DNA from: Gammaproteobacteria bacterium
GTDB taxonomy: Bacteria > Pseudomonadota > Gammaproteobacteria > Pseudomonadales > Cellvibrionaceae
Assembly (NCBI GenBank): GCA_022600975.1
Contig: JAHZJJ010000021.1
Span: 1 to 63,006 of the forward strand
Direction: 5' to 3'
Length of the DNA stretch: 63,006 nt
The translations under genes were made by a program, and so were the position numbers. Below the pieces are notes generated by a model. The model was given only the letters and a program-made list of their open reading frames with translations. It did not search any database and had not been told where the DNA came from. Numbering within the stretch: position 1 is the stretch's first letter; every line of letters begins with the position of its first letter. This document shows, one piece after another, positions 1-63,006 of the stretch.

Positions 1-513
1 CAAGGCCTAGCCGATAATTCTGTAGCTTTAGGTGCAGGTTCCGCTGCCACCGATGCAAACACCGTGTCTATTGGCTCAGATAGCCTTAAACGCCGCATTG
101 TTAACATGGAAGCTGGGGTGGATGCTAATGATGGTGTTATTGTCCAACAGCTTAATGAGGGGCTCGCTGAAGCAAATAGGTATACTGATGAGGCCATTAG
201 GAACATACCAGCAGGTCTCATTCCTACAAGTATTACAAAGAACTTTGATCGGTTGGAAAGTCGCGCCAATGCGGCGGGTGCACTGGCTATGGCGATGGGT
301 GCTGCTTCCAATGCCAGTGTTTATACCTGCACAAATTTCAGCTGGCGTGAGTGCCGCGGTACAGTATCTGTTGGGGTTGGTCATCTGGACGATGAAATGG
401 CCGCCGCTATCAGTTATAGTCGCCCACTGACCCGCAGAAGCTTTTTCAATATTAATGTTGGTGTTGCCGATGACGAGGTAGGTAGCAGTATTGGCATGGG
501 CTTTAATTTATAA
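1..513 (+). CDS. Trimeric autotransporter adhesin, C-terminal part (YadA head repeats, stalk and anchor), truncated by window start
   Basis: Frame 1 is open from base 1 (QGLADNSVALGAGSAATDANTVSIGSDSLKRRIVNMEAGV...), a YadA head/neck-like motif, followed by a YadA_anchor-like C-terminus ending VGSSIGMGFNL. Confidence 0.85.
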   Translation, partial: QGLADNSVALGAGSAATDANTVSIGSDSLKRRIVNMEAGVDANDGVIVQQLNEGLAEANRYTDEAIRNIPAGLIPTSITKNFDRLESRANAAGALAMAMGAASNASVYTCTNFSWRECRGTVSVGVGHLDDEMAAAISYSRPLTRRSFFNINVGVADDEVGSSIGMGFNL

Positions 514-1208
514 AATACAAGTTTCTTAGCTGCTCAACTAAGGCTCGATTGGCACTGTAGCTCTAGGTGAACCTAGGTCAGAATCAATCGGGCTTCTTGC
601 GATTGTCTTTGCGATAAAGCAGGAGCTGTTTTGCAGTACAATAGGTTTCTTAGGGAGAAGTACCAGTGCAAGTTGTAAAACTCCGCTGAAAACTTCTGTT
701 TGCTACGATGGTTTTTCTCCGTTCGAGAATGCATCGAGAGCATTGAAACAATCGCGCATAAAAATTCAAAAGAGCCTGTCGCAAGTTGCTTATCAGTGCA
801 TCACCTTCTGCTGATGCTGAACGTCAGAGGATGATGGTGGCTGCGTAATCTCAGGTATTAATAAAAAACTCGATAAAAGTTTTAGAGCTTCCACTGAATA
901 AGCTGGCACAATAGCCATTTTGACGTTATTGATTTCATCTAATCCCTACATGTATTTATGTTCAAGGGCGATGTCAAGCATAAAAAAGCAAGACCTTTCA
1001 TTTATTGATAAAAATTATCATTCAGTCTGCAAACCGTAAGATTCGCCTAATTTGCACCTAGCTGTTAAACTCGGTTCGTTTTAAAAGCGAGGCGCTTCGA
1101 CCAGGACCCTGCATTCAGTCATTTTTTGTAGAGTGTAAGGAGTTTAATCTGTTATGGATGATGGTGGATCGATTTGCTCAAAAATTATTAAAGACAAGAG
1201 GATCTTTT

Positions 1209-2993
1209 ATGTCTTCTAATGTCGCGGATGCCACTACGGCCTCTCCCGCCATCGGTTCCGGCGAATTGCTGGGCCATCCTAAAGGGCTTTACATTTGTTT
1301 TGCCACTGAACTTTGGGAGCGCTTCTCTTTTTACGGTATGAAGTATCTGCTCCTGCTCTACTTGACTAAATATCACCTGTTTACCGATAGCGCCAGCTAC
1401 GACATTCTGGGCGCCTATGCGGGGCTGGTTTATGCTTTGCCGCTCCTTGGTGGGTTGCTCGCAGACCGCTATCTGGGTATGCGTAAAGCAGTTGTTTTTG
1501 GTGCCATACTTCTGTGTTTTGGCCATTTGTTGATGGCCGTTGAAGGCCATCAGGCAGTGAGCTACCCCGCTGGCACTCTACTTAATCAAGCCATTACCCT
1601 CAACGATGGCAGTGTCATCGCCGCTGGTACTACCCTGACTAAGAATGTCATCATTCAGGATGTGGTGGCATTGAAGGTATTCTTTTTCGCATTGGCATTG
1701 ATTACCGTTGGAGTCGGATTTTTAAAACCCAACATTTCCACCATCGTGGGGCAGCTCTACCCTAAAAATGATTCACGTCGGGATTCTGGCTTCACCATTT
1801 TCTACATGGGTATCAATACCGGCTCTTTTTTAGCCACATTGCTGTGTGGCTGGTTGGGGGAAACCTACGGCTGGGGCTATGGTTTTGGCGCTGCCGGTAT
1901 TGGTATGTTGATTGGCCTTGCTACCTTTCTATGGGGCCAGAAGTATTTGCAGGGGCTGGCAGAGCCAAATCGTCCGGCATTGCTCAAAGAAAAAGCCTTA
2001 GGGCCGATTAGCAAAGAATGGGCGATTTATCTTGGCAGTATTGCTTCGTTGGCAGTGGTATGGTTTCTCATACAGAGCGAACCCGTGGTTCACCTAGCTC
2101 AAAACACACTGCTGATTGTTGCTATTGTTGGTTTGATCCTTTTTTCCATGTTACATAAAGACAGTAAAGGTAAGGATGCGGTTGCCATCGGCCTCGCTGC
2201 AATCACCGCTGCACTGGGGCTGCTCTGGGCCTTTACCAACGTGGATATTTGGCTTGGTGCCATGCTGCTGGGATTGGTTGTTTTTATTGGCTACGGTTTT
2301 ATTCGCCATTACAGTGAAGAGTTTTCACGTACTGTCGTGTTGATGGTTTTGATCACCTCTACTATTGTTTTTTGGGCGCTGTTCGAACAATCTGCAGGCT
2401 CCATGACCTTGTACGCTGATCGCGTATTGGACCGCTCTTTCGGCGATGGAGAAATCCGCGCCTCTATGTTTGGTTCATTGAATGCTGGTTTTTTGATGCT
2501 GCTGGCCATCCCATTCGCCATGTTGTGGCTATGGTTGGGCAAGCGCGGCTGGGAGCCCAGTACACCAGTGAAATTTTCTCTGGGAATTATACTGGCAGGT
2601 TTAGGCTTTGGGGCATTAGTGCTGGGGGCTGAATTTCCAAATGAAGCGGGCAAAGTAGCGGCTGCTTGGTTAGTGCTTGCTTATCTACTGCATACTATCG
2701 GTGAACTCTGCCTCTCTCCAGTAGGTCTGTCTGCTGTGACCAAGCTTTCTATTGGTAAAGTAGTGAGTGTTAGTATGGGCACTTGGTTTCTCGCTACGGC
2801 ATTGTCTGAGACCGTGGCCACGCGGATTGGTAAAATGGCTGCTATTGCTCCAGAAGGCAGCTCAGATGTGACCTCTACGCTGGCAACCTATACCGCCTTG
2901 TACGAAAACCTGATGTGGTGGGGGCTCGCCGCTGGCGCTGTGTTGCTAGTAATTTCGCCATTGCTCAAAAAAGGCATGTGTGGCATACGTTGA
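1209..2993 (+). CDS. POT/PTR-family proton-dependent oligopeptide MFS transporter
   Basis: ORF 1158..2993; internal Met at 1209 fits better. Motifs GLYICFATELWERFSFYGMKYLLLLYL, GGLLADRYLG, FTIFYMGINTGSF. Confidence 0.9.
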   Translation: MSSNVADATTASPAIGSGELLGHPKGLYICFATELWERFSFYGMKYLLLLYLTKYHLFTDSASYDILGAYAGLVYALPLLGGLLADRYLGMRKAVVFGAILLCFGHLLMAVEGHQAVSYPAGTLLNQAITLNDGSVIAAGTTLTKNVIIQDVVALKVFFFALALITVGVGFLKPNISTIVGQLYPKNDSRRDSGFTIFYMGINTGSFLATLLCGWLGETYGWGYGFGAAGIGMLIGLATFLWGQKYLQGLAEPNRPALLKEKALGPISKEWAIYLGSIASLAVVWFLIQSEPVVHLAQNTLLIVAIVGLILFSMLHKDSKGKDAVAIGLAAITAALGLLWAFTNVDIWLGAMLLGLVVFIGYGFIRHYSEEFSRTVVLMVLITSTIVFWALFEQSAGSMTLYADRVLDRSFGDGEIRASMFGSLNAGFLMLLAIPFAMLWLWLGKRGWEPSTPVKFSLGIILAGLGFGALVLGAEFPNEAGKVAAAWLVLAYLLHTIGELCLSPVGLSAVTKLSIGKVVSVSMGTWFLATALSETVATRIGKMAAIAPEGSSDVTSTLATYTALYENLMWWGLAAGAVLLVISPLLKKGMCGIR

Positions 2994-3017
2994 TTGAATA
3001 ACAGCGAAATCACCGAT

Positions 3018-3051
3018 AAAAAAGATCCCCGTGAGAACAGGGGTCTTTTTT
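3018..3051 (+). terminator. Rho-independent terminator after POT transporter
   Basis: aaaaaaga(t)cccc-gtgagaaca-ggggtctttttt; one bulge, T tract. Confidence 0.75.
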
Positions 3052-3286
3052 AGAGTTATCATCATCCAATGGGTGCATAGTTCAAGGTGTACTATTGTTT
3101 TGCTTTACAAGCTTGTGGAAAAGAAAAATTTAAGCTCTCTTAGGTTCCGGAAATTCTCTATCTAAGGGTTTGAAGCAAAAGTTTCACTTGACCTCCGGTT
3201 TAATAAAAGATAAAGCGCTTTGGTTGCTTCAATCTCTTCCATTCAGATACCCCCTCTTCGTCAGTGTAAACTCCATAAATCTTGAA

Positions 3287-3448
3287 CCTAGAAGCCGCAA
3301 TTGAAGCACGCGAGTCTGTACAAGTGCTTGATGCACTTGGCAGATTTTAAAAGTTCTCATCACCAATAAGGTGACCGCGAATTGTTAAAATTCGCCGTGC
3401 ATACCAATAACTGACACAGCTTTTGCGCGCTTAACTGCGGCTTCTAGG
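3287..3448. repeat. Dispersed palindromic repeat (MITE-like), copy A, 162 bp
   Basis: CCTAGAAGCCGCAATT ... AACTGCGGCTTCTAGG termini (15/16 inverted match); exact flanking direct repeat TTGAA (3282-3286 and 3449-3453); homologous copies elsewhere in window. Confidence 0.85.
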
Positions 3449-3530
3449 TTGAAAGCTTTTGGGTTCTTGAGCCTCCATACATCTATTTTAAAAATAACGA
3501 TATACTAAAGCACGTATTGCCTATACAGTT

Positions 3531-3551
3531 ACAAATCATTATCATTCGCAA
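3531..3551 (+). promoter_or_regulatory. Candidate Fur box upstream of TonB-dependent receptor
   Basis: acaaatcattatcattcgcaa; repeats of the ATCATT Fur hexamer ~40 bp before the receptor start. Confidence 0.6.
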
Positions 3552-3590
3552 TATTGTTGTATTGTAAACTAATTGTAATTAGGTAAATAA

Positions 3591-5762
3591 GTGGATTCTT
3601 GTTTTGTTAAGCCGCTGGCGTTGGCTGTTTCTGCGCTGTCGATGGTGTCGTCTATTGCCCAAGAAAATGAAGTTGAGAGCGATAGTTCGAATAAAGATCA
3701 ATCACTGGAAACTGTGGTGGTAAGCGCCACTCGCTACCAACAAGATATCGATAAAATCCCCGGTTCAGTGACGGTGATTTCACAACAGGAACTTCAAACT
3801 CAGCTCAGTTTCAATGATGACCTGACTTCAGTATTGGGTAAATTGGTACCAGGCATGACGCCGAGTCGCCAGAAACTATCCAATCAAGGGGAAAATCTGC
3901 GTGGCCGCACGGCTCTGATTTTGGTTGATGGTGTACCGCAGAATAATCCTCTGCGCAATGGCAATCGCTATGGTTATCCTCTGGATTCATCAATGGTCGA
4001 GCGTATAGAGGTGGTAAGCGGCGCCAGCGCTGTTCACGGTATGGGGGCCACGGGTGGCCTCATCAATTACAAGACCCTCTCAGCGACTGAGGGTGATGAT
4101 AGTCGCGAAACTCTGGGCCTGCGAATTAGCGATAGCTTTTTAAGTGATGGGCTCAGCACCAAAGGTTGGTATCAGTTGCGCGAGTTTAACGACGATTACG
4201 ATCTGGTATTTGCCACTTCTTGGCAAGATCAAGGCCTTTACTACGATGCCAAAGACAATGCAATTGGCATAAATTCTGTTCAGGGGGAAACGCAAGATTC
4301 TGTGGCGAAGGACTATTTCCTCAAAATGGGCACTAACTTTAATGATCAGCGTCTTGAATTTTTGATCAATCGCTTTCAGTTGCACAGTAATCATGATTAT
4401 GTACCGGTTAGTGGTGACGATGAAAATAAAATTCCAGGTACGGTGGCTTCGGGTACCCCAACAGGTGAGCCCATTAACAATGAAGTCACCATTTACAGCT
4501 TGACCTATAGTCGTCAGGCATTGGCTGGGGGCACATTGACCGCACAGCTGTTCTATCAGGATTTTGAAGGGGTTTACGGTGAGTCCAATTGGTGGGCAAC
4601 GCCAGAGATTGAGCGGGATCAGGGTGCCATAGTATCGACTAAGCCGGGTATTAAGTTGGCGTACACTCAAGTTGATCTGTTTGGCAGGAATGACAATTGG
4701 GTAGTTGGCCTTGATCTTATTGAGGATGAGACTCAACAGTTGCTAAAGCAAACAGGTTTGGGCGTGACCCCGTTGCTGTCGTCGCTGAGTTTGGCACCCT
4801 TTGTACAGGGCGATATGCTGATCACTAATCGTTTGCGCCTTTCTGGCGGCCTGCGTTATGAAAGTATTCGGGTAAAGGCCAAAGATGGTCAGACACTCTA
4901 TGGTTATGGCCTTCTGGGTAATGATGGCAGTGAATATGGTCAAATCGACATTATCGGCGGTACCCAGGATTTTGATGAACTGATAGTTAATCTGGGTGCA
5001 GTTTACAATCTGACAGACCATATTAATGTGACTGGAGGTTACAATCAGAGCTTTGGGCTGCCGGATATTGGTCGTATATTGCGCGGCGAATATATAGGTG
5101 GCAAAGCCATACTCGATGCCGATGCTCCCAATATAGACTTCAATCTTATGCCCGCGGTTGAGCCAGTGGCAACCGACAATTATGAAATTGGCATCAATTA
5201 TACGGATGCAAAATGGTTGCTGACGGCCAGTACTTATTATTCAGTGGCCAAAGATGGTGCCAACTTGTTACTTAACCAGGGCGGTACCTTTGATGTCGTG
5301 CGCCAGCGCACTGAAATCCGTGGTACAGAATTTGTTGCTAACTACCAGCTAAGCGAACAACTGCAAATACAAGCGCTTTACTCGATGGTACAAGGCGAGG
5401 TGGACCGTGATGGCAGTGGGCGCGTGGACAGCGATATAGATTTGAAAAACCTGTCGCCGGATCGCATTATGCTTGGAGCAGATTACCACTATAACGATGC
5501 TATCACTGCAAGGCTGCAGGTAAACCATTTAAAAAGCCGTCACAATATGGATGTTGCCAGGGACCAGTTTTTTAAGGGTTATACGTTATTTGATGCTACT
5601 GTGGCTTACAATATGCGAGATTATGGCCGCCTAAGTTTCGCCGTTGAAAATTTCACCGATGAATTCTACATAAATTATTTCAGCCAAATTCGCAATGCCA
5701 ACGCTTATTATTTCTCTGGTCGGGGCCGTACCTTTTCGTTGGGCTATGAAATAAGCTTTTAA
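3591..5762 (+). CDS. TonB-dependent outer-membrane receptor
   Basis: GTG start; TonB box-like ETVVVSATR, plug PGSVTVISQQEL, C-terminal NFTDEFYINYFSQIRNANAYYFSGRGRTFSLGYEISF. Confidence 0.9.
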   Translation: MDSCFVKPLALAVSALSMVSSIAQENEVESDSSNKDQSLETVVVSATRYQQDIDKIPGSVTVISQQELQTQLSFNDDLTSVLGKLVPGMTPSRQKLSNQGENLRGRTALILVDGVPQNNPLRNGNRYGYPLDSSMVERIEVVSGASAVHGMGATGGLINYKTLSATEGDDSRETLGLRISDSFLSDGLSTKGWYQLREFNDDYDLVFATSWQDQGLYYDAKDNAIGINSVQGETQDSVAKDYFLKMGTNFNDQRLEFLINRFQLHSNHDYVPVSGDDENKIPGTVASGTPTGEPINNEVTIYSLTYSRQALAGGTLTAQLFYQDFEGVYGESNWWATPEIERDQGAIVSTKPGIKLAYTQVDLFGRNDNWVVGLDLIEDETQQLLKQTGLGVTPLLSSLSLAPFVQGDMLITNRLRLSGGLRYESIRVKAKDGQTLYGYGLLGNDGSEYGQIDIIGGTQDFDELIVNLGAVYNLTDHINVTGGYNQSFGLPDIGRILRGEYIGGKAILDADAPNIDFNLMPAVEPVATDNYEIGINYTDAKWLLTASTYYSVAKDGANLLLNQGGTFDVVRQRTEIRGTEFVANYQLSEQLQIQALYSMVQGEVDRDGSGRVDSDIDLKNLSPDRIMLGADYHYNDAITARLQVNHLKSRHNMDVARDQFFKGYTLFDATVAYNMRDYGRLSFAVENFTDEFYINYFSQIRNANAYYFSGRGRTFSLGYEISF

Positions 5763-5821
5763 TCGAATAGCCAGAAGAACTTGAATCGCAGTGTATTCAC
5801 TAGGTACTTCAAAAGTAGATT

Positions 5822-6919
5822 ATGAAAATTTGGCTTAGACGCACTCACTTAATTTTAACTTTGTTCAGTGCTTTGGTGCTACTCAGCGTTTGTATTAGCG
5901 GAGTGTTGCTTTCCTTTGCTAAAGAAGCCGAGCAGTGGTTACTGGGTGAGCGCTGGCAGGTACAGTCTGAGTCGCAACTCCTATTGCAGCAGCAGGGCTT
6001 GGCTGAGTTGGTTCGGCGGCTCAACAAACAGCTGCCCCAGGCGACCCCTGTAAATACAATACTGCTCGAACAACACCCCGATCTTGCCTGGCAGGCTATT
6101 TTGAGTGACGGGCACTATGCCAATTTTAATCCTTATAACGGTAAACTTCTGGCGACCTATCGGTTTGAAGACTCTCTTTACGGTTTTGTAATGGCCTGGC
6201 ATCGCTGGTTGCTCTATGCCAATGGCGCTGATAAGCCATTGAGGCCGCTGGTATCCTGTGCAGCGTTAATCTTTATTGTGCAACTGTTGCTGGGCCTGTG
6301 GATGTGGTTGAGGCCCCGAAAACGCCTACGGCGTTTGCGGATAAATTTTTCTGCTAAACCTCATAGTGTTTTATACCAGTTGCATACAGTTACAGGAGTA
6401 CTATTAGTGCTCCCACTAAGTTTAATTGCATTTTCTGGAATGAGTTTTTACTGGGAAAAAGCAACCTCAAGTGTGCTGGAGGGTATTACTCAACAAGTAC
6501 GAGAAAAACCTGTGCATCCATTAGCCTCTGAAAATGCCGTTAACAATACCGGAGAGCACCTTGATACCGCTTACCATCAGGCTCGCAAAGCCCTATCTTT
6601 GGGGGAGCTTTACAGAATCCACTTGCCAGTCGTGGCTACAGACCCGCTAAAGTTAAGAATCAAAATGCCAGGTGAGAGCCACCCTTATAGTTGGGCTTGG
6701 GCAGATGCTAACAGTGGTGTACCACTTGGCTACTACGATGCCTCTCAGGCTAATTTAACTACGCAATTATGGAATTTTCGCTACCGTTTTCACATTGGGG
6801 ATTTTTACGGTTTAACCCTGCGCCTAGTGTGGTTGATACTTGCGCTGGTGCCGGTGTTTTTTCTGTTGAGCGGGCTTTATCTTTTTTATTACCGTTATAG
6901 CCGCAATGACAAATGGTAA
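5822..6919 (+). CDS. PepSY-associated TM domain protein (siderophore/iron-reductase type)
   Basis: N-terminal KIWLRRTHLILTLFSALVLLSVCISGVLLSF, four predicted TM helices, 60 bp after TonB receptor. Confidence 0.8.
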   Translation: MKIWLRRTHLILTLFSALVLLSVCISGVLLSFAKEAEQWLLGERWQVQSESQLLLQQQGLAELVRRLNKQLPQATPVNTILLEQHPDLAWQAILSDGHYANFNPYNGKLLATYRFEDSLYGFVMAWHRWLLYANGADKPLRPLVSCAALIFIVQLLLGLWMWLRPRKRLRRLRINFSAKPHSVLYQLHTVTGVLLVLPLSLIAFSGMSFYWEKATSSVLEGITQQVREKPVHPLASENAVNNTGEHLDTAYHQARKALSLGELYRIHLPVVATDPLKLRIKMPGESHPYSWAWADANSGVPLGYYDASQANLTTQLWNFRYRFHIGDFYGLTLRLVWLILALVPVFFLLSGLYLFYYRYSRNDKW

Positions 6920-6945
6920 TCAATTTGTCATTGCGGAGTTAAGTT

Positions 6946-7410
6946 TTAGGAACGGACGGTGAGGTAAGTATCCTCATCACGGAGTAAGTATAGCGCTGCA
7001 ATAGCGGCCAACATGGGGAATGCAGCAAAGAACAGTAAGTTGGGAACTACCCATGGATCGAGGTATTTATTCCAGGCGCTAACTGTTGACACCGCGTGCA
7101 TAAGCAATATCAGACCGTAGCTGAGGCGTTTTTTGAAGCCCACCAAAAAAGCGAGGATGACGACAGCTTGTATGGTACCGATGACATACACTATGGTGAT
7201 GGAGAGCCCGGGGATTTGATAATAGCGCTCAAAGATGCTGGCGCCGTGTTGGGGGTTAAGAAATTTATCTAATGTCCACATGCCAAGCACAAAAAAAGTG
7301 GAAATACGCAATAGAAAAAGAGAAAAAGCAAGCTTTGAATTTGAGGATTTCATGCGGGTAAGGCTCCTTTGTAAGCGCGCAAGCATATAAAAAATTAGCC
7401 ACTCTAACAA
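6946..7410 (-). CDS. DoxX-like small integral membrane protein
   Basis: ~4 TM helices, RISTFFVLGMWTLDKFLNPQH; likely Met start near 7353. Confidence 0.5.
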   Translation of the reverse strand: MLEWLIFYMLARLQRSLTRMKSSNSKLAFSLFLLRISTFFVLGMWTLDKFLNPQHGASIFERYYQIPGLSITIVYVIGTIQAVVILAFLVGFKKRLSYGLILLMHAVSTVSAWNKYLDPWVVPNLLFFAAFPMLAAIAALYLLRDEDTYLTVRS

Positions 7411-7631
7411 CTAGATTGTCAATACAAGTGCTGATACCAAGCCTTGCTTAGTGCTATGAGACAATTGGTGATCCCTAATAAGTTTTACTCAGCATTTTAT
7501 GCTTGATGTTGCCCACACTTAGGAGCTATTGATGCCACAGGTGCCGAGAGCAAAAGGATCCATCTCAATAAAGGACGGCACTCAGCAGTACGGTAAAAAA
7601 CTACTGGTGATCCAAGGATATTTAAGGTGAA

Positions 7632-8753
7632 TTACAATAACTTTAAAGTCTCGCTAATTGGCAACAATATGTCTTGAGCCAGTTGCTGGCAGCGTGCAGG
7701 TGACCAACCCTGTTCAGGGTTTGGCAAATTATTATTATCTTTGAAGGGCATCTCCAGAGTCAGTGCCAGAGTACGAAATTGTTTCCCGCACCAATGCGTG
7801 CCAATGCTCATATTAGCCTCACCGGGTTTGTCCAGTGGGTAGCCTTGCTCGGTCTGAAAGTCGAGGCTTGCAGTTACAAAGGCTTGCTTGAATGTGCTTT
7901 CCAATGCTGCGTGGCGTTCATCATAGCCAGGAATCCCCCCACATGCGGCAACAAAATTGAAGGGCAATGCTTCATCGCCGTGAATATCAAGAAACATGTC
8001 ACCACCGAGAGTGAGCATTTTTTTGCGCACAAGAAATACTTCGGGGCTGCGCTCCATACTTGGATTTTGCCACTCGCGGTTGAGGTTGACACCTGCCGCA
8101 TTGGTGCGTAAGTGGCCGCGCACGCTGCCATCGGGATTCATGTTTGGCACAAGGTAAAAAACAGTGTTTTTAAGCAGGCTTGAGGCTCTGGGGTTGTCGT
8201 CATCGAGCAAGGCCTCCAAGAACCCTTCCACAAACCATTCAGCCATGGTTTCACCTGGATGTTGGCGGGCAATCATCCAGATTTTGTATTTTGCCGTTTG
8301 CTCATTGCCGATAGTGAGCAGCGTCATGTCGTGCCCATCCAGTGTTTGACCGAGCGTTTCTAGTTGCACCTGTTCATGGCCCTGGGCCCAAGCGAGCATA
8401 TCCAGATGTCGGTCCCAGGAATAGGGGGCGAAATAGGCTAGATAGAGGCTGGGTTGTTCCAATTCAACGGTGAAATCAAGCAGCTCGCCATCATACTTGG
8501 TATCGATGCGAAACCAATGCTGGCGATCATAAGAGGCGCATACGCGATATCCCTCCCAGCCTTGGGGGTAGGCAGATTTTCCCGCGTTAATGATGCGCAG
8601 TAGATAGCTGTGGCCTGTTTCGCCTTCAAGCCGAAAGTGAAACCACTGATAAAAGTGGGAATTATTATCTGGGCGAATCGCTAGTTCAATCGGACTGCTT
8701 TCGGCATTTATCACGCGGATATTACCGCTGTCGAATGCGCTGCTGATGTGCAT
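7632..8753 (-). CDS. M14-family zinc carboxypeptidase, cytosolic-carboxypeptidase (CCP)-like
   Basis: ARQHPGETMAEWFVEGFLE (HxxE zinc motif), NMNPDGSVRGHLRTNAAGVNLNREW, DIHGDE; N-terminal beta domain typical of CCP proteins. Confidence 0.85.
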   Translation of the reverse strand: MHISSAFDSGNIRVINAESSPIELAIRPDNNSHFYQWFHFRLEGETGHSYLLRIINAGKSAYPQGWEGYRVCASYDRQHWFRIDTKYDGELLDFTVELEQPSLYLAYFAPYSWDRHLDMLAWAQGHEQVQLETLGQTLDGHDMTLLTIGNEQTAKYKIWMIARQHPGETMAEWFVEGFLEALLDDDNPRASSLLKNTVFYLVPNMNPDGSVRGHLRTNAAGVNLNREWQNPSMERSPEVFLVRKKMLTLGGDMFLDIHGDEALPFNFVAACGGIPGYDERHAALESTFKQAFVTASLDFQTEQGYPLDKPGEANMSIGTHWCGKQFRTLALTLEMPFKDNNNLPNPEQGWSPARCQQLAQDILLPISETLKLL

Positions 8754-8839
8754 GAGGAAAGCTCCAAAAAATTAAAGGGTAGCCAGGGGGCTTAGTGCAA
8801 TCTATTCGTTCGGCGTGAGCCCAGTACTATGCTGCCTAT

Positions 8840-10822
8840 TTAACGCACCATGTGCAAAAAGTGCATGTGCTTTTCGTATTGATTAACGATGTCGCTAATA
8901 ACTTGGTCTTTACTCCAGCCCATGATGTCATAATTTTGCCCGCCTTCCCTCAAAAAAACTTCAGCACGAAAATATTTTTGCTCTTCGTCTTCTTTGTTGT
9001 CGGTCATGAAGCTTGGCTGGAGGTAGGCTCGTGGAAACACCTGATAAGTGAAATCAATTTCGTCACCGTGAAAAATGGTCAGTTCTGGCAAACTTTTTTT
9101 GGTATCCAAATCAACAGTACACTCGACATTTTGCTTTTTTAGCTCCGCCGCTACAGATTTCATCGCCGGTATGACGATCTCTGCATTGAATTTTTGTACA
9201 TGGTTTCTTCTTGGAAAGCGGATTAGGTTGCTGAGCCGATGTTGCCAGGCGATGTGTTTGTTTTCCGAAGTTGCTGGTGCCAGGTTGGTCTGCGTTAAAC
9301 TCTCTTTTTTTGCCACGTCAAGCGCCAAGGCCTTGAGAAGGCCATAAATGGCAAAAATTAACACCACCATAAAGGGGAGGGCACTGGCAATCATAGCGGC
9401 CTGCAATGCCTGCAAGCCTCCGGCGAGCATCAGTGCCATAGCCACTACTCCTATGGTTACTGACCAAAAAACTCGCTGCCACAAGGGAGTTTCAGTGGCG
9501 CCACCAGATGCCAGAATATCTATCACCATGGCACTGGAGTCGGCAGAGGTAACAAAGAAAATTACTACCATCAAAATGGCAATCAACGACAATAGCCCAG
9601 AGAAAGGAAACATCTCCAGAAACTTGAACAGTGCCAAAGAAGCGTTATTTTGAACAGTGGCACTCAATTCTGTCGCCCCGTGATGCAAAATGGCATCTAT
9701 TGCTGTGTTACCAAACACAGTCATCCAGATAAATGTCAATAGAGACGGCACAAGCAGTACGCCGACAATAAATTCCCGAATAGTTCGCCCCCTGGAGATG
9801 CGGGCAATAAACATACCTACAAAGGGGGACCAGGATAGCCAGTAGGCCCAATAAAACAGCGTCCAGCCGCCAAGCCAGTTATTTGATTTATAGGCATACA
9901 GATTGAATGTCTTATCGACAATATTTGACAGATAGCTACCAGTATTTTGTACCAGTGTTTGCAGTAGCAGTACTGTTGGCCCCAGAGTCATAACTACCAA
10001 CAGTAGTATCAGTGCCAACAAAAGGTTGGCTTCCGATAGGCGACGAATACCTTTTTCAAGGCCAGTTGCCACCGATAGCGTCGCCAGGCAGGTAATCGCA
10101 ATGATTAGGATCACCTGGGTTGAAGTGCCCACCGGGATATCGAAGAGGTAGCCCAGCCCTGAATTTATCTGCATTACTCCGAGGCCCATAGAGGTGGCAA
10201 CACCAAAGATGGTGCCGATAACTGCGAAGATGTCGACGCTATCGCCGATAGGCCCGTGTATGCGATCACCAATAAGTGGATAGAGTGCTGAGCGCAGTGT
10301 CAGCGGCAGATCGTGCCGATAAGTAAAGAAAGCCAGAATCAAGGCGACAATGGCATAAATGGCCCATGCATGAAATCCCCAGTGAAAGAAGGTTAGCTTC
10401 ATCGCTTCTTTGGCGGTATCGATAGAGCCGGCATCCCCTATGGGAGGATTTAGAAAGTGCATAACGGGTTCTGAGACCCCATAAAACATTAGTCCGATTC
10501 CCATGCCCGCTGAAAATAGCATGGCAAACCAGGAGCTAAAGCTGAAATCCGGAGTGGCGTGATCGGGGCCAAGCTTGATGTCGCCATACTTCGAGAGTGC
10601 GAGAAAGGTTACACAAATAAGAATTAGAGCAACCAACAGAATATAAAACCAGCCGCCATTGGTAATCAGGCTGTTTTGTACTTGCTTGAAAAATGTTTCT
10701 GCCTTAGTCGGCATCATTACTGCGAAGCCGACCAGGAGAAAAATTAGGGCTGAGGAGCAATAAAATACCGGAGAATTTAACTTGTGCTGAAGCCGAGGGA
10801 GGGAAATGTTACCAATAGTCAT
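8840..10822 (-). CDS. BCCT-family betaine/choline/carnitine transporter
   Basis: GAGIGLMFYGVSEPVMHF, FFHWGFHAWAIYAIVALILAFFTYRHDLPL, NNWLGGWTLFYWAYWLSWSPFVGMFIARISRGRTIREF. Confidence 0.95.
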   Translation of the reverse strand: MTIGNISLPRLQHKLNSPVFYCSSALIFLLVGFAVMMPTKAETFFKQVQNSLITNGGWFYILLVALILICVTFLALSKYGDIKLGPDHATPDFSFSSWFAMLFSAGMGIGLMFYGVSEPVMHFLNPPIGDAGSIDTAKEAMKLTFFHWGFHAWAIYAIVALILAFFTYRHDLPLTLRSALYPLIGDRIHGPIGDSVDIFAVIGTIFGVATSMGLGVMQINSGLGYLFDIPVGTSTQVILIIAITCLATLSVATGLEKGIRRLSEANLLLALILLLVVMTLGPTVLLLQTLVQNTGSYLSNIVDKTFNLYAYKSNNWLGGWTLFYWAYWLSWSPFVGMFIARISRGRTIREFIVGVLLVPSLLTFIWMTVFGNTAIDAILHHGATELSATVQNNASLALFKFLEMFPFSGLLSLIAILMVVIFFVTSADSSAMVIDILASGGATETPLWQRVFWSVTIGVVAMALMLAGGLQALQAAMIASALPFMVVLIFAIYGLLKALALDVAKKESLTQTNLAPATSENKHIAWQHRLSNLIRFPRRNHVQKFNAEIVIPAMKSVAAELKKQNVECTVDLDTKKSLPELTIFHGDEIDFTYQVFPRAYLQPSFMTDNKEDEEQKYFRAEVFLREGGQNYDIMGWSKDQVISDIVNQYEKHMHFLHMVR

Positions 10823-10991
10823 AGTGTTGCAATCATGCTTCTAAAATGAATGTAGAGCTATAGGCGTTCAGGCCATTTTAAGTGCGAGAAATGTTACAGC
10901 TCTAACCATTAGATGTCAAAATACATTGTATTGGAGTGGCTTTTGTGGCAAAAAGGGTCGAGTTATTTTCTTCAATCTCTGACTTCCCCAT

Positions 10992-11471
10992 ATGACAGAA
11001 TCTTCCTACTACGGTGATGTACTGGTTTCGCTGCGACAGATCATTCGCGCTACCGACCTCCACTCAAAACGTATGGTCAAAGTATGCGGCCTGACCATAC
11101 CTCAAGTCATGGTGCTGAGTGCTATAGAAAGCCTTGGTGATGTGACTGTAAAGCGGGTCTCTCAGGATGTATCGTTAAGTCAGGCAACGGTTACAACGAT
11201 ACTAAATCGTCTCGAGGAGCGAGGGTATATCGCCAGGGTTCGCAGTAGTATTGATAAGCGAATCGTCAACGCCCGTCTGACACCTGAAGGCAGCCGTATC
11301 CTTTTGGGCGCTCCACCGCTGTTGCATGAAAAATTTATTAATCGCTTCGAGGCTCTGGAGAACTGGGAAAAAACCCAACTGTTATCCGCTTTGCAGCGTG
11401 TTGCCTCAATGATGGACGCAGAATCAATTGATGCTGCACCGTTTTTAGATGTGGGCAGCCTGCCCCTCTAG
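10992..11471 (+). CDS. MarR-family transcriptional regulator (EctR-like)
   Basis: wHTH VTVKRVSQDVSLSQATVTTILNRLEERGYIARVRSSIDKRIVNARLTPEG; divergent from BCCT gene. Confidence 0.85.
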   Translation: MTESSYYGDVLVSLRQIIRATDLHSKRMVKVCGLTIPQVMVLSAIESLGDVTVKRVSQDVSLSQATVTTILNRLEERGYIARVRSSIDKRIVNARLTPEGSRILLGAPPLLHEKFINRFEALENWEKTQLLSALQRVASMMDAESIDAAPFLDVGSLPL

Positions 11472-11966
11472 ACAAAAATATAATTTGAATTCTTATTATT
11501 AGATATGTAAACAATAAGGCGTGATTTTTTTTGACTGCTGAGTTTAAGCTTCTTCCCATAATAACAATCCGAGTGTTACATTGCCATGGAACAATAGGTC
11601 AAAAGGATAATGTTGAGCCTCTCCTGTTGGTATTCTTCCGGTGGCTATGGAGCAACCTATGTCGGTTTTCAGGTGGCGCAAAACAGTAGCTAGTGAGGGT
11701 TTGAGTTGATTTCTCGGTTGAGCTTTGTGTTTAAAATACAATCAAATTGAGTGGTTCAGCAGAGGTATACTTGTATTTTGATACGCCTTTCTCGTAATTC
11801 ACATGGTAAAAATGCAGCAAAAAAACCTGCCGTTTTAATAGCGTGGTTTTATAGTTAGTTTCTTGTTCTGTGTACCTCTAAGTGACTGTTAGTTTTAGTG
11901 TCAATCAGTTTACGATCCAGCCTTTTTATATTTTATTGACTTCTATTTTGTAAGTATGGAATTTAG

Positions 11967-12806
<840 letters not shown>

Positions 12807-12838
12807 CTGTGGCAGCCAGAGTCTGGGAGCGGCCAGCA

Positions 12839-14242
12839 ATGGAAAAAAAAATTATCGTCGGCAGTGAAGAGTGGTGCGCTTTTCCTGGGCTCGGTATTCC
12901 GGCGATCAAGGCGCGGGTAGATTCTGGAGCAAAAACCTCTTCATTACACGCTTATAATCTGCACACCTTTAATCGTGACGGTGCGCCCTGGGTTAGTTTT
13001 GAGGCTCACCCATTACAAAATATGCGTCGTCCGCAAGTGCGCTGTGAAGCGCGAGTGCTTGACAAGCGCAGGGTGCGAAGCTCTTCGGGCGATCAGGAAA
13101 AACGTCATGTTATCCGTACGGCTATCAGTATCGGCGGCAGTGTCTGGGATATAGAGGTAACACTGACCAATCGCGACTCCATGGGTTATCGAATGCTGCT
13201 TGGGCGACAAGCCATGTTGGGCCGCATGCTGGTAGATCCGGCTCAAAGCTTTTGTTTGGGTGAGATTCCCGCCAGCCAGCTAGAAGAGTTTTATCGTGAC
13301 GAGCATCATATCACCGGTGCCGGGTTGCGTATTGGTCTGCTGGCCTCTAACCCTGAGTTATACAGTAATCGGAGAATTATGGAGGCGGGTTTTGAGCGTG
13401 GGCACCGAATGACCTTTTTGAGTTTGCACCAATGTTATATGAAACTTGACTCCGCCGAGCCGGAAGTTCATTACCGCGATGGGCGCATCCTCAATAACCT
13501 GGATGCAGTGATTCCCCGGATTCGCCCCAGCCAGACATTTTATGGTTGTGCGCTTACCCGTCACTTTGAAAGTATTGGGGTTTATACCCTAAACAGCTCT
13601 GCTGCCATCAGTCAATCCCGCGACAAACTGTTTTCACTCCAGTTGCTGCAGCAGAACGAATTGAAAATACCGCTTTCCGGGTTTGCCAACTCACCCATAG
13701 ATACCGGTGAACTAATAGCAATGGTTGGCGGTGCACCGTTGATTGTTAAGTTGCTTGAAGGGACTCAGGGCCGTGGCGTGGTGCTGGCAGAAACCCCAAA
13801 AGCAGCGGAATCGGTGGTCAATGCGTTTAAATCTCTAAAGGTAAATCTGTTGGTACAGGAGTTTATTCGCGAGGCTCAGGGTAGGGATCTCCGCTTGTTT
13901 GTTATCGATGGGAAGGTTGTAGCGGCGATTCAGCGCGAAGCTGCACCCGGTGAGTTTCGCGCTAACATTCACCAGGGTGGCACGGCCTCGGTCGTCAAGG
14001 TGTTGCCAGAGGAGCGCAAGTTGGCCATAAAGGCAGCCAGGGTGCTTGGGTTGCAGGTGGCTGGGGTGGATATTATTCGTTCCAATAAAGGGCCGCTACT
14101 ACTGGAGGTTAATTCCTCTCCTGGGCTAGAAGGTATTGAAAGCGCAACGCATAAGGATGTTGCTGGTGCGATGATTGCTGGTATTGAAAGAGCATTAAAG
14201 TGGCACTCTAATAGCACGCAAGCCGATACAGACTCAAAATAG
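12839..14242 (+). CDS. Fusion: RimB-like retropepsin-type domain (PF05618-like) + RimK-like ATP-grasp glutamate ligase
   Basis: N-term [14 protein letters not shown] + LLGRQAM; C-term [19 protein letters not shown] ... [14 protein letters not shown] ... [12 protein letters not shown]. Met at 12839 likelier than 12809. Confidence 0.88.
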
Positions 14243-14901
14243 GGTTAGGCGCTTCGGCGCGCTATATTGTCGTAAGTCTTAATTAATGATTTTTTTAGTG
14301 CCTATTTTTAGATAAATAAGGCTAAGTCTTATTCGGTGCATGCTATTAGCCAAAAAATGGAGTTTCAAGCTGTTGCGATCACAGGTATCAATCGTTTGTT
14401 GTATCAGCGCATTTTCGGTTGCTTTATTTTCACACTTGACTTGTTAGTTTCTATGTTACAAAACGGTAATGGTTTTTTTGATTAATTCAAAGGCAGCTGG
14501 AATAGAGTCATTTTGCACTAAATCTGCATACGGTTCTGCATAATATCCGCTGAAAGCTCTTTAAGTTTTGGAGGGGCTGCTTGACATAAAAAATAAAAAA
14601 TGGTAATTAAGTTTCGACTCTAAAACCGGTGGGAATAAAGATGCGTGATTATCTTTTTCGCTAAAATGTTTCGTCATAAGTGTTAATTTCTAATAAAGAC
14701 AAAGTATGTGAGGTGCCCACATATTTTGATAGCTCTAAATATTCTATACAGTTTAGGGCAGCAGCAATTTAATAATCAAAGTAAGTGACAGGCCGCAGTT
14801 TACAGGATTTTTGTGTCATTGGTTAGCTAGTCCGCCAAATGGAGAAACAGGTATTAGAGAGTTGTAAAACTATTCATATTAATGACATTGAGGGAAGTGA
14901 A

Positions 14902-16098
14902 ATGTTGAGTAAATATATAGGGGAAATAGCAGCTGTTGTGCTGGTAATACTCGGCGCTTTCAGCAGTATCGCCAATGCGCAAGTCAGGCTTGAACAAGAT
15001 GCGCAAGGCGAAGTGAATGCGGCAGTGGCCGAGGCGCTGAATCTAAGTTTGTACCATGTTCAGCGCATCAATATCAGCTCAGGTGTTTCTGTGGATGTGG
15101 CGACGGATGTCCGGGTGGACTTTGTGCTGGATGGTAAACCGGTGCAGATGTTACTGTCCTCCCATTCAGTGCGAAGCCCGGATATGATGGTATACGCGGT
15201 TGATCAAGATGGCGTGAGGCGAGAGGTTAATGCTCCGCCGATACGTACTTATCAAGGCGTATTAAACGGTGCTGAGGGCGCCAGGGTTGCCGCATCGGTG
15301 AGCGCGGCGGGTCAGCTCAAGGCTTGGATTCAGGTGCAAGGCGAAATTTGGGCGCTACAGCCGTTGTCTGACGTGGTATCCGATCTCGATTCTGATTTGC
15401 ATGTTGTGTATCGTATCAGCGATATTCTTCCCAGTGATTGGAAATGCGGTACGGATGAGACGCCATTTGAACATATGCTCCACGGGACGTCTGACGTTTC
15501 AAACCTGAACCAATTTACCCAAATTGCTGAAATCGCATTTGATGCCGATACTGAGTACTACTACCAAAACGGAAGCTCAATGTCTGCCACTATCTCGGAT
15601 ATTGAGAGCATAATGAACGCGGTGGAATTGATTTACTTGAATGAGTCTGGTATTGGATATGATATCGGTAGAATTATTGTGCGCACCGGATCCGACCCTT
15701 ATACCACCTCAAACTCGAGTAGTCTGCTCAGCCAGTTCCGCGGCGAGTGGACGACCAATCAGGCTGGGGTACGGCGAGATGTTGCGCATCTGATGACCGG
15801 TAAAGATCTAAGTGGCAGTGTGATCGGTATTGCCTATCTCAATGGCGTTTGTAGCTTCAGTTCCGGTTATGGCGTGTCCCAATCAAAATTCACCAACAAC
15901 TTTGCTTCCCGTGTGGCACTCACGGCCCACGAGCTCGGCCATAACTGGAGCGCAAATCATTGCAACGGCAGGAGTGACTGTGCAATTATGTGTTCAAGTA
16001 TTGGCGGTTGTACAGGGGTGCTGAACAGGTTCGGTGTGTCGACGGAGAATGCGATTTCCTACTGGGCTAACAGCGTTGGGTGCTTGAGTAATATTTAA
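14902..16098 (+). CDS. Secreted reprolysin-like (M12B-type) zinc metalloprotease
   Basis: Signal peptide VVLVILGAFSSIANAQ; TAHELGHNWSANHC zinc motif; downstream Cys-rich CAIMCSSIGGC Met-turn. Confidence 0.75.
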   Translation: MLSKYIGEIAAVVLVILGAFSSIANAQVRLEQDAQGEVNAAVAEALNLSLYHVQRINISSGVSVDVATDVRVDFVLDGKPVQMLLSSHSVRSPDMMVYAVDQDGVRREVNAPPIRTYQGVLNGAEGARVAASVSAAGQLKAWIQVQGEIWALQPLSDVVSDLDSDLHVVYRISDILPSDWKCGTDETPFEHMLHGTSDVSNLNQFTQIAEIAFDADTEYYYQNGSSMSATISDIESIMNAVELIYLNESGIGYDIGRIIVRTGSDPYTTSNSSSLLSQFRGEWTTNQAGVRRDVAHLMTGKDLSGSVIGIAYLNGVCSFSSGYGVSQSKFTNNFASRVALTAHELGHNWSANHCNGRSDCAIMCSSIGGCTGVLNRFGVSTENAISYWANSVGCLSNI

Positions 16099-16526
16099 GC
16101 CGGATTGCTGAAATAATAGCTGAATGGGGCTGGATGTTGGTAATAGCTGTACATTTTAAACGTTTGCAGTTTGTTTGCTCAGTTAAGCGGGTAAACCTGT
16201 TGGGCTGAAAGAAGCCTCAATCAGCCCCAATTCTGTGTGTAAAAGTAGCATTTTTGACAGCAAGTTATTTAGTAACTGGGAAAGTCAAATATCAATCCTT
16301 AAGCATCCACGAGCTGTTATTTCAAGAGGAAATGCAGTGTTAACAGTGGTGATGGGCTTTAGTGCCATATAGCCACGGTTTGCTGCAGATTGGGGCGGTG
16401 TGTCTTTATTGGAAAGCGAGAAGTTTTAGCGTAGAATTAGCATCTAAGTTGATCCTGCGAGTAATTGATCCATTGATTTTGTCAGCGGTGGTCAATGCCG
16501 GCCCACACAAAGCGCAGTGTCATGCT

Positions 16527-16565
16527 AAAAAGCGAGATGAAACAATGATTTCATCTCGCTTTTTT
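16527..16565. terminator. Strong bidirectional rho-independent terminator-like hairpin
   Basis: aaaagcgagatgaaa-caatga-tttcatctcgctttttt, near-perfect ~15 bp stem with T tract. Confidence 0.8.
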
Positions 16566-16696
16566 ATAACCTCTTTGCATGGTCTTAAACTGTGCTGATA
16601 CACACGGACATTGTGTCTCATCAGTGCAGATTGTTGCCGAAGGAAGCCAAGGTTTTGAGCCTTCCGTCGAAACCATTCTGACGATTGGAGATTGAT

Positions 16697-17872
16697 TTGA
16701 GCAACACTTTTCCCACCCCAAAGACTCTCATCCCCAGTTTCAAGCCAGCGCTGCTGGTACTCGCCGATGGCAGTGAATTTTATGGGCGTTCAATTGGTGC
16801 CGAAGGCACCACAGTTGGTGAGGTGGTTTTTAATACATCAATGACTGGCTATCAGGAGATCCTCAGTGATCCCTCCTACGCTCGTCAGATAGTGACCCTC
16901 ACTTATCCTCATATTGGTAATACAGGTACCAACCGAGAAGATCAGGAGTGCAACCAAATCTGGTCTGCAGGGTTAGTGATTCGCGACCTGCCGCAACTGG
17001 CCAGTAGCTTTCGCAACGAACAGACCCTCGATGCCTATCTGCGCGAGCACAAGATTGTGGCTATTGCCGATATTGACACTCGTCGGCTTACTCGCTTATT
17101 GCGGAATAAAGGTGCTCAGAGTGGTTGTATTCTAACCGGCAAGGGTGCTTTAGGCGCCAAAACCGAAGTACTGGCTAAAGCCAGAGCCTTTTCCGGTCTC
17201 AAAGGTTTGGATCTTGCCAAGGTCGTCTCCACCGAGCAACTTTATCAGTTTGCGCAAGGGAGCTGGAAACTTGGCAGTGGCCATCGGGCGGCACCAGCGG
17301 CTCAGCCCTATAAGGTGGTTGCTTACGACTTTGGTGTGAAACGTACTATTTTGCGGATGTTAGTTGATCGCGGTTGCGATGTAACTGTGGTCCCAGCACA
17401 AACCCCCGCTTCTGAAGTACTGGCGCTAAAGCCAAATGGCATATTTCTATCTAATGGCCCGGGTGATCCCGAGCCCTGTGACTACGCTATTGCCGCTATC
17501 CAGCAATTTCTTGAGACCGATGTGCCTATTTACGGTATTTGTCTTGGGCATCAACTACTTGGTTTGGCCCTAGGTGGTCGCTCGCAAAAAATGAAATTTG
17601 GTCATCATGGTGGCAATCATCCAGTACAGTGTTTGAAAACTGGCAAAGTGATGATCAGTGCGCAAAACCATGGCTTTGCGATAGACGGAGATTCACTGCC
17701 CGACATGGTGGAAGTCACCCATAAATCCCTATTTGATAGCACCTTGCAGGGGCTTCGTCTCAAGGGTAAACCAGTGTTTGGCTTCCAGGGGCACCCAGAG
17801 GCGAGCCCGGGACCCCATGATATGGCGCCGCTGTTCGATCAGTTTATTGACTATATGAAGGCCCACCGATAG
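16697..17872 (+). CDS. carA: Carbamoyl-phosphate synthase small subunit
   Basis: [35 protein letters not shown]; start uncertain (TTG at 16685 or TTG at 16697 preceded by ggag). Confidence 0.96.
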
Positions 17873-17995
17873 CAGTAGCCTGCTTAAAGGTGGTTAGAAT
17901 CGCGAAATTGGGTGGTGCAGGTTGCACAGCTTAAAAATACGTGTGAACGCAATTGAACGTACAACCGGTGCAGGCCGGATTGAAGTGGAAGAAAG

Positions 17996-20900
17996 ATGCC
18001 TAAACGCACAGACTTAACAAGCATTCTGATCATCGGAGCTGGCCCTATAGTGATCGGCCAGGCTTGCGAGTTCGATTACTCCGGCGCTCAAGCCTGTAAG
18101 GCTCTTCGGGAAGAAGGTTATCGGGTTATTTTGGTGAACTCCAATCCCGCTACCATCATGACCGATCCGGCAATGGCAGATGCTACCTATATCGAGCCGG
18201 TAGAATGGAAAACAGTAGCCAAGATCATTGAGCAGGAGCGCCCCGATGCCATTTTGCCCACCATGGGTGGACAGACAGCACTCAACTGTGCGTTGGATCT
18301 GGAGCATCAGGGAGTACTCACCGAATTTAATGTCGAACTCATTGGCGCAGATAAAAATGCCATTAATAAGGCCGAAGATCGCAACCTGTTTGACGAAGCG
18401 ATGCAGGCAATCGGCCTCGACACGCCACGGGCAGAAATTGTCCGTACCATGGAAGAAGCCAAGAAAATTCCCGAGATGTTCGGTTTTCCGGTAATTATTC
18501 GCCCGTCATTTACTATGGGTGGTTCCGGTGGTGGCATTGCCTACAATTGGCCGGAGTTTGAAGAAATCTGCAAGCGCGGGTTTGACCTTTCTCCCACGCA
18601 TGAATTGTTGATCGACGAATCATTGCTGGGCTGGAAAGAGTATGAGATGGAAGTGGTACGCGATAAAAACGATAACTGTATTATCGTCTGCGCAATTGAA
18701 AATTTTGACCCCATGGGGGTGCACACCGGTGATTCTATCACCGTAGCTCCGGCTCAAACGCTGACCGACAAAGAATATCAATTGATGCGCAATGCCTCGA
18801 TTGCAGTTCTGCGCGAAATTGGCGTTGAAACTGGTGGTTCCAATGTGCAATTTGGTCTCTGCCCCGAAAGCGGGCGTATGGTAGTGATCGAAATGAATCC
18901 GCGAGTTTCGCGCTCTTCGGCACTGGCTTCCAAAGCCACTGGGTTTCCGATTGCCAAGGTGGCTGCAAAGTTGGCGGTGGGCTACACCCTCGATGAGCTG
19001 CAAAATGATATTACCGGTGGCGCTACGCCGGCTTCCTTTGAGCCGAGTATCGACTACGTGGTGACTAAGGTGCCGCGCTTTACTTTTGAAAAGTTCGGCG
19101 AGGCAGATGCGCGTCTGACCACACAGATGAAATCTGTCGGTGAAGTGATGGCCATTGGCCGCACCTTTCAAGAGTCTTTGCAAAAAGCCCTACGCGGTTT
19201 GGAAGTTGGCTCGGTTGGTTTTGAAAACAGAATTGATCCACAGGAAGATGGTGCCGAGGAGCGTTTGCGGCGCGAACTATCGGTGCCTGGTGCCGAGCGC
19301 ATCTGGTATCTGGGTGACGCTTTCCGTATGGGTATGAGTGTCGAAGCGGTGTATGAGCTTTCAGCCATTGATCCCTGGTTTCTGGTGCAGATCGAAGAAT
19401 TAATCCGTATTGAGCAGCCGCTGAAATCGATGCCGATGTCGGGGCTTACAAAGGAACATATGCGCTTTCTCAAGAAGAAAGGCTTTTCCGACCGGCGCCT
19501 GGCAGATTTGCTGGGGGTAAGCCAGAAAACAGTGCGCGAATTTCGTCACAAACTGGGAGTGTTCCCAGTCTATAAGCGAGTGGACACCTGCGCTGCTGAA
19601 TTTGCCACTGCCACCGCTTATCTGTATTCCAGTTATGACGAAGAGTGTGAGGCCGTGCCCTCAGATAACAAAAAAATTATGGTGCTCGGCGGTGGGCCCA
19701 ATCGCATCGGCCAGGGTATAGAGTTTGATTACTGCTGCGTTCACGCTGCACTGGCGATGCGAGAAGATGGTTTTGAAACCATCATGGTCAATTGTAACCC
19801 GGAAACGGTATCGACCGATTACGACACTTCAGATCGTCTTTATTTTGAACCGGTGACCTTGGAAGATGTATTGGAAATTGTTCGATTAGAAAAGCCCGTG
19901 GGGGTAATTGTGCAGTTTGGAGGCCAGACGCCACTAAACTTGGCGCGTTTTCTCGCCGCTGAAGGGGTGCCGATTATCGGCACTACACCGGAGCAAATTG
20001 ATCGTGCAGAAGACCGCGAACGCTTCCAGCAAATGCTGATGCGGCTCGGTCTCAAGCAGCCGAAAAATGCCATTGTGCGTTCAGTGAATGAAGCGATTCA
20101 GTGTGCCCGGGAAGTGGGCTATCCACTAGTAGTCCGCCCCTCTTATGTGCTTGGCGGCCGGGCGATGGAAATCGTCTACAAGGAAGACGAGTTACTCAAC
20201 TATATGAAAGAAGCCGTGCAGGTTTCCGACGAAGCGCCGGTATTGTTAGATCGCTTTTTAAATTCGGCGATTGAAGTAGATATTGATGCAGTTTCAGACG
20301 GCACTGATGTTGTAATCGGCGGTATTATGCAGCATATCGAGCAGTGTGGTGTGCACTCTGGTGATTCTGCTTGCTCCCTGCCTCCCTACAGCCTTCCGGC
20401 TGAAGTACAGAATGTAATGCGCGAGCAGGTTAAAGCGATGGCGCGCGAGCTGGGTGTAATCGGGTTAATGAATACCCAGTTGGCCTATCAGGACGGTGAG
20501 ATTTACGTTATCGAAGTCAATCCACGAGCCTCGCGTACAGTACCTTTTGTATCCAAATGTATTGGCACTTCTCTAGCCAAAGTAGCGGCGCGCTGTCAGG
20601 CGGGGGTCAGCTTGCAGGCTCAGGGTTTTGATTGCGAAATTGTACCGGATTATTTTTCGGTCAAGGAGTCGGTTTTCCCGTTCAACAAATTTCCCAAAGT
20701 GGATCCCATTCTCGGCCCGGAAATGAAATCCACCGGTGAAGTGATGGGCATTGGTGAAACCTTCGCCGAGGCCTTCGACAAAGGCCTTATCGGCGCTGGC
20801 GATACGCTGCCCGAATCCGGTAGAGTGTTTATTTCTGTGCGCGATGTAGATAAAGTGGGGGTTGTGGATGTTGCTCGCGGGCTAGCTGAGCTTAATTTTG

Positions 20901-21241
20901 AGCTGGTGGCTACAAGAGGCACCGCAAAAGTGTTGCAAGAAAACGGAATAAGCGTTAAAACCGTCAATAAGATGAGCGAAGGTCGGCCGCATATTGTCGA
21001 TATGATCAAGAATGATAAGATTGGCTTGGTGCTCAATACCACCGAAGGACGCCAAGCCATTCGCGATTCTGCTGATATTCGCCGCAGTGCCGAGAATCAT
21101 AGAGTGTGTTATACCACTACCTTGGCTGCGGCCCAGGCTATGGTTTTAGCCATGCAAATTGCTCAGCCGCATAAAGTGCGACGCCTGCAGGACTTGAACC
21201 AGCGCGTGATTCTCTTACAGGCTAATTTAAAGTCCTGTTGA
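17996..21241 (+). CDS. carB: Carbamoyl-phosphate synthase large subunit
   Basis: [37 protein letters not shown], duplicated ATP-grasp architecture, 1081 aa. Confidence 0.99.
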
Positions 21242-21317
21242 CATTGGTTGCTCTGTACGATTGGGAGTTGCTTCGTTATCTAAAGATTTTTTATATACTC
21301 AATTCGGAGGTTCCATT

Positions 21318-21797
21318 GTGTTGAACCGTGTACCAATGACCATTGAAGGCGCAGAGGCTCTGCGAGTAGAATTAGAAGACCTTAAAAAAGTGCAGCGTCC
21401 GGCGGTTGTACAGGCCATAGCTGAAGCCCGTGCACACGGAGATTTGAAAGAAAATGCTGAATACCATGCTGCGCGTGAGAAGCAGGGATTTATTGAGGCG
21501 CGAATACGCGATATAGAATCCAAGTTGTCATTCGCCCAGGTTATCGATGTCAAGTCCATTGATCCCATGGATAAGGTGATTTTTGGCTCAACAGTCAGCA
21601 TCATTAAACTGGAGAACGATGAAGAGGTCAGTTACAAAATAGTTGGGGACGATGAAGCCGATGTAAAACTGATGAAAATTTCGGTAAATTCCCCTATCGC
21701 TCGTGCACTTATCGGTAAAGAGGTGGGTGATATCGCCGAAGTGCAAACGCCTTCTGGTACAGTTGAATATGAAATTGATGCGGTAAGGCATCTATAA
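21318..21797 (+). CDS. greA: Transcription elongation factor GreA
   Basis: [65 protein letters not shown] start behind ggagg. Confidence 0.97.
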
Positions 21798-21817
21798 AAT
21801 TTAGTTCAGGGAAATAC

Positions 21818-21850
21818 AAACAAGCTCAAGGTTAGTTTTGAGCTTGTTTT
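21818..21850 (+). terminator. Rho-independent terminator after greA
   Basis: aaacaagctcaa-ggttagt-tttgagcttgtttt. Confidence 0.85.
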
Positions 21851-21889
21851 ACTATTTATATAGTATTAGTTATTTTAAATAACGCTTCC

Positions 21890-22456
21890 TTATCCTCTGA
21901 TTTTATATTCAACTGGGTTATCCGGGCACTGTACAAAACCGCACTCTAGAACAACGTTAATAGTATTAGCCAGCAGTAATAAAACAATTACAGTGAAAGT
22001 GTATTTTGCCAGTAGCTTGTGCCAGCGAGCCGGGTGCTTTGTGTGGGTTTTATGGGCTACATTGCATCCCAGAATAATGCTCGAGTAAATAATGATCAAA
22101 ATTGATACAATGAATGACCAAGTATACAGCTGATAGTGAAAAATACTGATGCCGTATGTCCCTGTCCCCGGCACAATGTGTAGGAAAATTTGGCGCAATG
22201 CTACCAACGCTGTAAATAGGGAAAATAGTAAGGCCAATGAATAGTGGCTAGAGCGAATACCAAAGTGCAAGTTTAGCAATAAGCTCACACTGACACCCAA
22301 GAAACCAACACGTTGTAATAAACACAAGGGGCAAGGTAGCTCATGCAAAACAAATTGCAGCACAAAAGCCATAGTTAAAACAAAAGCGATAGTTAATATT
22401 TCGATAATATTCAATAATACAATTGTTTTACCGCTAACGGCTAAATCAGATTGCAT
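21890..22456 (-). CDS. DsbB-family disulfide bond formation protein
   Basis: HELPCPLCLLQRVGFLGVS motif, 4-5 TM, second Cys pair ECGFVQCP near C-terminus. Confidence 0.85.
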   Translation of the reverse strand: MQSDLAVSGKTIVLLNIIEILTIAFVLTMAFVLQFVLHELPCPLCLLQRVGFLGVSVSLLLNLHFGIRSSHYSLALLFSLFTALVALRQIFLHIVPGTGTYGISIFHYQLYTWSFIVSILIIIYSSIILGCNVAHKTHTKHPARWHKLLAKYTFTVIVLLLLANTINVVLECGFVQCPDNPVEYKIRG

Positions 22457-22465
22457 ACTGCCCTC

Positions 22466-22621
22466 CTATAAAACTATATTTAGAGGCGAAGTTGCATGGT
22501 GTATAAACCATAAGGTTGCAAGCAAAAGCGTAAGAGTTAAAAAGCCGATCGCCCACTTGGCTTTGCTAAATATCGCCAACAAACTTGCGGCTAAAAGTAA
22601 CAAAAAGATAGAAGCCATCAT
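22466..22621 (-). CDS. Small membrane protein (DUF5993-like) preceding dsbB-like gene
   Basis: MMASIFLLLLAASLLAIFSKAKWAIGFLTLTLLLATLWFIHHATSPLNIVL; two TM helices and conserved-looking WFxHHATxxLN tail; starts likely at MM within ORF 22466..22660. Confidence 0.65.
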   Translation of the reverse strand: MMASIFLLLLAASLLAIFSKAKWAIGFLTLTLLLATLWFIHHATSPLNIVL

Positions 22622-23043
22622 AACTAGCGACCCTGTGTTTTTTAATGCCAAAAGCCTCAATAACCTACAGGAAAGTTCCTAGTTTGGAGGGGCTCTGATC
22701 TAAAGTGTAGGCTAGCTGATCGTTTCATTGGGCTTTGTTAATGTCGGCAACATAATCACTGTTTGGCAATTGATGATTTACGTGAATCAATATTATCTAT
22801 GTTCTTTTTTAGCTGTGTACTACAGAAAGTATTGGGGTGTTAGCCGGCTTAAGGCAAGGTTATTCATTAACCGCTCATTGTTGTTAAATAGTTTATCCAT
22901 GGCTTGCTACAGTGGGGAAGGCGAGCGACATTAGCCAATTTGACCTCATAGTCATGCACTGCTGGGAGTAGCGCGCTTTGGCATGCTATTATGGAGCCAT
23001 TTTATTGGTCATTGGGCGCGTAATGGCTCCCACAGGAGAAGCT

Positions 23044-23823
23044 ATGTCTTGGTTGGGCGCGGGAATTGGAGCAGGTATCGGCATGATGTTTGGTGGCCCT
23101 ATTGGCGCGGCACTGGGCGCCTGGGTGGGCAGCGCTTTCAGTTCCGGTTTGCAGCGACATGCGGCGGGTGCGCTTGATCGCGAGGGCATGCAGACGGTTT
23201 TTATAGTTGCACTGTTTTCAATGTTGGCCAAAATGGCCAAGGCAGACGGCCAGGTCTCTACAGCGGAAATACAATTGGTTGAGGGTTTTATTGATAATAA
23301 CCTGCGTTTGAATACAGAAGACCGTCAGCAGGCTATTAAAATTTTTCAGAATGCTAAAAATGATCGCTACAGTATTTACGATTATGCTCAGCAATATCAG
23401 CAGTTGATTCGTGATCAAGCTATGCGTGAAATGGTTTACCGGTTGCTCTTTGCAGTAGCTCAGGCCGATGGCGAGCTACATCCAGCTGAAGAAGAAATTC
23501 TACGTAAAATCCCCAAGTACCTCGGTTTGCAGGCGTCTATCTTTAGTGCCATGTGGAGTGAGTTTTCAAGGGGTCATTTAAGCTCTGGCAAAAGCCTCCA
23601 AGCCCATTACGATACTCTTGGCTGCGATAGTGAAGTCAGCGACAAAGCATTAAAGCTGGCCTACCGTCGCAAAGCAGCGGAATTTCATCCAGATAAAATC
23701 GCCTCCAAAGGATTACCGGAGGAATTTATGCGCCACGCAGAAGATCAAATGAAAACTATTACCGCAGCCTATGACGCCATTGTTACATCCCGAAAGCAAA
23801 AACGTTCTGCCAGTGTACATTAA
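23044..23823 (+). CDS. djlA: DjlA-like co-chaperone (TerB-like domain + C-terminal J domain)
   Basis: Gly-rich N-term GAGIGAGIGMMFGGPIGAALGAWVGS; TerB-like MAKADGQVSTAEI; J domain DTLGCDSEVSDKALKLAYRRKAAEFHPDKI (HPD). Confidence 0.85.
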   Translation: MSWLGAGIGAGIGMMFGGPIGAALGAWVGSAFSSGLQRHAAGALDREGMQTVFIVALFSMLAKMAKADGQVSTAEIQLVEGFIDNNLRLNTEDRQQAIKIFQNAKNDRYSIYDYAQQYQQLIRDQAMREMVYRLLFAVAQADGELHPAEEEILRKIPKYLGLQASIFSAMWSEFSRGHLSSGKSLQAHYDTLGCDSEVSDKALKLAYRRKAAEFHPDKIASKGLPEEFMRHAEDQMKTITAAYDAIVTSRKQKRSASVH

Positions 23824-23842
23824 TGCTTCAATGAGGTAAGCC

Positions 23843-24148
23843 ATGTCTTTAGCAGCACAATTAAAAGCCAAGTTAGAGGCAGCTTTTGCCCCTTTGCACT
23901 GTGAAGTGCACTGTGAAAGCCATCAGCACCATGTGCCTGTAGGTTCAGAGATGCATTTTCGTGTGGTGCTCGTAAGTGATAGTTTTATTGCCACCAGTAA
24001 GATAAAGCGGCATCAACAAGTGTATGCCCTATTGGCGGAAGAAATGGCCGGGCCGATACATGCCCTGGCGTTGCATCTGTTTACACCCCAGGAGTGGGCT
24101 GGCCATGCACCGGAGAGCCCTCCATGCTTGGGCGCTAAAAAATCTTAG
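23843..24148 (+). CDS. bolA: BolA-family protein
   Basis: LKAKLEAAFAPLHCEVHCESHQHHVPVGSEMHFRVVLVSDSF, RHQQVYALLAEEM. Confidence 0.85.
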   Translation: MSLAAQLKAKLEAAFAPLHCEVHCESHQHHVPVGSEMHFRVVLVSDSFIATSKIKRHQQVYALLAEEMAGPIHALALHLFTPQEWAGHAPESPPCLGAKKS

Positions 24149-24432
24149 TCTTACTCTATTGAGAGATGTGTTGTTGCAAGTAGATTGAGGGGCCCTTTTG
24201 GTGCGGTTCTCCCAATATTCAATAGAGTTTTTGAAAAATCGAGGTTTCGCCAATTTTATCTAAAATTCAATTTTGGATAAAGCCTTTAGGCAATAATGTT
24301 GATTTTTATGCCTTTATGGTAAAGCTGAAGCTTAGGTTCACTCATTTTTTTGAAGTTTATTCCGTTAGTTTTCAAAGGAGGAAACAGTTTATTCATCTTT
24401 AAGGATGAAATAAGTGCCTTTTTGTATTGAGT

Positions 24433-24456
24433 AACCCACCTTAGAGGGTGGTTTTC
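24433..24456 (+). terminator. Possible terminator hairpin
   Basis: aacccacc-ttaga-gggtggtttt. Confidence 0.45.
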
Positions 24457-24592
24457 TCTGCCAATTTAAAAAAAGTTCCCTTAAATATGATATTTTTTTA
24501 ACATTCTTGCCGCAAAGAATTATTTCCATGTCTAAACTTGCAATTGATTGGGTTAATTACTGGTTAATTTGTTGGGTACCATGGAGTCAATT

Positions 24593-25288
24593 ATGAAAGT
24601 GACGCGCATTCTGACACCGCTTGCAATTGCTATATCCGCTATGATGGGTGCGCAACAGGCGGCAGCTGCTTTTTTTGATGAGAGTAAATTTATTGTTCGC
24701 ATTGGTGCTAGCTATGCTGATCCAGATGATGCTAATACGAGCGAGATTCGAGAGGATTATGCCGAGGGTTTTGATCTAAAAAGTGAGACCACTTGGCAAA
24801 TTTCTGGTGTGTGGATGCCAGTTGAACACTGGGGCATTGAGTTGATGTATATAGGCAGTGCCGACACTGACCTGGATTTTAAGGGAGCCTCCAGGGACGA
24901 GTATGGTAAGAGGTTTGCAGAGTTTAAGGCTGAATCTTCCAGTGCCTATATCAACTGGTATATGCTTGATGAGAGCTGCCTTTTCCAGCCTTATTTTGGT
25001 GTGGGTGTTAATTACACTGACTTTCATGATGAATCTGTGAAATCCGGGCTTCTTGGGGCGACCGATGGGATAGGGGTTGGTTATAGTTGGGGCGCTACTG
25101 CTCAACTTGGAGTTGATTTTCGCTTTGGCCGGGGCGATTCTTTTCTAATTAACGCTTCTGTACAGTATATTGAATCCTCCCCAGATATTAGCGCTTATAG
25201 ATCTTTTCTCAATGAGGAGGTTAAGGACTGGGGTGACATAGATTACGATCCCTGGGTGTTTAATCTGGGCGTTGGCTATGCATTCTAA
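24593..25288 (+). CDS. OmpW-family outer membrane protein
   Basis: Signal peptide; FIVRIGASYADPDD, LKSETTWQISGVWMPVEHWGIELMYIG, C-terminal DPWVFNLGVGYAF. Confidence 0.88.
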   Translation: MKVTRILTPLAIAISAMMGAQQAAAAFFDESKFIVRIGASYADPDDANTSEIREDYAEGFDLKSETTWQISGVWMPVEHWGIELMYIGSADTDLDFKGASRDEYGKRFAEFKAESSSAYINWYMLDESCLFQPYFGVGVNYTDFHDESVKSGLLGATDGIGVGYSWGATAQLGVDFRFGRGDSFLINASVQYIESSPDISAYRSFLNEEVKDWGDIDYDPWVFNLGVGYAF

Positions 25289-25297
25289 CTAGCGGCT

Positions 25298-25343
25298 ACC
25301 TGGCAACAAAAAGGGCGCTTTAGCGCCCTTTTTGTTGCCAGGT
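25298..25343. terminator. Bidirectional terminator, 22-bp perfect arms, 2-nt spacer
   Basis: acctggcaacaaaaagggcgct-tt-agcgccctttttgttgccaggt between convergent genes. Confidence 0.9.
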
Positions 25344-25412
25344 TATAAGTGCTGGAGAAAGTTATTTTGAATTCTGCAGCACTTTAATTGCTAGGCTAAA
25401 GGTTTTAACAAC

Positions 25413-26177
25413 TTACAAGTCGAAACCAAAACCAAGGCTGCTGCCTACCTCGTTGTCTGCATAGGTGGCACCTACGCTAAAGCGAGCGCTGCTGCCTAGC
25501 GGGCGAGTGTACATAACGGCTCCGGCGGTCTCAGCTCCCAGGTGGCCAACACCCATAGACAGGCTGCCGACACAGTCGCGCCAGTTGTCGCAGCTGCTGT
25601 TGCCAGCGTTGGCAGCGGCGGCCATATTGGCCATAGCCATGGCGCCAATAGCATCTATTCGATCATCCACTCTATTGAATCTACGATTCATGTCTCCACG
25701 GAGATTGTTTACTCGGTTATCGAGGTTAGCAATATTTTTACTGTTGTTAGCAATGTTTTTACTGTTTTTAGTAATGCTTTTACTGTTTTTAGTAATGCTT
25801 TTACTGTTTTTAGCAATGAAAGACTTCGCAGGTGTAAACTCAAGGGCCTGATTTGCCTCTGTAAGCTCAAAGGCCTGATTTGATTCTGTAAGCTCAAGGG
25901 CCTGATTTGGTTCTGTAAGCTTAAAGGCCTGATTTGCTTCTGTAAGCTCAAGGGCCGCCTGATTTGATTCTGTAAGCTTAAGGGCCTGATTTGACTCTGT
26001 AAGCTTAGGGGCATTTAAGGTGGAGTCTTGTGCAAGTGGATCTCTAGCGAGGTCTGCCTGGGCGAAAGCTCCCAGCAATAAGCTGCTGCCCACCGCTAAG
26101 CTGCTGAGGGCTTTGAGGCCCATAGAAAGCGTGGACTTTTTTGATTTTTGCGTAGCATAAAATTTCTTAGACGGCAT
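25413..26177 (-). CDS. Short YadA-like trimeric autotransporter with two repeat classes
   Basis: Signal peptide, LTE(S/A/P)NQA 9-aa repeats, IxKNSKS/N heptads, YadA-like anchor ending EVGSSLGFGFDL; anchor resembles product of 1..513. Confidence 0.8.
   Translation of the reverse strand: MPSKKFYATQKSKKSTLSMGLKALSSLAVGSSLLLGAFAQADLARDPLAQDSTLNAPKLTESNQALKLTESNQAALELTEANQAFKLTEPNQALELTESNQAFELTEANQALEFTPAKSFIAKNSKSITKNSKSITKNSKNIANNSKNIANLDNRVNNLRGDMNRRFNRVDDRIDAIGAMAMANMAAAANAGNSSCDNWRDCVGSLSMGVGHLGAETAGAVMYTRPLGSSARFSVGATYADNEVGSSLGFGFDL
25741..25824 (-). repeat. 21-bp tandem repeats encoding heptad stalk (ITKNSKS)
   Basis: ctgtttttagtaatgctttta at 25762 and 25783 identical; flanking degenerate units at 25741 and 25804. 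Confidence 0.9.
25846..26010 (-). repeat. 27-bp tandem repeats (6 units, one expanded to 30 bp) encoding LTESNQALK-type repeats
   Basis: gcctgatttg-starts at 25846, 25873, 25900, 25927, 25957, 25984. Confidence 0.9.
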
Positions 26178-26346
26178 AAGGTATTACCATTTATATCGGA
26201 TAATCATTGATTAAGCTTGTTGCTGACACTCTTTAAAATATTGCCTCTCACAAAGGTGTGATTAATATTTTATAAAAGAATGAAAGCTGCGCCAATGATT
26301 ACATATTTCTCATTCTTATGCATTTTTTTTTTTTGAGTAAAATTAA

Positions 26347-26605
26347 AATGGCTCTTAGGAACCATTCAGTATCCTATGTTAACGGGGCGGCCTAGGGCAG
26401 TTGCACGCAGGTTTTTTACTCATCCAGTAGCCAGCAGTAGCCAGCAGTAGCCAGAAAGCCTACTTCTTTGTATGAAATATATACAAAATCGGACGTCTTT
26501 CTTAGATTGGGCGCACTTTTTACTCAAAACTTGGAGGTGAGGTCTTTTAGGCACTACATCCGACCTTCTTGACTTGCTCCAGCCGGATTCTTCCTAAGAG
26601 CCATT
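26347..26605. repeat. 259-bp intergenic island bounded by 15-bp perfect inverted repeats
   Basis: AATGGCTCTTAGGAA (26347-26361) and TTCCTAAGAGCCATT (26591-26605). Confidence 0.7.
26423..26452. repeat. Tandem 10-bp triplicate (cagtagccag)
   Basis: ccagtagccagcagtagccagcagtagccag. Confidence 0.8.
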
Positions 26606-26745
26606 AAAAAATTAATTTAGCTTTGCACGAAACTTTTTTTCTTTGACTGTGATCTAGCTTACAGAATTGACCATTATCGATTTCAAATAAGGATTATCAT
26701 AATTGTATAGGTTAAAAGTTGTACAAACTGCTTAAAATTAGAGCG

Positions 26746-28575
26746 CTATAGCTTTTTAAGAACAGGATGATTTGTGAGCACAGATAAAAATGCTTCCCCA
26801 AAGCGCTCCAATTTCTTGTCACCAACGCCAGAGATTGCACGCAGTGTGGCTTTGGTGGTTGGGTGTTGGGTTACCATTTCGCGTAAGGTGGCATTACTAA
26901 AGATGATATAGGAGGGGACATTGTGCTCATCTGCGAGCTGTTTTCGACAGTCACGCAAGGCCTCCCACAATGGCTGATCTTCACCACTGAGCTCGATGAT
27001 GATGTGTTTGCGGCGATTTTCTAGCCTGGCCTCGGCCTTGGGCAGACGGCGCAAGTGAACGGTTTCTTCGCCGCGGAGTAGAGCGCGACATTGTTCCGTC
27101 AACTGAAGGGCATTATAAGCTTCGCTATTTACCTGCAAGTAACCGCGCACCACCAGTTGGCGGGCAATTGTACGCCATTCCTCGGCGCTGAAATCCTTGC
27201 CAATGCCATAGGTGGAAAGCTGTTGGTGGTTAAATTGTCGGATCTTTTCCGTGTTGCCTCCACGCAACACATCGATTACATGGGTGATTCCAAAGCGCTG
27301 GCCGGTGCGGTAGATACAAGACAATAATTTAGTGCTCGCCTGACTTGCGTTCCAGCTTTGCGCCGGCTCTAGGCAGGTATCGCAGTTGCCGCAATCTGTC
27401 GGTAGACGTTCATCAAAGTAGCGTAACAGAGCATAGCGACGGCAACTGGTGATTTCACATAGGCCGAGCATGGCATCCAGGCGCTGACGTTCCTGGCGCT
27501 TGTATTCCACACTGCCCTCAGAGTTGGCGGCCATCTGGTTGAGTTTGACTACATCCTCAAGGCCATAGAGCAGCAGCGCTGTAGAAGCTTCGCCATCGCG
27601 CCCCGCGCGCCCGGTCTCCTGATAGTATGCCTCAATACTTTTAGGGAGATCTAAGTGCACCACAAAGCGTACATCCGGTTTGTCAATACCCATACCAAAG
27701 GCAATGGTGGCAACAATAATGACCCCCTCTTCTCGCAGGAAGCGGCGTTGATTTTGCGCCCGGGTATGGGCTGGCAGGCCGGCATGATAGGGCAGGGCAT
27801 GAAACTCGTGCTGGCACAACCAGTTGGCGGTATTTTCTACTTTCTTGCGTGATAAACAATAAATGATGCCACTGTTTTCTGTGTGTTCTGCCCGCAGAAA
27901 TTGTAATAGTTGCCGCCGAGGATTGTTTTTGGCGGCAATGCGATAGCAAATATTAGGGCGGTCAAAGCTGCTGATAAACTGCCGTGCCTGCTGTAAACCC
28001 AAGCGGTCTGTAATTTCCTTGCGACTGCGCTTGTCTGCGGTAGCGGTAAGAGCAATGCGCGGAATCTGCGGGAAGCGTTGTTGGAGGCAGGATAGTTGCA
28101 AATAATCAGCGCGAAAATCATGACCCCACTGAGAGACGCAATGCGCCTCATCAACTGCAAACAACGCTATGGTCACACGCTCCAACAGTTGCAGGGTGCG
28201 CGGTTGCAGCAGTCGCTCAGGTGCCAGGTAGAGTAAATCCATTTCGCCCTGTAGCAGTGCAGCTTCAATATGTCGTATTTGTTCGAAATTTAGGCTGCTG
28301 TTTAAGCAGGCTGCGTTGACTCCTGCGGCGCGTAAAGCTTCTACCTGATCCTGCATTAGTGCAATCAGCGGTGAGATCACTATCCCGCAGCCAGAACGAG
28401 CCAGTGCTGGAATCTGATAGCAAAGGGATTTGCCTCCACCAGTGGACATCAATACCAGGGCATCTTTGCCGCCGATAAGTGTTTCAATAACCGCTTGTTG
28501 GGGGCCGCGAAATGCACTGTAACCGAAGGTGTGTTGCAGTATCTGCTCAGGGGTGTTGAGGTGGGTCGTTGTCAT
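26746..28575 (-). CDS. recQ: ATP-dependent DNA helicase RecQ
   Basis: [55 protein letters not shown]-like C-terminus. Confidence 0.98.
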
Positions 28576-28607
28576 TGTAAAAGAAGTTCTCGAGGTACAC
28601 CCATTAG

Positions 28608-28747
28608 CCTAAAAACCGCAGTTGAGCGCAGGAAGCTGTGTAAGTTATTGGTGTGCATGGCGAATTTTGAAAAGTTCTATTGGCAGTTTACAAAGTTCAG
28701 ATTTGATGTTGATCACTTGAAGTGGAAAAACCGCTGTGGCCTGTAGT
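28608..28747. repeat. Dispersed palindromic repeat copy B (one conserved end, degenerate other end)
   Basis: CCTAAAAACCGCAGTTGAGCGCAGGAAGCTGTGTAAGTTATTGGTGTGCATGGCGAATTTTgAAAAGTTC matches the inverted end of copy A; distal end decayed. Confidence 0.7.
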
Positions 28748-28754
28748 TGAGCTT

Positions 28755-29555
28755 TTACTCTAGCTTTGGTTCTTCATCATCAAACCCTAACCCCTGGGGC
28801 CGTATTAGATAGAGTTTGGGCCAGAATTTTCCTGTTACCCAGAGGCCGTTGCGTGCCCTATCCCAGGCGATCCCGTTGGCTACTGCATCAACCTGGCCGC
28901 CTCCCGGCAGACTGTCCTTTCGCAGTGTTTGAAGATTTACCCAACCCTTTACCACCCCAGACTGGGGATCTATGGCGACAATGCGGTCGTCCAGCCAAAT
29001 ATTTGCCCAAATCAGTCCCTGGGCATATTCCAATTCATTGAGCCGGCTCCAGCGAATGCCGCCACCATACACTGGCAGGCTGCGAATAATGGTAAAAGTT
29101 TGCGGATCGCGAAAGGTTAGGGTATCGCTACCATTGCTCATTATCAGTTGGTTAGCATGACTGGTTAGCCCCCAACCCTCACCGGCATAGCTCAGTGTTT
29201 CCAGGTGCTTTAAGTCGCTCTGTCGATAAACCTGCACTTCACCGGCCTTATACGTCAGTAGATAAAGCTTTTTGTCATAAAGCGCGAGTCCCTCGGCAAA
29301 GCGATTACTGGCCAGCCATACGCGTCTTACGGGGTCTGCGCCGGGGTCTGTATATTCTGCCAGCCAAGATTGACCAAACAAACCACTACTTTCATACCAG
29401 CGCGCCCCATCCTTTACCAGCCCTTGAGTAAAGTGATCCGCTGGGCGTGCTTTTTGCTCCAACAAAGTAAAGGGCGTATCTATGGGCGATTGCGCTTGTA
29501 ATGGCACAGAAAGCAGTAATAACACCAACAATGGCAACCAAAAAAGATGCTTCAT
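28755..29555 (-). CDS. Glutaminyl-peptide cyclotransferase (PF05096-like beta-propeller)
   Basis: HFTQGLVKDGARWYESSGLFGQSWL, EGWGLTSHANQLIMSNGSDTLTFRDP, LNELEYAQGLIWANIW. Confidence 0.9.
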   Translation of the reverse strand: MKHLFWLPLLVLLLLSVPLQAQSPIDTPFTLLEQKARPADHFTQGLVKDGARWYESSGLFGQSWLAEYTDPGADPVRRVWLASNRFAEGLALYDKKLYLLTYKAGEVQVYRQSDLKHLETLSYAGEGWGLTSHANQLIMSNGSDTLTFRDPQTFTIIRSLPVYGGGIRWSRLNELEYAQGLIWANIWLDDRIVAIDPQSGVVKGWVNLQTLRKDSLPGGGQVDAVANGIAWDRARNGLWVTGKFWPKLYLIRPQGLGFDDEEPKLE

Positions 29556-29671
29556 CGCAATGCCCTATTTTGATCAAAGAGGTTTGCCAGCTCCGCGCTG
29601 CCTCGACTTTACCACTATTTTCGTGGCGGATACCAAGCTTCAACTTGATCGAGCCGTTAACAGTAAAGCTT

Positions 29672-31693
29672 TCATTGTCTTTTGCCCAGTGCGCGCACGG
29701 CGAAGCGCGCCGGATGTAGAGCTTTAACCAGCTGCCTGGATACCGGTGGCAACCCATTGCACACCCAGGCAGCGACCACTTCTGCCGCCAAAGGGGCATA
29801 GCAGAAACCGCGAGAGCCGAGCCCGGCCAAGACATGTAATCCTGGCCAGTAGGCCGCGGTTTGCGGAATCAATTGTTTGCGATTTTTGGCCAGCTGGCGA
29901 TAAGTCTGTTCTAGCGCGTCCCACTTGGGTACTGGCCCCGCTAGCGGCAAGTAATCTGGCGTAGCCGCGCGCACTGAGGCGCGGCCGTGCAGGGGCATGC
30001 CAGAAAACTCTGTTGCCACTTCTGGTAGTAGCTGCGCTAGTGTGTCTAGATTTTGTCGATTCTCTAGCAAGCGAATTTCAGTTTGCTCATCTTTTAATTT
30101 ATAGGTGGCCCCAAAGCAGTGTTGTTGGTTGTGTGCTGGGGCAATATATCCATCACCACAGAGCACACTCTTCAAGTTTTGGGAAAGCACGGATGTGGAG
30201 GCAAGGGAAACCTGGCCGCGAATGGAAATCAGTGGCAGCGGGTTGGTGGGGGCAAATTGCTTTACACCATTGGCAATGCACAGCGCCACGGCGTCGGCAT
30301 TGAACGCGCTCAGTGCCGAATCGGCTGTTTGTAACTGCAATTGCCAGCGTTTGTTGGCAAATTCCAAATGGTTAAGCGTTGTGTTGACGTGCAGTTGAAT
30401 ATTTACGTGGCGGAGCAATTCAGTGCAAACTTTATCCGGTTCCAGCCAGCCGCATTCAGGGAAAAACATACCGCCGTGTTGCAGCGGCAGCCCGGCAATA
30501 CGGCTGGCCTCAACGGCACTCACAGCATGAGCCAGAGCGCCGGCCCGAAATTGCGTTAATCGAGCTGCCACTTGTTGTTGCGTATGTATCTCGGTGGCGC
30601 TTTGTGCCAACTGCAGCAGTCCACAAAAATGCGCTGCTCGCGGGCAATACTGCCGATAATAGCGCAGCGCGAATTGCAGAGCATGTAAATTGAAATCGCC
30701 GTTAGGGCCAGGTTTCGCCGATAGGCGGGCATAGAGGGCCGCCTGGAGATTACCGGAAGCGCCGCTGGCCACTTGTGACGACTGCTCAAATACCACCACT
30801 TGTAGGCCGCGTTCCGCCAGGGCGCGGGCCAGAGTGCAGCCGGCGATACCTGCGCCAATAATAGCGACTGTTTGTACTTTGGTTTGCTGTCGGTTTTCAT
30901 TGCCATTATTGGCCAGATGCCAGGGGGTAGTCGTAAATTCTTTGGCTGGAGTGGCTGTTAAGCGTGCGCGCAAGTTAACTGCTGAAGTTTGATCTGTGGG
31001 TGCTTTATCAAACTGGAAACCGACTGCAGAAAATTTTTTTACGATTTCTATATCACAAAAAGCTGCAACTAGACTGGCATTGGGGCGGCTCAACTGGGCC
31101 AGTGTTTGCGCCAGTGCCGGGCTCCACATGCTGGGATTTTTATGTGGTGCAAAGCCATCCAGAATCCAGGCGTCTACCGCGCGATCACAGCTCCCTTCCA
31201 ATTGTAGTGAGGTAAATCCGGCATTGGCATCGTCAATGATCAAACTGAGTGTGATATTACCCGGTTGTAAGTGCAGCTGGTGTATGCCTTCGGCCAGCAG
31301 CGGCGGGTACGCCGCTTGCAACTGCGCAGCTAGTGTATGCAGCTCTGGCCAGCGCTGGTGCGCACGAATGAGGTCAAGCTTTGATATCGGATATTTTTCG
31401 CAAGAAATGAAATGCAGCCGTGCTCCGGCAGGGGCGGATTGTAACCACAATTGCCAACTCTTCAGAAAATTGTGGCCGAGCCCAAATCCAGTTTCGCCGA
31501 GAGTAAAAATACTGTTTGGCGACAGTTTGGTCCAGCGTTTTGGCAGTGCATTTGATTGCAAAAATAACGTTTGTGGGTCTATGGGTTTTGCAGTGCTACT
31601 TTCTGGATTATAAAAATCGTCAAAAATCGCAGATCTCGGTCTCTCATCATCGCTCCAGACCACTTCTGCAGGTGCTAAAGCCATCTTTGCCAT
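29672..31693 (-). CDS. mnmC: Bifunctional tRNA mnm5s2U biosynthesis protein MnmC
   Basis: FTLGETGFGLGHNFL methyltransferase, WILDGFAPHKNPSMW, FAD site VAIIGAGIAGCTLARALAERG; Met at 31693 likely. Confidence 0.96.
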   Translation of the reverse strand: MAKMALAPAEVVWSDDERPRSAIFDDFYNPESSTAKPIDPQTLFLQSNALPKRWTKLSPNSIFTLGETGFGLGHNFLKSWQLWLQSAPAGARLHFISCEKYPISKLDLIRAHQRWPELHTLAAQLQAAYPPLLAEGIHQLHLQPGNITLSLIIDDANAGFTSLQLEGSCDRAVDAWILDGFAPHKNPSMWSPALAQTLAQLSRPNASLVAAFCDIEIVKKFSAVGFQFDKAPTDQTSAVNLRARLTATPAKEFTTTPWHLANNGNENRQQTKVQTVAIIGAGIAGCTLARALAERGLQVVVFEQSSQVASGASGNLQAALYARLSAKPGPNGDFNLHALQFALRYYRQYCPRAAHFCGLLQLAQSATEIHTQQQVAARLTQFRAGALAHAVSAVEASRIAGLPLQHGGMFFPECGWLEPDKVCTELLRHVNIQLHVNTTLNHLEFANKRWQLQLQTADSALSAFNADAVALCIANGVKQFAPTNPLPLISIRGQVSLASTSVLSQNLKSVLCGDGYIAPAHNQQHCFGATYKLKDEQTEIRLLENRQNLDTLAQLLPEVATEFSGMPLHGRASVRAATPDYLPLAGPVPKWDALEQTYRQLAKNRKQLIPQTAAYWPGLHVLAGLGSRGFCYAPLAAEVVAAWVCNGLPPVSRQLVKALHPARFAVRALGKRQ

Positions 31694-31694
31694 G

Positions 31695-32219
31695 CTAACG
31701 TAAAAGTCCAAATTCGCCCATAACCTGAGTGCACCATTGGGCAATGCGGTCATCGCTCAGCTCAAACTCATTTTCTTCATCTAGCGCCAGGCCGACAAAT
31801 TGGTCGCCGTCGTCAGTCAATCCTTTAGACGCTTCAAAGTTGTAGCCCTGTGCTGACCAGTGGCCTGCAGTTTTTGCCCCCCTATTGATGACCAGTGCAT
31901 GCAGGTAGCCCAGAGCATCCTGATACCAGCGCGGATAGCCCTGTTGGTCACCGAGGCCAAATAGGGCGACTGTTTTGCCGCTGAGGTTTAGTTGAGATAG
32001 CTGGTCCCAGCAATTTTCCCAGTCTTCCTGTAGCTCGCCATAATCCCAGGTTGGAATGCCAAAAATTAAAAAATCGTAGTTTCCCACTGTGGTGATATCA
32101 TCCTCGGCAATATTGTGAAGTTCAATCCATTGTTCACCGATAACTGCACAAATTTTCTCCGCTGCGATTTCTGTATAGCAGGTGCTGGAGCCGTAAAATA
32201 ATCCGATGGGTGCGTGCAT
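31695..32219 (-). CDS. Flavodoxin
   Basis: MHAPIGLFYGSSTCYTEIAAEKI, FGIPTWDYGELQEDWENCW, GLGDQQGYPRWYQDALG; ORF upstream part overlaps trmL and is non-genic. Confidence 0.93.
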   Translation of the reverse strand: MHAPIGLFYGSSTCYTEIAAEKICAVIGEQWIELHNIAEDDITTVGNYDFLIFGIPTWDYGELQEDWENCWDQLSQLNLSGKTVALFGLGDQQGYPRWYQDALGYLHALVINRGAKTAGHWSAQGYNFEASKGLTDDGDQFVGLALDEENEFELSDDRIAQWCTQVMGEFGLLR

Positions 32220-32235
32220 AAGAATAGACTGACCG

Positions 32236-32700
32236 CTATGAGGCACCGGCAAAATCGAGTTGCCGCCAGGCTTCGTAAATGAGGATGGCCGCTGCGTTGG
32301 ACAAATTAATACTGCGGCTGTTGGCCTGCATGGGGATGCGCAGAACGTTTTCAGTAGGAAGTTGTTGTAAAAACTTTGCCGGCAGGCCTCGGGTTTCCGG
32401 GCCCAGCACAATGGTATCGCCGGTCCGATAGGCAATATCCCCATGGGATCTGCTGCCTTTGGTAGAAAGCGCCAGCACCCGGCTCGGCTGCTCACTGTCT
32501 ATAAAGTGCTGCCAGTCATGGTGGCGCAATACTCGGCTGTACTCTGCATAGTCGAGGCCCGCGCGGCGCAGACGTTTGTCATCCATAGCGAAGCCCAGCG
32601 GCTCTATAAGGTGCAGCTCGGCGCCGGTATTGGCACACAGACGAATAATATTACCAGTATTAGGTGCTATTTCTGGCTGATACAGTACTATTTTGAACAT
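32236..32700 (-). CDS. trmL: tRNA (cytidine/uridine-2'-O)-methyltransferase TrmL
   Basis: MFKIVLYQPEIAPNTGNIIRLCANTGAELHLIEPLGF, LGPETRGLP, NSRSINLSNAAAI. Confidence 0.96.
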   Translation of the reverse strand: MFKIVLYQPEIAPNTGNIIRLCANTGAELHLIEPLGFAMDDKRLRRAGLDYAEYSRVLRHHDWQHFIDSEQPSRVLALSTKGSRSHGDIAYRTGDTIVLGPETRGLPAKFLQQLPTENVLRIPMQANSRSINLSNAAAILIYEAWRQLDFAGAS

Positions 32701-32768
32701 CTGACCCACATTGCCTTGGCTTTAGAGTGCGGCAGAGCAGCTCGGCCTCCCCTAAGAGGAGGCACGGA

Positions 32769-33308
32769 TTATAACTCGGATGGTTTTTTTTCGCAGTCAA
32801 TCTCAATACCCAGTGCATTGGCAATTTCGTTCAGCGCATCTTGTAGTGCTTCTAGTTCAAGGTTTTCCGCCACACTGATGATACACTTGGCGCTAAATAG
32901 CGGCTCACCGCTCCAGGGAGCACTGCTGTAGTTGCTGTCTAGTTGTTCCACGTTGATTTGCCGGGCCGCCAGCATACGAGAGATTTCGTGTACTATCTCA
33001 GGGCGATCATTGCCGACCAGTTTTAGTTCCAGGGTTTGCCTTGGCGCTTCGTCAATGGTTAGTAAATCCTCTATTTGCAACTTGAAATAATCCTCTTCCA
33101 GTGCGTGCAGTGCCTGGCGCAGCTTCCTGCTATTCGTACTGTTCACGCTAATCTGCAGGATACCGGCGAATTTGCCGGCAAAATGTGCCATACGACTACC
33201 CTCCCAGTTGCCACCATTGCTGGCAACAGTGGCAGAGAGCTTTTCTACTACGCCCGGTTTGTCATCGGTGACCAGGGAAATCAACAGCTGCTGTCGCATA
33301 AAATTCAT
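32769..33308 (-). CDS. Double ACT-domain protein, GcvR-like
   Basis: LLISLVTDDKPGVVEKLSATVASNGGNWEGSRMAHFAGKFAGILQI; second ACT LKLVGNDRPEIVHEISRMLAARQINVEQL. Confidence 0.85.
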   Translation of the reverse strand: MNFMRQQLLISLVTDDKPGVVEKLSATVASNGGNWEGSRMAHFAGKFAGILQISVNSTNSRKLRQALHALEEDYFKLQIEDLLTIDEAPRQTLELKLVGNDRPEIVHEISRMLAARQINVEQLDSNYSSAPWSGEPLFSAKCIISVAENLELEALQDALNEIANALGIEIDCEKKPSEL

Positions 33309-33463
33309 CTCGATTTGTTTTAAAAAATTGATTTAAAGGGCTTTGCTTATTGGTATGACCACAAAATAATGCGGTAGACTGTGTTGACATTGTAGTCTGA
33401 AGCAGTCCAAATAACGGCTACAAATCCTGCGACAGTAATATTCAACCCATTGGAGAAGATACC

Positions 33464-34273
33464 ATGAAACCAATTCATTGGCTGGCCTGTGCGGCCTGCG
33501 CACTATCGCTGGTTGGCAACAACCTGCAGGCAGCGGATTTGAACAGTGTTATTAAAGGGGAGCATCGCGCAACCACAAATGTAGCGCGAGATCAGTTCCG
33601 TCACCCTGCGGAAACCTTGAAGTTTTTTCAGCTTGAGCCCAATATGACGGTGGTGGAAATAACCCCCGGTGGTGGTTGGTACAGTGAGATTCTCGCACCT
33701 CTATTGAAAGGTCAGGGAAACTTTTATGCTGCACATTTCCCTGCCGATAGTAACTCTAGTTATTTTGTCAATTCCCGCAGGGCTTTTAGTAAAAAATTTG
33801 TTGGCAATAGCGACACTTACGGCGATGTGCGGCTCACCACTTTCTCCCCGAGCGGCGAGTTTGAAATTGCTCCAGCCAATTCCGCCGATGCAGTGCTAAC
33901 CTTTCGCAACGTGCACAACTGGATGAGTAACAAAAAGGAACAGCAGGCGTTTGACCAATTTTTCACGGCATTAAAGCCTGGAGGGATTTTGGGAGTGGTG
34001 GAGCACCGGGCCAAAGCCAGTACTAGCCACGCCGATATGATAAAAAGCGGTTATGTCGCTCAGGACTATGTGATTGAATTGGCTAAAAATTCCGGTTTTG
34101 TGTTGGAAGCAACTAGCGAAATTAATGCTAACAGCAAAGATACTACCCTTCATCCAAAGGGAGTCTGGACACTGCCGCCAGTACTGCGTCTCGGTGACGA
34201 AAACAAAAATAAGTATCTGGCGATTGGAGAGAGTGATCGTATGACTTTGCGCTTTCGTAAACCCAAATCCTGA
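33464..34273 (+). CDS. Exported class I SAM-dependent methyltransferase-like protein (COG4798-like)
   Basis: Signal peptide MKPIHWLACAACALSLVGNNLQAAD; MTVVEITPGGGWYSEILAPLL; FRNVHNWM; GGILGVVEHR. Confidence 0.82.
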   Translation: MKPIHWLACAACALSLVGNNLQAADLNSVIKGEHRATTNVARDQFRHPAETLKFFQLEPNMTVVEITPGGGWYSEILAPLLKGQGNFYAAHFPADSNSSYFVNSRRAFSKKFVGNSDTYGDVRLTTFSPSGEFEIAPANSADAVLTFRNVHNWMSNKKEQQAFDQFFTALKPGGILGVVEHRAKASTSHADMIKSGYVAQDYVIELAKNSGFVLEATSEINANSKDTTLHPKGVWTLPPVLRLGDENKNKYLAIGESDRMTLRFRKPKS

Positions 34274-34694
34274 TATTGAACGTTTTTCTCCGATATTTTC
34301 AGCTATGCCCGGAAAAATAAAGCGGGCATAGCCCTAAGAATGTTCGGTGATCACTTCTATTTTTAAGTATTGGCCAAATGTGGTTGCGGCTGTTAAGGTT
34401 GTTTAAATAATGCTGCAATTCATCTTTGGCTCAGGCTCATTGGTATAAGCGCGACCGTTGCTTGTGGTGTAATTATTTCAGTACCTATGGCAAAGTCACA
34501 AAGTTTTTACTAGCAACCTCTGTAATTTCAATAAGGTGCCGCGCTTTAGAGTGCAGCTGAGTTGAAAGCGCCAGGGTTAAATTTATAACGATAGGCATTG
34601 GATTGAGCGATAAACTACGCGTAAGTTAGAAATCATCCTCGACTTTTAAAATTATTTAGTGTTTTGATAAGCTTGCTAGGATCGCAGTTTCTGA

Positions 34695-35615
34695 TTGATT
34701 TGGAGTTTAAATATGGCGCTACTTACGGTGTTACTGACTCTGGGACTGGTGCAATTTAAAAGCGCCGATACTTATTTGTATCCTAGGAATTGGTTTCAGC
34801 GCTGGAAGCAAATAGTAACCACACGCCTCGGCACTAGGACAGCATTTACTCTGGCCGTAATAGTTCTGATACCTACCTTAGTTGTAGCTGTTCTGTTGTT
34901 TATTGTTGACAGTACATTGGGCGCTTTTATCCTGCTGCTTATCAATACAGCAGCGCTATTTTACTGTTGCGGGCACGGTAATTACCAGCAGACGCTTGCA
35001 GAGTATAGGCGCGCCTGGCAGCAAGGGGATTTACACGCCGCGCAAATGGCGGCAGCGCCGCTGCTGGGATATGCTAGCGAGCCTATGCACAGGATTGCAG
35101 TGCCCAACGAAAGTGTTATCGATCCTCAGACCTTACATCAACAAGTATTTCGAGCGACCGCTGACCGTGCTTTTGAGCGCTTGTTTGCGGTACTATTTTG
35201 GTTTTTACTATTGGGGGTATTTGGCGCGCTGGTATATCACTTGAGCCAGCGTTATACCAAAGAGCAAGCTAGAGCAACAACACCAGATGAACTTGTGGCC
35301 GAGCGCTGGCTTTGGTTGCTGGAGTGGCTGCCGGCGCGAGTGATGGGGTTTAGTTTTGCGATTGTCGGTAATTTTTCTGGCTGCTATCAAGCTTGGCATG
35401 AATATTTAACCTGCCGTAAACGTAGCACCAGTGACATTCTGCAGATCTATATCGTCGGAGCCCTCGGTGGAAGCAATAACAAGATCACTGAGGTTGCCGA
35501 AGAGGAAGTACTGCAAAGTTGTGGTGCCGAACTGGGGGCATTGCAAGCTTTACTTTCCCGGGTACTCTTTTTATGGGTGACCTTACTGGCACTCATAAGT
35601 TTGTTTGGTCGCTAA
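34695..35615 (+). CDS. ampE: AmpE-like inner membrane regulatory protein
   Basis: MALLTVLLTLGLVQFKSADTYLYPRNWFQRW, GHGNYQQTLAEYRRAWQQGD; AmpE-like hydropathy. Confidence 0.75.
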   Translation: MIWSLNMALLTVLLTLGLVQFKSADTYLYPRNWFQRWKQIVTTRLGTRTAFTLAVIVLIPTLVVAVLLFIVDSTLGAFILLLINTAALFYCCGHGNYQQTLAEYRRAWQQGDLHAAQMAAAPLLGYASEPMHRIAVPNESVIDPQTLHQQVFRATADRAFERLFAVLFWFLLLGVFGALVYHLSQRYTKEQARATTPDELVAERWLWLLEWLPARVMGFSFAIVGNFSGCYQAWHEYLTCRKRSTSDILQIYIVGALGGSNNKITEVAEEEVLQSCGAELGALQALLSRVLFLWVTLLALISLFGR

Positions 35616-35639
35616 GCTACTGCAACTGCGGAGTCACAA

Positions 35640-37043
35640 ATGAGAATAGAAAATATACCACCATCCAGCACCAAACTTGATGCCGCGGCATTGATTGGTG
35701 AGAAACGACATTATTTTCACAAGGGAAGAACCGTTGATATTTCCTGGCGCCGACAGCAACTGATGCAATTGCGTAAACTGCTGCAAGAAAATGAAGAGCG
35801 CTTCCTGCAAGCGCTGCATCAAGATTTGCACAAACCACATCAGGAGAGCTTCGTCACCGAAATTTCTATGGTATTGAAAGATATAGATTACGCATTAAAA
35901 CATTTACCTAAATGGATAAAGCCACACCGGGCATCGACGCCATTATTGGCACAGCCCGGGAAAAGTTATATGTTGCCAGAGCCCCTGGGCGTTGTGCTGA
36001 TTATTAGCGCTTGGAATTACCCTTTACAGCTATTGCTCAGTCCACTGGTGCCGGCCATTGCTGCGGGCAACTGTGCAGTGATTAAGCCTTCTGAATTGGC
36101 CGCTGAAACTTCTGTATTGATGGCCGAATTATTACCTCGTTATCTCGATAGCAATGCAATAACCTGTGTCGAGGGCGCGGTGGCCGAAACAACAGCGTTA
36201 CTGGAGCAACGCTGGGACCATATTTTATATACGGGTGGTAGTGGCGTAGGGCGGATTGTGATGAGCGCAGCGGCTAAGCATCTGACTCCGGTGACCCTCG
36301 AGCTTGGGGGCAAAAGCCCTTGTATAGTTGCTGAAGATGCCGATATGACAGTGGCTGCTCGGCGCATTGCCTGGGGCAAATTTACCAATGCCGGGCAGAC
36401 TTGCATCGCCCCGGATTACTTGCTGTGCACTAGGGCCGGCGCCAATAAATTACTACCCAAGCTTAAAGCGACCATTGCCGAGATGTTTGGCAATGATCCC
36501 TTCCATTCAAAGGACTACGGTCGCATAATTAATCGTCAGCACACAGAGCGTATCGCTGGTTATATAAAAGATGGTGACATAGTTTGCGGAGGAAAATTTG
36601 ATGTGGATGCGCGCTATGTGGCACCGACACTGTTGTGCAACGTAGACGCCAAGGCAAGCGTAATGCAGGAGGAAATTTTTGGCCCAATACTGCCGGTGAT
36701 GATTGTAGATTCACTTCGGCAAGCAGAAGCATTCGTCAATAGCCGGGAAAAGCCTCTGGCCCTCTATGTATTTAGCCGCAGTGAACAACTTGCTTCAGGT
36801 ATCCTCAGTCGATGCAGTTCTGGTAATGCGTGTGTCAACGATTGCATGATGTTTATGGTTGCCCAAGACCTGCCTTTTGGTGGTGTGGGTCAAAGTGGCA
36901 TGGGCGCTTACCACGGTAAGCATGGGTTTAAGACTTTTAGCCATTACAAGGCAGTAATGAAACGTAGCAACCTACTGGATGTGAATTTACGCTATGCGCC
37001 TTTTAATAACCAAAAGCTTAAAGTATTGCGCCGTTTAGGCTAA
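35640..37043 (+). CDS. Aldehyde dehydrogenase (class 3 / coniferyl-aldehyde-dehydrogenase-like)
   Basis: PLGVVLIISAWNYPLQLLLSPLVPAIAAGNCAVIKPSE, VTLELGGKSPCIV, NAGQTCIAPDYLL. Confidence 0.92.
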   Translation: MRIENIPPSSTKLDAAALIGEKRHYFHKGRTVDISWRRQQLMQLRKLLQENEERFLQALHQDLHKPHQESFVTEISMVLKDIDYALKHLPKWIKPHRASTPLLAQPGKSYMLPEPLGVVLIISAWNYPLQLLLSPLVPAIAAGNCAVIKPSELAAETSVLMAELLPRYLDSNAITCVEGAVAETTALLEQRWDHILYTGGSGVGRIVMSAAAKHLTPVTLELGGKSPCIVAEDADMTVAARRIAWGKFTNAGQTCIAPDYLLCTRAGANKLLPKLKATIAEMFGNDPFHSKDYGRIINRQHTERIAGYIKDGDIVCGGKFDVDARYVAPTLLCNVDAKASVMQEEIFGPILPVMIVDSLRQAEAFVNSREKPLALYVFSRSEQLASGILSRCSSGNACVNDCMMFMVAQDLPFGGVGQSGMGAYHGKHGFKTFSHYKAVMKRSNLLDVNLRYAPFNNQKLKVLRRLG

Positions 37044-37128
37044 TGGTGAGTAACGTTTATGATCTTTACGTTAGCTTATTGCAATACTATTTGGAGCGTG
37101 CGGGCGGATTTTTTTGTAGAACCGAGAA

Positions 37129-38163
37129 ATGGCTATGACCACCGAGACAGATTCAATAGCGAATAACCCAGGCCCAGTGGTGCCAATGACTGACGCTGAT
37201 AGAGATCTGCCCACCAGTGCGGAAATTTTTACCGCCGCGCAAATGATTGCTGACAGCATTCACTGTACGCCACTTATATCTAGCAAACAAATAAACCAGT
37301 TGGTGGGTTGCGAAGTTTTTTTTAAATGCGAACACCTACAAAAAGTTGGCGCTTTTAAGGCGCGTGGAGCCTGCAATGCCTTGTCCCAGCTGCCAGCGGG
37401 TACCACTATGGTTGCTACTCACAGCTCTGGTAACCATGGCGCTGCACTGGCCTGGGCGGCGGCGCAGCACGGCCTCCAATGTACCGTGGTTATACCGCAG
37501 CAGGCCTCCGCAATCAAACATGCCGCCATTGCTGCCTATGGAGCCGAAATTGTCGAGTGTGGGCCAAGCTTGCAGGATCGGGAATCCACACTAGCCGCAT
37601 TGGTTGCCAAAACTGCTGCGCATGTAGTACCGCCATTTGATGACCGGCGTATTATTGCCGGGCAGGGCACAGTGGCGCTCGAAATACTTCAGCAGTGCCG
37701 CGAACAGGGATTTACTCCAGATCTACTAGTGGCCCCAGTGGGTGGAGGGGGGTTGCTCGCTGGGATAGGTTTGGCAGCAGCCGCAGTTGCGCCCAACGTT
37801 CGGGTTATCGGCGCCGAGCCGCAGGGTGCGAATGATGCAGAGCGATCTTTTCTCAGCGGCCAACGTATAATCGAGCATACCCCCAATACAATTGCTGATG
37901 GTTTGCGCGGAACTTTGGGGCAGCGCAATTTTACGATTATCCGTCGCACTGCTAAGGATATTGTTACTGTTTCTGAAGCCGCTATTGCCGAAGCCTTATG
38001 CCTGATATGGACCCGCACAAAGCAGATGGTAGAGCCCTCGGCGGCGGTTAGTTTAGCCGCAGTTATGGCGCACCCGGCACGTTTTCGTAATAAGCGTGTA
38101 GTGGCTGTCTTGAGTGGGGGCAATATAGATATCGATAAACTTGGGGAAATATTAGCTGTTTGA
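37129..38163 (+). CDS. PLP-dependent threonine/serine dehydratase or serine racemase
   Basis: FFKCEHLQKVGAFKARGACNAL, THSSGNHGAALAWAA, APVGGGGLLAGIGLA. Confidence 0.92.
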   Translation: MAMTTETDSIANNPGPVVPMTDADRDLPTSAEIFTAAQMIADSIHCTPLISSKQINQLVGCEVFFKCEHLQKVGAFKARGACNALSQLPAGTTMVATHSSGNHGAALAWAAAQHGLQCTVVIPQQASAIKHAAIAAYGAEIVECGPSLQDRESTLAALVAKTAAHVVPPFDDRRIIAGQGTVALEILQQCREQGFTPDLLVAPVGGGGLLAGIGLAAAAVAPNVRVIGAEPQGANDAERSFLSGQRIIEHTPNTIADGLRGTLGQRNFTIIRRTAKDIVTVSEAAIAEALCLIWTRTKQMVEPSAAVSLAAVMAHPARFRNKRVVAVLSGGNIDIDKLGEILAV

Positions 38164-38343
38164 ATGGCGCTTAAGCTTAAAAAGAGCTTGTGTTATTATC
38201 AGTTTATTAGCTTGAATTTTATTTTTCTTGCTATTGAAAGCTCTAATATGGCCCTGTCAATATTGAATGGTAAGCTACTCCCCAGCAGTAAATCTGAACC
38301 ATGGCAGCTGATAAACTGGTTAAGTTTACCAATGGGGATATTA

Positions 38344-39210
38344 TTACTTGATGGTGGAGAGTAAGTTCAGATTAGTAATTAGGTTTCTTACGCCATGAGC
38401 ATGCTTTTCATTAAAAACATTCCCTTCGCACCATTTCCCAACTGTATCGAGATTGACCTTGAGCACTTCCGGGCGGACGCTCCAGGTTGCCTGAAAAGGG
38501 GAGCCGAAGACATTGTAATCAGGGCCAGTAGTTGAACCGGCATATTGGACAGGGGTACCCGAATTATCTGGGATATTTAAGGCTTGATAGAAGCTATCTT
38601 TATACCCATGTCGCGTTAGTTTGCGAAAGTCCAAGGCATTAGAATTATTGACTAGGACGTACACTTGAGTTTCAACGCGCAATTGTGGATTTTTGATCGA
38701 TTCATTAAAGCAGGCGCTTAAGGAAGGCCCTGGTTTTATTTGTGCGCTTGAATAGGCATAGTGTACTTCAATAGTATCTCCAGCATAAAGGCTGCCATGC
38801 CTACCTGGACATATTTTATGGTCAATAGGCGCTAACTCCGCCTCGGTTAGGCGGCCTGAATATTGATAACCTGTGAAGTTACCAAGACCATCGCCATTGC
38901 CCGCATACTTTGAAAATTGGCCACCTGCATGCTCAGCATTTTTGTGGAAATGAATGTTGCACAGATTCATTTTGTTGTATGGAGGTGCAGCGCTAAAGAT
39001 CACCTCGTTAACCCCTTTGGTGGAGTCAATATTGCGTGGTGATTGGGGGCCAAACCCCTCGCCTACAGTGTTTTGTGCTAATTTCTGCCGCTGTTGTGTA
39101 ATGACTTGATCGGATACATTTTTATGGCCATTAGGGTTAGAGTCTTTTGCCATTACATTTAATGGTGTCAGCATAGCTGTTGTTAGTAGTAAAAGCGTAT
39201 TATGCTTCAT
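38344..39210 (-). CDS. Secreted delta-class carbonic-anhydrase-like protein
   Basis: Signal peptide MKHNTLLLLTTAMLTPLNVMA; CNIHFHKNAEHAGGQFSKYAGNGDG with His-rich metal-site-like motif, W.GS..GPDYN..GSPFQATWSVRP-type tail. Confidence 0.65.
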   Translation of the reverse strand: MKHNTLLLLTTAMLTPLNVMAKDSNPNGHKNVSDQVITQQRQKLAQNTVGEGFGPQSPRNIDSTKGVNEVIFSAAPPYNKMNLCNIHFHKNAEHAGGQFSKYAGNGDGLGNFTGYQYSGRLTEAELAPIDHKICPGRHGSLYAGDTIEVHYAYSSAQIKPGPSLSACFNESIKNPQLRVETQVYVLVNNSNALDFRKLTRHGYKDSFYQALNIPDNSGTPVQYAGSTTGPDYNVFGSPFQATWSVRPEVLKVNLDTVGKWCEGNVFNEKHAHGVRNLITNLNLLSTIK

Positions 39211-39491
39211 GATTTCTGACGCCTCCAGAGTGTTGGTTAATGCTGAATAGTAAATCAATCTTCAGCTAGACGATACGATCTTAGGCTCTAACTATTTAAG
39301 TACGCCCAGTATAGCTATAATAATTGAAGTTGTGTGCCGATGAAAATTCAGTCTACCTAAGCAGTATGAAAATTGATCTGAGTGCATGAGGCAATGCGCC
39401 TTTATGCTCGCTTTAAGAAAAGCACGATGAAGTGGACCCGCTTGTCGAGACAATAAATTAATATTTTTAGATAGAATGCCCTGTTGTCGAT

Positions 39492-39567
39492 CAGCTCAAG
39501 AGTGTGTGTGAGTTGTTGGCAACAGGGGTGTTGTCAACAACTTATACACACGTCTCTGCTTGAGCTG
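39492..39567. repeat. 76-bp cruciform-forming inverted repeat
   Basis: CAGCTCAAG(39492-39500)/CTTGAGCTG(39559-39567); GTGTGTGTGAGTTGTTG/CAACAACTTATACACAC 15/17; CAACA-gggg-TGTTG apex. Confidence 0.85.
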
Positions 39568-39574
39568 GTCCGGC

Positions 39575-40215
39575 ATTGTCGGAATCGTCAACAAGTCCGA
39601 GGTTCTCCCAGGACGTCCTATAAACCGCCATAGGGGCTGCGTTGTCAAACGTCTGGCGCGGTCTTGCCTCATGGTAAAAGTAGAAGTACCGATACGATAT
39701 ACTTTGTGATGGGGCAGGGCTTGCTGGGGTTCGGGCCAGGTGCCACAGAGCGGATGCCCACCACGCTCATCCGCCTTATTAACCTTTACACACGCTTGCG
39801 ATTAATCCTGTACCCTTGGCCCTTCAGATATTGGCTGAGTTTGCGCCTGCGTAGAAAAGAGGGCGCATGCACTCCTCGTCCAGCAGGCGCATCAACTTAA
39901 GCTTAAATTTTGATGCTGGGGTCTTCCTGACCTTCCTATAGTAACTGGCACGGGGGTAGATCCAGTCAACCTGAACCTTCAGGCGGCCTATCTGGTTGTA
40001 AACTTTGTTCTTCTCCTCTTGATGGTTGGCCGTTTGCTGTTTCATTCCTTGCTGAATATGTCATTCAAGTCTTCCAGCAGCTGACTTTTCTATTGGTTGA
40101 TCTGCATGGCGTGAACAACAAACTAGGCTTCCAGTTCGTTGCTGGTTTTGTGCCCTTTGATCGCTCTAATAGCGACCTTGGACTTGAATCTTGAAGTGAA
40201 TGTTTTGTGTTTCAT
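39575..40215 (-). mobile_element. IS3-family insertion-sequence remnant (orfA + internally deleted orfB)
   Basis: Minus strand: MKHKTFTSRFKSKVAIRAIKGHKTSNELEA*, INQ*KSQLLEDLNDIFS, YNQIGRLKVQVDWI, LMRLLDEECMRPLFYAGAN, APGPNPSKPCPITK then directly YFYFYHEARPRQTFDNAAPMAVY; multiple frameshifts/stops. Confidence 0.85.
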
Positions 40216-40260
40216 TTTTTCCCTTGTTGTCAGTGATTGTATTCTAACTCACTGTCTCTT

Positions 40261-42528
40261 TTAAGGACCGCTATACTTATCTGTAAAGAGTAAGTAGGTA
40301 ATTATGGGATCGTGATCTGATGAGCGATAAGCATCTCGGGAATAAAGGGTTTGGAGCTGCTTTACAGATTTAAACTCTTCATTGTAATCGAGCACGCTGG
40401 GTTCATCGGCATTAATATGCCAAACAAATACACCTGTAACTTTTTTGAGTAAAGAATCATTCGCCAGGGCATAGTCAAGCTGGCCTGATTCGCCAGAGAA
40501 TATATATGAATAGTTGTTAGTTAGGCCAAAATAAGCAAACAATTCATTGTAGCCAGCTTGAGCCAGGGCCGATAAAGGATCTTCTTTTGCATAGGAGTTT
40601 AAATCTCCGATTAGTAAAATATCTTCTTTTGGGTATTCTTCTTCCAGCCACCGAGCGATGGCTGTAGCAGCACGGGTTCTGGTTCGATTGCAGTTTCCTT
40701 GACCGTCACCGGTATCTGGATCATTTAAACTATCACAATCACTTCCCTTAGATTTCAAATGACTAACCGCTATGATAAACTTTTTCTTTTTAGCGATAGG
40801 TTTAAATGCCTGGATTAGCATCGGACGATTTTTTTTGTCATTGAACAAAACATTGCCAGAATCATCAAGAGGGGAGTTGGCACTAGACAATATTTTAGCT
40901 TGGCCCACGGGAATTACTTTATCAACTCGGTAAATTATGCCAACCGTGATAGCATCAGTACCAATTTTTGCTTCTGTAGGCCGTATAAAGGCATACTGTT
41001 GGCCATTATCAGTTGTAGCATTTAAACGTCTAATTAGATCAGTAATTGCGGAGTCATAGTTGTAGCCGTCGTTTTCAAGTTCCATTAAGCCTAAAATGTC
41101 TGCGTCAATACTACGAATTGCATTGATAATTTTACTACTTTGCCGACTGAATTCAGCTTTACTATCAGCGCCACGCTCGGTAGGAAATCCATTATCTTGG
41201 CCATCACCATTAAAATAATTAAGAAGATTAAAATTTGCTACAGTAATATTACTGTTTTGTGGAGCACCTGAAATAGATTGGCGTATATTTTCAGAGCGGA
41301 AGTTGACAAAATTTACTGGAGCTAGCTGGTATTTTTCAAATTTGTAATGCATGATTGCATTCAATTCTATAAGGCTATCCCCTACGCGCAGCGTATTGTT
41401 GGCACTTAATTCGGGCTCAGGATAGCGAATAGGTTCAGGGTTTTGTGTCATTAAACCGTCGTCGAGAAGGATAGAGTCCAGAATATTCGCTTTAGTCACT
41501 GCCAGAGCATCGGCGCCCGGTGCGGCCACCTGAGTGCCAATATAATGACGCTGGCTGCCTAATAGAACTTCACCGTATCGCCCGAGATTATATACTTCAT
41601 TGACAATTAAGCGCTGATCAAAGAAAACTCTCATTCCTTCAAGCGCTTCTAACACTCTTGTTTCTTTTAAAGGTAATATTAGTTTGGTTGCTGTTGGTAT
41701 AGGGTGGCTTTTCGTGCAGAGTTTATGTTGGGTTATATTGCTTAATTGCGTCAAGTTGTTAAATTCAGTAACGGTTGCCTGCAAGCGAACTCTATCACCA
41801 GAAGTATAAGCTAATGGGTTTGTTCCGGTATATGCGAATATTCCCTCGGAGGTTAGTTTATCGCCGTCTATTTCATTCTCGGCCATTTGTAAAAAAAAGC
41901 CCCTAAGCCCAGCTTCATAGTTGCTTGTGACAATAGCCTCGACCACTACAGTTTGGCCTATTAAGGGGCTTTTTTCGCCATTGCCTTGAATAAGATGGAT
42001 GGCAGTGGCTGGATTGTTACATATTAATGGAGTGAGTTTTGGGTCTGTTTTCCCAGGATCCTTCAGTTTTATAGGGTTAGAGAAATCATTAACTTTATAC
42101 TCTTTCCAGGATTCTAAGCTTGTACGATCATTAATCGTGGTATCAAAGTGTAATGGTTTAAGCGTTCTAGGCAGTATGTTATTTTTTATGGAAAGAAAGC
42201 TTGTTTTCCGCTGGATGCTGGGAGCTTCTCCTTTTTGGTCAACACTGTCAATAAATTTTTCTTTATGTCGCAATACTAGGTTATCATCGCCACTGAATAA
42301 GTCAGAATTACTTATTAGGCTAGCGTTGGTTAGTAACATTGCGCTTGCTTTTTTATCTGCTACACCACCCTCTCGAAGATTAAGTGTATTATTTATAGGG
42401 TTATAAAATTCCAAAAGGTTATAGTTGCTGCTATTCTCTATGTACTTTGAAATTACCAAATCATCGATAATAGAAGAGATGGATATACTTTTTATGGTTA
42501 AAGTCATTAAAACGATTAAAATAAGCAT
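40261..42528 (-). CDS. ExeM/NucH-family extracellular endonuclease
   Basis: NSNITVANFNLLNYFNGDGQDNGFPTERGADSKAEFSRQSSKIINAIRSIDADILGLMELENDGY; GDLNSYAKEDPLSAL; SDHDPI. Confidence 0.9.
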   Translation of the reverse strand: MLILIVLMTLTIKSISISSIIDDLVISKYIENSSNYNLLEFYNPINNTLNLREGGVADKKASAMLLTNASLISNSDLFSGDDNLVLRHKEKFIDSVDQKGEAPSIQRKTSFLSIKNNILPRTLKPLHFDTTINDRTSLESWKEYKVNDFSNPIKLKDPGKTDPKLTPLICNNPATAIHLIQGNGEKSPLIGQTVVVEAIVTSNYEAGLRGFFLQMAENEIDGDKLTSEGIFAYTGTNPLAYTSGDRVRLQATVTEFNNLTQLSNITQHKLCTKSHPIPTATKLILPLKETRVLEALEGMRVFFDQRLIVNEVYNLGRYGEVLLGSQRHYIGTQVAAPGADALAVTKANILDSILLDDGLMTQNPEPIRYPEPELSANNTLRVGDSLIELNAIMHYKFEKYQLAPVNFVNFRSENIRQSISGAPQNSNITVANFNLLNYFNGDGQDNGFPTERGADSKAEFSRQSSKIINAIRSIDADILGLMELENDGYNYDSAITDLIRRLNATTDNGQQYAFIRPTEAKIGTDAITVGIIYRVDKVIPVGQAKILSSANSPLDDSGNVLFNDKKNRPMLIQAFKPIAKKKKFIIAVSHLKSKGSDCDSLNDPDTGDGQGNCNRTRTRAATAIARWLEEEYPKEDILLIGDLNSYAKEDPLSALAQAGYNELFAYFGLTNNYSYIFSGESGQLDYALANDSLLKKVTGVFVWHINADEPSVLDYNEEFKSVKQLQTLYSRDAYRSSDHDPIITYLLFTDKYSGP

Positions 42529-42722
42529 TCTAACTCCTTAAGTGCCAATTAACTTTTAGAATATCGAAGCTTTCACTCAAGTGGATAGGCAATTACTCAC
42601 ATCTATGGGCAAAAATTACAATAAATTCTTGACAGTATTTTGACAGTATTTTGATAGTTTTTTTATTTGCTCTGTATTATTGAGAAAGTCCTAGCTGGGA
42701 GCTACTGTTTTAGCTACATTGA

Positions 42723-42884
42723 CCTAAAAACCACAGTTGGATCAGGCAAGTTTGTGCAGGTTATTGATATACTTGATAAATTTTAATAGTTTTCATCATT
42801 GATAAGTTGATTAAGAACTGTAAAAATTCGCCATACACACCAATAACTTAAACAGCTTTTGCGCGCCCAAATAAAACTTCTAGG
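42723..42884. repeat. Dispersed palindromic repeat copy C, 162 bp, same orientation and length as copy A
   Basis: Shares AAAATTCGCCrTrCAyACCAATAACTkAmACAGCTTTTGCGCGC...CTTCTAGG with copy A. Confidence 0.8.
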
Positions 42885-43153
42885 GTTAAAGATTCTATGT
42901 TCCCTTTAAAATTTTTCTTAGCTTGTAATGATTAGTTAAATCTTGTCTGAATTAACGCAGCTTATTGCAGAATATCTAGTTATCTGCAACCGATGTGCCA
43001 CAAGCGAATCAATCCACCGATTGTTACACAGATGGTGTTTAAGGGGACAGTTTGGCTGTGGGGCGATCAGTTAGTTTTTATGTATATTTCGGGGAATTAT
43101 TGGTTTTCTATCAGGCTGCTAGGCAGCATGCCATTCTAAAGGCAATTGGAGGT

Positions 43154-43190
43154 AAATAAACAGCCCCAGCTATGCCAGGGTTGTTTATTT
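43154..43190 (-). terminator. Terminator-like hairpin after M49-like gene
   Basis: aaataaacagccc...gggttgtttattt. Confidence 0.6.
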
Positions 43191-43218
43191 AACAGGCGAT
43201 AGTCTCTCACCAATATCC

Positions 43219-44937
43219 CTATTTGATACCCAGTACTTTTTTACCTTGAATGAATGTTACGTCTACCGGAATATTGGCTGCCGCTAACCGATTTAAATCT
43301 GCTTGCAATGTATTGTTGACCACCCCTTTTGTTTTAAGCAATTCTACTGCCTGGGCGTAGTCCCCATTGCCCTGAATAGTTAAAATTAACTGAGATAATT
43401 TGTTCATTGCTTGCTGCATCTTTTTAAAGTCAACACGGTATTGCCCAGTTTTAGCATCGCGATTAAAAGCACCCTGTTCTTGAAAGAAATTAAACCGCAC
43501 CATGTTTGCTTTACCGTGAGCACTGGCGGCACCAAAGCGCACACTGCGGAAGATGCCGGCGAGAAAGGTGACATAATTGTCCATTAATTCGCCTTCTTCC
43601 AGTTCCCCCTTTTGGTGCAATTGGGTAATCATATACAGGCCTAGGATATCGGCTTTGCCCTCTTCTAACGCTGAAGAGGTTTCCTTTAGTGTCTGACGTA
43701 CAGTTTCCCCGCTGGTCAGGGTTTTCTTAATACCCAGGCCGTGAGCCACTTCATGGAACATGGTATTGGCAAAAAAAGCATCAAAGGTGATGTGTTTGCG
43801 TTGGTCTTCAGTAATCAAAATCTCACTGATGGGGACCATAATTTTATCAAACTTGGCACGCATGGCATTTTTTAGCTGCAACCTACGGGTGCCTTTGGCT
43901 AATTGTACCTCTTCATCATTAGGTAGGTTAATAGCGATGGTTTTAGAACCAGCATTGCTGTTACCGGCGTAAAAGAGCACATCGTAGGCATTGAGGTCGG
44001 AGTCGGTTCCCGGCTTTTCGGCTTTATAGGCATCTGGCACCGGCAGCCCTTTTTGTAATTCGGGTAAAAATGTGGAGAATTTTGCCAGCTTTGCACTCCA
44101 GACTTGGTCTTTCAATAAAACATAAGCTTCATAGGCGGTGCGATAGGCGAACAACTGGTCTTCATAATTTTCTATCGGACCAATCACCAGATCAATCGGA
44201 TTGTTCTTCATATCCATCCAGGCCATATCACTGGCGTGAAACTGATCGTTCAAAAGGGCGTCAGCACGGAGTCGCAGGTAATTGGCAAACTGCTGATCCT
44301 GGGCCAAACCCGCGGCCTGGCGCAAAAGCCCGGCGGCGCGGGCGAGTTCCGCAGGATAAGCCTGGCTGTAGGCTATTAGTTCCAACTTACCTGCATTGTT
44401 TCGACGTACGAGAGAATACTGGCCAGCTTTCCCTGTCTGTTGCCAAGCTTCAAATTCCTCTTTGGTCATATCTTGAGGGTAGAATTGTGCCCCCAGTGGC
44501 TTGGCACCAAAGCCTGCAATAAACGGTTTGTTGTTGTTTAAGCGATCCCAGGGACCGTAATTAATTTCTGCAAAACGGCGTGCGCGCTCGTTTTTAATGC
44601 TTTTGAGTAGTGGTTCTGAGGGGCCAAATGCCTGTAGCCAAAAAAGCTGATCCATGATCTTGCTGGCATCAATTAAAAGACCAATCATTTGGCGCTGATT
44701 TTCCGTTAGTTCGGATAAATTGGCTCTGAGCTCCACCGGCGCGTAGATATCGTAACGGGCCTCTGCATCCTCGATTGTGGCTGCTTTTATCTTCTTGGCG
44801 GGCACCAACGGGGTAGCTTTTATTAATTTGGAACTATTCTCAATAGGCTGGGGCTCTGGTACACCCGGCTCCTCAGAAGAGCAGCTAATCAGCATGAATA
44901 GACTGGTCAAAAAAGCGACATATAGCGTGATTTTCAT
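43219..44937 (-). CDS. Lipoprotein metallopeptidase, dipeptidyl-peptidase III (M49)-like
   Basis: Lipobox LISC|SS; HEVAHGLG (HExxH) and SSALEEGKADILGLYM (EExKAD) motifs. Confidence 0.72.
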   Translation of the reverse strand: MKITLYVAFLTSLFMLISCSSEEPGVPEPQPIENSSKLIKATPLVPAKKIKAATIEDAEARYDIYAPVELRANLSELTENQRQMIGLLIDASKIMDQLFWLQAFGPSEPLLKSIKNERARRFAEINYGPWDRLNNNKPFIAGFGAKPLGAQFYPQDMTKEEFEAWQQTGKAGQYSLVRRNNAGKLELIAYSQAYPAELARAAGLLRQAAGLAQDQQFANYLRLRADALLNDQFHASDMAWMDMKNNPIDLVIGPIENYEDQLFAYRTAYEAYVLLKDQVWSAKLAKFSTFLPELQKGLPVPDAYKAEKPGTDSDLNAYDVLFYAGNSNAGSKTIAINLPNDEEVQLAKGTRRLQLKNAMRAKFDKIMVPISEILITEDQRKHITFDAFFANTMFHEVAHGLGIKKTLTSGETVRQTLKETSSALEEGKADILGLYMITQLHQKGELEEGELMDNYVTFLAGIFRSVRFGAASAHGKANMVRFNFFQEQGAFNRDAKTGQYRVDFKKMQQAMNKLSQLILTIQGNGDYAQAVELLKTKGVVNNTLQADLNRLAAANIPVDVTFIQGKKVLGIK

Positions 44938-45127
44938 ACAAATTGAACCTATTGCTATTAAAGAACACGACTACAGTAATTCTCCGCTGTAAAGAAGTCC
45001 AGCGTTACCAATATAAGGCTTGATATTTGGCTTAAACCATAGGATCTAAAGGCTATTTGGCAAGTTTTGTAAATATAGCGATATTATGGTTGCTCAAAAC
45101 GGCTCAATTGAATGTTTAAACGCTCTC

Positions 45128-45143
45128 TGGCAATATGCTTGCT
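45128..45143 (+). promoter_or_regulatory. Sigma-54 -24/-12 promoter of yjf-like operon
   Basis: TGGCAATATGCTTGCT: TGGCA-N6-TTGCT, GG-N10-GC spacing exact; 73 bp before start codon. Confidence 0.75.
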
Positions 45144-45216
45144 GAGTTAGATTAAGTCTTGGCAAATATTAAGCATTTAACGGCGTGGAAATCTTATTAA
45201 CCAACGAGATTGTAAT

Positions 45217-45624
45217 ATGTCAACATTTATTAAGCGGCTTAAAGCCCACGATGATTGGCCCGAGTCCTGGGTTATTGCTACAGAAGGTGAATGCCATACC
45301 ATAACCAGTGGAGATGGCCTTATCGCGGTACTGCATCAGGGTGAACAGCAAATCATGATTGAAAGTTTTTTGTTCCCGGCGCTAAATATTAAAGATACTA
45401 ATATTTTTAACGATCTGATTCTCCGCACCCATCAACTGGTACCGCTTTCAACCATTGCTATCACTACCATTCATGGCAGTGATTATTATGTTGCATTTGG
45501 AGCCTTATCCAAAGACAGTAAAACGGCAATTATTATTCAGGAGATTTCTACTCTGTTTAGTAATGTCAATGACTTTCTCGAAATGTATCAGGACCATATT
45601 AACGAAGTGGAGGTGAGCGCATGA
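45217..45624 (+). CDS. yjfI: YjfI-like protein (DUF2170-like)
   Basis: First gene of yjfIJ..KLMC-like cluster; 4-bp overlap with next gene; sequence FLFPALNIKDTNIFNDLILRTHQLVPLSTIAI. Confidence 0.75.
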   Translation: MSTFIKRLKAHDDWPESWVIATEGECHTITSGDGLIAVLHQGEQQIMIESFLFPALNIKDTNIFNDLILRTHQLVPLSTIAITTIHGSDYYVAFGALSKDSKTAIIIQEISTLFSNVNDFLEMYQDHINEVEVSA

Positions 45625-46316
45625 GTATAATGAAATTGTTTACCGCGTTGCGTGGTAGAACTAATGAAGTGGTGGAATCAGTGGTGGATACTCAGAGCCT
45701 GCGTATTCTCGATCAGGAAATTCGCGATGCTAAGGAAGAGTTGCGCACCAGCGATCAGAATTTGGTAAAAATTATGGCCAAAGAAGAGCTGGCAAAAAAT
45801 AAAGTTAAAGCGCTTGAAAATAGCATTGCCGAATACAGTGACCAGGCTGTTAAGGCCATGGAGCTAAAAGAAGAGGCACTGGCTTTGGAGTGTGCTGAAC
45901 GTGTCAGCGAGCTTGAGACAGAGCTTGAAACAGAAAAATCCATCGCCGAAGGGTTTAGCCAGTCGAGTATTACCTTAAAGGCAAATATCAAACAGGCAAA
46001 AGCCAATGTTCGCCGTATGGAGCAGCAGATTGATCAAATTAAGGCGACAGAGTCGGTACAAAAAGCGCAAGTTGCAGTTTCAAAACACCATTTAGGGGCT
46101 AACAGCAGGGTTAAAACAGCCCTAGACAGCATGGAGCGTATCAAGCAAAAACAGGTAGAGCGCGATGCAGAAATGAAAGCTGCAGAGCGCATGGCCGCAG
46201 AGGAGGGTAGCAGTAGTTTGGATGAAAAGCTGAAACAAGTTGGCATAAAGCCCGGCCGCCAGAAAAGCGGTGCGGATAAGCTGGCACAGTTAATGGCCAA
46301 GAAAGAGACCGCCTAG
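45621..46316 (+). CDS. yjfJ: PspA/IM30-family protein (YjfJ-like)
   Basis: Long coiled-coil with conserved LFTALRGRTNEVVESVVDTQSLRILDQEIRDAKEEL. Confidence 0.88.
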   Translation: MSIMKLFTALRGRTNEVVESVVDTQSLRILDQEIRDAKEELRTSDQNLVKIMAKEELAKNKVKALENSIAEYSDQAVKAMELKEEALALECAERVSELETELETEKSIAEGFSQSSITLKANIKQAKANVRRMEQQIDQIKATESVQKAQVAVSKHHLGANSRVKTALDSMERIKQKQVERDAEMKAAERMAAEEGSSSLDEKLKQVGIKPGRQKSGADKLAQLMAKKETA

Positions 46317-46322
46317 CAGAAG

Positions 46323-47384
46323 ATGGCTACCTGGATATTTATACGCCGCCTGATGGCGGCGTTTATTATTGATACTAAGGTTTCAACTTTACTGTTAACG
46401 GCAGTGTTTTACTATGCAGCCAGCCTTATGTTAATGACGTTGGCCGGCGAGGCGGCAATCGTAAAGAAACATTTCTTTTTTTACTATCTGGTCGTTACCG
46501 GCTCTTCCGTAGGTTATGGAGATCTGGCACCCAAGACGATAATGGGGCGCTATATCGTTGCTCTGTGGGTTATACCTATGGGTCTGCTTTTATTTGGTGT
46601 TGTTATTGCGAGATTAAGTCTTTGGGTAAGTGGGGTGGCGACAATGACCAGACAGGGTTTAAATACGATAAAAATGCGCAATCATATTGTCATTATTGGC
46701 TGGAATGAGCAGCGAACTTACAGACTTATCGAATTATTGCACTCAGAAGCCAATGGAAAATCCATAGAAATCATTTTGTGTGTAACCAATGATATTGAAA
46801 ACCCGATGCCAGGAAAGATTGGCTTTGTGCGTGTAGACGCCTTCACCAATGAGGAGGCCATGGAACGTTGTTCACTCGCGGAAGCAGAAAGGATTATTAT
46901 TGATAGTGAAGCAGATGATGTCACTTTGACTACGGCATTGTTTTGCCGTCAGCTCAATCCAGCTTGCCATAAAACAGCATATTTCAAAGATGAATCTATC
47001 GCTAAGCTACTTAAAACCCACTGCCCGAAAGTAGAGTGTGTTCCCTCTGTTGCGGTTGAAATGCTGGCGAAGGCAACCCTTGATCCTGGGTCGTCTCAGG
47101 TCACGATGCAATTGTTAGATAGCACTGCGGGGATAACCCAGTACAGCTCCAAGTTGAGCATTGATGGTACATTGAGCTATGCCCAGCTATTGCGCCATCT
47201 TTATTTGCAATGGAACGCCACCTTGCTGGGCATTAAGCATACTGCCGCAGATAGGATTGACCTCAACGCTGACAAAACCACTGAGGTTACAGCTGACGAT
47301 ATTATTTACTACATTAGTACCTCTAGGTTGGACGACAGTGCCCTGATGGAAAGCCTCAATCAGTTGCCACGTAACGCCGTATAA
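46323..47384 (+). CDS. Two-TM K+ channel with cytosolic RCK/TrkA-N-like domain
   Basis: Selectivity filter GSSVGYGDLAPKT; RNHIVIIGWNEQRTYRLIELL. Confidence 0.88.
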   Translation: MATWIFIRRLMAAFIIDTKVSTLLLTAVFYYAASLMLMTLAGEAAIVKKHFFFYYLVVTGSSVGYGDLAPKTIMGRYIVALWVIPMGLLLFGVVIARLSLWVSGVATMTRQGLNTIKMRNHIVIIGWNEQRTYRLIELLHSEANGKSIEIILCVTNDIENPMPGKIGFVRVDAFTNEEAMERCSLAEAERIIIDSEADDVTLTTALFCRQLNPACHKTAYFKDESIAKLLKTHCPKVECVPSVAVEMLAKATLDPGSSQVTMQLLDSTAGITQYSSKLSIDGTLSYAQLLRHLYLQWNATLLGIKHTAADRIDLNADKTTEVTADDIIYYISTSRLDDSALMESLNQLPRNAV

Positions 47385-47410
47385 CGTGTAACCACTAAGC
47401 TCAAAATCTC

Positions 47411-48058
47411 ATGTTTAAAAAATTTTTTGCAAAAAATAACACGGAAAAATCAATAGCTAAGTCCCCGGAAATTATGGGGCTAGGTATTGGCAGTAGTTTT
47501 GAAATTGATAAACTATTAATCAAATTAATAATTGGCAAGCTCAGTAACCCCGAACTGCCCGATACGCATTTTGTCAGCGCTGCCGGTATTACCGAAATTG
47601 ACGGTACCACCTTGTTTCGTTTTTACACCAATAACGACTCCTGGCTGCAAGTGATAACCAGTAATGGTACCAGTGAGGCGGATGTGATCGATGTGAAGCT
47701 TTTTCGTTATTATGACACTTTAGATGTATCCAATGAAAAGGACTGGGGGCATTTGTTGCGGCGACAGATCGGCAACAACACTTATCAGCTCGGAGGGCAT
47801 CTATTCAATCGCGTGTGGGAAGCGGTGAATGACTATCATCAGCCGGTGCACTTGGTAGAGACCACTCATGATGAAACCGGCGAGAGCGAAACCACGGACC
47901 AATTTGTCATGCTATTTGAACGCCCGTTGGATAATAATACAGAATCTCTCTATCTTTCTGCAGAGGAAAAACAAACCAAGTACAACACCCTGGATAGATG
48001 TTTCGTCAGAAGTACAGGCATAACTTTAACTCCCTCACAAATAACCATTTACGGTTAA
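47411..48058 (+). CDS. yjfK: YjfK-like protein (DUF2491-like)
   Basis: Position and sequence ... VSAAGITEIDGTTLFRFYTNNDSWLQVITSNG. Confidence 0.75.
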   Translation: MFKKFFAKNNTEKSIAKSPEIMGLGIGSSFEIDKLLIKLIIGKLSNPELPDTHFVSAAGITEIDGTTLFRFYTNNDSWLQVITSNGTSEADVIDVKLFRYYDTLDVSNEKDWGHLLRRQIGNNTYQLGGHLFNRVWEAVNDYHQPVHLVETTHDETGESETTDQFVMLFERPLDNNTESLYLSAEEKQTKYNTLDRCFVRSTGITLTPSQITIYG

Positions 48059-48070
48059 CAGGAAACCCCT

Positions 48071-48487
48071 ATGGATCAACAGTACCACCTGCTTTCCGGC
48101 ATTATTAATTTTCTTAGCTATTTTGGCCTTGGACTTATTCTTATTATTATTTTTAAATTTCTTTATGCCGCCATTACTCCGCATAATGAATGGCAACTGA
48201 TAAAACAGGAAAAAAACATTGCTGCCGCCATTGCCTTTGGTGGTGCGATTATCGGCTTTGCCATTGCGCTTTCCGGTGCAGCCAGCAATTCGGTATCCAT
48301 TGTAGATTTTCTGACCTGGGGTCTCATAGCCCTCGGTGCCCAACTGTTAGCCTTTGGGGTTGTACGTTTTATATTTATGCCAAAAATCATCCAAAGAATC
48401 AAAAATGGTGAGGCTAGCGCTGGCACTATGCTCGCGGCAACCAATATTTCTGTGGGCATGCTGAACGCGGCATGTATGAGTTATTAA
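48071..48487 (+). CDS. yjfL: YjfL-like membrane protein (DUF350)
   Basis: Duplicated 2-TM units, GGAIIGFAIALSGAASNSVSIVDFLTWGLIALGAQLLAF. Confidence 0.85.
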   Translation: MDQQYHLLSGIINFLSYFGLGLILIIIFKFLYAAITPHNEWQLIKQEKNIAAAIAFGGAIIGFAIALSGAASNSVSIVDFLTWGLIALGAQLLAFGVVRFIFMPKIIQRIKNGEASAGTMLAATNISVGMLNAACMSY

Positions 48488-48600
48488 ACACTTCCTATGG
48501 TAGATATACCCTATAAGCCAACCATATTCACTTTATTAGTGAAGCGAGCTATGTATTTATCGAGCACATTAAGCCGCCAAAATACATACTGGAGAATGCA

Positions 48601-49224
48601 ATGAAACGGACAAAACATATTGATCTGACGATACTGCGTAAAAACACTCCTGTCCGGTTTTTTTCCGCACCTCTTGCCCTGGCAGTAGCGACGGCTATTG
48701 CTGGATGCCAGCCGCAAAAAGAGTATCAATTGGTTCAAAACACAAGCTCTTGTGTTGAAAATACAGAGCTGACTTTGGAGCAATGTGAAGCGGCTTATCA
48801 AAATGCCTTAAAAGAAGCTGAACGCACGGCTCCAAAATACGCTAGCAGGTACAATTGTGAAACGGAATTTGATAACTGCCAGCAGTCGAGCAGCGGCGTT
48901 TGGCTGCCACTTATGGCCGGTTTTATGGTCGCTAGGGCACTGGATAATGTCGGAGATAATGCCAGTGCAAGGAGGTATGGTCGCGCACAGTACTATAACC
49001 CGGTATTTCATTACTCCGGCAATAGGCGTGGGCTTAGAGATAAACTTATGTTGGCCGACGGTAGTGTGATTGGCATGCCGGGTAAGGGAAATTACAAACT
49101 AAACCCGAGGGTAACAAAGCCGAGACCAACGGTAACTAGAACAGTTTCCCGTGGTGGTTTTGGCTCTACGGCATCGGCCAAATCAAACTGGGGTGGTTCG
49201 CGCTCTGGCGGTTGGGGTGGGTAA
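48601..49224 (+). CDS. yjfM: YjfM-like DUF1190 lipoprotein
   Basis: Lipobox AIAGC; Cys-rich LTLEQCEAAYQNALKEAERTAPKYASRYNCETEFDNCQ; SxRGGFG tail. Confidence 0.8.
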   Translation: MKRTKHIDLTILRKNTPVRFFSAPLALAVATAIAGCQPQKEYQLVQNTSSCVENTELTLEQCEAAYQNALKEAERTAPKYASRYNCETEFDNCQQSSSGVWLPLMAGFMVARALDNVGDNASARRYGRAQYYNPVFHYSGNRRGLRDKLMLADGSVIGMPGKGNYKLNPRVTKPRPTVTRTVSRGGFGSTASAKSNWGGSRSGGWGG

Positions 49225-49238
49225 CCTGGAAAGATGTT

Positions 49239-50408
49239 ATGATTCGAGTACCTATTGAGGAGCGTTTAAATTGGCAGTCAAAAGCTCATGAGTTTGGTTT
49301 TAATTACCATACCATGTACGGTGAGAAATATTGGGATGAATCTGCCTATTATCAATTTTCACTAGAACAGATTGAGCGCGATCTTGAAGCCCCAACGGAA
49401 GAAATTCACCAAATGTGCCTTGAGGTGGTGGCAACGGTTGTAGCTGATGAAGTGTTGATGCGCAAATTCTGCATTCCTGAGCAACATTGGGATTTTGTTA
49501 AACGCTCCTGGGACAATGGCGATCCAAGTTTGTACTCGCGCCTTGATTTTGCTTACTCGGGGCAAGGCCAGGCAAAGCTTTATGAAAATAATGCCGACAC
49601 CCCTACAAGCCTCTATGAAACTGGTTTTTGGCAATGGTTATGGCTTGAAGATACTGTCGACAGCGGCAAAGTGGTAAAACGAGCAGATCAATTTAACTCA
49701 CTTCAAGAGAAGCTGATTAACCGCTTTAAGGATTTACAATTTTTAACCCCAGGCCGACAGTTGCACTTTGCCAGCTGCAAAGATACAGCAGAAGATCGAG
49801 GGACTGTTCAGTATTTACAAGACTGTGCAACTGCTGCAGCTGTTCCACAAAAATTTGTCTATATAGAAGATATTGGAGTTGATGGTTGTGGGAGATTTAC
49901 TGATCTGGATGACCATGTGATTACCTGGCTGTTCAAACTTTATCCTTGGGAAATGTTATTTCGAGAACAATATGCAAAGTTTCTTGCCGCTAGTAATGTC
50001 CGTTATTTGGAGCCCCCTTGGAAATCCATTCTTTCTAATAAAGCTCTACTGCCTTTACTGTGGCAAATGTTTCCGGGTCATCCCAATCTGCTTCCAGCCT
50101 ACTTTGAAACCGAGCTAGCACTTGCCAAGGAGCAAACGGAACTAATAAAAAAGCCGATCTTTTCCCGTGAGGGCGCTAATATCTCTATATTACGCCACGG
50201 TCAACCAGTTGAAGGAGGTTCATCCGGCCCTTACGGCGAAGAAGGCTACATTTATCAGGCTATGCATCGCTTACCTAAATTTGGTCCCCATTACACCCTT
50301 GTCGGCTCCTGGCTAGTCGACAACGAAGCTGCGGGAATCTCTATTCGCGAAGACAGCAGCCCTATCACTCAGGATATGAGCCGATATTTACCCCATATCA
50401 TTTTATAA
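49239..50408 (+). CDS. yjfC: YjfC-like glutathionylspermidine-synthase-family ATP-grasp ligase
   Basis: AHEFGFNYHTMYGEKYWDESAYYQFSLEQIE; YENNADTPTSLYE; KPIFSREGANISI. Confidence 0.88.
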   Translation: MIRVPIEERLNWQSKAHEFGFNYHTMYGEKYWDESAYYQFSLEQIERDLEAPTEEIHQMCLEVVATVVADEVLMRKFCIPEQHWDFVKRSWDNGDPSLYSRLDFAYSGQGQAKLYENNADTPTSLYETGFWQWLWLEDTVDSGKVVKRADQFNSLQEKLINRFKDLQFLTPGRQLHFASCKDTAEDRGTVQYLQDCATAAAVPQKFVYIEDIGVDGCGRFTDLDDHVITWLFKLYPWEMLFREQYAKFLAASNVRYLEPPWKSILSNKALLPLLWQMFPGHPNLLPAYFETELALAKEQTELIKKPIFSREGANISILRHGQPVEGGSSGPYGEEGYIYQAMHRLPKFGPHYTLVGSWLVDNEAAGISIREDSSPITQDMSRYLPHIIL

Positions 50409-50547
50409 CTGCATCGACTCAATGTTTTGAGAAATTGTGAAGGGTAATTATGAGTAAGCTTTAGGCGCCCAAGTCACCTCTTGACTACCTTCATCTCGTT
50501 TGCAACTGGATGTAAATAGCTACAATATACGAATATTGGCCTATAAT

Positions 50548-50698
50548 CCTAGAAGCCGCAGTTGGGCGTGTGAAAGCTGTGTAAAATGATGATTTTTATA
50601 AATTTTTGGTCACCTTATTGGTGGTGAGAATTTTTTAAGATTTGTCTGATGTATCAAGAACTTGTGCAGGCTTGCGTGACGCAACTGTGGTTTCTAGG
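50548..50698. repeat. Dispersed palindromic repeat copy D, 151 bp, inverted relative to A
   Basis: CCTAGAAGCCGCAGTTG...CAACTGTGGTTTCTAGG; exact flanking direct repeat ATAAT (50543-50547 and 50699-50703). Confidence 0.85.
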
Positions 50699-50791
50699 AT
50701 AATCCATTGAAATGCTAGAAGGCCAGTATAAATGGGCTCTACTGCTAGAAGGATCGGCAATCAACGAGCGTTTTAACGGAGCATAGCTTCC

Positions 50792-51268
50792 ATGACGATA
50801 AGGAAAGCAATCGCCCTCATCTCCAGTCATATTGTGGTTGGCATCGCAGGCTTTGCGCTTGGTATCTACACATTACCCATAATAACTGCGCCTGAAGCTC
50901 CTTCTACCTCACAAATTGCTAAGATGGCTGATACAACGAAATACCGGGGGGTATTTAGAAAAAACCTTAAAGATAGTGATACCTTTCACTGGGGAGAGGG
51001 ACAGGTTTTTGTTAGCAATGACGCCATTGCTCTGGAAGGAAAATTGGCACCAGGGCCAGATTACAAGTTATACCTTGCCAAAGAGTTTGTTGAGACCGAA
51101 GAAAAGTTCAAAAAACTTAAACCTACTATGGTGCTAGTTGGCGATGTAAAAACTTTCAATAATTTTATCGTTCCTGTGCCCAGAAATATTAACGTTGCTG
51201 ATTACAATACAGTAATTATTTGGTGTGAGAGATTCAGCGAGTTTATTACCTCAGCAGAGTATCAATAA
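50792..51268 (+). CDS. DM13-domain protein, membrane anchored
   Basis: KLAPGPDYKLYLAKEFV...YNTVIIWCERFSEFITSAEYQ. Confidence 0.82.
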   Translation: MTIRKAIALISSHIVVGIAGFALGIYTLPIITAPEAPSTSQIAKMADTTKYRGVFRKNLKDSDTFHWGEGQVFVSNDAIALEGKLAPGPDYKLYLAKEFVETEEKFKKLKPTMVLVGDVKTFNNFIVPVPRNINVADYNTVIIWCERFSEFITSAEYQ

Positions 51269-51308
51269 ACTGTAAAAAGAAGTGCGCCGATTACACACTT
51301 CTGCCTCA

Positions 51309-52793
51309 TTAAGCGTTGTCCCCGTCGTTAAGCTTTTTGGCGTTGTCATTGCGTATCGAATGCAAATTTTGTAAATAGTGTTCGTCGACATCGCAGGTAA
51401 TATAATTGCCGTTAAATACCGAGCAATCAAAGGTTTCAATGTTGCTATTACCTTCCGCTGAGCAGGCCACTAAATCGTCTAGATCCTGGTAGATCAGCCA
51501 GTCGGCACCTATCTCTTTGCGTACCTCTTCGGTGGTGCGCCCATGGGCGACTAGTTCAGAGGCCGATGGCATATCAATACCGTAAACATTAGGAAACCGT
51601 ACCGCCGGTGCTGCGGTGGCAAAATATACTTTTGCGGCACCTGCTTCCCGCGCCATTTGAATAATTTGTTTGCAGGTTGTGCCACGAACAATGGAATCGT
51701 CTACTAACAATACATTTTTACCGCGAAACTCCAACTCAATAGGGTTTAACTTCTGACGTACGGATTTTTTGCGTTGTTTTTGTCCGGGCATAATAAAAGT
51801 GCGACCAATATAGCGGTTTTTGACCATACCTTCACGAAATTTCACCCCCAATTTGTAAGCTACACCCTGCCCGGCAGCACGGGAGGAGTCGGGGATCGGA
51901 ATCACTACATCAATATCGTGATGGGGTCGTTCACGGAGGATTTTAGCGGCTAAATGCTCACCCTGACGCAAGCGGGTTTTATGCATCGAAACACCATCTA
52001 TAATCGAATCCGGGCGGGCAAAATACACATGTTCAAAAATACAGGGATTTAGTTGCGGCCGCGTGCAGCACTGCTGGGTGTGCAGGGTGCCGTCAAGCTC
52101 GATATAAATGGCCTCACCCGGGGCAACATCGCGCACCAAGGTGTAACCGAGCACATCTAGCGCTACAGATTCAGAGGCAACCATATATTCGTAGCCCTTT
52201 GCAGTTTCACGTTTGCCATAGACCAGCGGGCGGATACCGTGGGGATCGCGAAAGGCGACAATTCCGTAGCCAACGATCATTGCTATACAGGCGTAGCCGC
52301 CGCGTACACGTCGATGCAGCACTTTCATAGCGGTAAAAATATCTTCCGCTTGAGGCTTTAATTTACCCAATTTATGCAATTCGTGAGCAAACACATTGAG
52401 TAGCAATTCGGAGTCGGAAGTCGTATTGATATGACGCAGATCCTGCTTGAAAATCTCTGCTGCCACTTCGTTGGTGTTGGTGAGATTGCCATTGTGGCTC
52501 ATGGCGATGCCGTAGGGGGCGTTGACATAGAAGGGTTGGGCGTTTTCGGGGCCAGAGTCACCAGCAGTAGGATAGCGTACATGGCCAATACCGAAATTAC
52601 CGGTCAGTCTATGCATGTCGCGAGAATGAAAGACGTCGCGCACCAAGCCGTTGTTTTTCTGTTGATTGAGGTGGTCGCCGTCGCAGGTGGCAATACCCGC
52701 TGCATCTTGGCCTCGGTGCTGCAATAGCGTGAGCGCATCATACAGCTGTAAATTGACATCACTTTTACCGACGATTCCAACAATACCACACAT
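51309..52793 (-). CDS. purF: Amidophosphoribosyltransferase
   Basis: [36 protein letters not shown]; PRTase motif [13 protein letters not shown]. Confidence 0.98.
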
Positions 52794-52846
52794 ACTTCAT
52801 GATCCCAATTAGCTTGACGCGAGACAATTGTTTCGATTGCCGCGTA

Positions 52847-53344
52847 TTAATCAATTTGTGTTGCGAAGAATAATTTTAACTCTGACGCCAGATCGCGTGC
52901 GTGATCTTCAAAGTTGAGAAAAGAAGGGATCAACTTTGACTCCCACCACCAGGAGTTCTCTGTAACCGGTAGCAGCACCGGAGCAAAAATTAACAATACC
53001 AACACGACAATACTGCCGCGCAACAGGCCAAACACCATACCCAGCACCCGATCAGTGCCCGATAAGCCGGTAGCCGAGACGAAACTGGACAATAGTAGAT
53101 TGAGACCGGCACCTGCCAATAGGGTCGCTATAAACAGCATGGCAAAGGCAGCCAACTCTTGCAGCGCAGGCGTTTCCACGAGGTTGGAAAGCAGCGGTGC
53201 CAACTGCTGACGGAACATCATTGCCACGGCAAAGGCCGCAACCCAAGTCAGTAAAGACAGTACTTCGCGAACGAAGCCACGACTGAGGCCGATCAGTGTA
53301 GAAACGGCGATAAGTGCCAGAATGATCCAGTCAGCCCAATTCAT
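52847..53344 (-). CDS. cvpA: CvpA family membrane protein
   Basis: MNWADWIILALIAVSTLIGLSRGFVREVLSLLTWVAAF; upstream of purF. Confidence 0.93.
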   Translation of the reverse strand: MNWADWIILALIAVSTLIGLSRGFVREVLSLLTWVAAFAVAMMFRQQLAPLLSNLVETPALQELAAFAMLFIATLLAGAGLNLLLSSFVSATGLSGTDRVLGMVFGLLRGSIVVLVLLIFAPVLLPVTENSWWWESKLIPSFLNFEDHARDLASELKLFFATQID

Positions 53345-53445
53345 ACATCATTACCCTCGGTAGGGTGATCGCTGAGAAGAGCGCGCATTCTAACTTACCA
53401 CATTGGCGGCGTGAAGCAGTTCAGCCCAGAGGCCTGGAAACTGCA

Positions 53446-54021
53446 TTAGGTTTTAAAGCGCAATATCAGCGTTTGGGTATTGAGCAGTTGATCCAGCTTG
53501 GTTTTAACTGCTTCGGCATCGGTGCGGTTGATTTTAGGGCCAACAAAAACCCGAATAAACTCTCCCTTAGGTGTTTTGGCGACGCGAGTGTAAGCCCGGT
53601 AGCCTTCGTCCAGTAGGCGCGAGCGCAAGCGTTCGGCCTTAGCCTTTTGCTGATAGGATGCCACTTGCACCACCCAGGCCGTAGGTAAGCCCTGCTTGTC
53701 TAGGATAGGTTCATCGGTAGCTGTATCCAGATCTGGCGAATTCTTTGCGCTTTCGCTCGCAGAGGGGGGTTGGAACACTTCTGCCAGCGCCGGGGGGGGG
53801 GGGATACTTTCGTCGGCCACAGGCTCGTTAATCTCCACCTGTGGAATATCTGTGGGAGGTGGTATTTGAGTGGTAGTGTCAATGGTAAGTGCTTGCTCTC
53901 GGTCGAGCAGCGAAGGCAAAAAAATTACCGCCAATGCCACTAGTACCAGAGCGCCGACAATACGCTGTTTTACACCATCATTGAAGCGGCTTTTGATGCC
54001 CTCAGAGCCTTGGCTGGTCAT
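53446..54021 (-). CDS. SPOR-domain protein (DedD-like)
   Basis: GVKQRIVGALVLVALAVIFLPSLLD; C-terminal WVVQVASYQQKAKAERLRSRLLDEGYRAYTRV; operon position folC-dedD-cvpA. Confidence 0.88.
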   Translation of the reverse strand: MTSQGSEGIKSRFNDGVKQRIVGALVLVALAVIFLPSLLDREQALTIDTTTQIPPPTDIPQVEINEPVADESIPPPPALAEVFQPPSASESAKNSPDLDTATDEPILDKQGLPTAWVVQVASYQQKAKAERLRSRLLDEGYRAYTRVAKTPKGEFIRVFVGPKINRTDAEAVKTKLDQLLNTQTLILRFKT

Positions 54022-55270
54022 GCTTGTTTTCCCGTATAAGCTGTAATGCTTCAGCAACGGTAAAGAAAGAACCGAATACAAGCAACCGGTCTTCTGCACC
54101 AAGCTCTTTTAATGCCCTGGATAAAACGGTTGCCACTGCCTGGCAGGAACCTCTCAGTTGTTTGGCAATTGCTCCGGCTGCTCTCAATCCTTGACATAAC
54201 GCAGGGCCTTTGGCGGCCCTGGGGTTACCCGGCAGCTCAGCAGGATACCAATGTTCCACCAGCGGCATCAGCGGTGCCAGTAACCCCGGTAGATCCTTAT
54301 CATTCATGGCAGCCACTAAGGCATGGGTTTTGCCCGCTACCGGATTGGTCTGCAACCAAGTTGCCAGGTAACTGGCAGCCGCAGGATTGTGGCCTACGTC
54401 CAATATCAGCGTGCGGTTGTGCCACTGCAGTTGTTGGCAGCGGCCCGGCAGTTTGAGGTTGGCCAGGGCCTTAGATATTAGCCTCGTTTGCGGCAATGCC
54501 TCGAGAAGTTGTAATGCGGTTATCCCCGCGGCAACACTGGGCCCCGGTAGTGCCAATGGCGGTAATTCAAGCGTTAATCCCGCTGCTTCAAAGTTAAATG
54601 TTGTATTGTCGAGGGAGAAGTCGCGATTGATAAAAATACTGGGGCAGCTGAGACTGGGAGCGATCTCTTGTAATGACTGGGGGGGGTGGGGGTCGGCGCA
54701 TACAAACTGGGACGATTTGCGCAGAATCCCCGCTTTTTCTCGGCCAATGGTTTCGCGATCATTGCCCAGCCAGTCCTCATGGTCAATGGCCACGGAAGTA
54801 ATGATAGCGACCTGGGCATCGATGATATTAACTGCGTCCAGACGCCCGCCAAGACCGACCTCCAGTAGAGCAAATGCTACCTGTGCACGTTTAAATAACC
54901 ACAAAGCTGCCAGTGTAGTAAATTCAAAATAGGTCAAACTGATATTGCCACGCACGGCTTCAATGGCTTCAAATGCCGCCACTAATTGCCGTTCACTGAC
55001 CTCCTCGCCATCGATGCGCACCCGTTCGTTAAAGCGCAGCAGATGCGGCGAAGTGTAAGCTCCTACCGAGTGGCCAGCAGTTGTCAGCAGTACTTCCATT
55101 GTGGCAACACAGCTGCCTTTGCCGTTTGTGCCGGCAACGGTGATTACCTGTGGTGCCGGCGGCACAACGCCGAGCTTGTGGGCGACTGCGGCAACGCGTT
55201 GCAGACCGAGCTCTATTTCCGTAGGGTGCAGGCTTTCGAGACGGTTCAACCAGGATTGCAGATTTGACAT
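54002..55270 (-). CDS. folC: Bifunctional folylpolyglutamate/dihydrofolate synthase
   Basis: VITVAGTNGKGSCVATMEVLL, YTSPHLLRFNERVRIDGE, LILDVGHNPAAA. Confidence 0.97.
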   Translation of the reverse strand: MSNLQSWLNRLESLHPTEIELGLQRVAAVAHKLGVVPPAPQVITVAGTNGKGSCVATMEVLLTTAGHSVGAYTSPHLLRFNERVRIDGEEVSERQLVAAFEAIEAVRGNISLTYFEFTTLAALWLFKRAQVAFALLEVGLGGRLDAVNIIDAQVAIITSVAIDHEDWLGNDRETIGREKAGILRKSSQFVCADPHPPQSLQEIAPSLSCPSIFINRDFSLDNTTFNFEAAGLTLELPPLALPGPSVAAGITALQLLEALPQTRLISKALANLKLPGRCQQLQWHNRTLILDVGHNPAAASYLATWLQTNPVAGKTHALVAAMNDKDLPGLLAPLMPLVEHWYPAELPGNPRAAKGPALCQGLRAAGAIAKQLRGSCQAVATVLSRALKELGAEDRLLVFGSFFTVAEALQLIRENKHDQPRL

Positions 55271-55312
55271 GATAGATCAGCCACTCAAGTGGTTTAACGA
55301 GCCCAACAACGA

Positions 55313-56167
55313 TTAGCGCCCGGATAGTTTGCCCAGCAAACGGCTGATAGTATCGCGCATATTGGCGCGAGGAATAATCATATCGATGGCGCCATGCTCT
55401 AATAAAAACTCGCTGCGCTGAAAACCTTTTGGCAATTTCTGACGGATTGTCTGCTCAATAATATTTGGGCCGGCAAATCCTGCGCGCACGCCTGGTTCTG
55501 CGGCATTGATGTCTCCCAATAGTGCCAATGAAGCGGAGACACCACCGTATACTGGATCGGTCATTACCGAGATATAGGGTACGCCGGCCATCTTAAGTTT
55601 TTCCAGCACGGCGGAAGTTTTGGCCATTTGCATCAGTGAAATCAGCGCTTCTTGCATGCGCGCACCACCAGTGGCAGAAAAACACACCAATGGAATGCGT
55701 TCTTCAAGGGCCCTTTGTGCCGCGCGAGTAAAGCGTTCACCGACCACATAACCCATAGAACCACCGTGAAAGGCAAATTCGAAGGCCACAGTAACCAATG
55801 GGGCACCTTTAAGTTGGCCGTACATGGCGATTAGCGCATCTTTTTCACCAGTGACCTTTTGTGCTTGAGTAAGTCGATCTTTATATTTTTTGGTGTCTTT
55901 GAATTTCAGGCGGTCTATTGGTAACACATCGGTGGCCAATTCTTCGCGCCCCTGTTCATCGAGGAAGATATCCAGGCGGCGGCGTGCACCAATGCGGAAA
56001 TGGTTGTTACATTTGGGGCATACATCTAGATTGCGTTCCAATTCTGGTAGATACAGTTGTGCATCGCACTTGACGCATTTTTTCCATACACCTTCGGGAA
56101 CTTTACTGCTTCCAGCGCGGCGCTCGGCACGGATCACAGCGGGGACAATTTTTTCTAACCAACTCAT
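55313..56167 (-). CDS. accD: Acetyl-CoA carboxylase carboxyltransferase beta subunit
   Basis: [17 protein letters not shown]; zinc ribbon [23 protein letters not shown]. Confidence 0.98.
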
Positions 56168-56211
56168 TTTGTTACCAGAACTTTCTGCTTTTGCCGGGTA
56201 GTTAACTCTAA

Positions 56212-56270
56212 CCTAGAAACCACAGTCTGGCACGCAAAAGCTGTGTAGCTTATTAGTGTACCCGACCCAT
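56212..56270. repeat. Dispersed palindromic repeat copy E: solo end only
   Basis: CCTAGAAACCACAGTCTGGCACGCAAAAGCTGTGTAGCTTATTAGTGTACCCG matches conserved end of other copies; bracketed by TTAACTCTA at 56202 and 56271. Confidence 0.7.
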
Positions 56271-56336
56271 TTAACTCTACATAAACATACCCAAAGGTAT
56301 GCTTCAAGCATCATTTTAGCCTTCACGACTCAAAGG

Positions 56337-56368
56337 CAACCGGATTAGCTGCGCGACGCAGCCGGTTG
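56337..56368 (-). terminator. Strong hairpin downstream of trpA
   Basis: CAACCG-gatta-GCTGCG-cga-CGCAGC-CGGTTG. Confidence 0.55.
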
Positions 56369-56382
56369 ATTGCTTTATTGTA

Positions 56383-57198
56383 CTATCTGTCTAACGCTGT
56401 GCGTATTTCATTGGTAATGATGCCGATTCGATCCTGTGCAGCTACATCATTCTCAGCATTGCCGATTGCGGCAACTAGCACGCTGCCCACCACGGCGCCG
56501 TCTCCATGGGCACTGGCGGCTCGTGCTGAAGCGCCATCTTTAATGCCAAAACCGACACATAAGGGCAAATCCGTATGCTGACGAATACGGGTTAGATGTT
56601 CAGCCACACTATCCGGATTCAGATGCCCTGCTCCGGTCACACCGGTAAGTGACACATAGTAGATAAAGCCACTTGCCAAGCGAGTGACTGCGGCAATGCG
56701 AGCGTCGCTGGTGGTGGGGGTCAACAAAAAAATATTGTGTAAATCGCGTTTTTTTAGTAATTGATTAAGGGGTTCAGCTTCTTCTGCGGGCAAATCAACC
56801 GTCAGTGCACCATCCACTCCGGCTGTAGCCATCCCATCGGCAAATACTTCGGCGCCCATTCTCTCTATGGGATTGGCGTAGCCCATCAGGATAACTGGTG
56901 TATTTTGATCTTGTTGACGAAATTCTTCGACCAGCTTTAGGCAACGGCGCAACGAGGTTTTGTTGGCCAGGGCGCGTTCGTGCGCTCGTTGGATTACTGG
57001 GCCTTCCGCCATTGGGTCGGAAAAAGGCACCCCCAGTTCAATTAGGTCGGTACCGCTGCTTACCAATTGGTGCATCAGCGCAACGGTATTATCGCCATCA
57101 CCGGCAACAATATAGCTAACCAATGCTTTGCGCCCGCTACTGCGCAGCGCGGCAAAGCGTATATCGATACGGTTTTTTAATGAAGTATTTTCCGTCAC
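56383..57198 (-). CDS. trpA: Tryptophan synthase alpha chain
   Basis: DLIELGVPFSDPMAEGPVIQRAHERAL, YYVSLTGVTGAG. Confidence 0.98.
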   Translation of the reverse strand: MTENTSLKNRIDIRFAALRSSGRKALVSYIVAGDGDNTVALMHQLVSSGTDLIELGVPFSDPMAEGPVIQRAHERALANKTSLRRCLKLVEEFRQQDQNTPVILMGYANPIERMGAEVFADGMATAGVDGALTVDLPAEEAEPLNQLLKKRDLHNIFLLTPTTSDARIAAVTRLASGFIYYVSLTGVTGAGHLNPDSVAEHLTRIRQHTDLPLCVGFGIKDGASARAASAHGDGAVVGSVLVAAIGNAENDVAAQDRIGIITNEIRTALDR

Positions 57199-57208
57199 GA
57201 TCGCGCTC

Positions 57209-58474
57209 CTAAATTTCTATGCCATCGATGGCGGCAACGGTAAAAATATCTTTATCACCACGACCGGAAAGATTGACCACAATATGCTGCTCACGAGACA
57301 TCTGCATCGCCAACTTGAAGCTGTAAGCCAGCGCGTGGCTAGATTCCAATGCAGGCAAAATACCTTCATTGTGGGTAAGCTTGCGAAATGCCGCCAGCGC
57401 CTCTTGATCATCGGCAGTGACATAGCGTACACGGCCGATATCTTTTAGCCAGGCATGTTCCGGCCCCACGCCGGGGTAATCGAGCCCGGCAGAAACTGAG
57501 TGCGTGGGGCTAATCTGGCCGTCTTCATCTTCCATCAGATAGGTGCGATTGCCGTGCAGAATACCAGGCACGCCGGTATTGAGTGGTGCCGCATGACGGC
57601 CGCTGTCGAGCCCTTCGCCACCCGCTTCAACCCCATACATCGCCACTGTACTATCTGTCAGAAAGGGGTGAAATAGGCCGATAGCATTGGAACCGCCGCC
57701 AACACAGGCAACCAGAGCATCGGGCAACTGGCCAAATTGAGTCAAGCATTGCCGTCGCGCTTCGCGACCGATAATTGTGTTGAAATCTCTAACCAGTTGC
57801 GGGTAGGGGTGAGGGCCGGCAACGGTGCCGATAATGTAGAAGGTGTCTTCTACATTGGTCACCCAGTCTCGCATGGCTTCGTTCATAGCGTCTTTGAGGG
57901 TTTTGGAGCCAGATTCAACCGGTACCACTGTGGCCCCGAGTAATTTCATACGGTAAACATTGGGGGATTGGCGGGCGACATCTTCGGCACCCATATAGAC
58001 CACACATTCCAGGCCCAGCCGTGCGGCCACCGTCGCTGTGGCGACACCGTGTTGGCCAGCGCCGGTTTCGGCAATGACACGGCGTTTGCCACTGCGCTTA
58101 GCTAACAGTGCCTGCCCAACAGTGTTATTTATCTTGTGTGCACCGGTGTGGTTGAGATCTTCGCGCTTAAGCCAGATTTTCGCGCCCCCTACCTCTGCAG
58201 TGAGTCGCTCGGCCAGATACAATGGAGATGGGCGGCCGACATAGTGCGCTAGATCATAATCAAATGCCGCTTGAAATTCGGGGTCAGCTTTCAGCTGCTG
58301 ATACATTCGCTGTAATTCATCCAAAGCGCTGATTAAAGTTTCGGACACAAAGCGGCCGCCGTAGGAGCCATAGTGACCGCCGGTATCGGGAAAGGCTTGA
58401 TAATCTATCGATTGGCGTTCTGTCTCTTGCTTTGACAGCCGCGCTACATCCCGGCTCGCGGGTAATTCACTCAT
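57209..58474 (-). CDS. trpB: Tryptophan synthase beta chain
   Basis: [46 protein letters not shown]. Confidence 0.99.
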
Positions 58475-58529
58475 CTGTTAAATTCCTTTCGCTGTTGTGC
58501 CTGTAAACTTCTACGTAGTGGCAATCAGC

Positions 58530-59141
58530 CTAGTGCGCTTTGGCTGCGGTAATAAAATCATGCACTTTTTGTGGATCTTTACATCCCGGTGACATTTCCA
58601 CACCACCGCTGACATCGACGGCCTGTGGTTTGGCGCTGGCAATGGCTTGTGCTACATTTTTCTCAGTCAAGCCGCCAGCCAATAGGATTGAATGGCCACT
58701 ATTTTGAGGTACGCGCTGCCAGTCAAAAACCGCACCTGTACCACCGGGGACACCAGGACGATAAGCATCCAGCAAAAATCCCCGCGCCCGTGGGTACTGG
58801 GCCATGGCGGCCAGTGGTTCAAACGCTGGCTTCATGGCAAATGCTTTGATATAAGGGCGCTGAAACTGATCACAATAAGTAGCCGTTTCATCGCCGTGAA
58901 ACTGCAGTAAATTGAGAGGCACCTGTGCCAATACCCGTTGTACCAGTGACGGCTTTGCATTAACAAAGAGCCCGGTTAGGGTCACAAATGGGGGTACTGC
59001 TGCGGCAACTTGTTGAGCCTGGTCAATGGAAATATGACGTGGGCTGGGGGGGTAAAACACCAAGCCCAGAGCATCGGCCCCCGCTTCAATGACCACTTGG
59101 GCATCCTCAGGAGTGGTGATACCACAAATTTTCACACGCAT
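58530..59141 (-). CDS. trpF: Phosphoribosylanthranilate isomerase
   Basis: VKICGITTPEDAQVVIEAGADALGLVFYPPSPRHI. Confidence 0.98.
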   Translation of the reverse strand: MRVKICGITTPEDAQVVIEAGADALGLVFYPPSPRHISIDQAQQVAAAVPPFVTLTGLFVNAKPSLVQRVLAQVPLNLLQFHGDETATYCDQFQRPYIKAFAMKPAFEPLAAMAQYPRARGFLLDAYRPGVPGGTGAVFDWQRVPQNSGHSILLAGGLTEKNVAQAIASAKPQAVDVSGGVEMSPGCKDPQKVHDFITAAKAH

Positions 59142-59286
59142 AATAGAGCCAAAGCTTTTAGTAGCCGCCTATTGTAGCGCTTATATACATAAACTTTCAG
59201 TACTCTTAGCTCCCACGAAAGGCGATATCGGTTAAAAGGGCGGTAAATACGCACATGAACCACGCGGTTGGATTTGTTGTTGCTGA

Positions 59287-60168
59287 TTAGGCGGGCCCAA
59301 TTGCTCCTAAAGGCAAGGGCACCAGTAGCGGTCCAGGCGCCATTTCGGGCAAGGGAAACTCAGAGGGATACTTTACTTGTACCAGATACAAGCCATAGGG
59401 CGGTGCAGTAACGCCTCCGAGCCTGCGGTCGCGAGCTTCCAGTACTTCTTTGGCCCATTCGGGCTCGCGCTCCCCGCGACCAATAGACATCAGCACGCCG
59501 ACGATATTGCGCACCATATGATGTAAAAATGCTGAGGCGCTACATTCAAGTACAATTAGTTCCCCGACACGCGCAATATCCAAACGCATCAGTTGGCGCA
59601 CAGGAGTTTTGGCTTGGCACTGACTGGCCCTGAAGCTACTGAAATCGTGTGTACCAATTAAGTGGCGAGCACCGGCGCGCATGGCTTCTAGGTTTAAAGC
59701 GTACTGAGTCCAGGTGACCTCCTTGGCGGCCTGCGCTGAGCGGGTGGGGGCACTGTGAATCAGATAGCGATAACTGCGTTCACAGGCGCTGAAGCGCGCG
59801 TGAAATTGCGCCGGCATCTGCCGCGACCAACGCACACGAATGGCGTCCGGCAAGCGAGTATTGACACCTTGCACCCAAGCCCGTTCGGGTCGCACTACAT
59901 CCGTATCAAAATGCACCACCTGGTTAGAGGAGTGGACCCCGGAATCGGTGCGGCCCGCACAGACCAGAGTAACTGGCTGCGCGGCAATATCGGACAGAGC
60001 AGTTTCCAGTATGCCTTGTACGGTGCGCGCTGAAGTTTTCTGTTTTTGAAAACCGTGCAGTGCTGTGCCGCAATAGGCAACACCGAGGGCTATTCTCCGC
60101 ACGCCTGCGGGTAATGCCTCCCCCTTGGGCACCTCGCCATTGGGTTTGTAGTGATATTCTTTGATCAT
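59287..60168 (-). CDS. truA: tRNA pseudouridine(38-40) synthase TruA
   Basis: CAGRTDSGVHSSNQVVHFDT; FLHHMVRNIVGVLM; start uncertain (ORF opens at 60201). Confidence 0.97.
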   Translation of the reverse strand: MIKEYHYKPNGEVPKGEALPAGVRRIALGVAYCGTALHGFQKQKTSARTVQGILETALSDIAAQPVTLVCAGRTDSGVHSSNQVVHFDTDVVRPERAWVQGVNTRLPDAIRVRWSRQMPAQFHARFSACERSYRYLIHSAPTRSAQAAKEVTWTQYALNLEAMRAGARHLIGTHDFSSFRASQCQAKTPVRQLMRLDIARVGELIVLECSASAFLHHMVRNIVGVLMSIGRGEREPEWAKEVLEARDRRLGGVTAPPYGLYLVQVKYPSEFPLPEMAPGPLLVPLPLGAIGPA

Positions 60169-60632
60169 AGTGAAAGAGAGCTGTGCATTTTGGCCTCGCA
60201 TTACCGCTATTAATGACCAGTTTGTGTTGTCCCAGTAGCGTCTGCACTATACCGTAATGCAAGACCATTTTATGTCTCAAAGCGCTTCAATAACCTGTGC
60301 TTGGTAGCGGGTACCGGCATTTATTTTTGCGCTTCTTCGAAATTGAGTTCGATGATTTAGATGTCAGTGTAACCATTGTAAGCGAAGCGTGCAGGTAAAA
60401 AAATAGCCGCCTACTTATACAGAAATGGCGTTTGCTGGTATATAGAGAAGTTGCTTGGGAGGCAGGATTTTTCTAAACGTGCAGTTGTAGCATGTTTATG
60501 CTTTGCGTAGAGTTCTATCGCAAAGGTGCCGATGTTAGAGTAGCAGCGGTTGCCATCGCTAGCTGCGAAAATCCAATCGTAATCATCATGTCCAATCACT
60601 TTTATTTGTGTTAGTACTCAAGGAAAATCCCT

Positions 60633-61235
60633 GTGAAGCTTTACTATTCCCCCGGTGCCTGTTCTCTCTGGCCTCATATTGTTGCTCGCGAGGCAGGCTT
60701 GGATGTCGCACTATGCAAGGTAAATTTGAAAAGCCATCAGCTGGAAGATGGCAGTAATTTTTTTGATATCAACCCCAAGGGATCTGTCCCGGCGTTGCAA
60801 TTAGAAACTGGCGAAATACTCACCGAAGGCCTGGCAGTAGCACAGTTTCTGGCAGAACAAAATCCCGCCGCCAACTTGATGCCCGAGCCCGGCAGCATGG
60901 CCTACTATCGCTTGCTGGAGTGGGTGAACTTTTTTTCCAGTGAAGTGCATAAGTCCTTTGTGCCATTTTTTTGGCAGGGCAGCGATGCTGAAAAGGCAGC
61001 AGCGATGGAAACATTGCATAAGTACTTTAGTTATATAGAAAAGCAACTAACCGGAGACTACTTGCTCGGCAATCAGCTTTCCATTGCTGACGCCTATCTG
61101 TTTGTTATTGATCGCTGGAATGGTGTGAGTGGAGTGGATACCAGCGCCTGGCGGAATTTAACAGCATTCAGTGAGCGTTTAGCCGAGCGACCTGCAGTGC
61201 ATGATGCATTGAAAGCGGAAGGTCTGCTGGATTAG
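60633..61235 (+). CDS. Glutathione S-transferase
   Basis: MKLYYSPGACSLWPHIVAREAGLDV; PKGSVPALQLETGEILTEGLAVAQFLAE. Confidence 0.93.
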   Translation: MKLYYSPGACSLWPHIVAREAGLDVALCKVNLKSHQLEDGSNFFDINPKGSVPALQLETGEILTEGLAVAQFLAEQNPAANLMPEPGSMAYYRLLEWVNFFSSEVHKSFVPFFWQGSDAEKAAAMETLHKYFSYIEKQLTGDYLLGNQLSIADAYLFVIDRWNGVSGVDTSAWRNLTAFSERLAERPAVHDALKAEGLLD

Positions 61236-61412
61236 TAGCTTCTACAGTTATCTAATGTAGAAACTTAGCTACTTCGATGAACTTGTGGCCTACAGGCTTG
61301 GCCGCAAGGTGGTTGACATAAACCATTGAAGTTTAGGTTGTATTTAAATCATGCAATCGCAAATGCTATGGCGTCTATTAAAGAGGTCGCCCAGAGCGTC
61401 AACTGTTTTGGA

Positions 61413-61943
61413 TTAAAAGCGGCAATTGGCCGGAACGTATGGAAAGGCTTGCGCGAGGGCTAGCACATTGCATCCCCAAACGATGGGGGCTTCTGGGTCC
61501 AATGGTGCAGAGGGCAAGCCGGCAGCGTCGATAGTGCCACTGCCAGGCTGCAATACCACTGGCGCGCCCATAGCTATGCTAATTGGGCTATTGTACACTA
61601 TGAGAATTCGGGCGTCCGTCAAGGTTGGCGCGCTTGTATCGGCTATAGCTGAAATGGTTATCAGATCCACGATACTGCTGGGAGTGAAACTGTATCCATA
61701 AGAACCGGCGGCGGCGGGGCCAGAGCCACCATACTCAGTAATGGAAGCGGCAGCGGTGGTTGAATAAGTTTCAACAACCGCCTCTTGAGCCGCAGAAGCC
61801 AGGTTCAGACCCTCTGTTACCTGAGCGCGAATGACAAAGGTATTGTACGCTGGCAAAGCAATAGTGGCCAAAATCCCGACAATAGCTACCACAATCATGA
61901 GTTCTGTTAAACTAAAGCCCCAATGCTTTTTCACTATCACCAT
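61413..61943 (-). CDS. Type IV pilin-like protein
   Basis: [41 protein letters not shown] class III methylation motif, C-terminal Cys pair [17 protein letters not shown]. Confidence 0.9.
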
Positions 61944-62322
61944 CCTGTCGGTTTGCAAATGAAACCCTATCTATAGGTGTTGTTAAATTAACTACAATTT
62001 TTGGGCCAACTTGGTAGGTTAGGTGAATAAATGCGCATAAAAAAGCATAACGGAAGTTACGCAGCTGCTAACCACCTGAAGTTCAGTAGGAGAAGAGCGT
62101 GGTATATTAATATGTAACTGGCGATATAGCACAAAGGAGTTGCGTGCAGGGCTGAATTTCTCACAAATTTACGTGAAGGTATGCTTATTCTAAGTCTCTA
62201 ATATTTTTGTTAAGGTCTTGGCATTGCTGGCTGATGGGCAGCCAGCTACAACGTTGCCACAAAGTGTCACAATTGAAATAAGAAGTATAAAATTTGACCA
62301 AAAGCGCCCATCTGAATGGGTT

Positions 62323-63006
62323 CTACTTAAACGCGCCAGAGGCAGAAATTTTTGCTTTGTTTAGCCGTTGGGGCTCTGCAACAGGTTTGGCATGACTCGA
62401 CTGATCAAATCCGGCAAGGCTCACTTCGATTCCAGAGGCTCCAGCTTTATAAATACCATATTTAAAGTAGCTGCCAAATTCATCGTTATTGCCCAATGGT
62501 CCGATCCAGTCCAGTACCTGTTCGCCATCTACCCACAGTTTAATAGCGCCATTGGTTAAGATGCCGCTACCATCTTTTGCCCAGTCTGACCAGGCGATTT
62601 CCCATTTCAGGTCGAGCCATTGATTTCTAGGTATCTCATCTAGGGGTTTACTATAAGGTATTGCGACTACCTTGGTGCCACCGGCACTAAGTTTTGGTCC
62701 CATTTTAGGGGGGGTTAGGTTGACGCGATCCTTTTTGTCAGTGACCCGGCTAAAGTCTGCTCGTGCTAGCACATAGAGATAATTATCTTTTAAGTTTAAT
62801 GATAGCGGGGGGTAGCCACCCTGATCAACGCGGTAGCCATTTGGCTGGCCGGTAGCAATGTTGTACCCTAGCTGCTCTTTAAAATACATTCGGCTTAATA
62901 TTTTTGTATTAAAATCTGTCAGTGTGTAGTATTCCAAAATACCCTGAGGATTGACAATTGTTGTTCTATCCGCAATGCCGTGCCACTGTGAAATAATGCC
63001 TTTGGA
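62323..63006 (-). CDS. Polysaccharide lyase-like (heparin-lyase/PF14099-like) C-terminal part, truncated by window end
   Basis: Frame open to window edge: SKGIISQWHGIADRTT...WLDLKWEIAWSDWAKDGSGILTNGAIKLWVDGEQVLDWIGP...YFKYGIYKAG. Confidence 0.7.
   Translation of the reverse strand, partial: SKGIISQWHGIADRTTIVNPQGILEYYTLTDFNTKILSRMYFKEQLGYNIATGQPNGYRVDQGGYPPLSLNLKDNYLYVLARADFSRVTDKKDRVNLTPPKMGPKLSAGGTKVVAIPYSKPLDEIPRNQWLDLKWEIAWSDWAKDGSGILTNGAIKLWVDGEQVLDWIGPLGNNDEFGSYFKYGIYKAGASGIEVSLAGFDQSSHAKPVAEPQRLNKAKISASGAFK

Follow-up and report, generated by a model that had tools for sequence, protein, structure and literature searches.

A probable miniature inverted-repeat transposable element with 5-bp target duplications in a gammaproteobacterial genome

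Correia, RUP, and nemis are among the miniature inverted-repeat transposable elements (MITEs) of bacteria, and ERIC repeats are palindromic, intergenic sequences of 100 to 200 bp for which no transposase is known. The repeat analyzed here is likewise palindromic, intergenic, and within that size range, although its ends appear unlike those of ERIC. Bacterial MITEs are reviewed in PMC10969869, and MITEAba12 is treated in PMC6382973. Like such elements, the repeat is short, gene-less, intergenic, and multicopy, with inverted ends and a short target duplication; unlike them, it has ends of its own, a palindrome at a fixed distance from one tip, no autonomous relative that could be found, and a near absence from plasmids and phages.

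The type copy and other copies in the window

The window, which is the whole 63,006-nucleotide stretch of DNA analyzed, contains the type copy of the repeat, a near-palindromic unit of 162 bp with inverted ends CCTAGAARCCGCAGTTGA (CCTAGAAGCCGCAATTG / CCTAGAAGCCGCAGTTA, the latter on the reverse strand). The unit runs from CCTAGAAGCCGCAATTGA to TTAACTGCGGCTTCTAGG and is abutted on each side by an exact TTGAA, so that the length, inverted ends, and flanking duplication reported in the initial annotation were all confirmed. The features of the type copy and the basis of each are as follows.

3287..3448, + strand: type copy of the probable MITE, 162 bp, near-palindromic (sequence, genome-wide search, profile search)
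3287..3304, + strand: left terminal inverted repeat (TIR) CCTAGAAGCCGCAATTGA (sequence, TIR pattern count)
3431..3448, − strand: right TIR, reading CCTAGAAGCCGCAGTTAA on the − strand (sequence, TIR pattern count)
3282..3286, no strand: target duplication TTGAA, left (flank comparison)
3449..3453, no strand: target duplication TTGAA, right (flank comparison)
3360..3374, no strand: central palindrome TCACCAATAAGGTGA, ∼74 bp from both tips (family alignment; 73 to 78 bp from one tip across the family)

Seven occurrences of the TIR pattern were counted in the window where 0.47 would be expected, and no shuffle reached seven. Four further loci had been assigned to the family, and all are real by profile match (E values from 3e-32 to 5e-7); they are unequal, however, and those at 28608 and 56212 are mere end fragments.

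42723..42884, + strand: diverged but full-length copy of 162 bp; the flanks ATTGA/GTTAA are a decayed duplication (profile match, flank comparison)
50548..50698, − strand: 151-bp copy with an internal deletion and an intact ATAAT duplication at 50543-50547 and 50699-50703 (profile match, flank comparison)
28608..28681, − strand: 74-bp end fragment, model positions 89-163 (profile match)
56212..56274, − strand: 63-bp end fragment, model positions 101-163 (profile match)

The type copy lacks coding capacity, as had been claimed: the longest ORF overlapping it or ending inside it is 45 aa. A single strand folds along the whole length of the unit, at −72 kcal/mol compared to −38 kcal/mol in shuffled sequences (z of −9). 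The neighboring genes are a POT-family transporter gene on one side and a TonB-dependent receptor gene on the other. Between the repeat and the receptor gene, which lies at 3591, a Fur-box-like sequence, acaaatcattatcattcgc, was noted by eye at 3531-3549. Elsewhere in the window, an ORF (25413-26177, − strand) contains 21-bp and 27-bp tandem repeats at 25705-26012, which would encode a repetitive protein segment.

Copies, targets, and an empty site

The genome that contains the window is a 2.8-Mb draft in 179 contigs, and the additional genome-wide copies anticipated from the window were found. There were 47 blastn matches to the repeat, and the TIR end pattern matched 123 times, compared to twice for a reversed control. 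A profile built from 38 copies gave 142 matches with both strands counted, and the matches listed resolve into at least 64 separate loci, of which 37 have matches of at least 145 bp.

The 5-bp target duplication proved consistent among these copies. The flanks are identical in 17/43 copies with paired ends (0.14% expected by chance) and agree at 4 of 5 positions in 12/43 (2% expected); in 9/43 they agree at two positions or fewer, and decay or nesting may explain the duplications absent from some copies. All 17 exact duplications read N-T-N-A-N, with T second and A fourth, and 16/17 read W-T-N-A-W. Of 33 insertion points, 2 are within a long ORF, compared to 183/400 random positions in the window. 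In a tree of 38 copies, the 25 full-length copies from this genome form a single clade (99/96) with star-like branches, and copy L002 sits near its node; copies from G053 (UBA3067) and two congeners group separately, with one G053 copy placed beside the congeners. The own-genome copies radiate from one ancestor, which is a burst within the lineage. The burst looks old, with a divergence from the common ancestor of several percent to 10% in most copies, and it is probably no longer active.

Insertion into a recognizable target was observed in a Rhodoferax MAG (L318), where a 234-bp family member splits the C-terminal part of an IS1634 transposase gene. Deleting the element together with one TTCAA restores a reading frame of 584 aa that is collinear with ISAzo6 and two other intact IS1634 transposases up to the last residues. 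What this locus demonstrates, exact insertion accompanied by a 5-bp duplication, applies to the family and not to the type copy in the window.

The repeat is thus short and non-coding, has TIRs, is flanked by a duplication of constant length, occurs in dispersed and mainly intergenic copies, and has a 234-bp relative with an empty site. Because of the inverted ends, the dispersed copies, the 5-bp duplication, the own-genome burst, and the L318 empty site, we consider it, with a probability of about 0.92, a MITE that makes a 5-bp target duplication and would be moved in trans. The copies, the duplication, and the precise empty site in the relative also support the initial proposal of a non-autonomous MITE-like family. 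As far as could be checked, the MITE is new, and a literature search for the end sequence found no paper. An end, a target, and an internal site are now defined for a repeat family of many Proteobacteria, so that the moving enzyme becomes searchable and annotation becomes feasible for many intergenic palindromes of MAGs that had no explanation.

Distribution of the family and a palindrome at a fixed distance

An exact scan of GTDB genomes for the 18-bp end found at least 119 stretches, and those listed come, by record title, mostly from Burkholderiales, Rhodocyclales, Gallionellales, Methylococcales, and other Gammaproteobacteria. The elements among the stretches listed are mostly 233 to 236 bp long, with others of 110 to 391 bp, and have common ends and a common target signature. 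The ends define one family across many beta- and gammaproteobacterial genomes, and MITE-rich species include Rhodoferax, Accumulibacter, Denitromonas, and UBA3067-like ones. Direct homologues of 163 bp were found in two records named Pseudomonadales NORP299 and Deltaproteobacteria Dive100. Within the order of the window's genome, the repeat is rare: it matched 4/59 genomes, apparently including that genome, and exact ends were present in 2/397. Among 72,556 plasmids and 50,697 phages, the family is all but absent; the plasmid search gave one clear family copy, and all 8 matches in viral contigs are single ends with no partner.

Polaromonas genomes contain the family (L254, L262, and a plasmid of strain P1-6), and Mattes et al. 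(2008; cited in PMC10969869) reported a MITE from Polaromonas sp. JS666. The JS666 element may belong to the 234-bp family of betaproteobacteria, so it is uncertain whether the betaproteobacterial branch is new. G053 harbors a second subfamily of ∼235 bp with the inner end GGGCCGGCC (L063, L154, and L157), which resembles the window type in nothing but its ends and the fixed palindrome. Four other G053 copies (L041, L042, L043, and L045) carry small inserted palindromes inside the MITE, consisting of GCGTAAGCGCCGTATACGGC and a GGCGCT-type hairpin.

The internal palindrome was counted in 162 distinct elements no shorter than 100 bp as TCACC-N4-6-GGTGA at 9/10 positions or better. It is recognizable in 120/162 elements, and in 116 of these 120 it starts 73 to 78 bp from one tip, irrespective of total length. 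The fixed spacing is seen across ∼70 sources, with fewer independent cases because several loci come from the same genome. Counted from the palindrome-near tip, positions 1 to 23 carry 1.4 to 2 bits each, and positions 25 to 75 mostly carry 0.1 to 0.6 bits. A spacer of near-random sequence but constant length suggests a spacing constraint, such as two sites under one protein complex, and the constant end-to-palindrome spacing yields a testable prediction on how a transposase would bind. The palindrome is the exact center of the 162/163-bp form, and both arms therefore have an equal length of 73 to 78 bp; in averaged folds of the 234-bp form, there is a third arm, a separate long hairpin.

Mode of mobilization and alternative readings

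Under mobilization in trans, a DDE-type transposase encoded at another place would bind both ends and probably also the TCACC-N5-GGTGA palindrome 73 to 78 bp from one end. The enzyme would then excise or copy the element and insert it into AT-rich, mostly intergenic DNA that has been cut with a 5-bp stagger. No gene-bearing partner was found at ∼290 end-bearing places, and the search proposed initially, for a transposase gene bounded by the same ends, found none in the window's genome, in G053 (UBA3067), or among the 119 further stretches listed from other species. Paired ends are at most ∼430 bp apart in the window's genome, G053, and two MITE-rich betaproteobacterial MAGs, and the remainder are solo ends or contig-end fragments. 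Of ten ORFs scanned inward from solo ends, eight encode ordinary host proteins and two have no Pfam match. The partner may have been lost, have divergent ends, or be encoded away from the elements.

The window's genome contains an intact IS1380-family transposase of 447 aa with ends CCTGAATCCGTAGCTTCA (C91:8223-9554). That an enzyme of this type is the partner seems improbable to us. With one gap allowed, the alignment of the IS1380 ends to the MITE ends was beaten by just 11/2000 shuffles, but this similarity (p ∼0.006) is weak because eleven insertion-sequence ends were compared. Related IS1380 elements begin CCTGAATCCG and can give 5-bp duplications, yet the duplications AGTTA and ATATT are incompatible with W-T-N-A-W, and MITE-rich genomes such as G053 have no IS1380-type transposase above the cut-off. 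The ISAzo40-like group in particular starts CCT(A)GAA.CCG and has a 5-bp duplication in some copies, but its ends require a one-base gap, its target is another one, and its members are not bounded by MITE ends. An IS1634 (ISAzo6-like) partner, considered because a 1693-bp element (L240) has an IS1634 gene bounded by perfect MITE ends and a TTTAA duplication, was rejected as highly implausible. ISAzo6-type elements are bounded by ends of a different sequence, CCCGAGTTCGACAGTT, and in the relatives checked they make a 6-bp duplication. The IS1634 in L240 lies between element positions 84 and 1426, the rest being an ordinary MITE, which makes it a nested insertion.

Three observations count against a MITE: no autonomous partner was found, the family is scarce on plasmids and phages although these are rich in ordinary insertion sequences, and some own-genome copies have no matching duplication. 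An alternative is a structured repeat that selection maintains for a function, as an RNA hairpin, a terminator, or a protein-binding site, and whose mobility is only historical. Such a repeat would account for the mostly intergenic position, the palindrome at a constant distance from one tip, and a long hairpin maintained by paired changes. In the 163-bp alignment, with a structure from averaged base-pair probabilities of individual sequences, paired changes occupy 88 cells compared to 41 ± 5 in shuffles (0/500). This excess could reflect selection for pairing, but relatedness or template switching between the arms could also yield it, and the RNAalifold consensus by itself has only 7 pairs. 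No Rfam covariance model matches the repeat at its gathering score, the copies decay freely and include many fragments, and most congeners lack the repeat. We therefore regard selected structure as an unlikely explanation, and one that is compatible with a MITE in any case. A more specific form of the MITE reading, put forward tentatively, is a chromosome-bound, proteobacteria-wide non-autonomous family whose unrecognized transposase, not carried between the ends, would read an end and the palindrome 73 to 78 bp away, a logic like that of REP elements with their dedicated transposase, except for the 5-bp duplications.

The window's genome also contains a second palindromic repeat of ∼150 bp, with ends GAGCCTGTCGGACTTAAC and located between CTAG tetranucleotides; none lies in the window.

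C42:18226-18374 (L092): second repeat
C175:12224-12372 (L120): second repeat
C114:22180-22330 (L109): second repeat
C145:6528-6680 (L114): second repeat
C90:2415-2579 (L102): second repeat
C113, ∼20190-20260 (L029): second repeat

Three copies of this second repeat use the terminal CTAG of a MITE, and one is nested inside a MITE.

Follow-up and report, generated by a model that had tools for sequence, protein, structure and literature searches.

A decaying MITE copy upstream of a DM13-domain gene belongs to a family whose one-strand hairpin probably matters to the element itself

In the 63,006-nucleotide stretch of DNA analysed here (the window), a 151-bp repeat lies 93 bp upstream of a gene for a DM13-domain protein, and the locus raises the question of whether this repeat serves its neighbour or belongs to a mobile family with a biology of its own. 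The repeat, hereafter copy D, occupies positions 50548-50698, with the plus strand as its hairpin-keeping strand. Its terminal inverted repeats, CCTAGAAGCCGCAGTTG on the left (50548-50564, plus strand) and CCTAGAAACCACAGTTG on the right (50682-50698, minus strand), agree at 15 of 17 positions, and the target-site duplication ATAAT is found in exact form on either side (50543-50547 and 50699-50703). The downstream ORF (50792-51268, plus strand, 158 aa), a neighbour outside the element that begins with an ATG at 50792 and lies on the hairpin strand of copy D, carries the DM13 domain PF10517 (65.5 bits against a cut-off of 25), confirming the gene assignment made in the preliminary description, in which the coordinates, length, 15/17 ends, ATAAT pair, orientation and 93-bp spacing were likewise exact. 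The upstream neighbour is a glutathionylspermidine synthase-like ORF (49212-50408, plus strand), co-directional with the DM13 gene. Copy D runs opposite to copy A (3287-3448; 162 bp, TTGAA duplication, hairpin on the minus strand), and alignment with 163-bp relatives (alignment A1, columns 47-58) revealed a feature that had been missed, namely that copy D derives from the 163-bp element by loss of 12 nt, with the deletion junction in its 5' arm at 50593-50594 on the plus strand. The apical stem-loop of copy D, GGTCACC-TTATT-GGTGGT (50608-50625, plus strand), corresponds to the family motif TCACC-N4-6-GGTGA. The window also holds a diverged 162-bp copy at 42723-42884, with five mismatches in the right end and no exact duplication, and a plus-strand copy fragment at 56212-56272, in which the left end and about 45 bp match and the remainder is unrecognisable. 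A lone or degenerate family end (CCTAAAAACCGCAGTT) stands at 28608-28623 with no clear partner end, and two adjoining short tandem-repeat arrays with 21-bp and 27-bp units (25705-26012) overlap a minus-strand ORF (25413-26177).

Within its own 2.8-Mb, 81%-complete draft genome (G000), copy D gave 42 BLAST matches, and a search with the family end pattern, allowing up to two mismatches, returned 63 + 60 = 123 matches as compared with 2 + 3 = 5 for the reversed control; from these end matches, the draft contains about 60 copies. The most frequent size class is that of 163 bp, with others near 67, 96 and 122-126 bp, and the terminal inverted repeats measure 16-17 bp. In the 22 local 163-mers every one of the six frames is closed, by which a coding insert was rejected, and the family is a short, non-coding, multicopy MITE, with terminal inverted repeats, a 5-bp target-site duplication and an orthologous empty site that was found for a copy other than D. 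Copy D is a resident, decaying copy of this non-autonomous "passenger" MITE. As a separate observation, one antisense frame is open from end to end in several or many foreign 163-mers (e.g. L079, L080 and L122), and an open frame is likewise found in many 234-mers; a 163-bp element together with its duplication amounts to 168 bp, a multiple of three. Six loci with elements of the 163- and 234-bp classes gave no match to 4227 Rfam models up to an E value of 1, and a plasmid search with the family consensus gave no match.

Among 49 163-like copies from G000 and elsewhere, the 5-bp duplications are exact in 27 and have at most one mismatch in 41, and 26 of the 27 exact duplications fit the target WTNAW, a pattern that covers 2.5% of window positions. 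Since this target preference leads unrelated flank pairs of the family to have an identical 5-mer 7% of the time, the exact ATAAT of copy D is, on its own, modest evidence. Comparison of orthologous sequences demonstrated insertion for another copy (L004 1500-1662 / L352, on contig C76 of G000), a 163-bp element that parts two genes of a branched-chain dehydrogenase operon, E1-beta and E2. In genus relatives with a readable junction, these genes share 4 or 1 bp or meet at TGA, a clean empty site, and in G000 E1-beta has its stop codon within the end repeat of the element, which is flanked by an imperfect duplication (ATCAT/AGCAT). The WTNAW target, the many insertions and this empty site strongly support the earlier proposal of separate transpositions into AT-rich 5-mers. 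Because the DM13 gene is absent from the genus relatives examined, with two order-level matches that lack synteny, the same comparison is impossible for copy D.

The end sequence of the family is found widely among beta- and gammaproteobacteria, where it bounds elements of 110-390 bp that have 5-bp duplications, and the transposase-bearing elements with the same ends, which come from other Proteobacteria, are IS1380-like (PF13701): L130 (1625 bp), L297 (1703 bp, both ends matching the end pattern perfectly), L294 (1687 bp, duplication ATGAT) and L323 (1630 bp, duplication TTAAA, on a Polaromonas plasmid). Since their transposases pass the PF13701 cut-off and, where scored, fall below that of the NCBIfam IS1380 model NF033539 (170.5, 121.6 and 155.5 bits against 180), we class them as a divergent group. 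The IS1380 family, e.g. ISEcp1, has in common with the MITE its 5-bp duplications and the occurrence of PF13701 transposases in elements with the same ends, and ISEcp1 ends start with CCTA, as the family ends do here, but copy D has no transposase and the related transposases are below the NCBIfam cut-off. End variant CCTAGAAAAATCAGTT is common to the IS L294 and the MITE L345 (two genomes of one family), and end variant ACGGCAGTT is found in the Polaromonas IS and at one end of a 234-bp MITE of the same plasmid. On this plasmid, from Polaromonas sp. P1-6 (L323 1340-3560), the IS1380-like element lies about 360 bp from the 234-bp MITE with the matching end variant. The 81%-complete G000 draft yielded no IS1380-like transposase of this group, and the genus holds degenerate remnants only; we therefore infer the partner transposase from other lineages. 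The only PF13701 transposase found in G000 (L078, C91:8223-9554) belongs to an IS with ends CCTGAATCCGTAGCTTCAA, unlike those of the MITE, and this IS was rejected as the mobiliser since its ends differ (CCTGAATCCGTAGCTT).

A subterminal motif is also found in both kinds of element. The centre of the palindrome CACC-N4-6-GGTG lies 81-84 bp from one end in the 163-bp elements and in most of the motif-bearing 234-bp elements (the motif is present in 27 of 45), as compared with 1.8% of shuffled sequences with the motif at that distance, and in the IS1380-like elements it lies at position 75-87, counted from the end closer to the transposase, at the start codon or close to it, in a slightly loosened form in L130.

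Homologues of the 163-bp element with about 60-89% identity, nearly all of them 162-164 bp long, occur in several gammaproteobacterial families. Alignment A1 comprises 23 sequences of this class, oriented by homology and not by energy, and RNAalifold predicted for it a single full-length hairpin of 63 pairs, 35 with compensatory changes, at -73.7 kcal/mol as compared with -29.8 on the opposite strand. In this alignment 94.1% of cells are paired, and 158 cells show double changes, against 49.5 in shuffle controls, which keep the relatedness between sequences in place and leave the tree unmodelled, and at most 49 when the alignment is slid. Under a strand-neutral pairing rule, with equal treatment of G-T and A-C, G-U accounts for 238 cells and A-C for 42; at least five G-U are found in 14 columns, whereas one column has at least five A-C. 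The changes via G-U took the A-to-G as well as the C-to-T route, which speaks against cytosine deamination as the sole cause. The strand defined by homology was the lower-energy strand in 19 of 19 non-local and 29 of 30 local sequences and in 36 of 36 of the 234-bp sister class; the alignment of the latter folds at -109 as compared with -31 on the other strand, with double changes at 39 of 63 pairs and 293 double-change cells against 90 under the same kind of shuffle. These data suggest that a hairpin of one strand has been kept across genera by compensatory change, so that it probably matters to the element itself.

In contrast, 29 G000 paralogues are paired in 90.8% of cells both as observed and after shuffling, with 17 double-change cells against 15.5, in counts that used the fold of the consensus sequence (RNAalifold on the local copies alone gave a poor consensus) and have lower power because the local copies are younger. 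Single changes at pairs keep pairing in 191 cases and break it in 178, about equal numbers. The fold, strand-specific and conserved across genera but not among paralogues, appears to be under selection in the lineage that propagates and to decay freely after insertion. Our favoured reading, which we hold to be probable, is that copy D is one resident member of a MITE family whose ends would be recognised by a divergent IS1380-like DDE transposase, with a WTNAW target and a 5-bp duplication, and whose fold would be needed for propagation. An IS1380-like transposase (PF13701) would mobilise the MITE in trans, and the transcript of the element, or less likely one of its DNA strands, would have to fold for the element to propagate; the fold would therefore be selected in source elements and decay after insertion.

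The selected molecule could instead be a one-strand DNA hairpin, formed at a replication fork or during conjugation or transformation and used as the transposition substrate in place of any RNA. Such a hairpin would agree with the strand specificity, with the meeting of both ends at the stem base and with the fixed position of the subterminal palindrome, and one-strand DNA would tolerate G-T too; it is nevertheless unlikely, since transposases of the IS1380 type belong to the DDE enzymes, the family makes 5-bp duplications at its inverted ends in the way that double-strand transposition does, and G-T in DNA is weaker than G-U in RNA. Long imperfect palindromes are known sites of template switching and conversion, and a mutational process of this kind (template switching or arm-to-arm conversion) could keep the hairpin and yield double changes without selection. 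However, this process should erase G-T mismatches, whereas G-U is kept at specific columns (columns 21-143, G-U in 22 of 23) and is strongly strand-asymmetric, and it should also act on the G000 paralogues, where the excess is absent; we regard it as already disfavoured and quite unlikely.

At copy D itself, the plus strand, which is both the hairpin strand and the DM13 sense strand, has a predicted fold of -53.6 kcal/mol (z -5.5), as compared with -30.4 (z -3.9) for the minus strand. Copy D had been proposed to supply a promoter or a structured leader. The coincidence of the stable-fold strand with the DM13 sense strand leaves the leader possible, and copy D may sit in the DM13 leader if transcription begins upstream. 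The promoter was not supported: the scan at copy D gave four sites against 1.1 by shuffle, all of them weak 9/12 matches, of which GTGACG-16-GATAAT spans the right end of copy D and the ATAAT duplication; another weak site is upstream at 50499. Gene orientation around the 49 copies shows no bias (13 co-directional pairs on the same strand and 10 on the opposite strand), and copies at convergent sites outnumber those at divergent sites (16 and 8). An orientation preference read from the local upstream-gene excess (21 on the same strand and 7 on the other) was rejected, as the excess reflects mostly convergent pairs, which are uninformative on orientation. Recruitment of copy D as a promoter or regulatory leader of DM13, with position and fold kept for this role, would account for its place on the DM13 strand 93 bp upstream, for the weak sites at its right end and at 50499, and for its stable fold, but we consider it very unlikely: the -10-like hexamer comes largely from the ATAAT duplication and is no family feature, the counts of promoter-like sites barely exceed the shuffles, 12 nt of one arm are gone, the 49 copies are without orientation bias, and the paralogues drift, losing pairing as expected without selection. 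In our preferred reading of a passenger element, the effect at copy D would be passive, in that upstream transcription reaching DM13 would place a partly broken hairpin in the leader and no promoter would be supplied. Mobilisation of the MITE by an IS1634-family element, to which an IS1634 copy between two perfect family ends with a TTTAA duplication (L148 1957-3649) might point, is extremely improbable and is refuted for that locus, since the ends proper to IS1634 relatives (CCCGACTTCGACAGTT) differ from the MITE ends and are also present inside L148, which makes the IS1634 an insertion within a larger MITE. This locus, from a Sterolibacterium MAG, is a MITE of this superfamily in which the nested IS1634 mimics an autonomous element, complete with perfect ends and duplication.

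Several known elements resemble the family in part. ERIC/IRU elements are also small (127 bp as compared with 163 bp here), intergenic and of high copy number, and a long stem-loop closed by both ends is predicted for their transcript (PMC2229807, PMC10969869); however, ERIC has TA-type termini and a 7-bp inverted repeat (PMC2229807), whereas the elements described here have CCTAGAA...TTCTAGG ends, a 16-17 bp inverted repeat, a 5-bp WTNAW duplication and IS1380-like relatives, and are therefore not ERIC. No report of strand-asymmetric covariation for ERIC/IRU was found in the literature searched. The Correia/NEMIS elements of Neisseria are MITEs with a transcript stem-loop cleavable by RNase III (PMC2229807, PMC10969869), but they differ in having TA at the termini, a 24-bp repeat and another host range. 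QMITE2 of Coxiella burnetii is a MITE whose transcript is predicted to fold along its full length into a very stable stem-loop, often within a 3' UTR and with links to small RNAs (PMC10969869); with duplications of 7-9 bp and ends of 23-29 bp, it appears unrelated, judging by its described anatomy. A limited search of the literature gave no description of the present family or of MITEs tied to the IS1380-like group.

MITEs with stable transcript stem-loops, some of which act through RNase III or RNase E, are already known (PMC10969869, PMC2229807), and such hairpins have usually been treated genome by genome and explained through effects on neighbouring genes. The comparison made here separates two levels, a fold that is conserved between lineages, compensatory and strand-asymmetric, and the copies of one genome, which drift. 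We suggest tentatively, as a possibility, that a family of DNA transposon derivatives in beta- and gammaproteobacteria, comprising at least the 163- and 234-bp classes, may depend for its spread on a strand-specific structured RNA made from the element, and that the conserved TCACC-N-GGTGA stem-loop would be a contact which it has in common with the IS1380-like transposase gene. Separating the two levels makes testable the idea that an RNA would serve the element's own spread, and the comparison also points to a probable transposase group and to a motif of fixed position.
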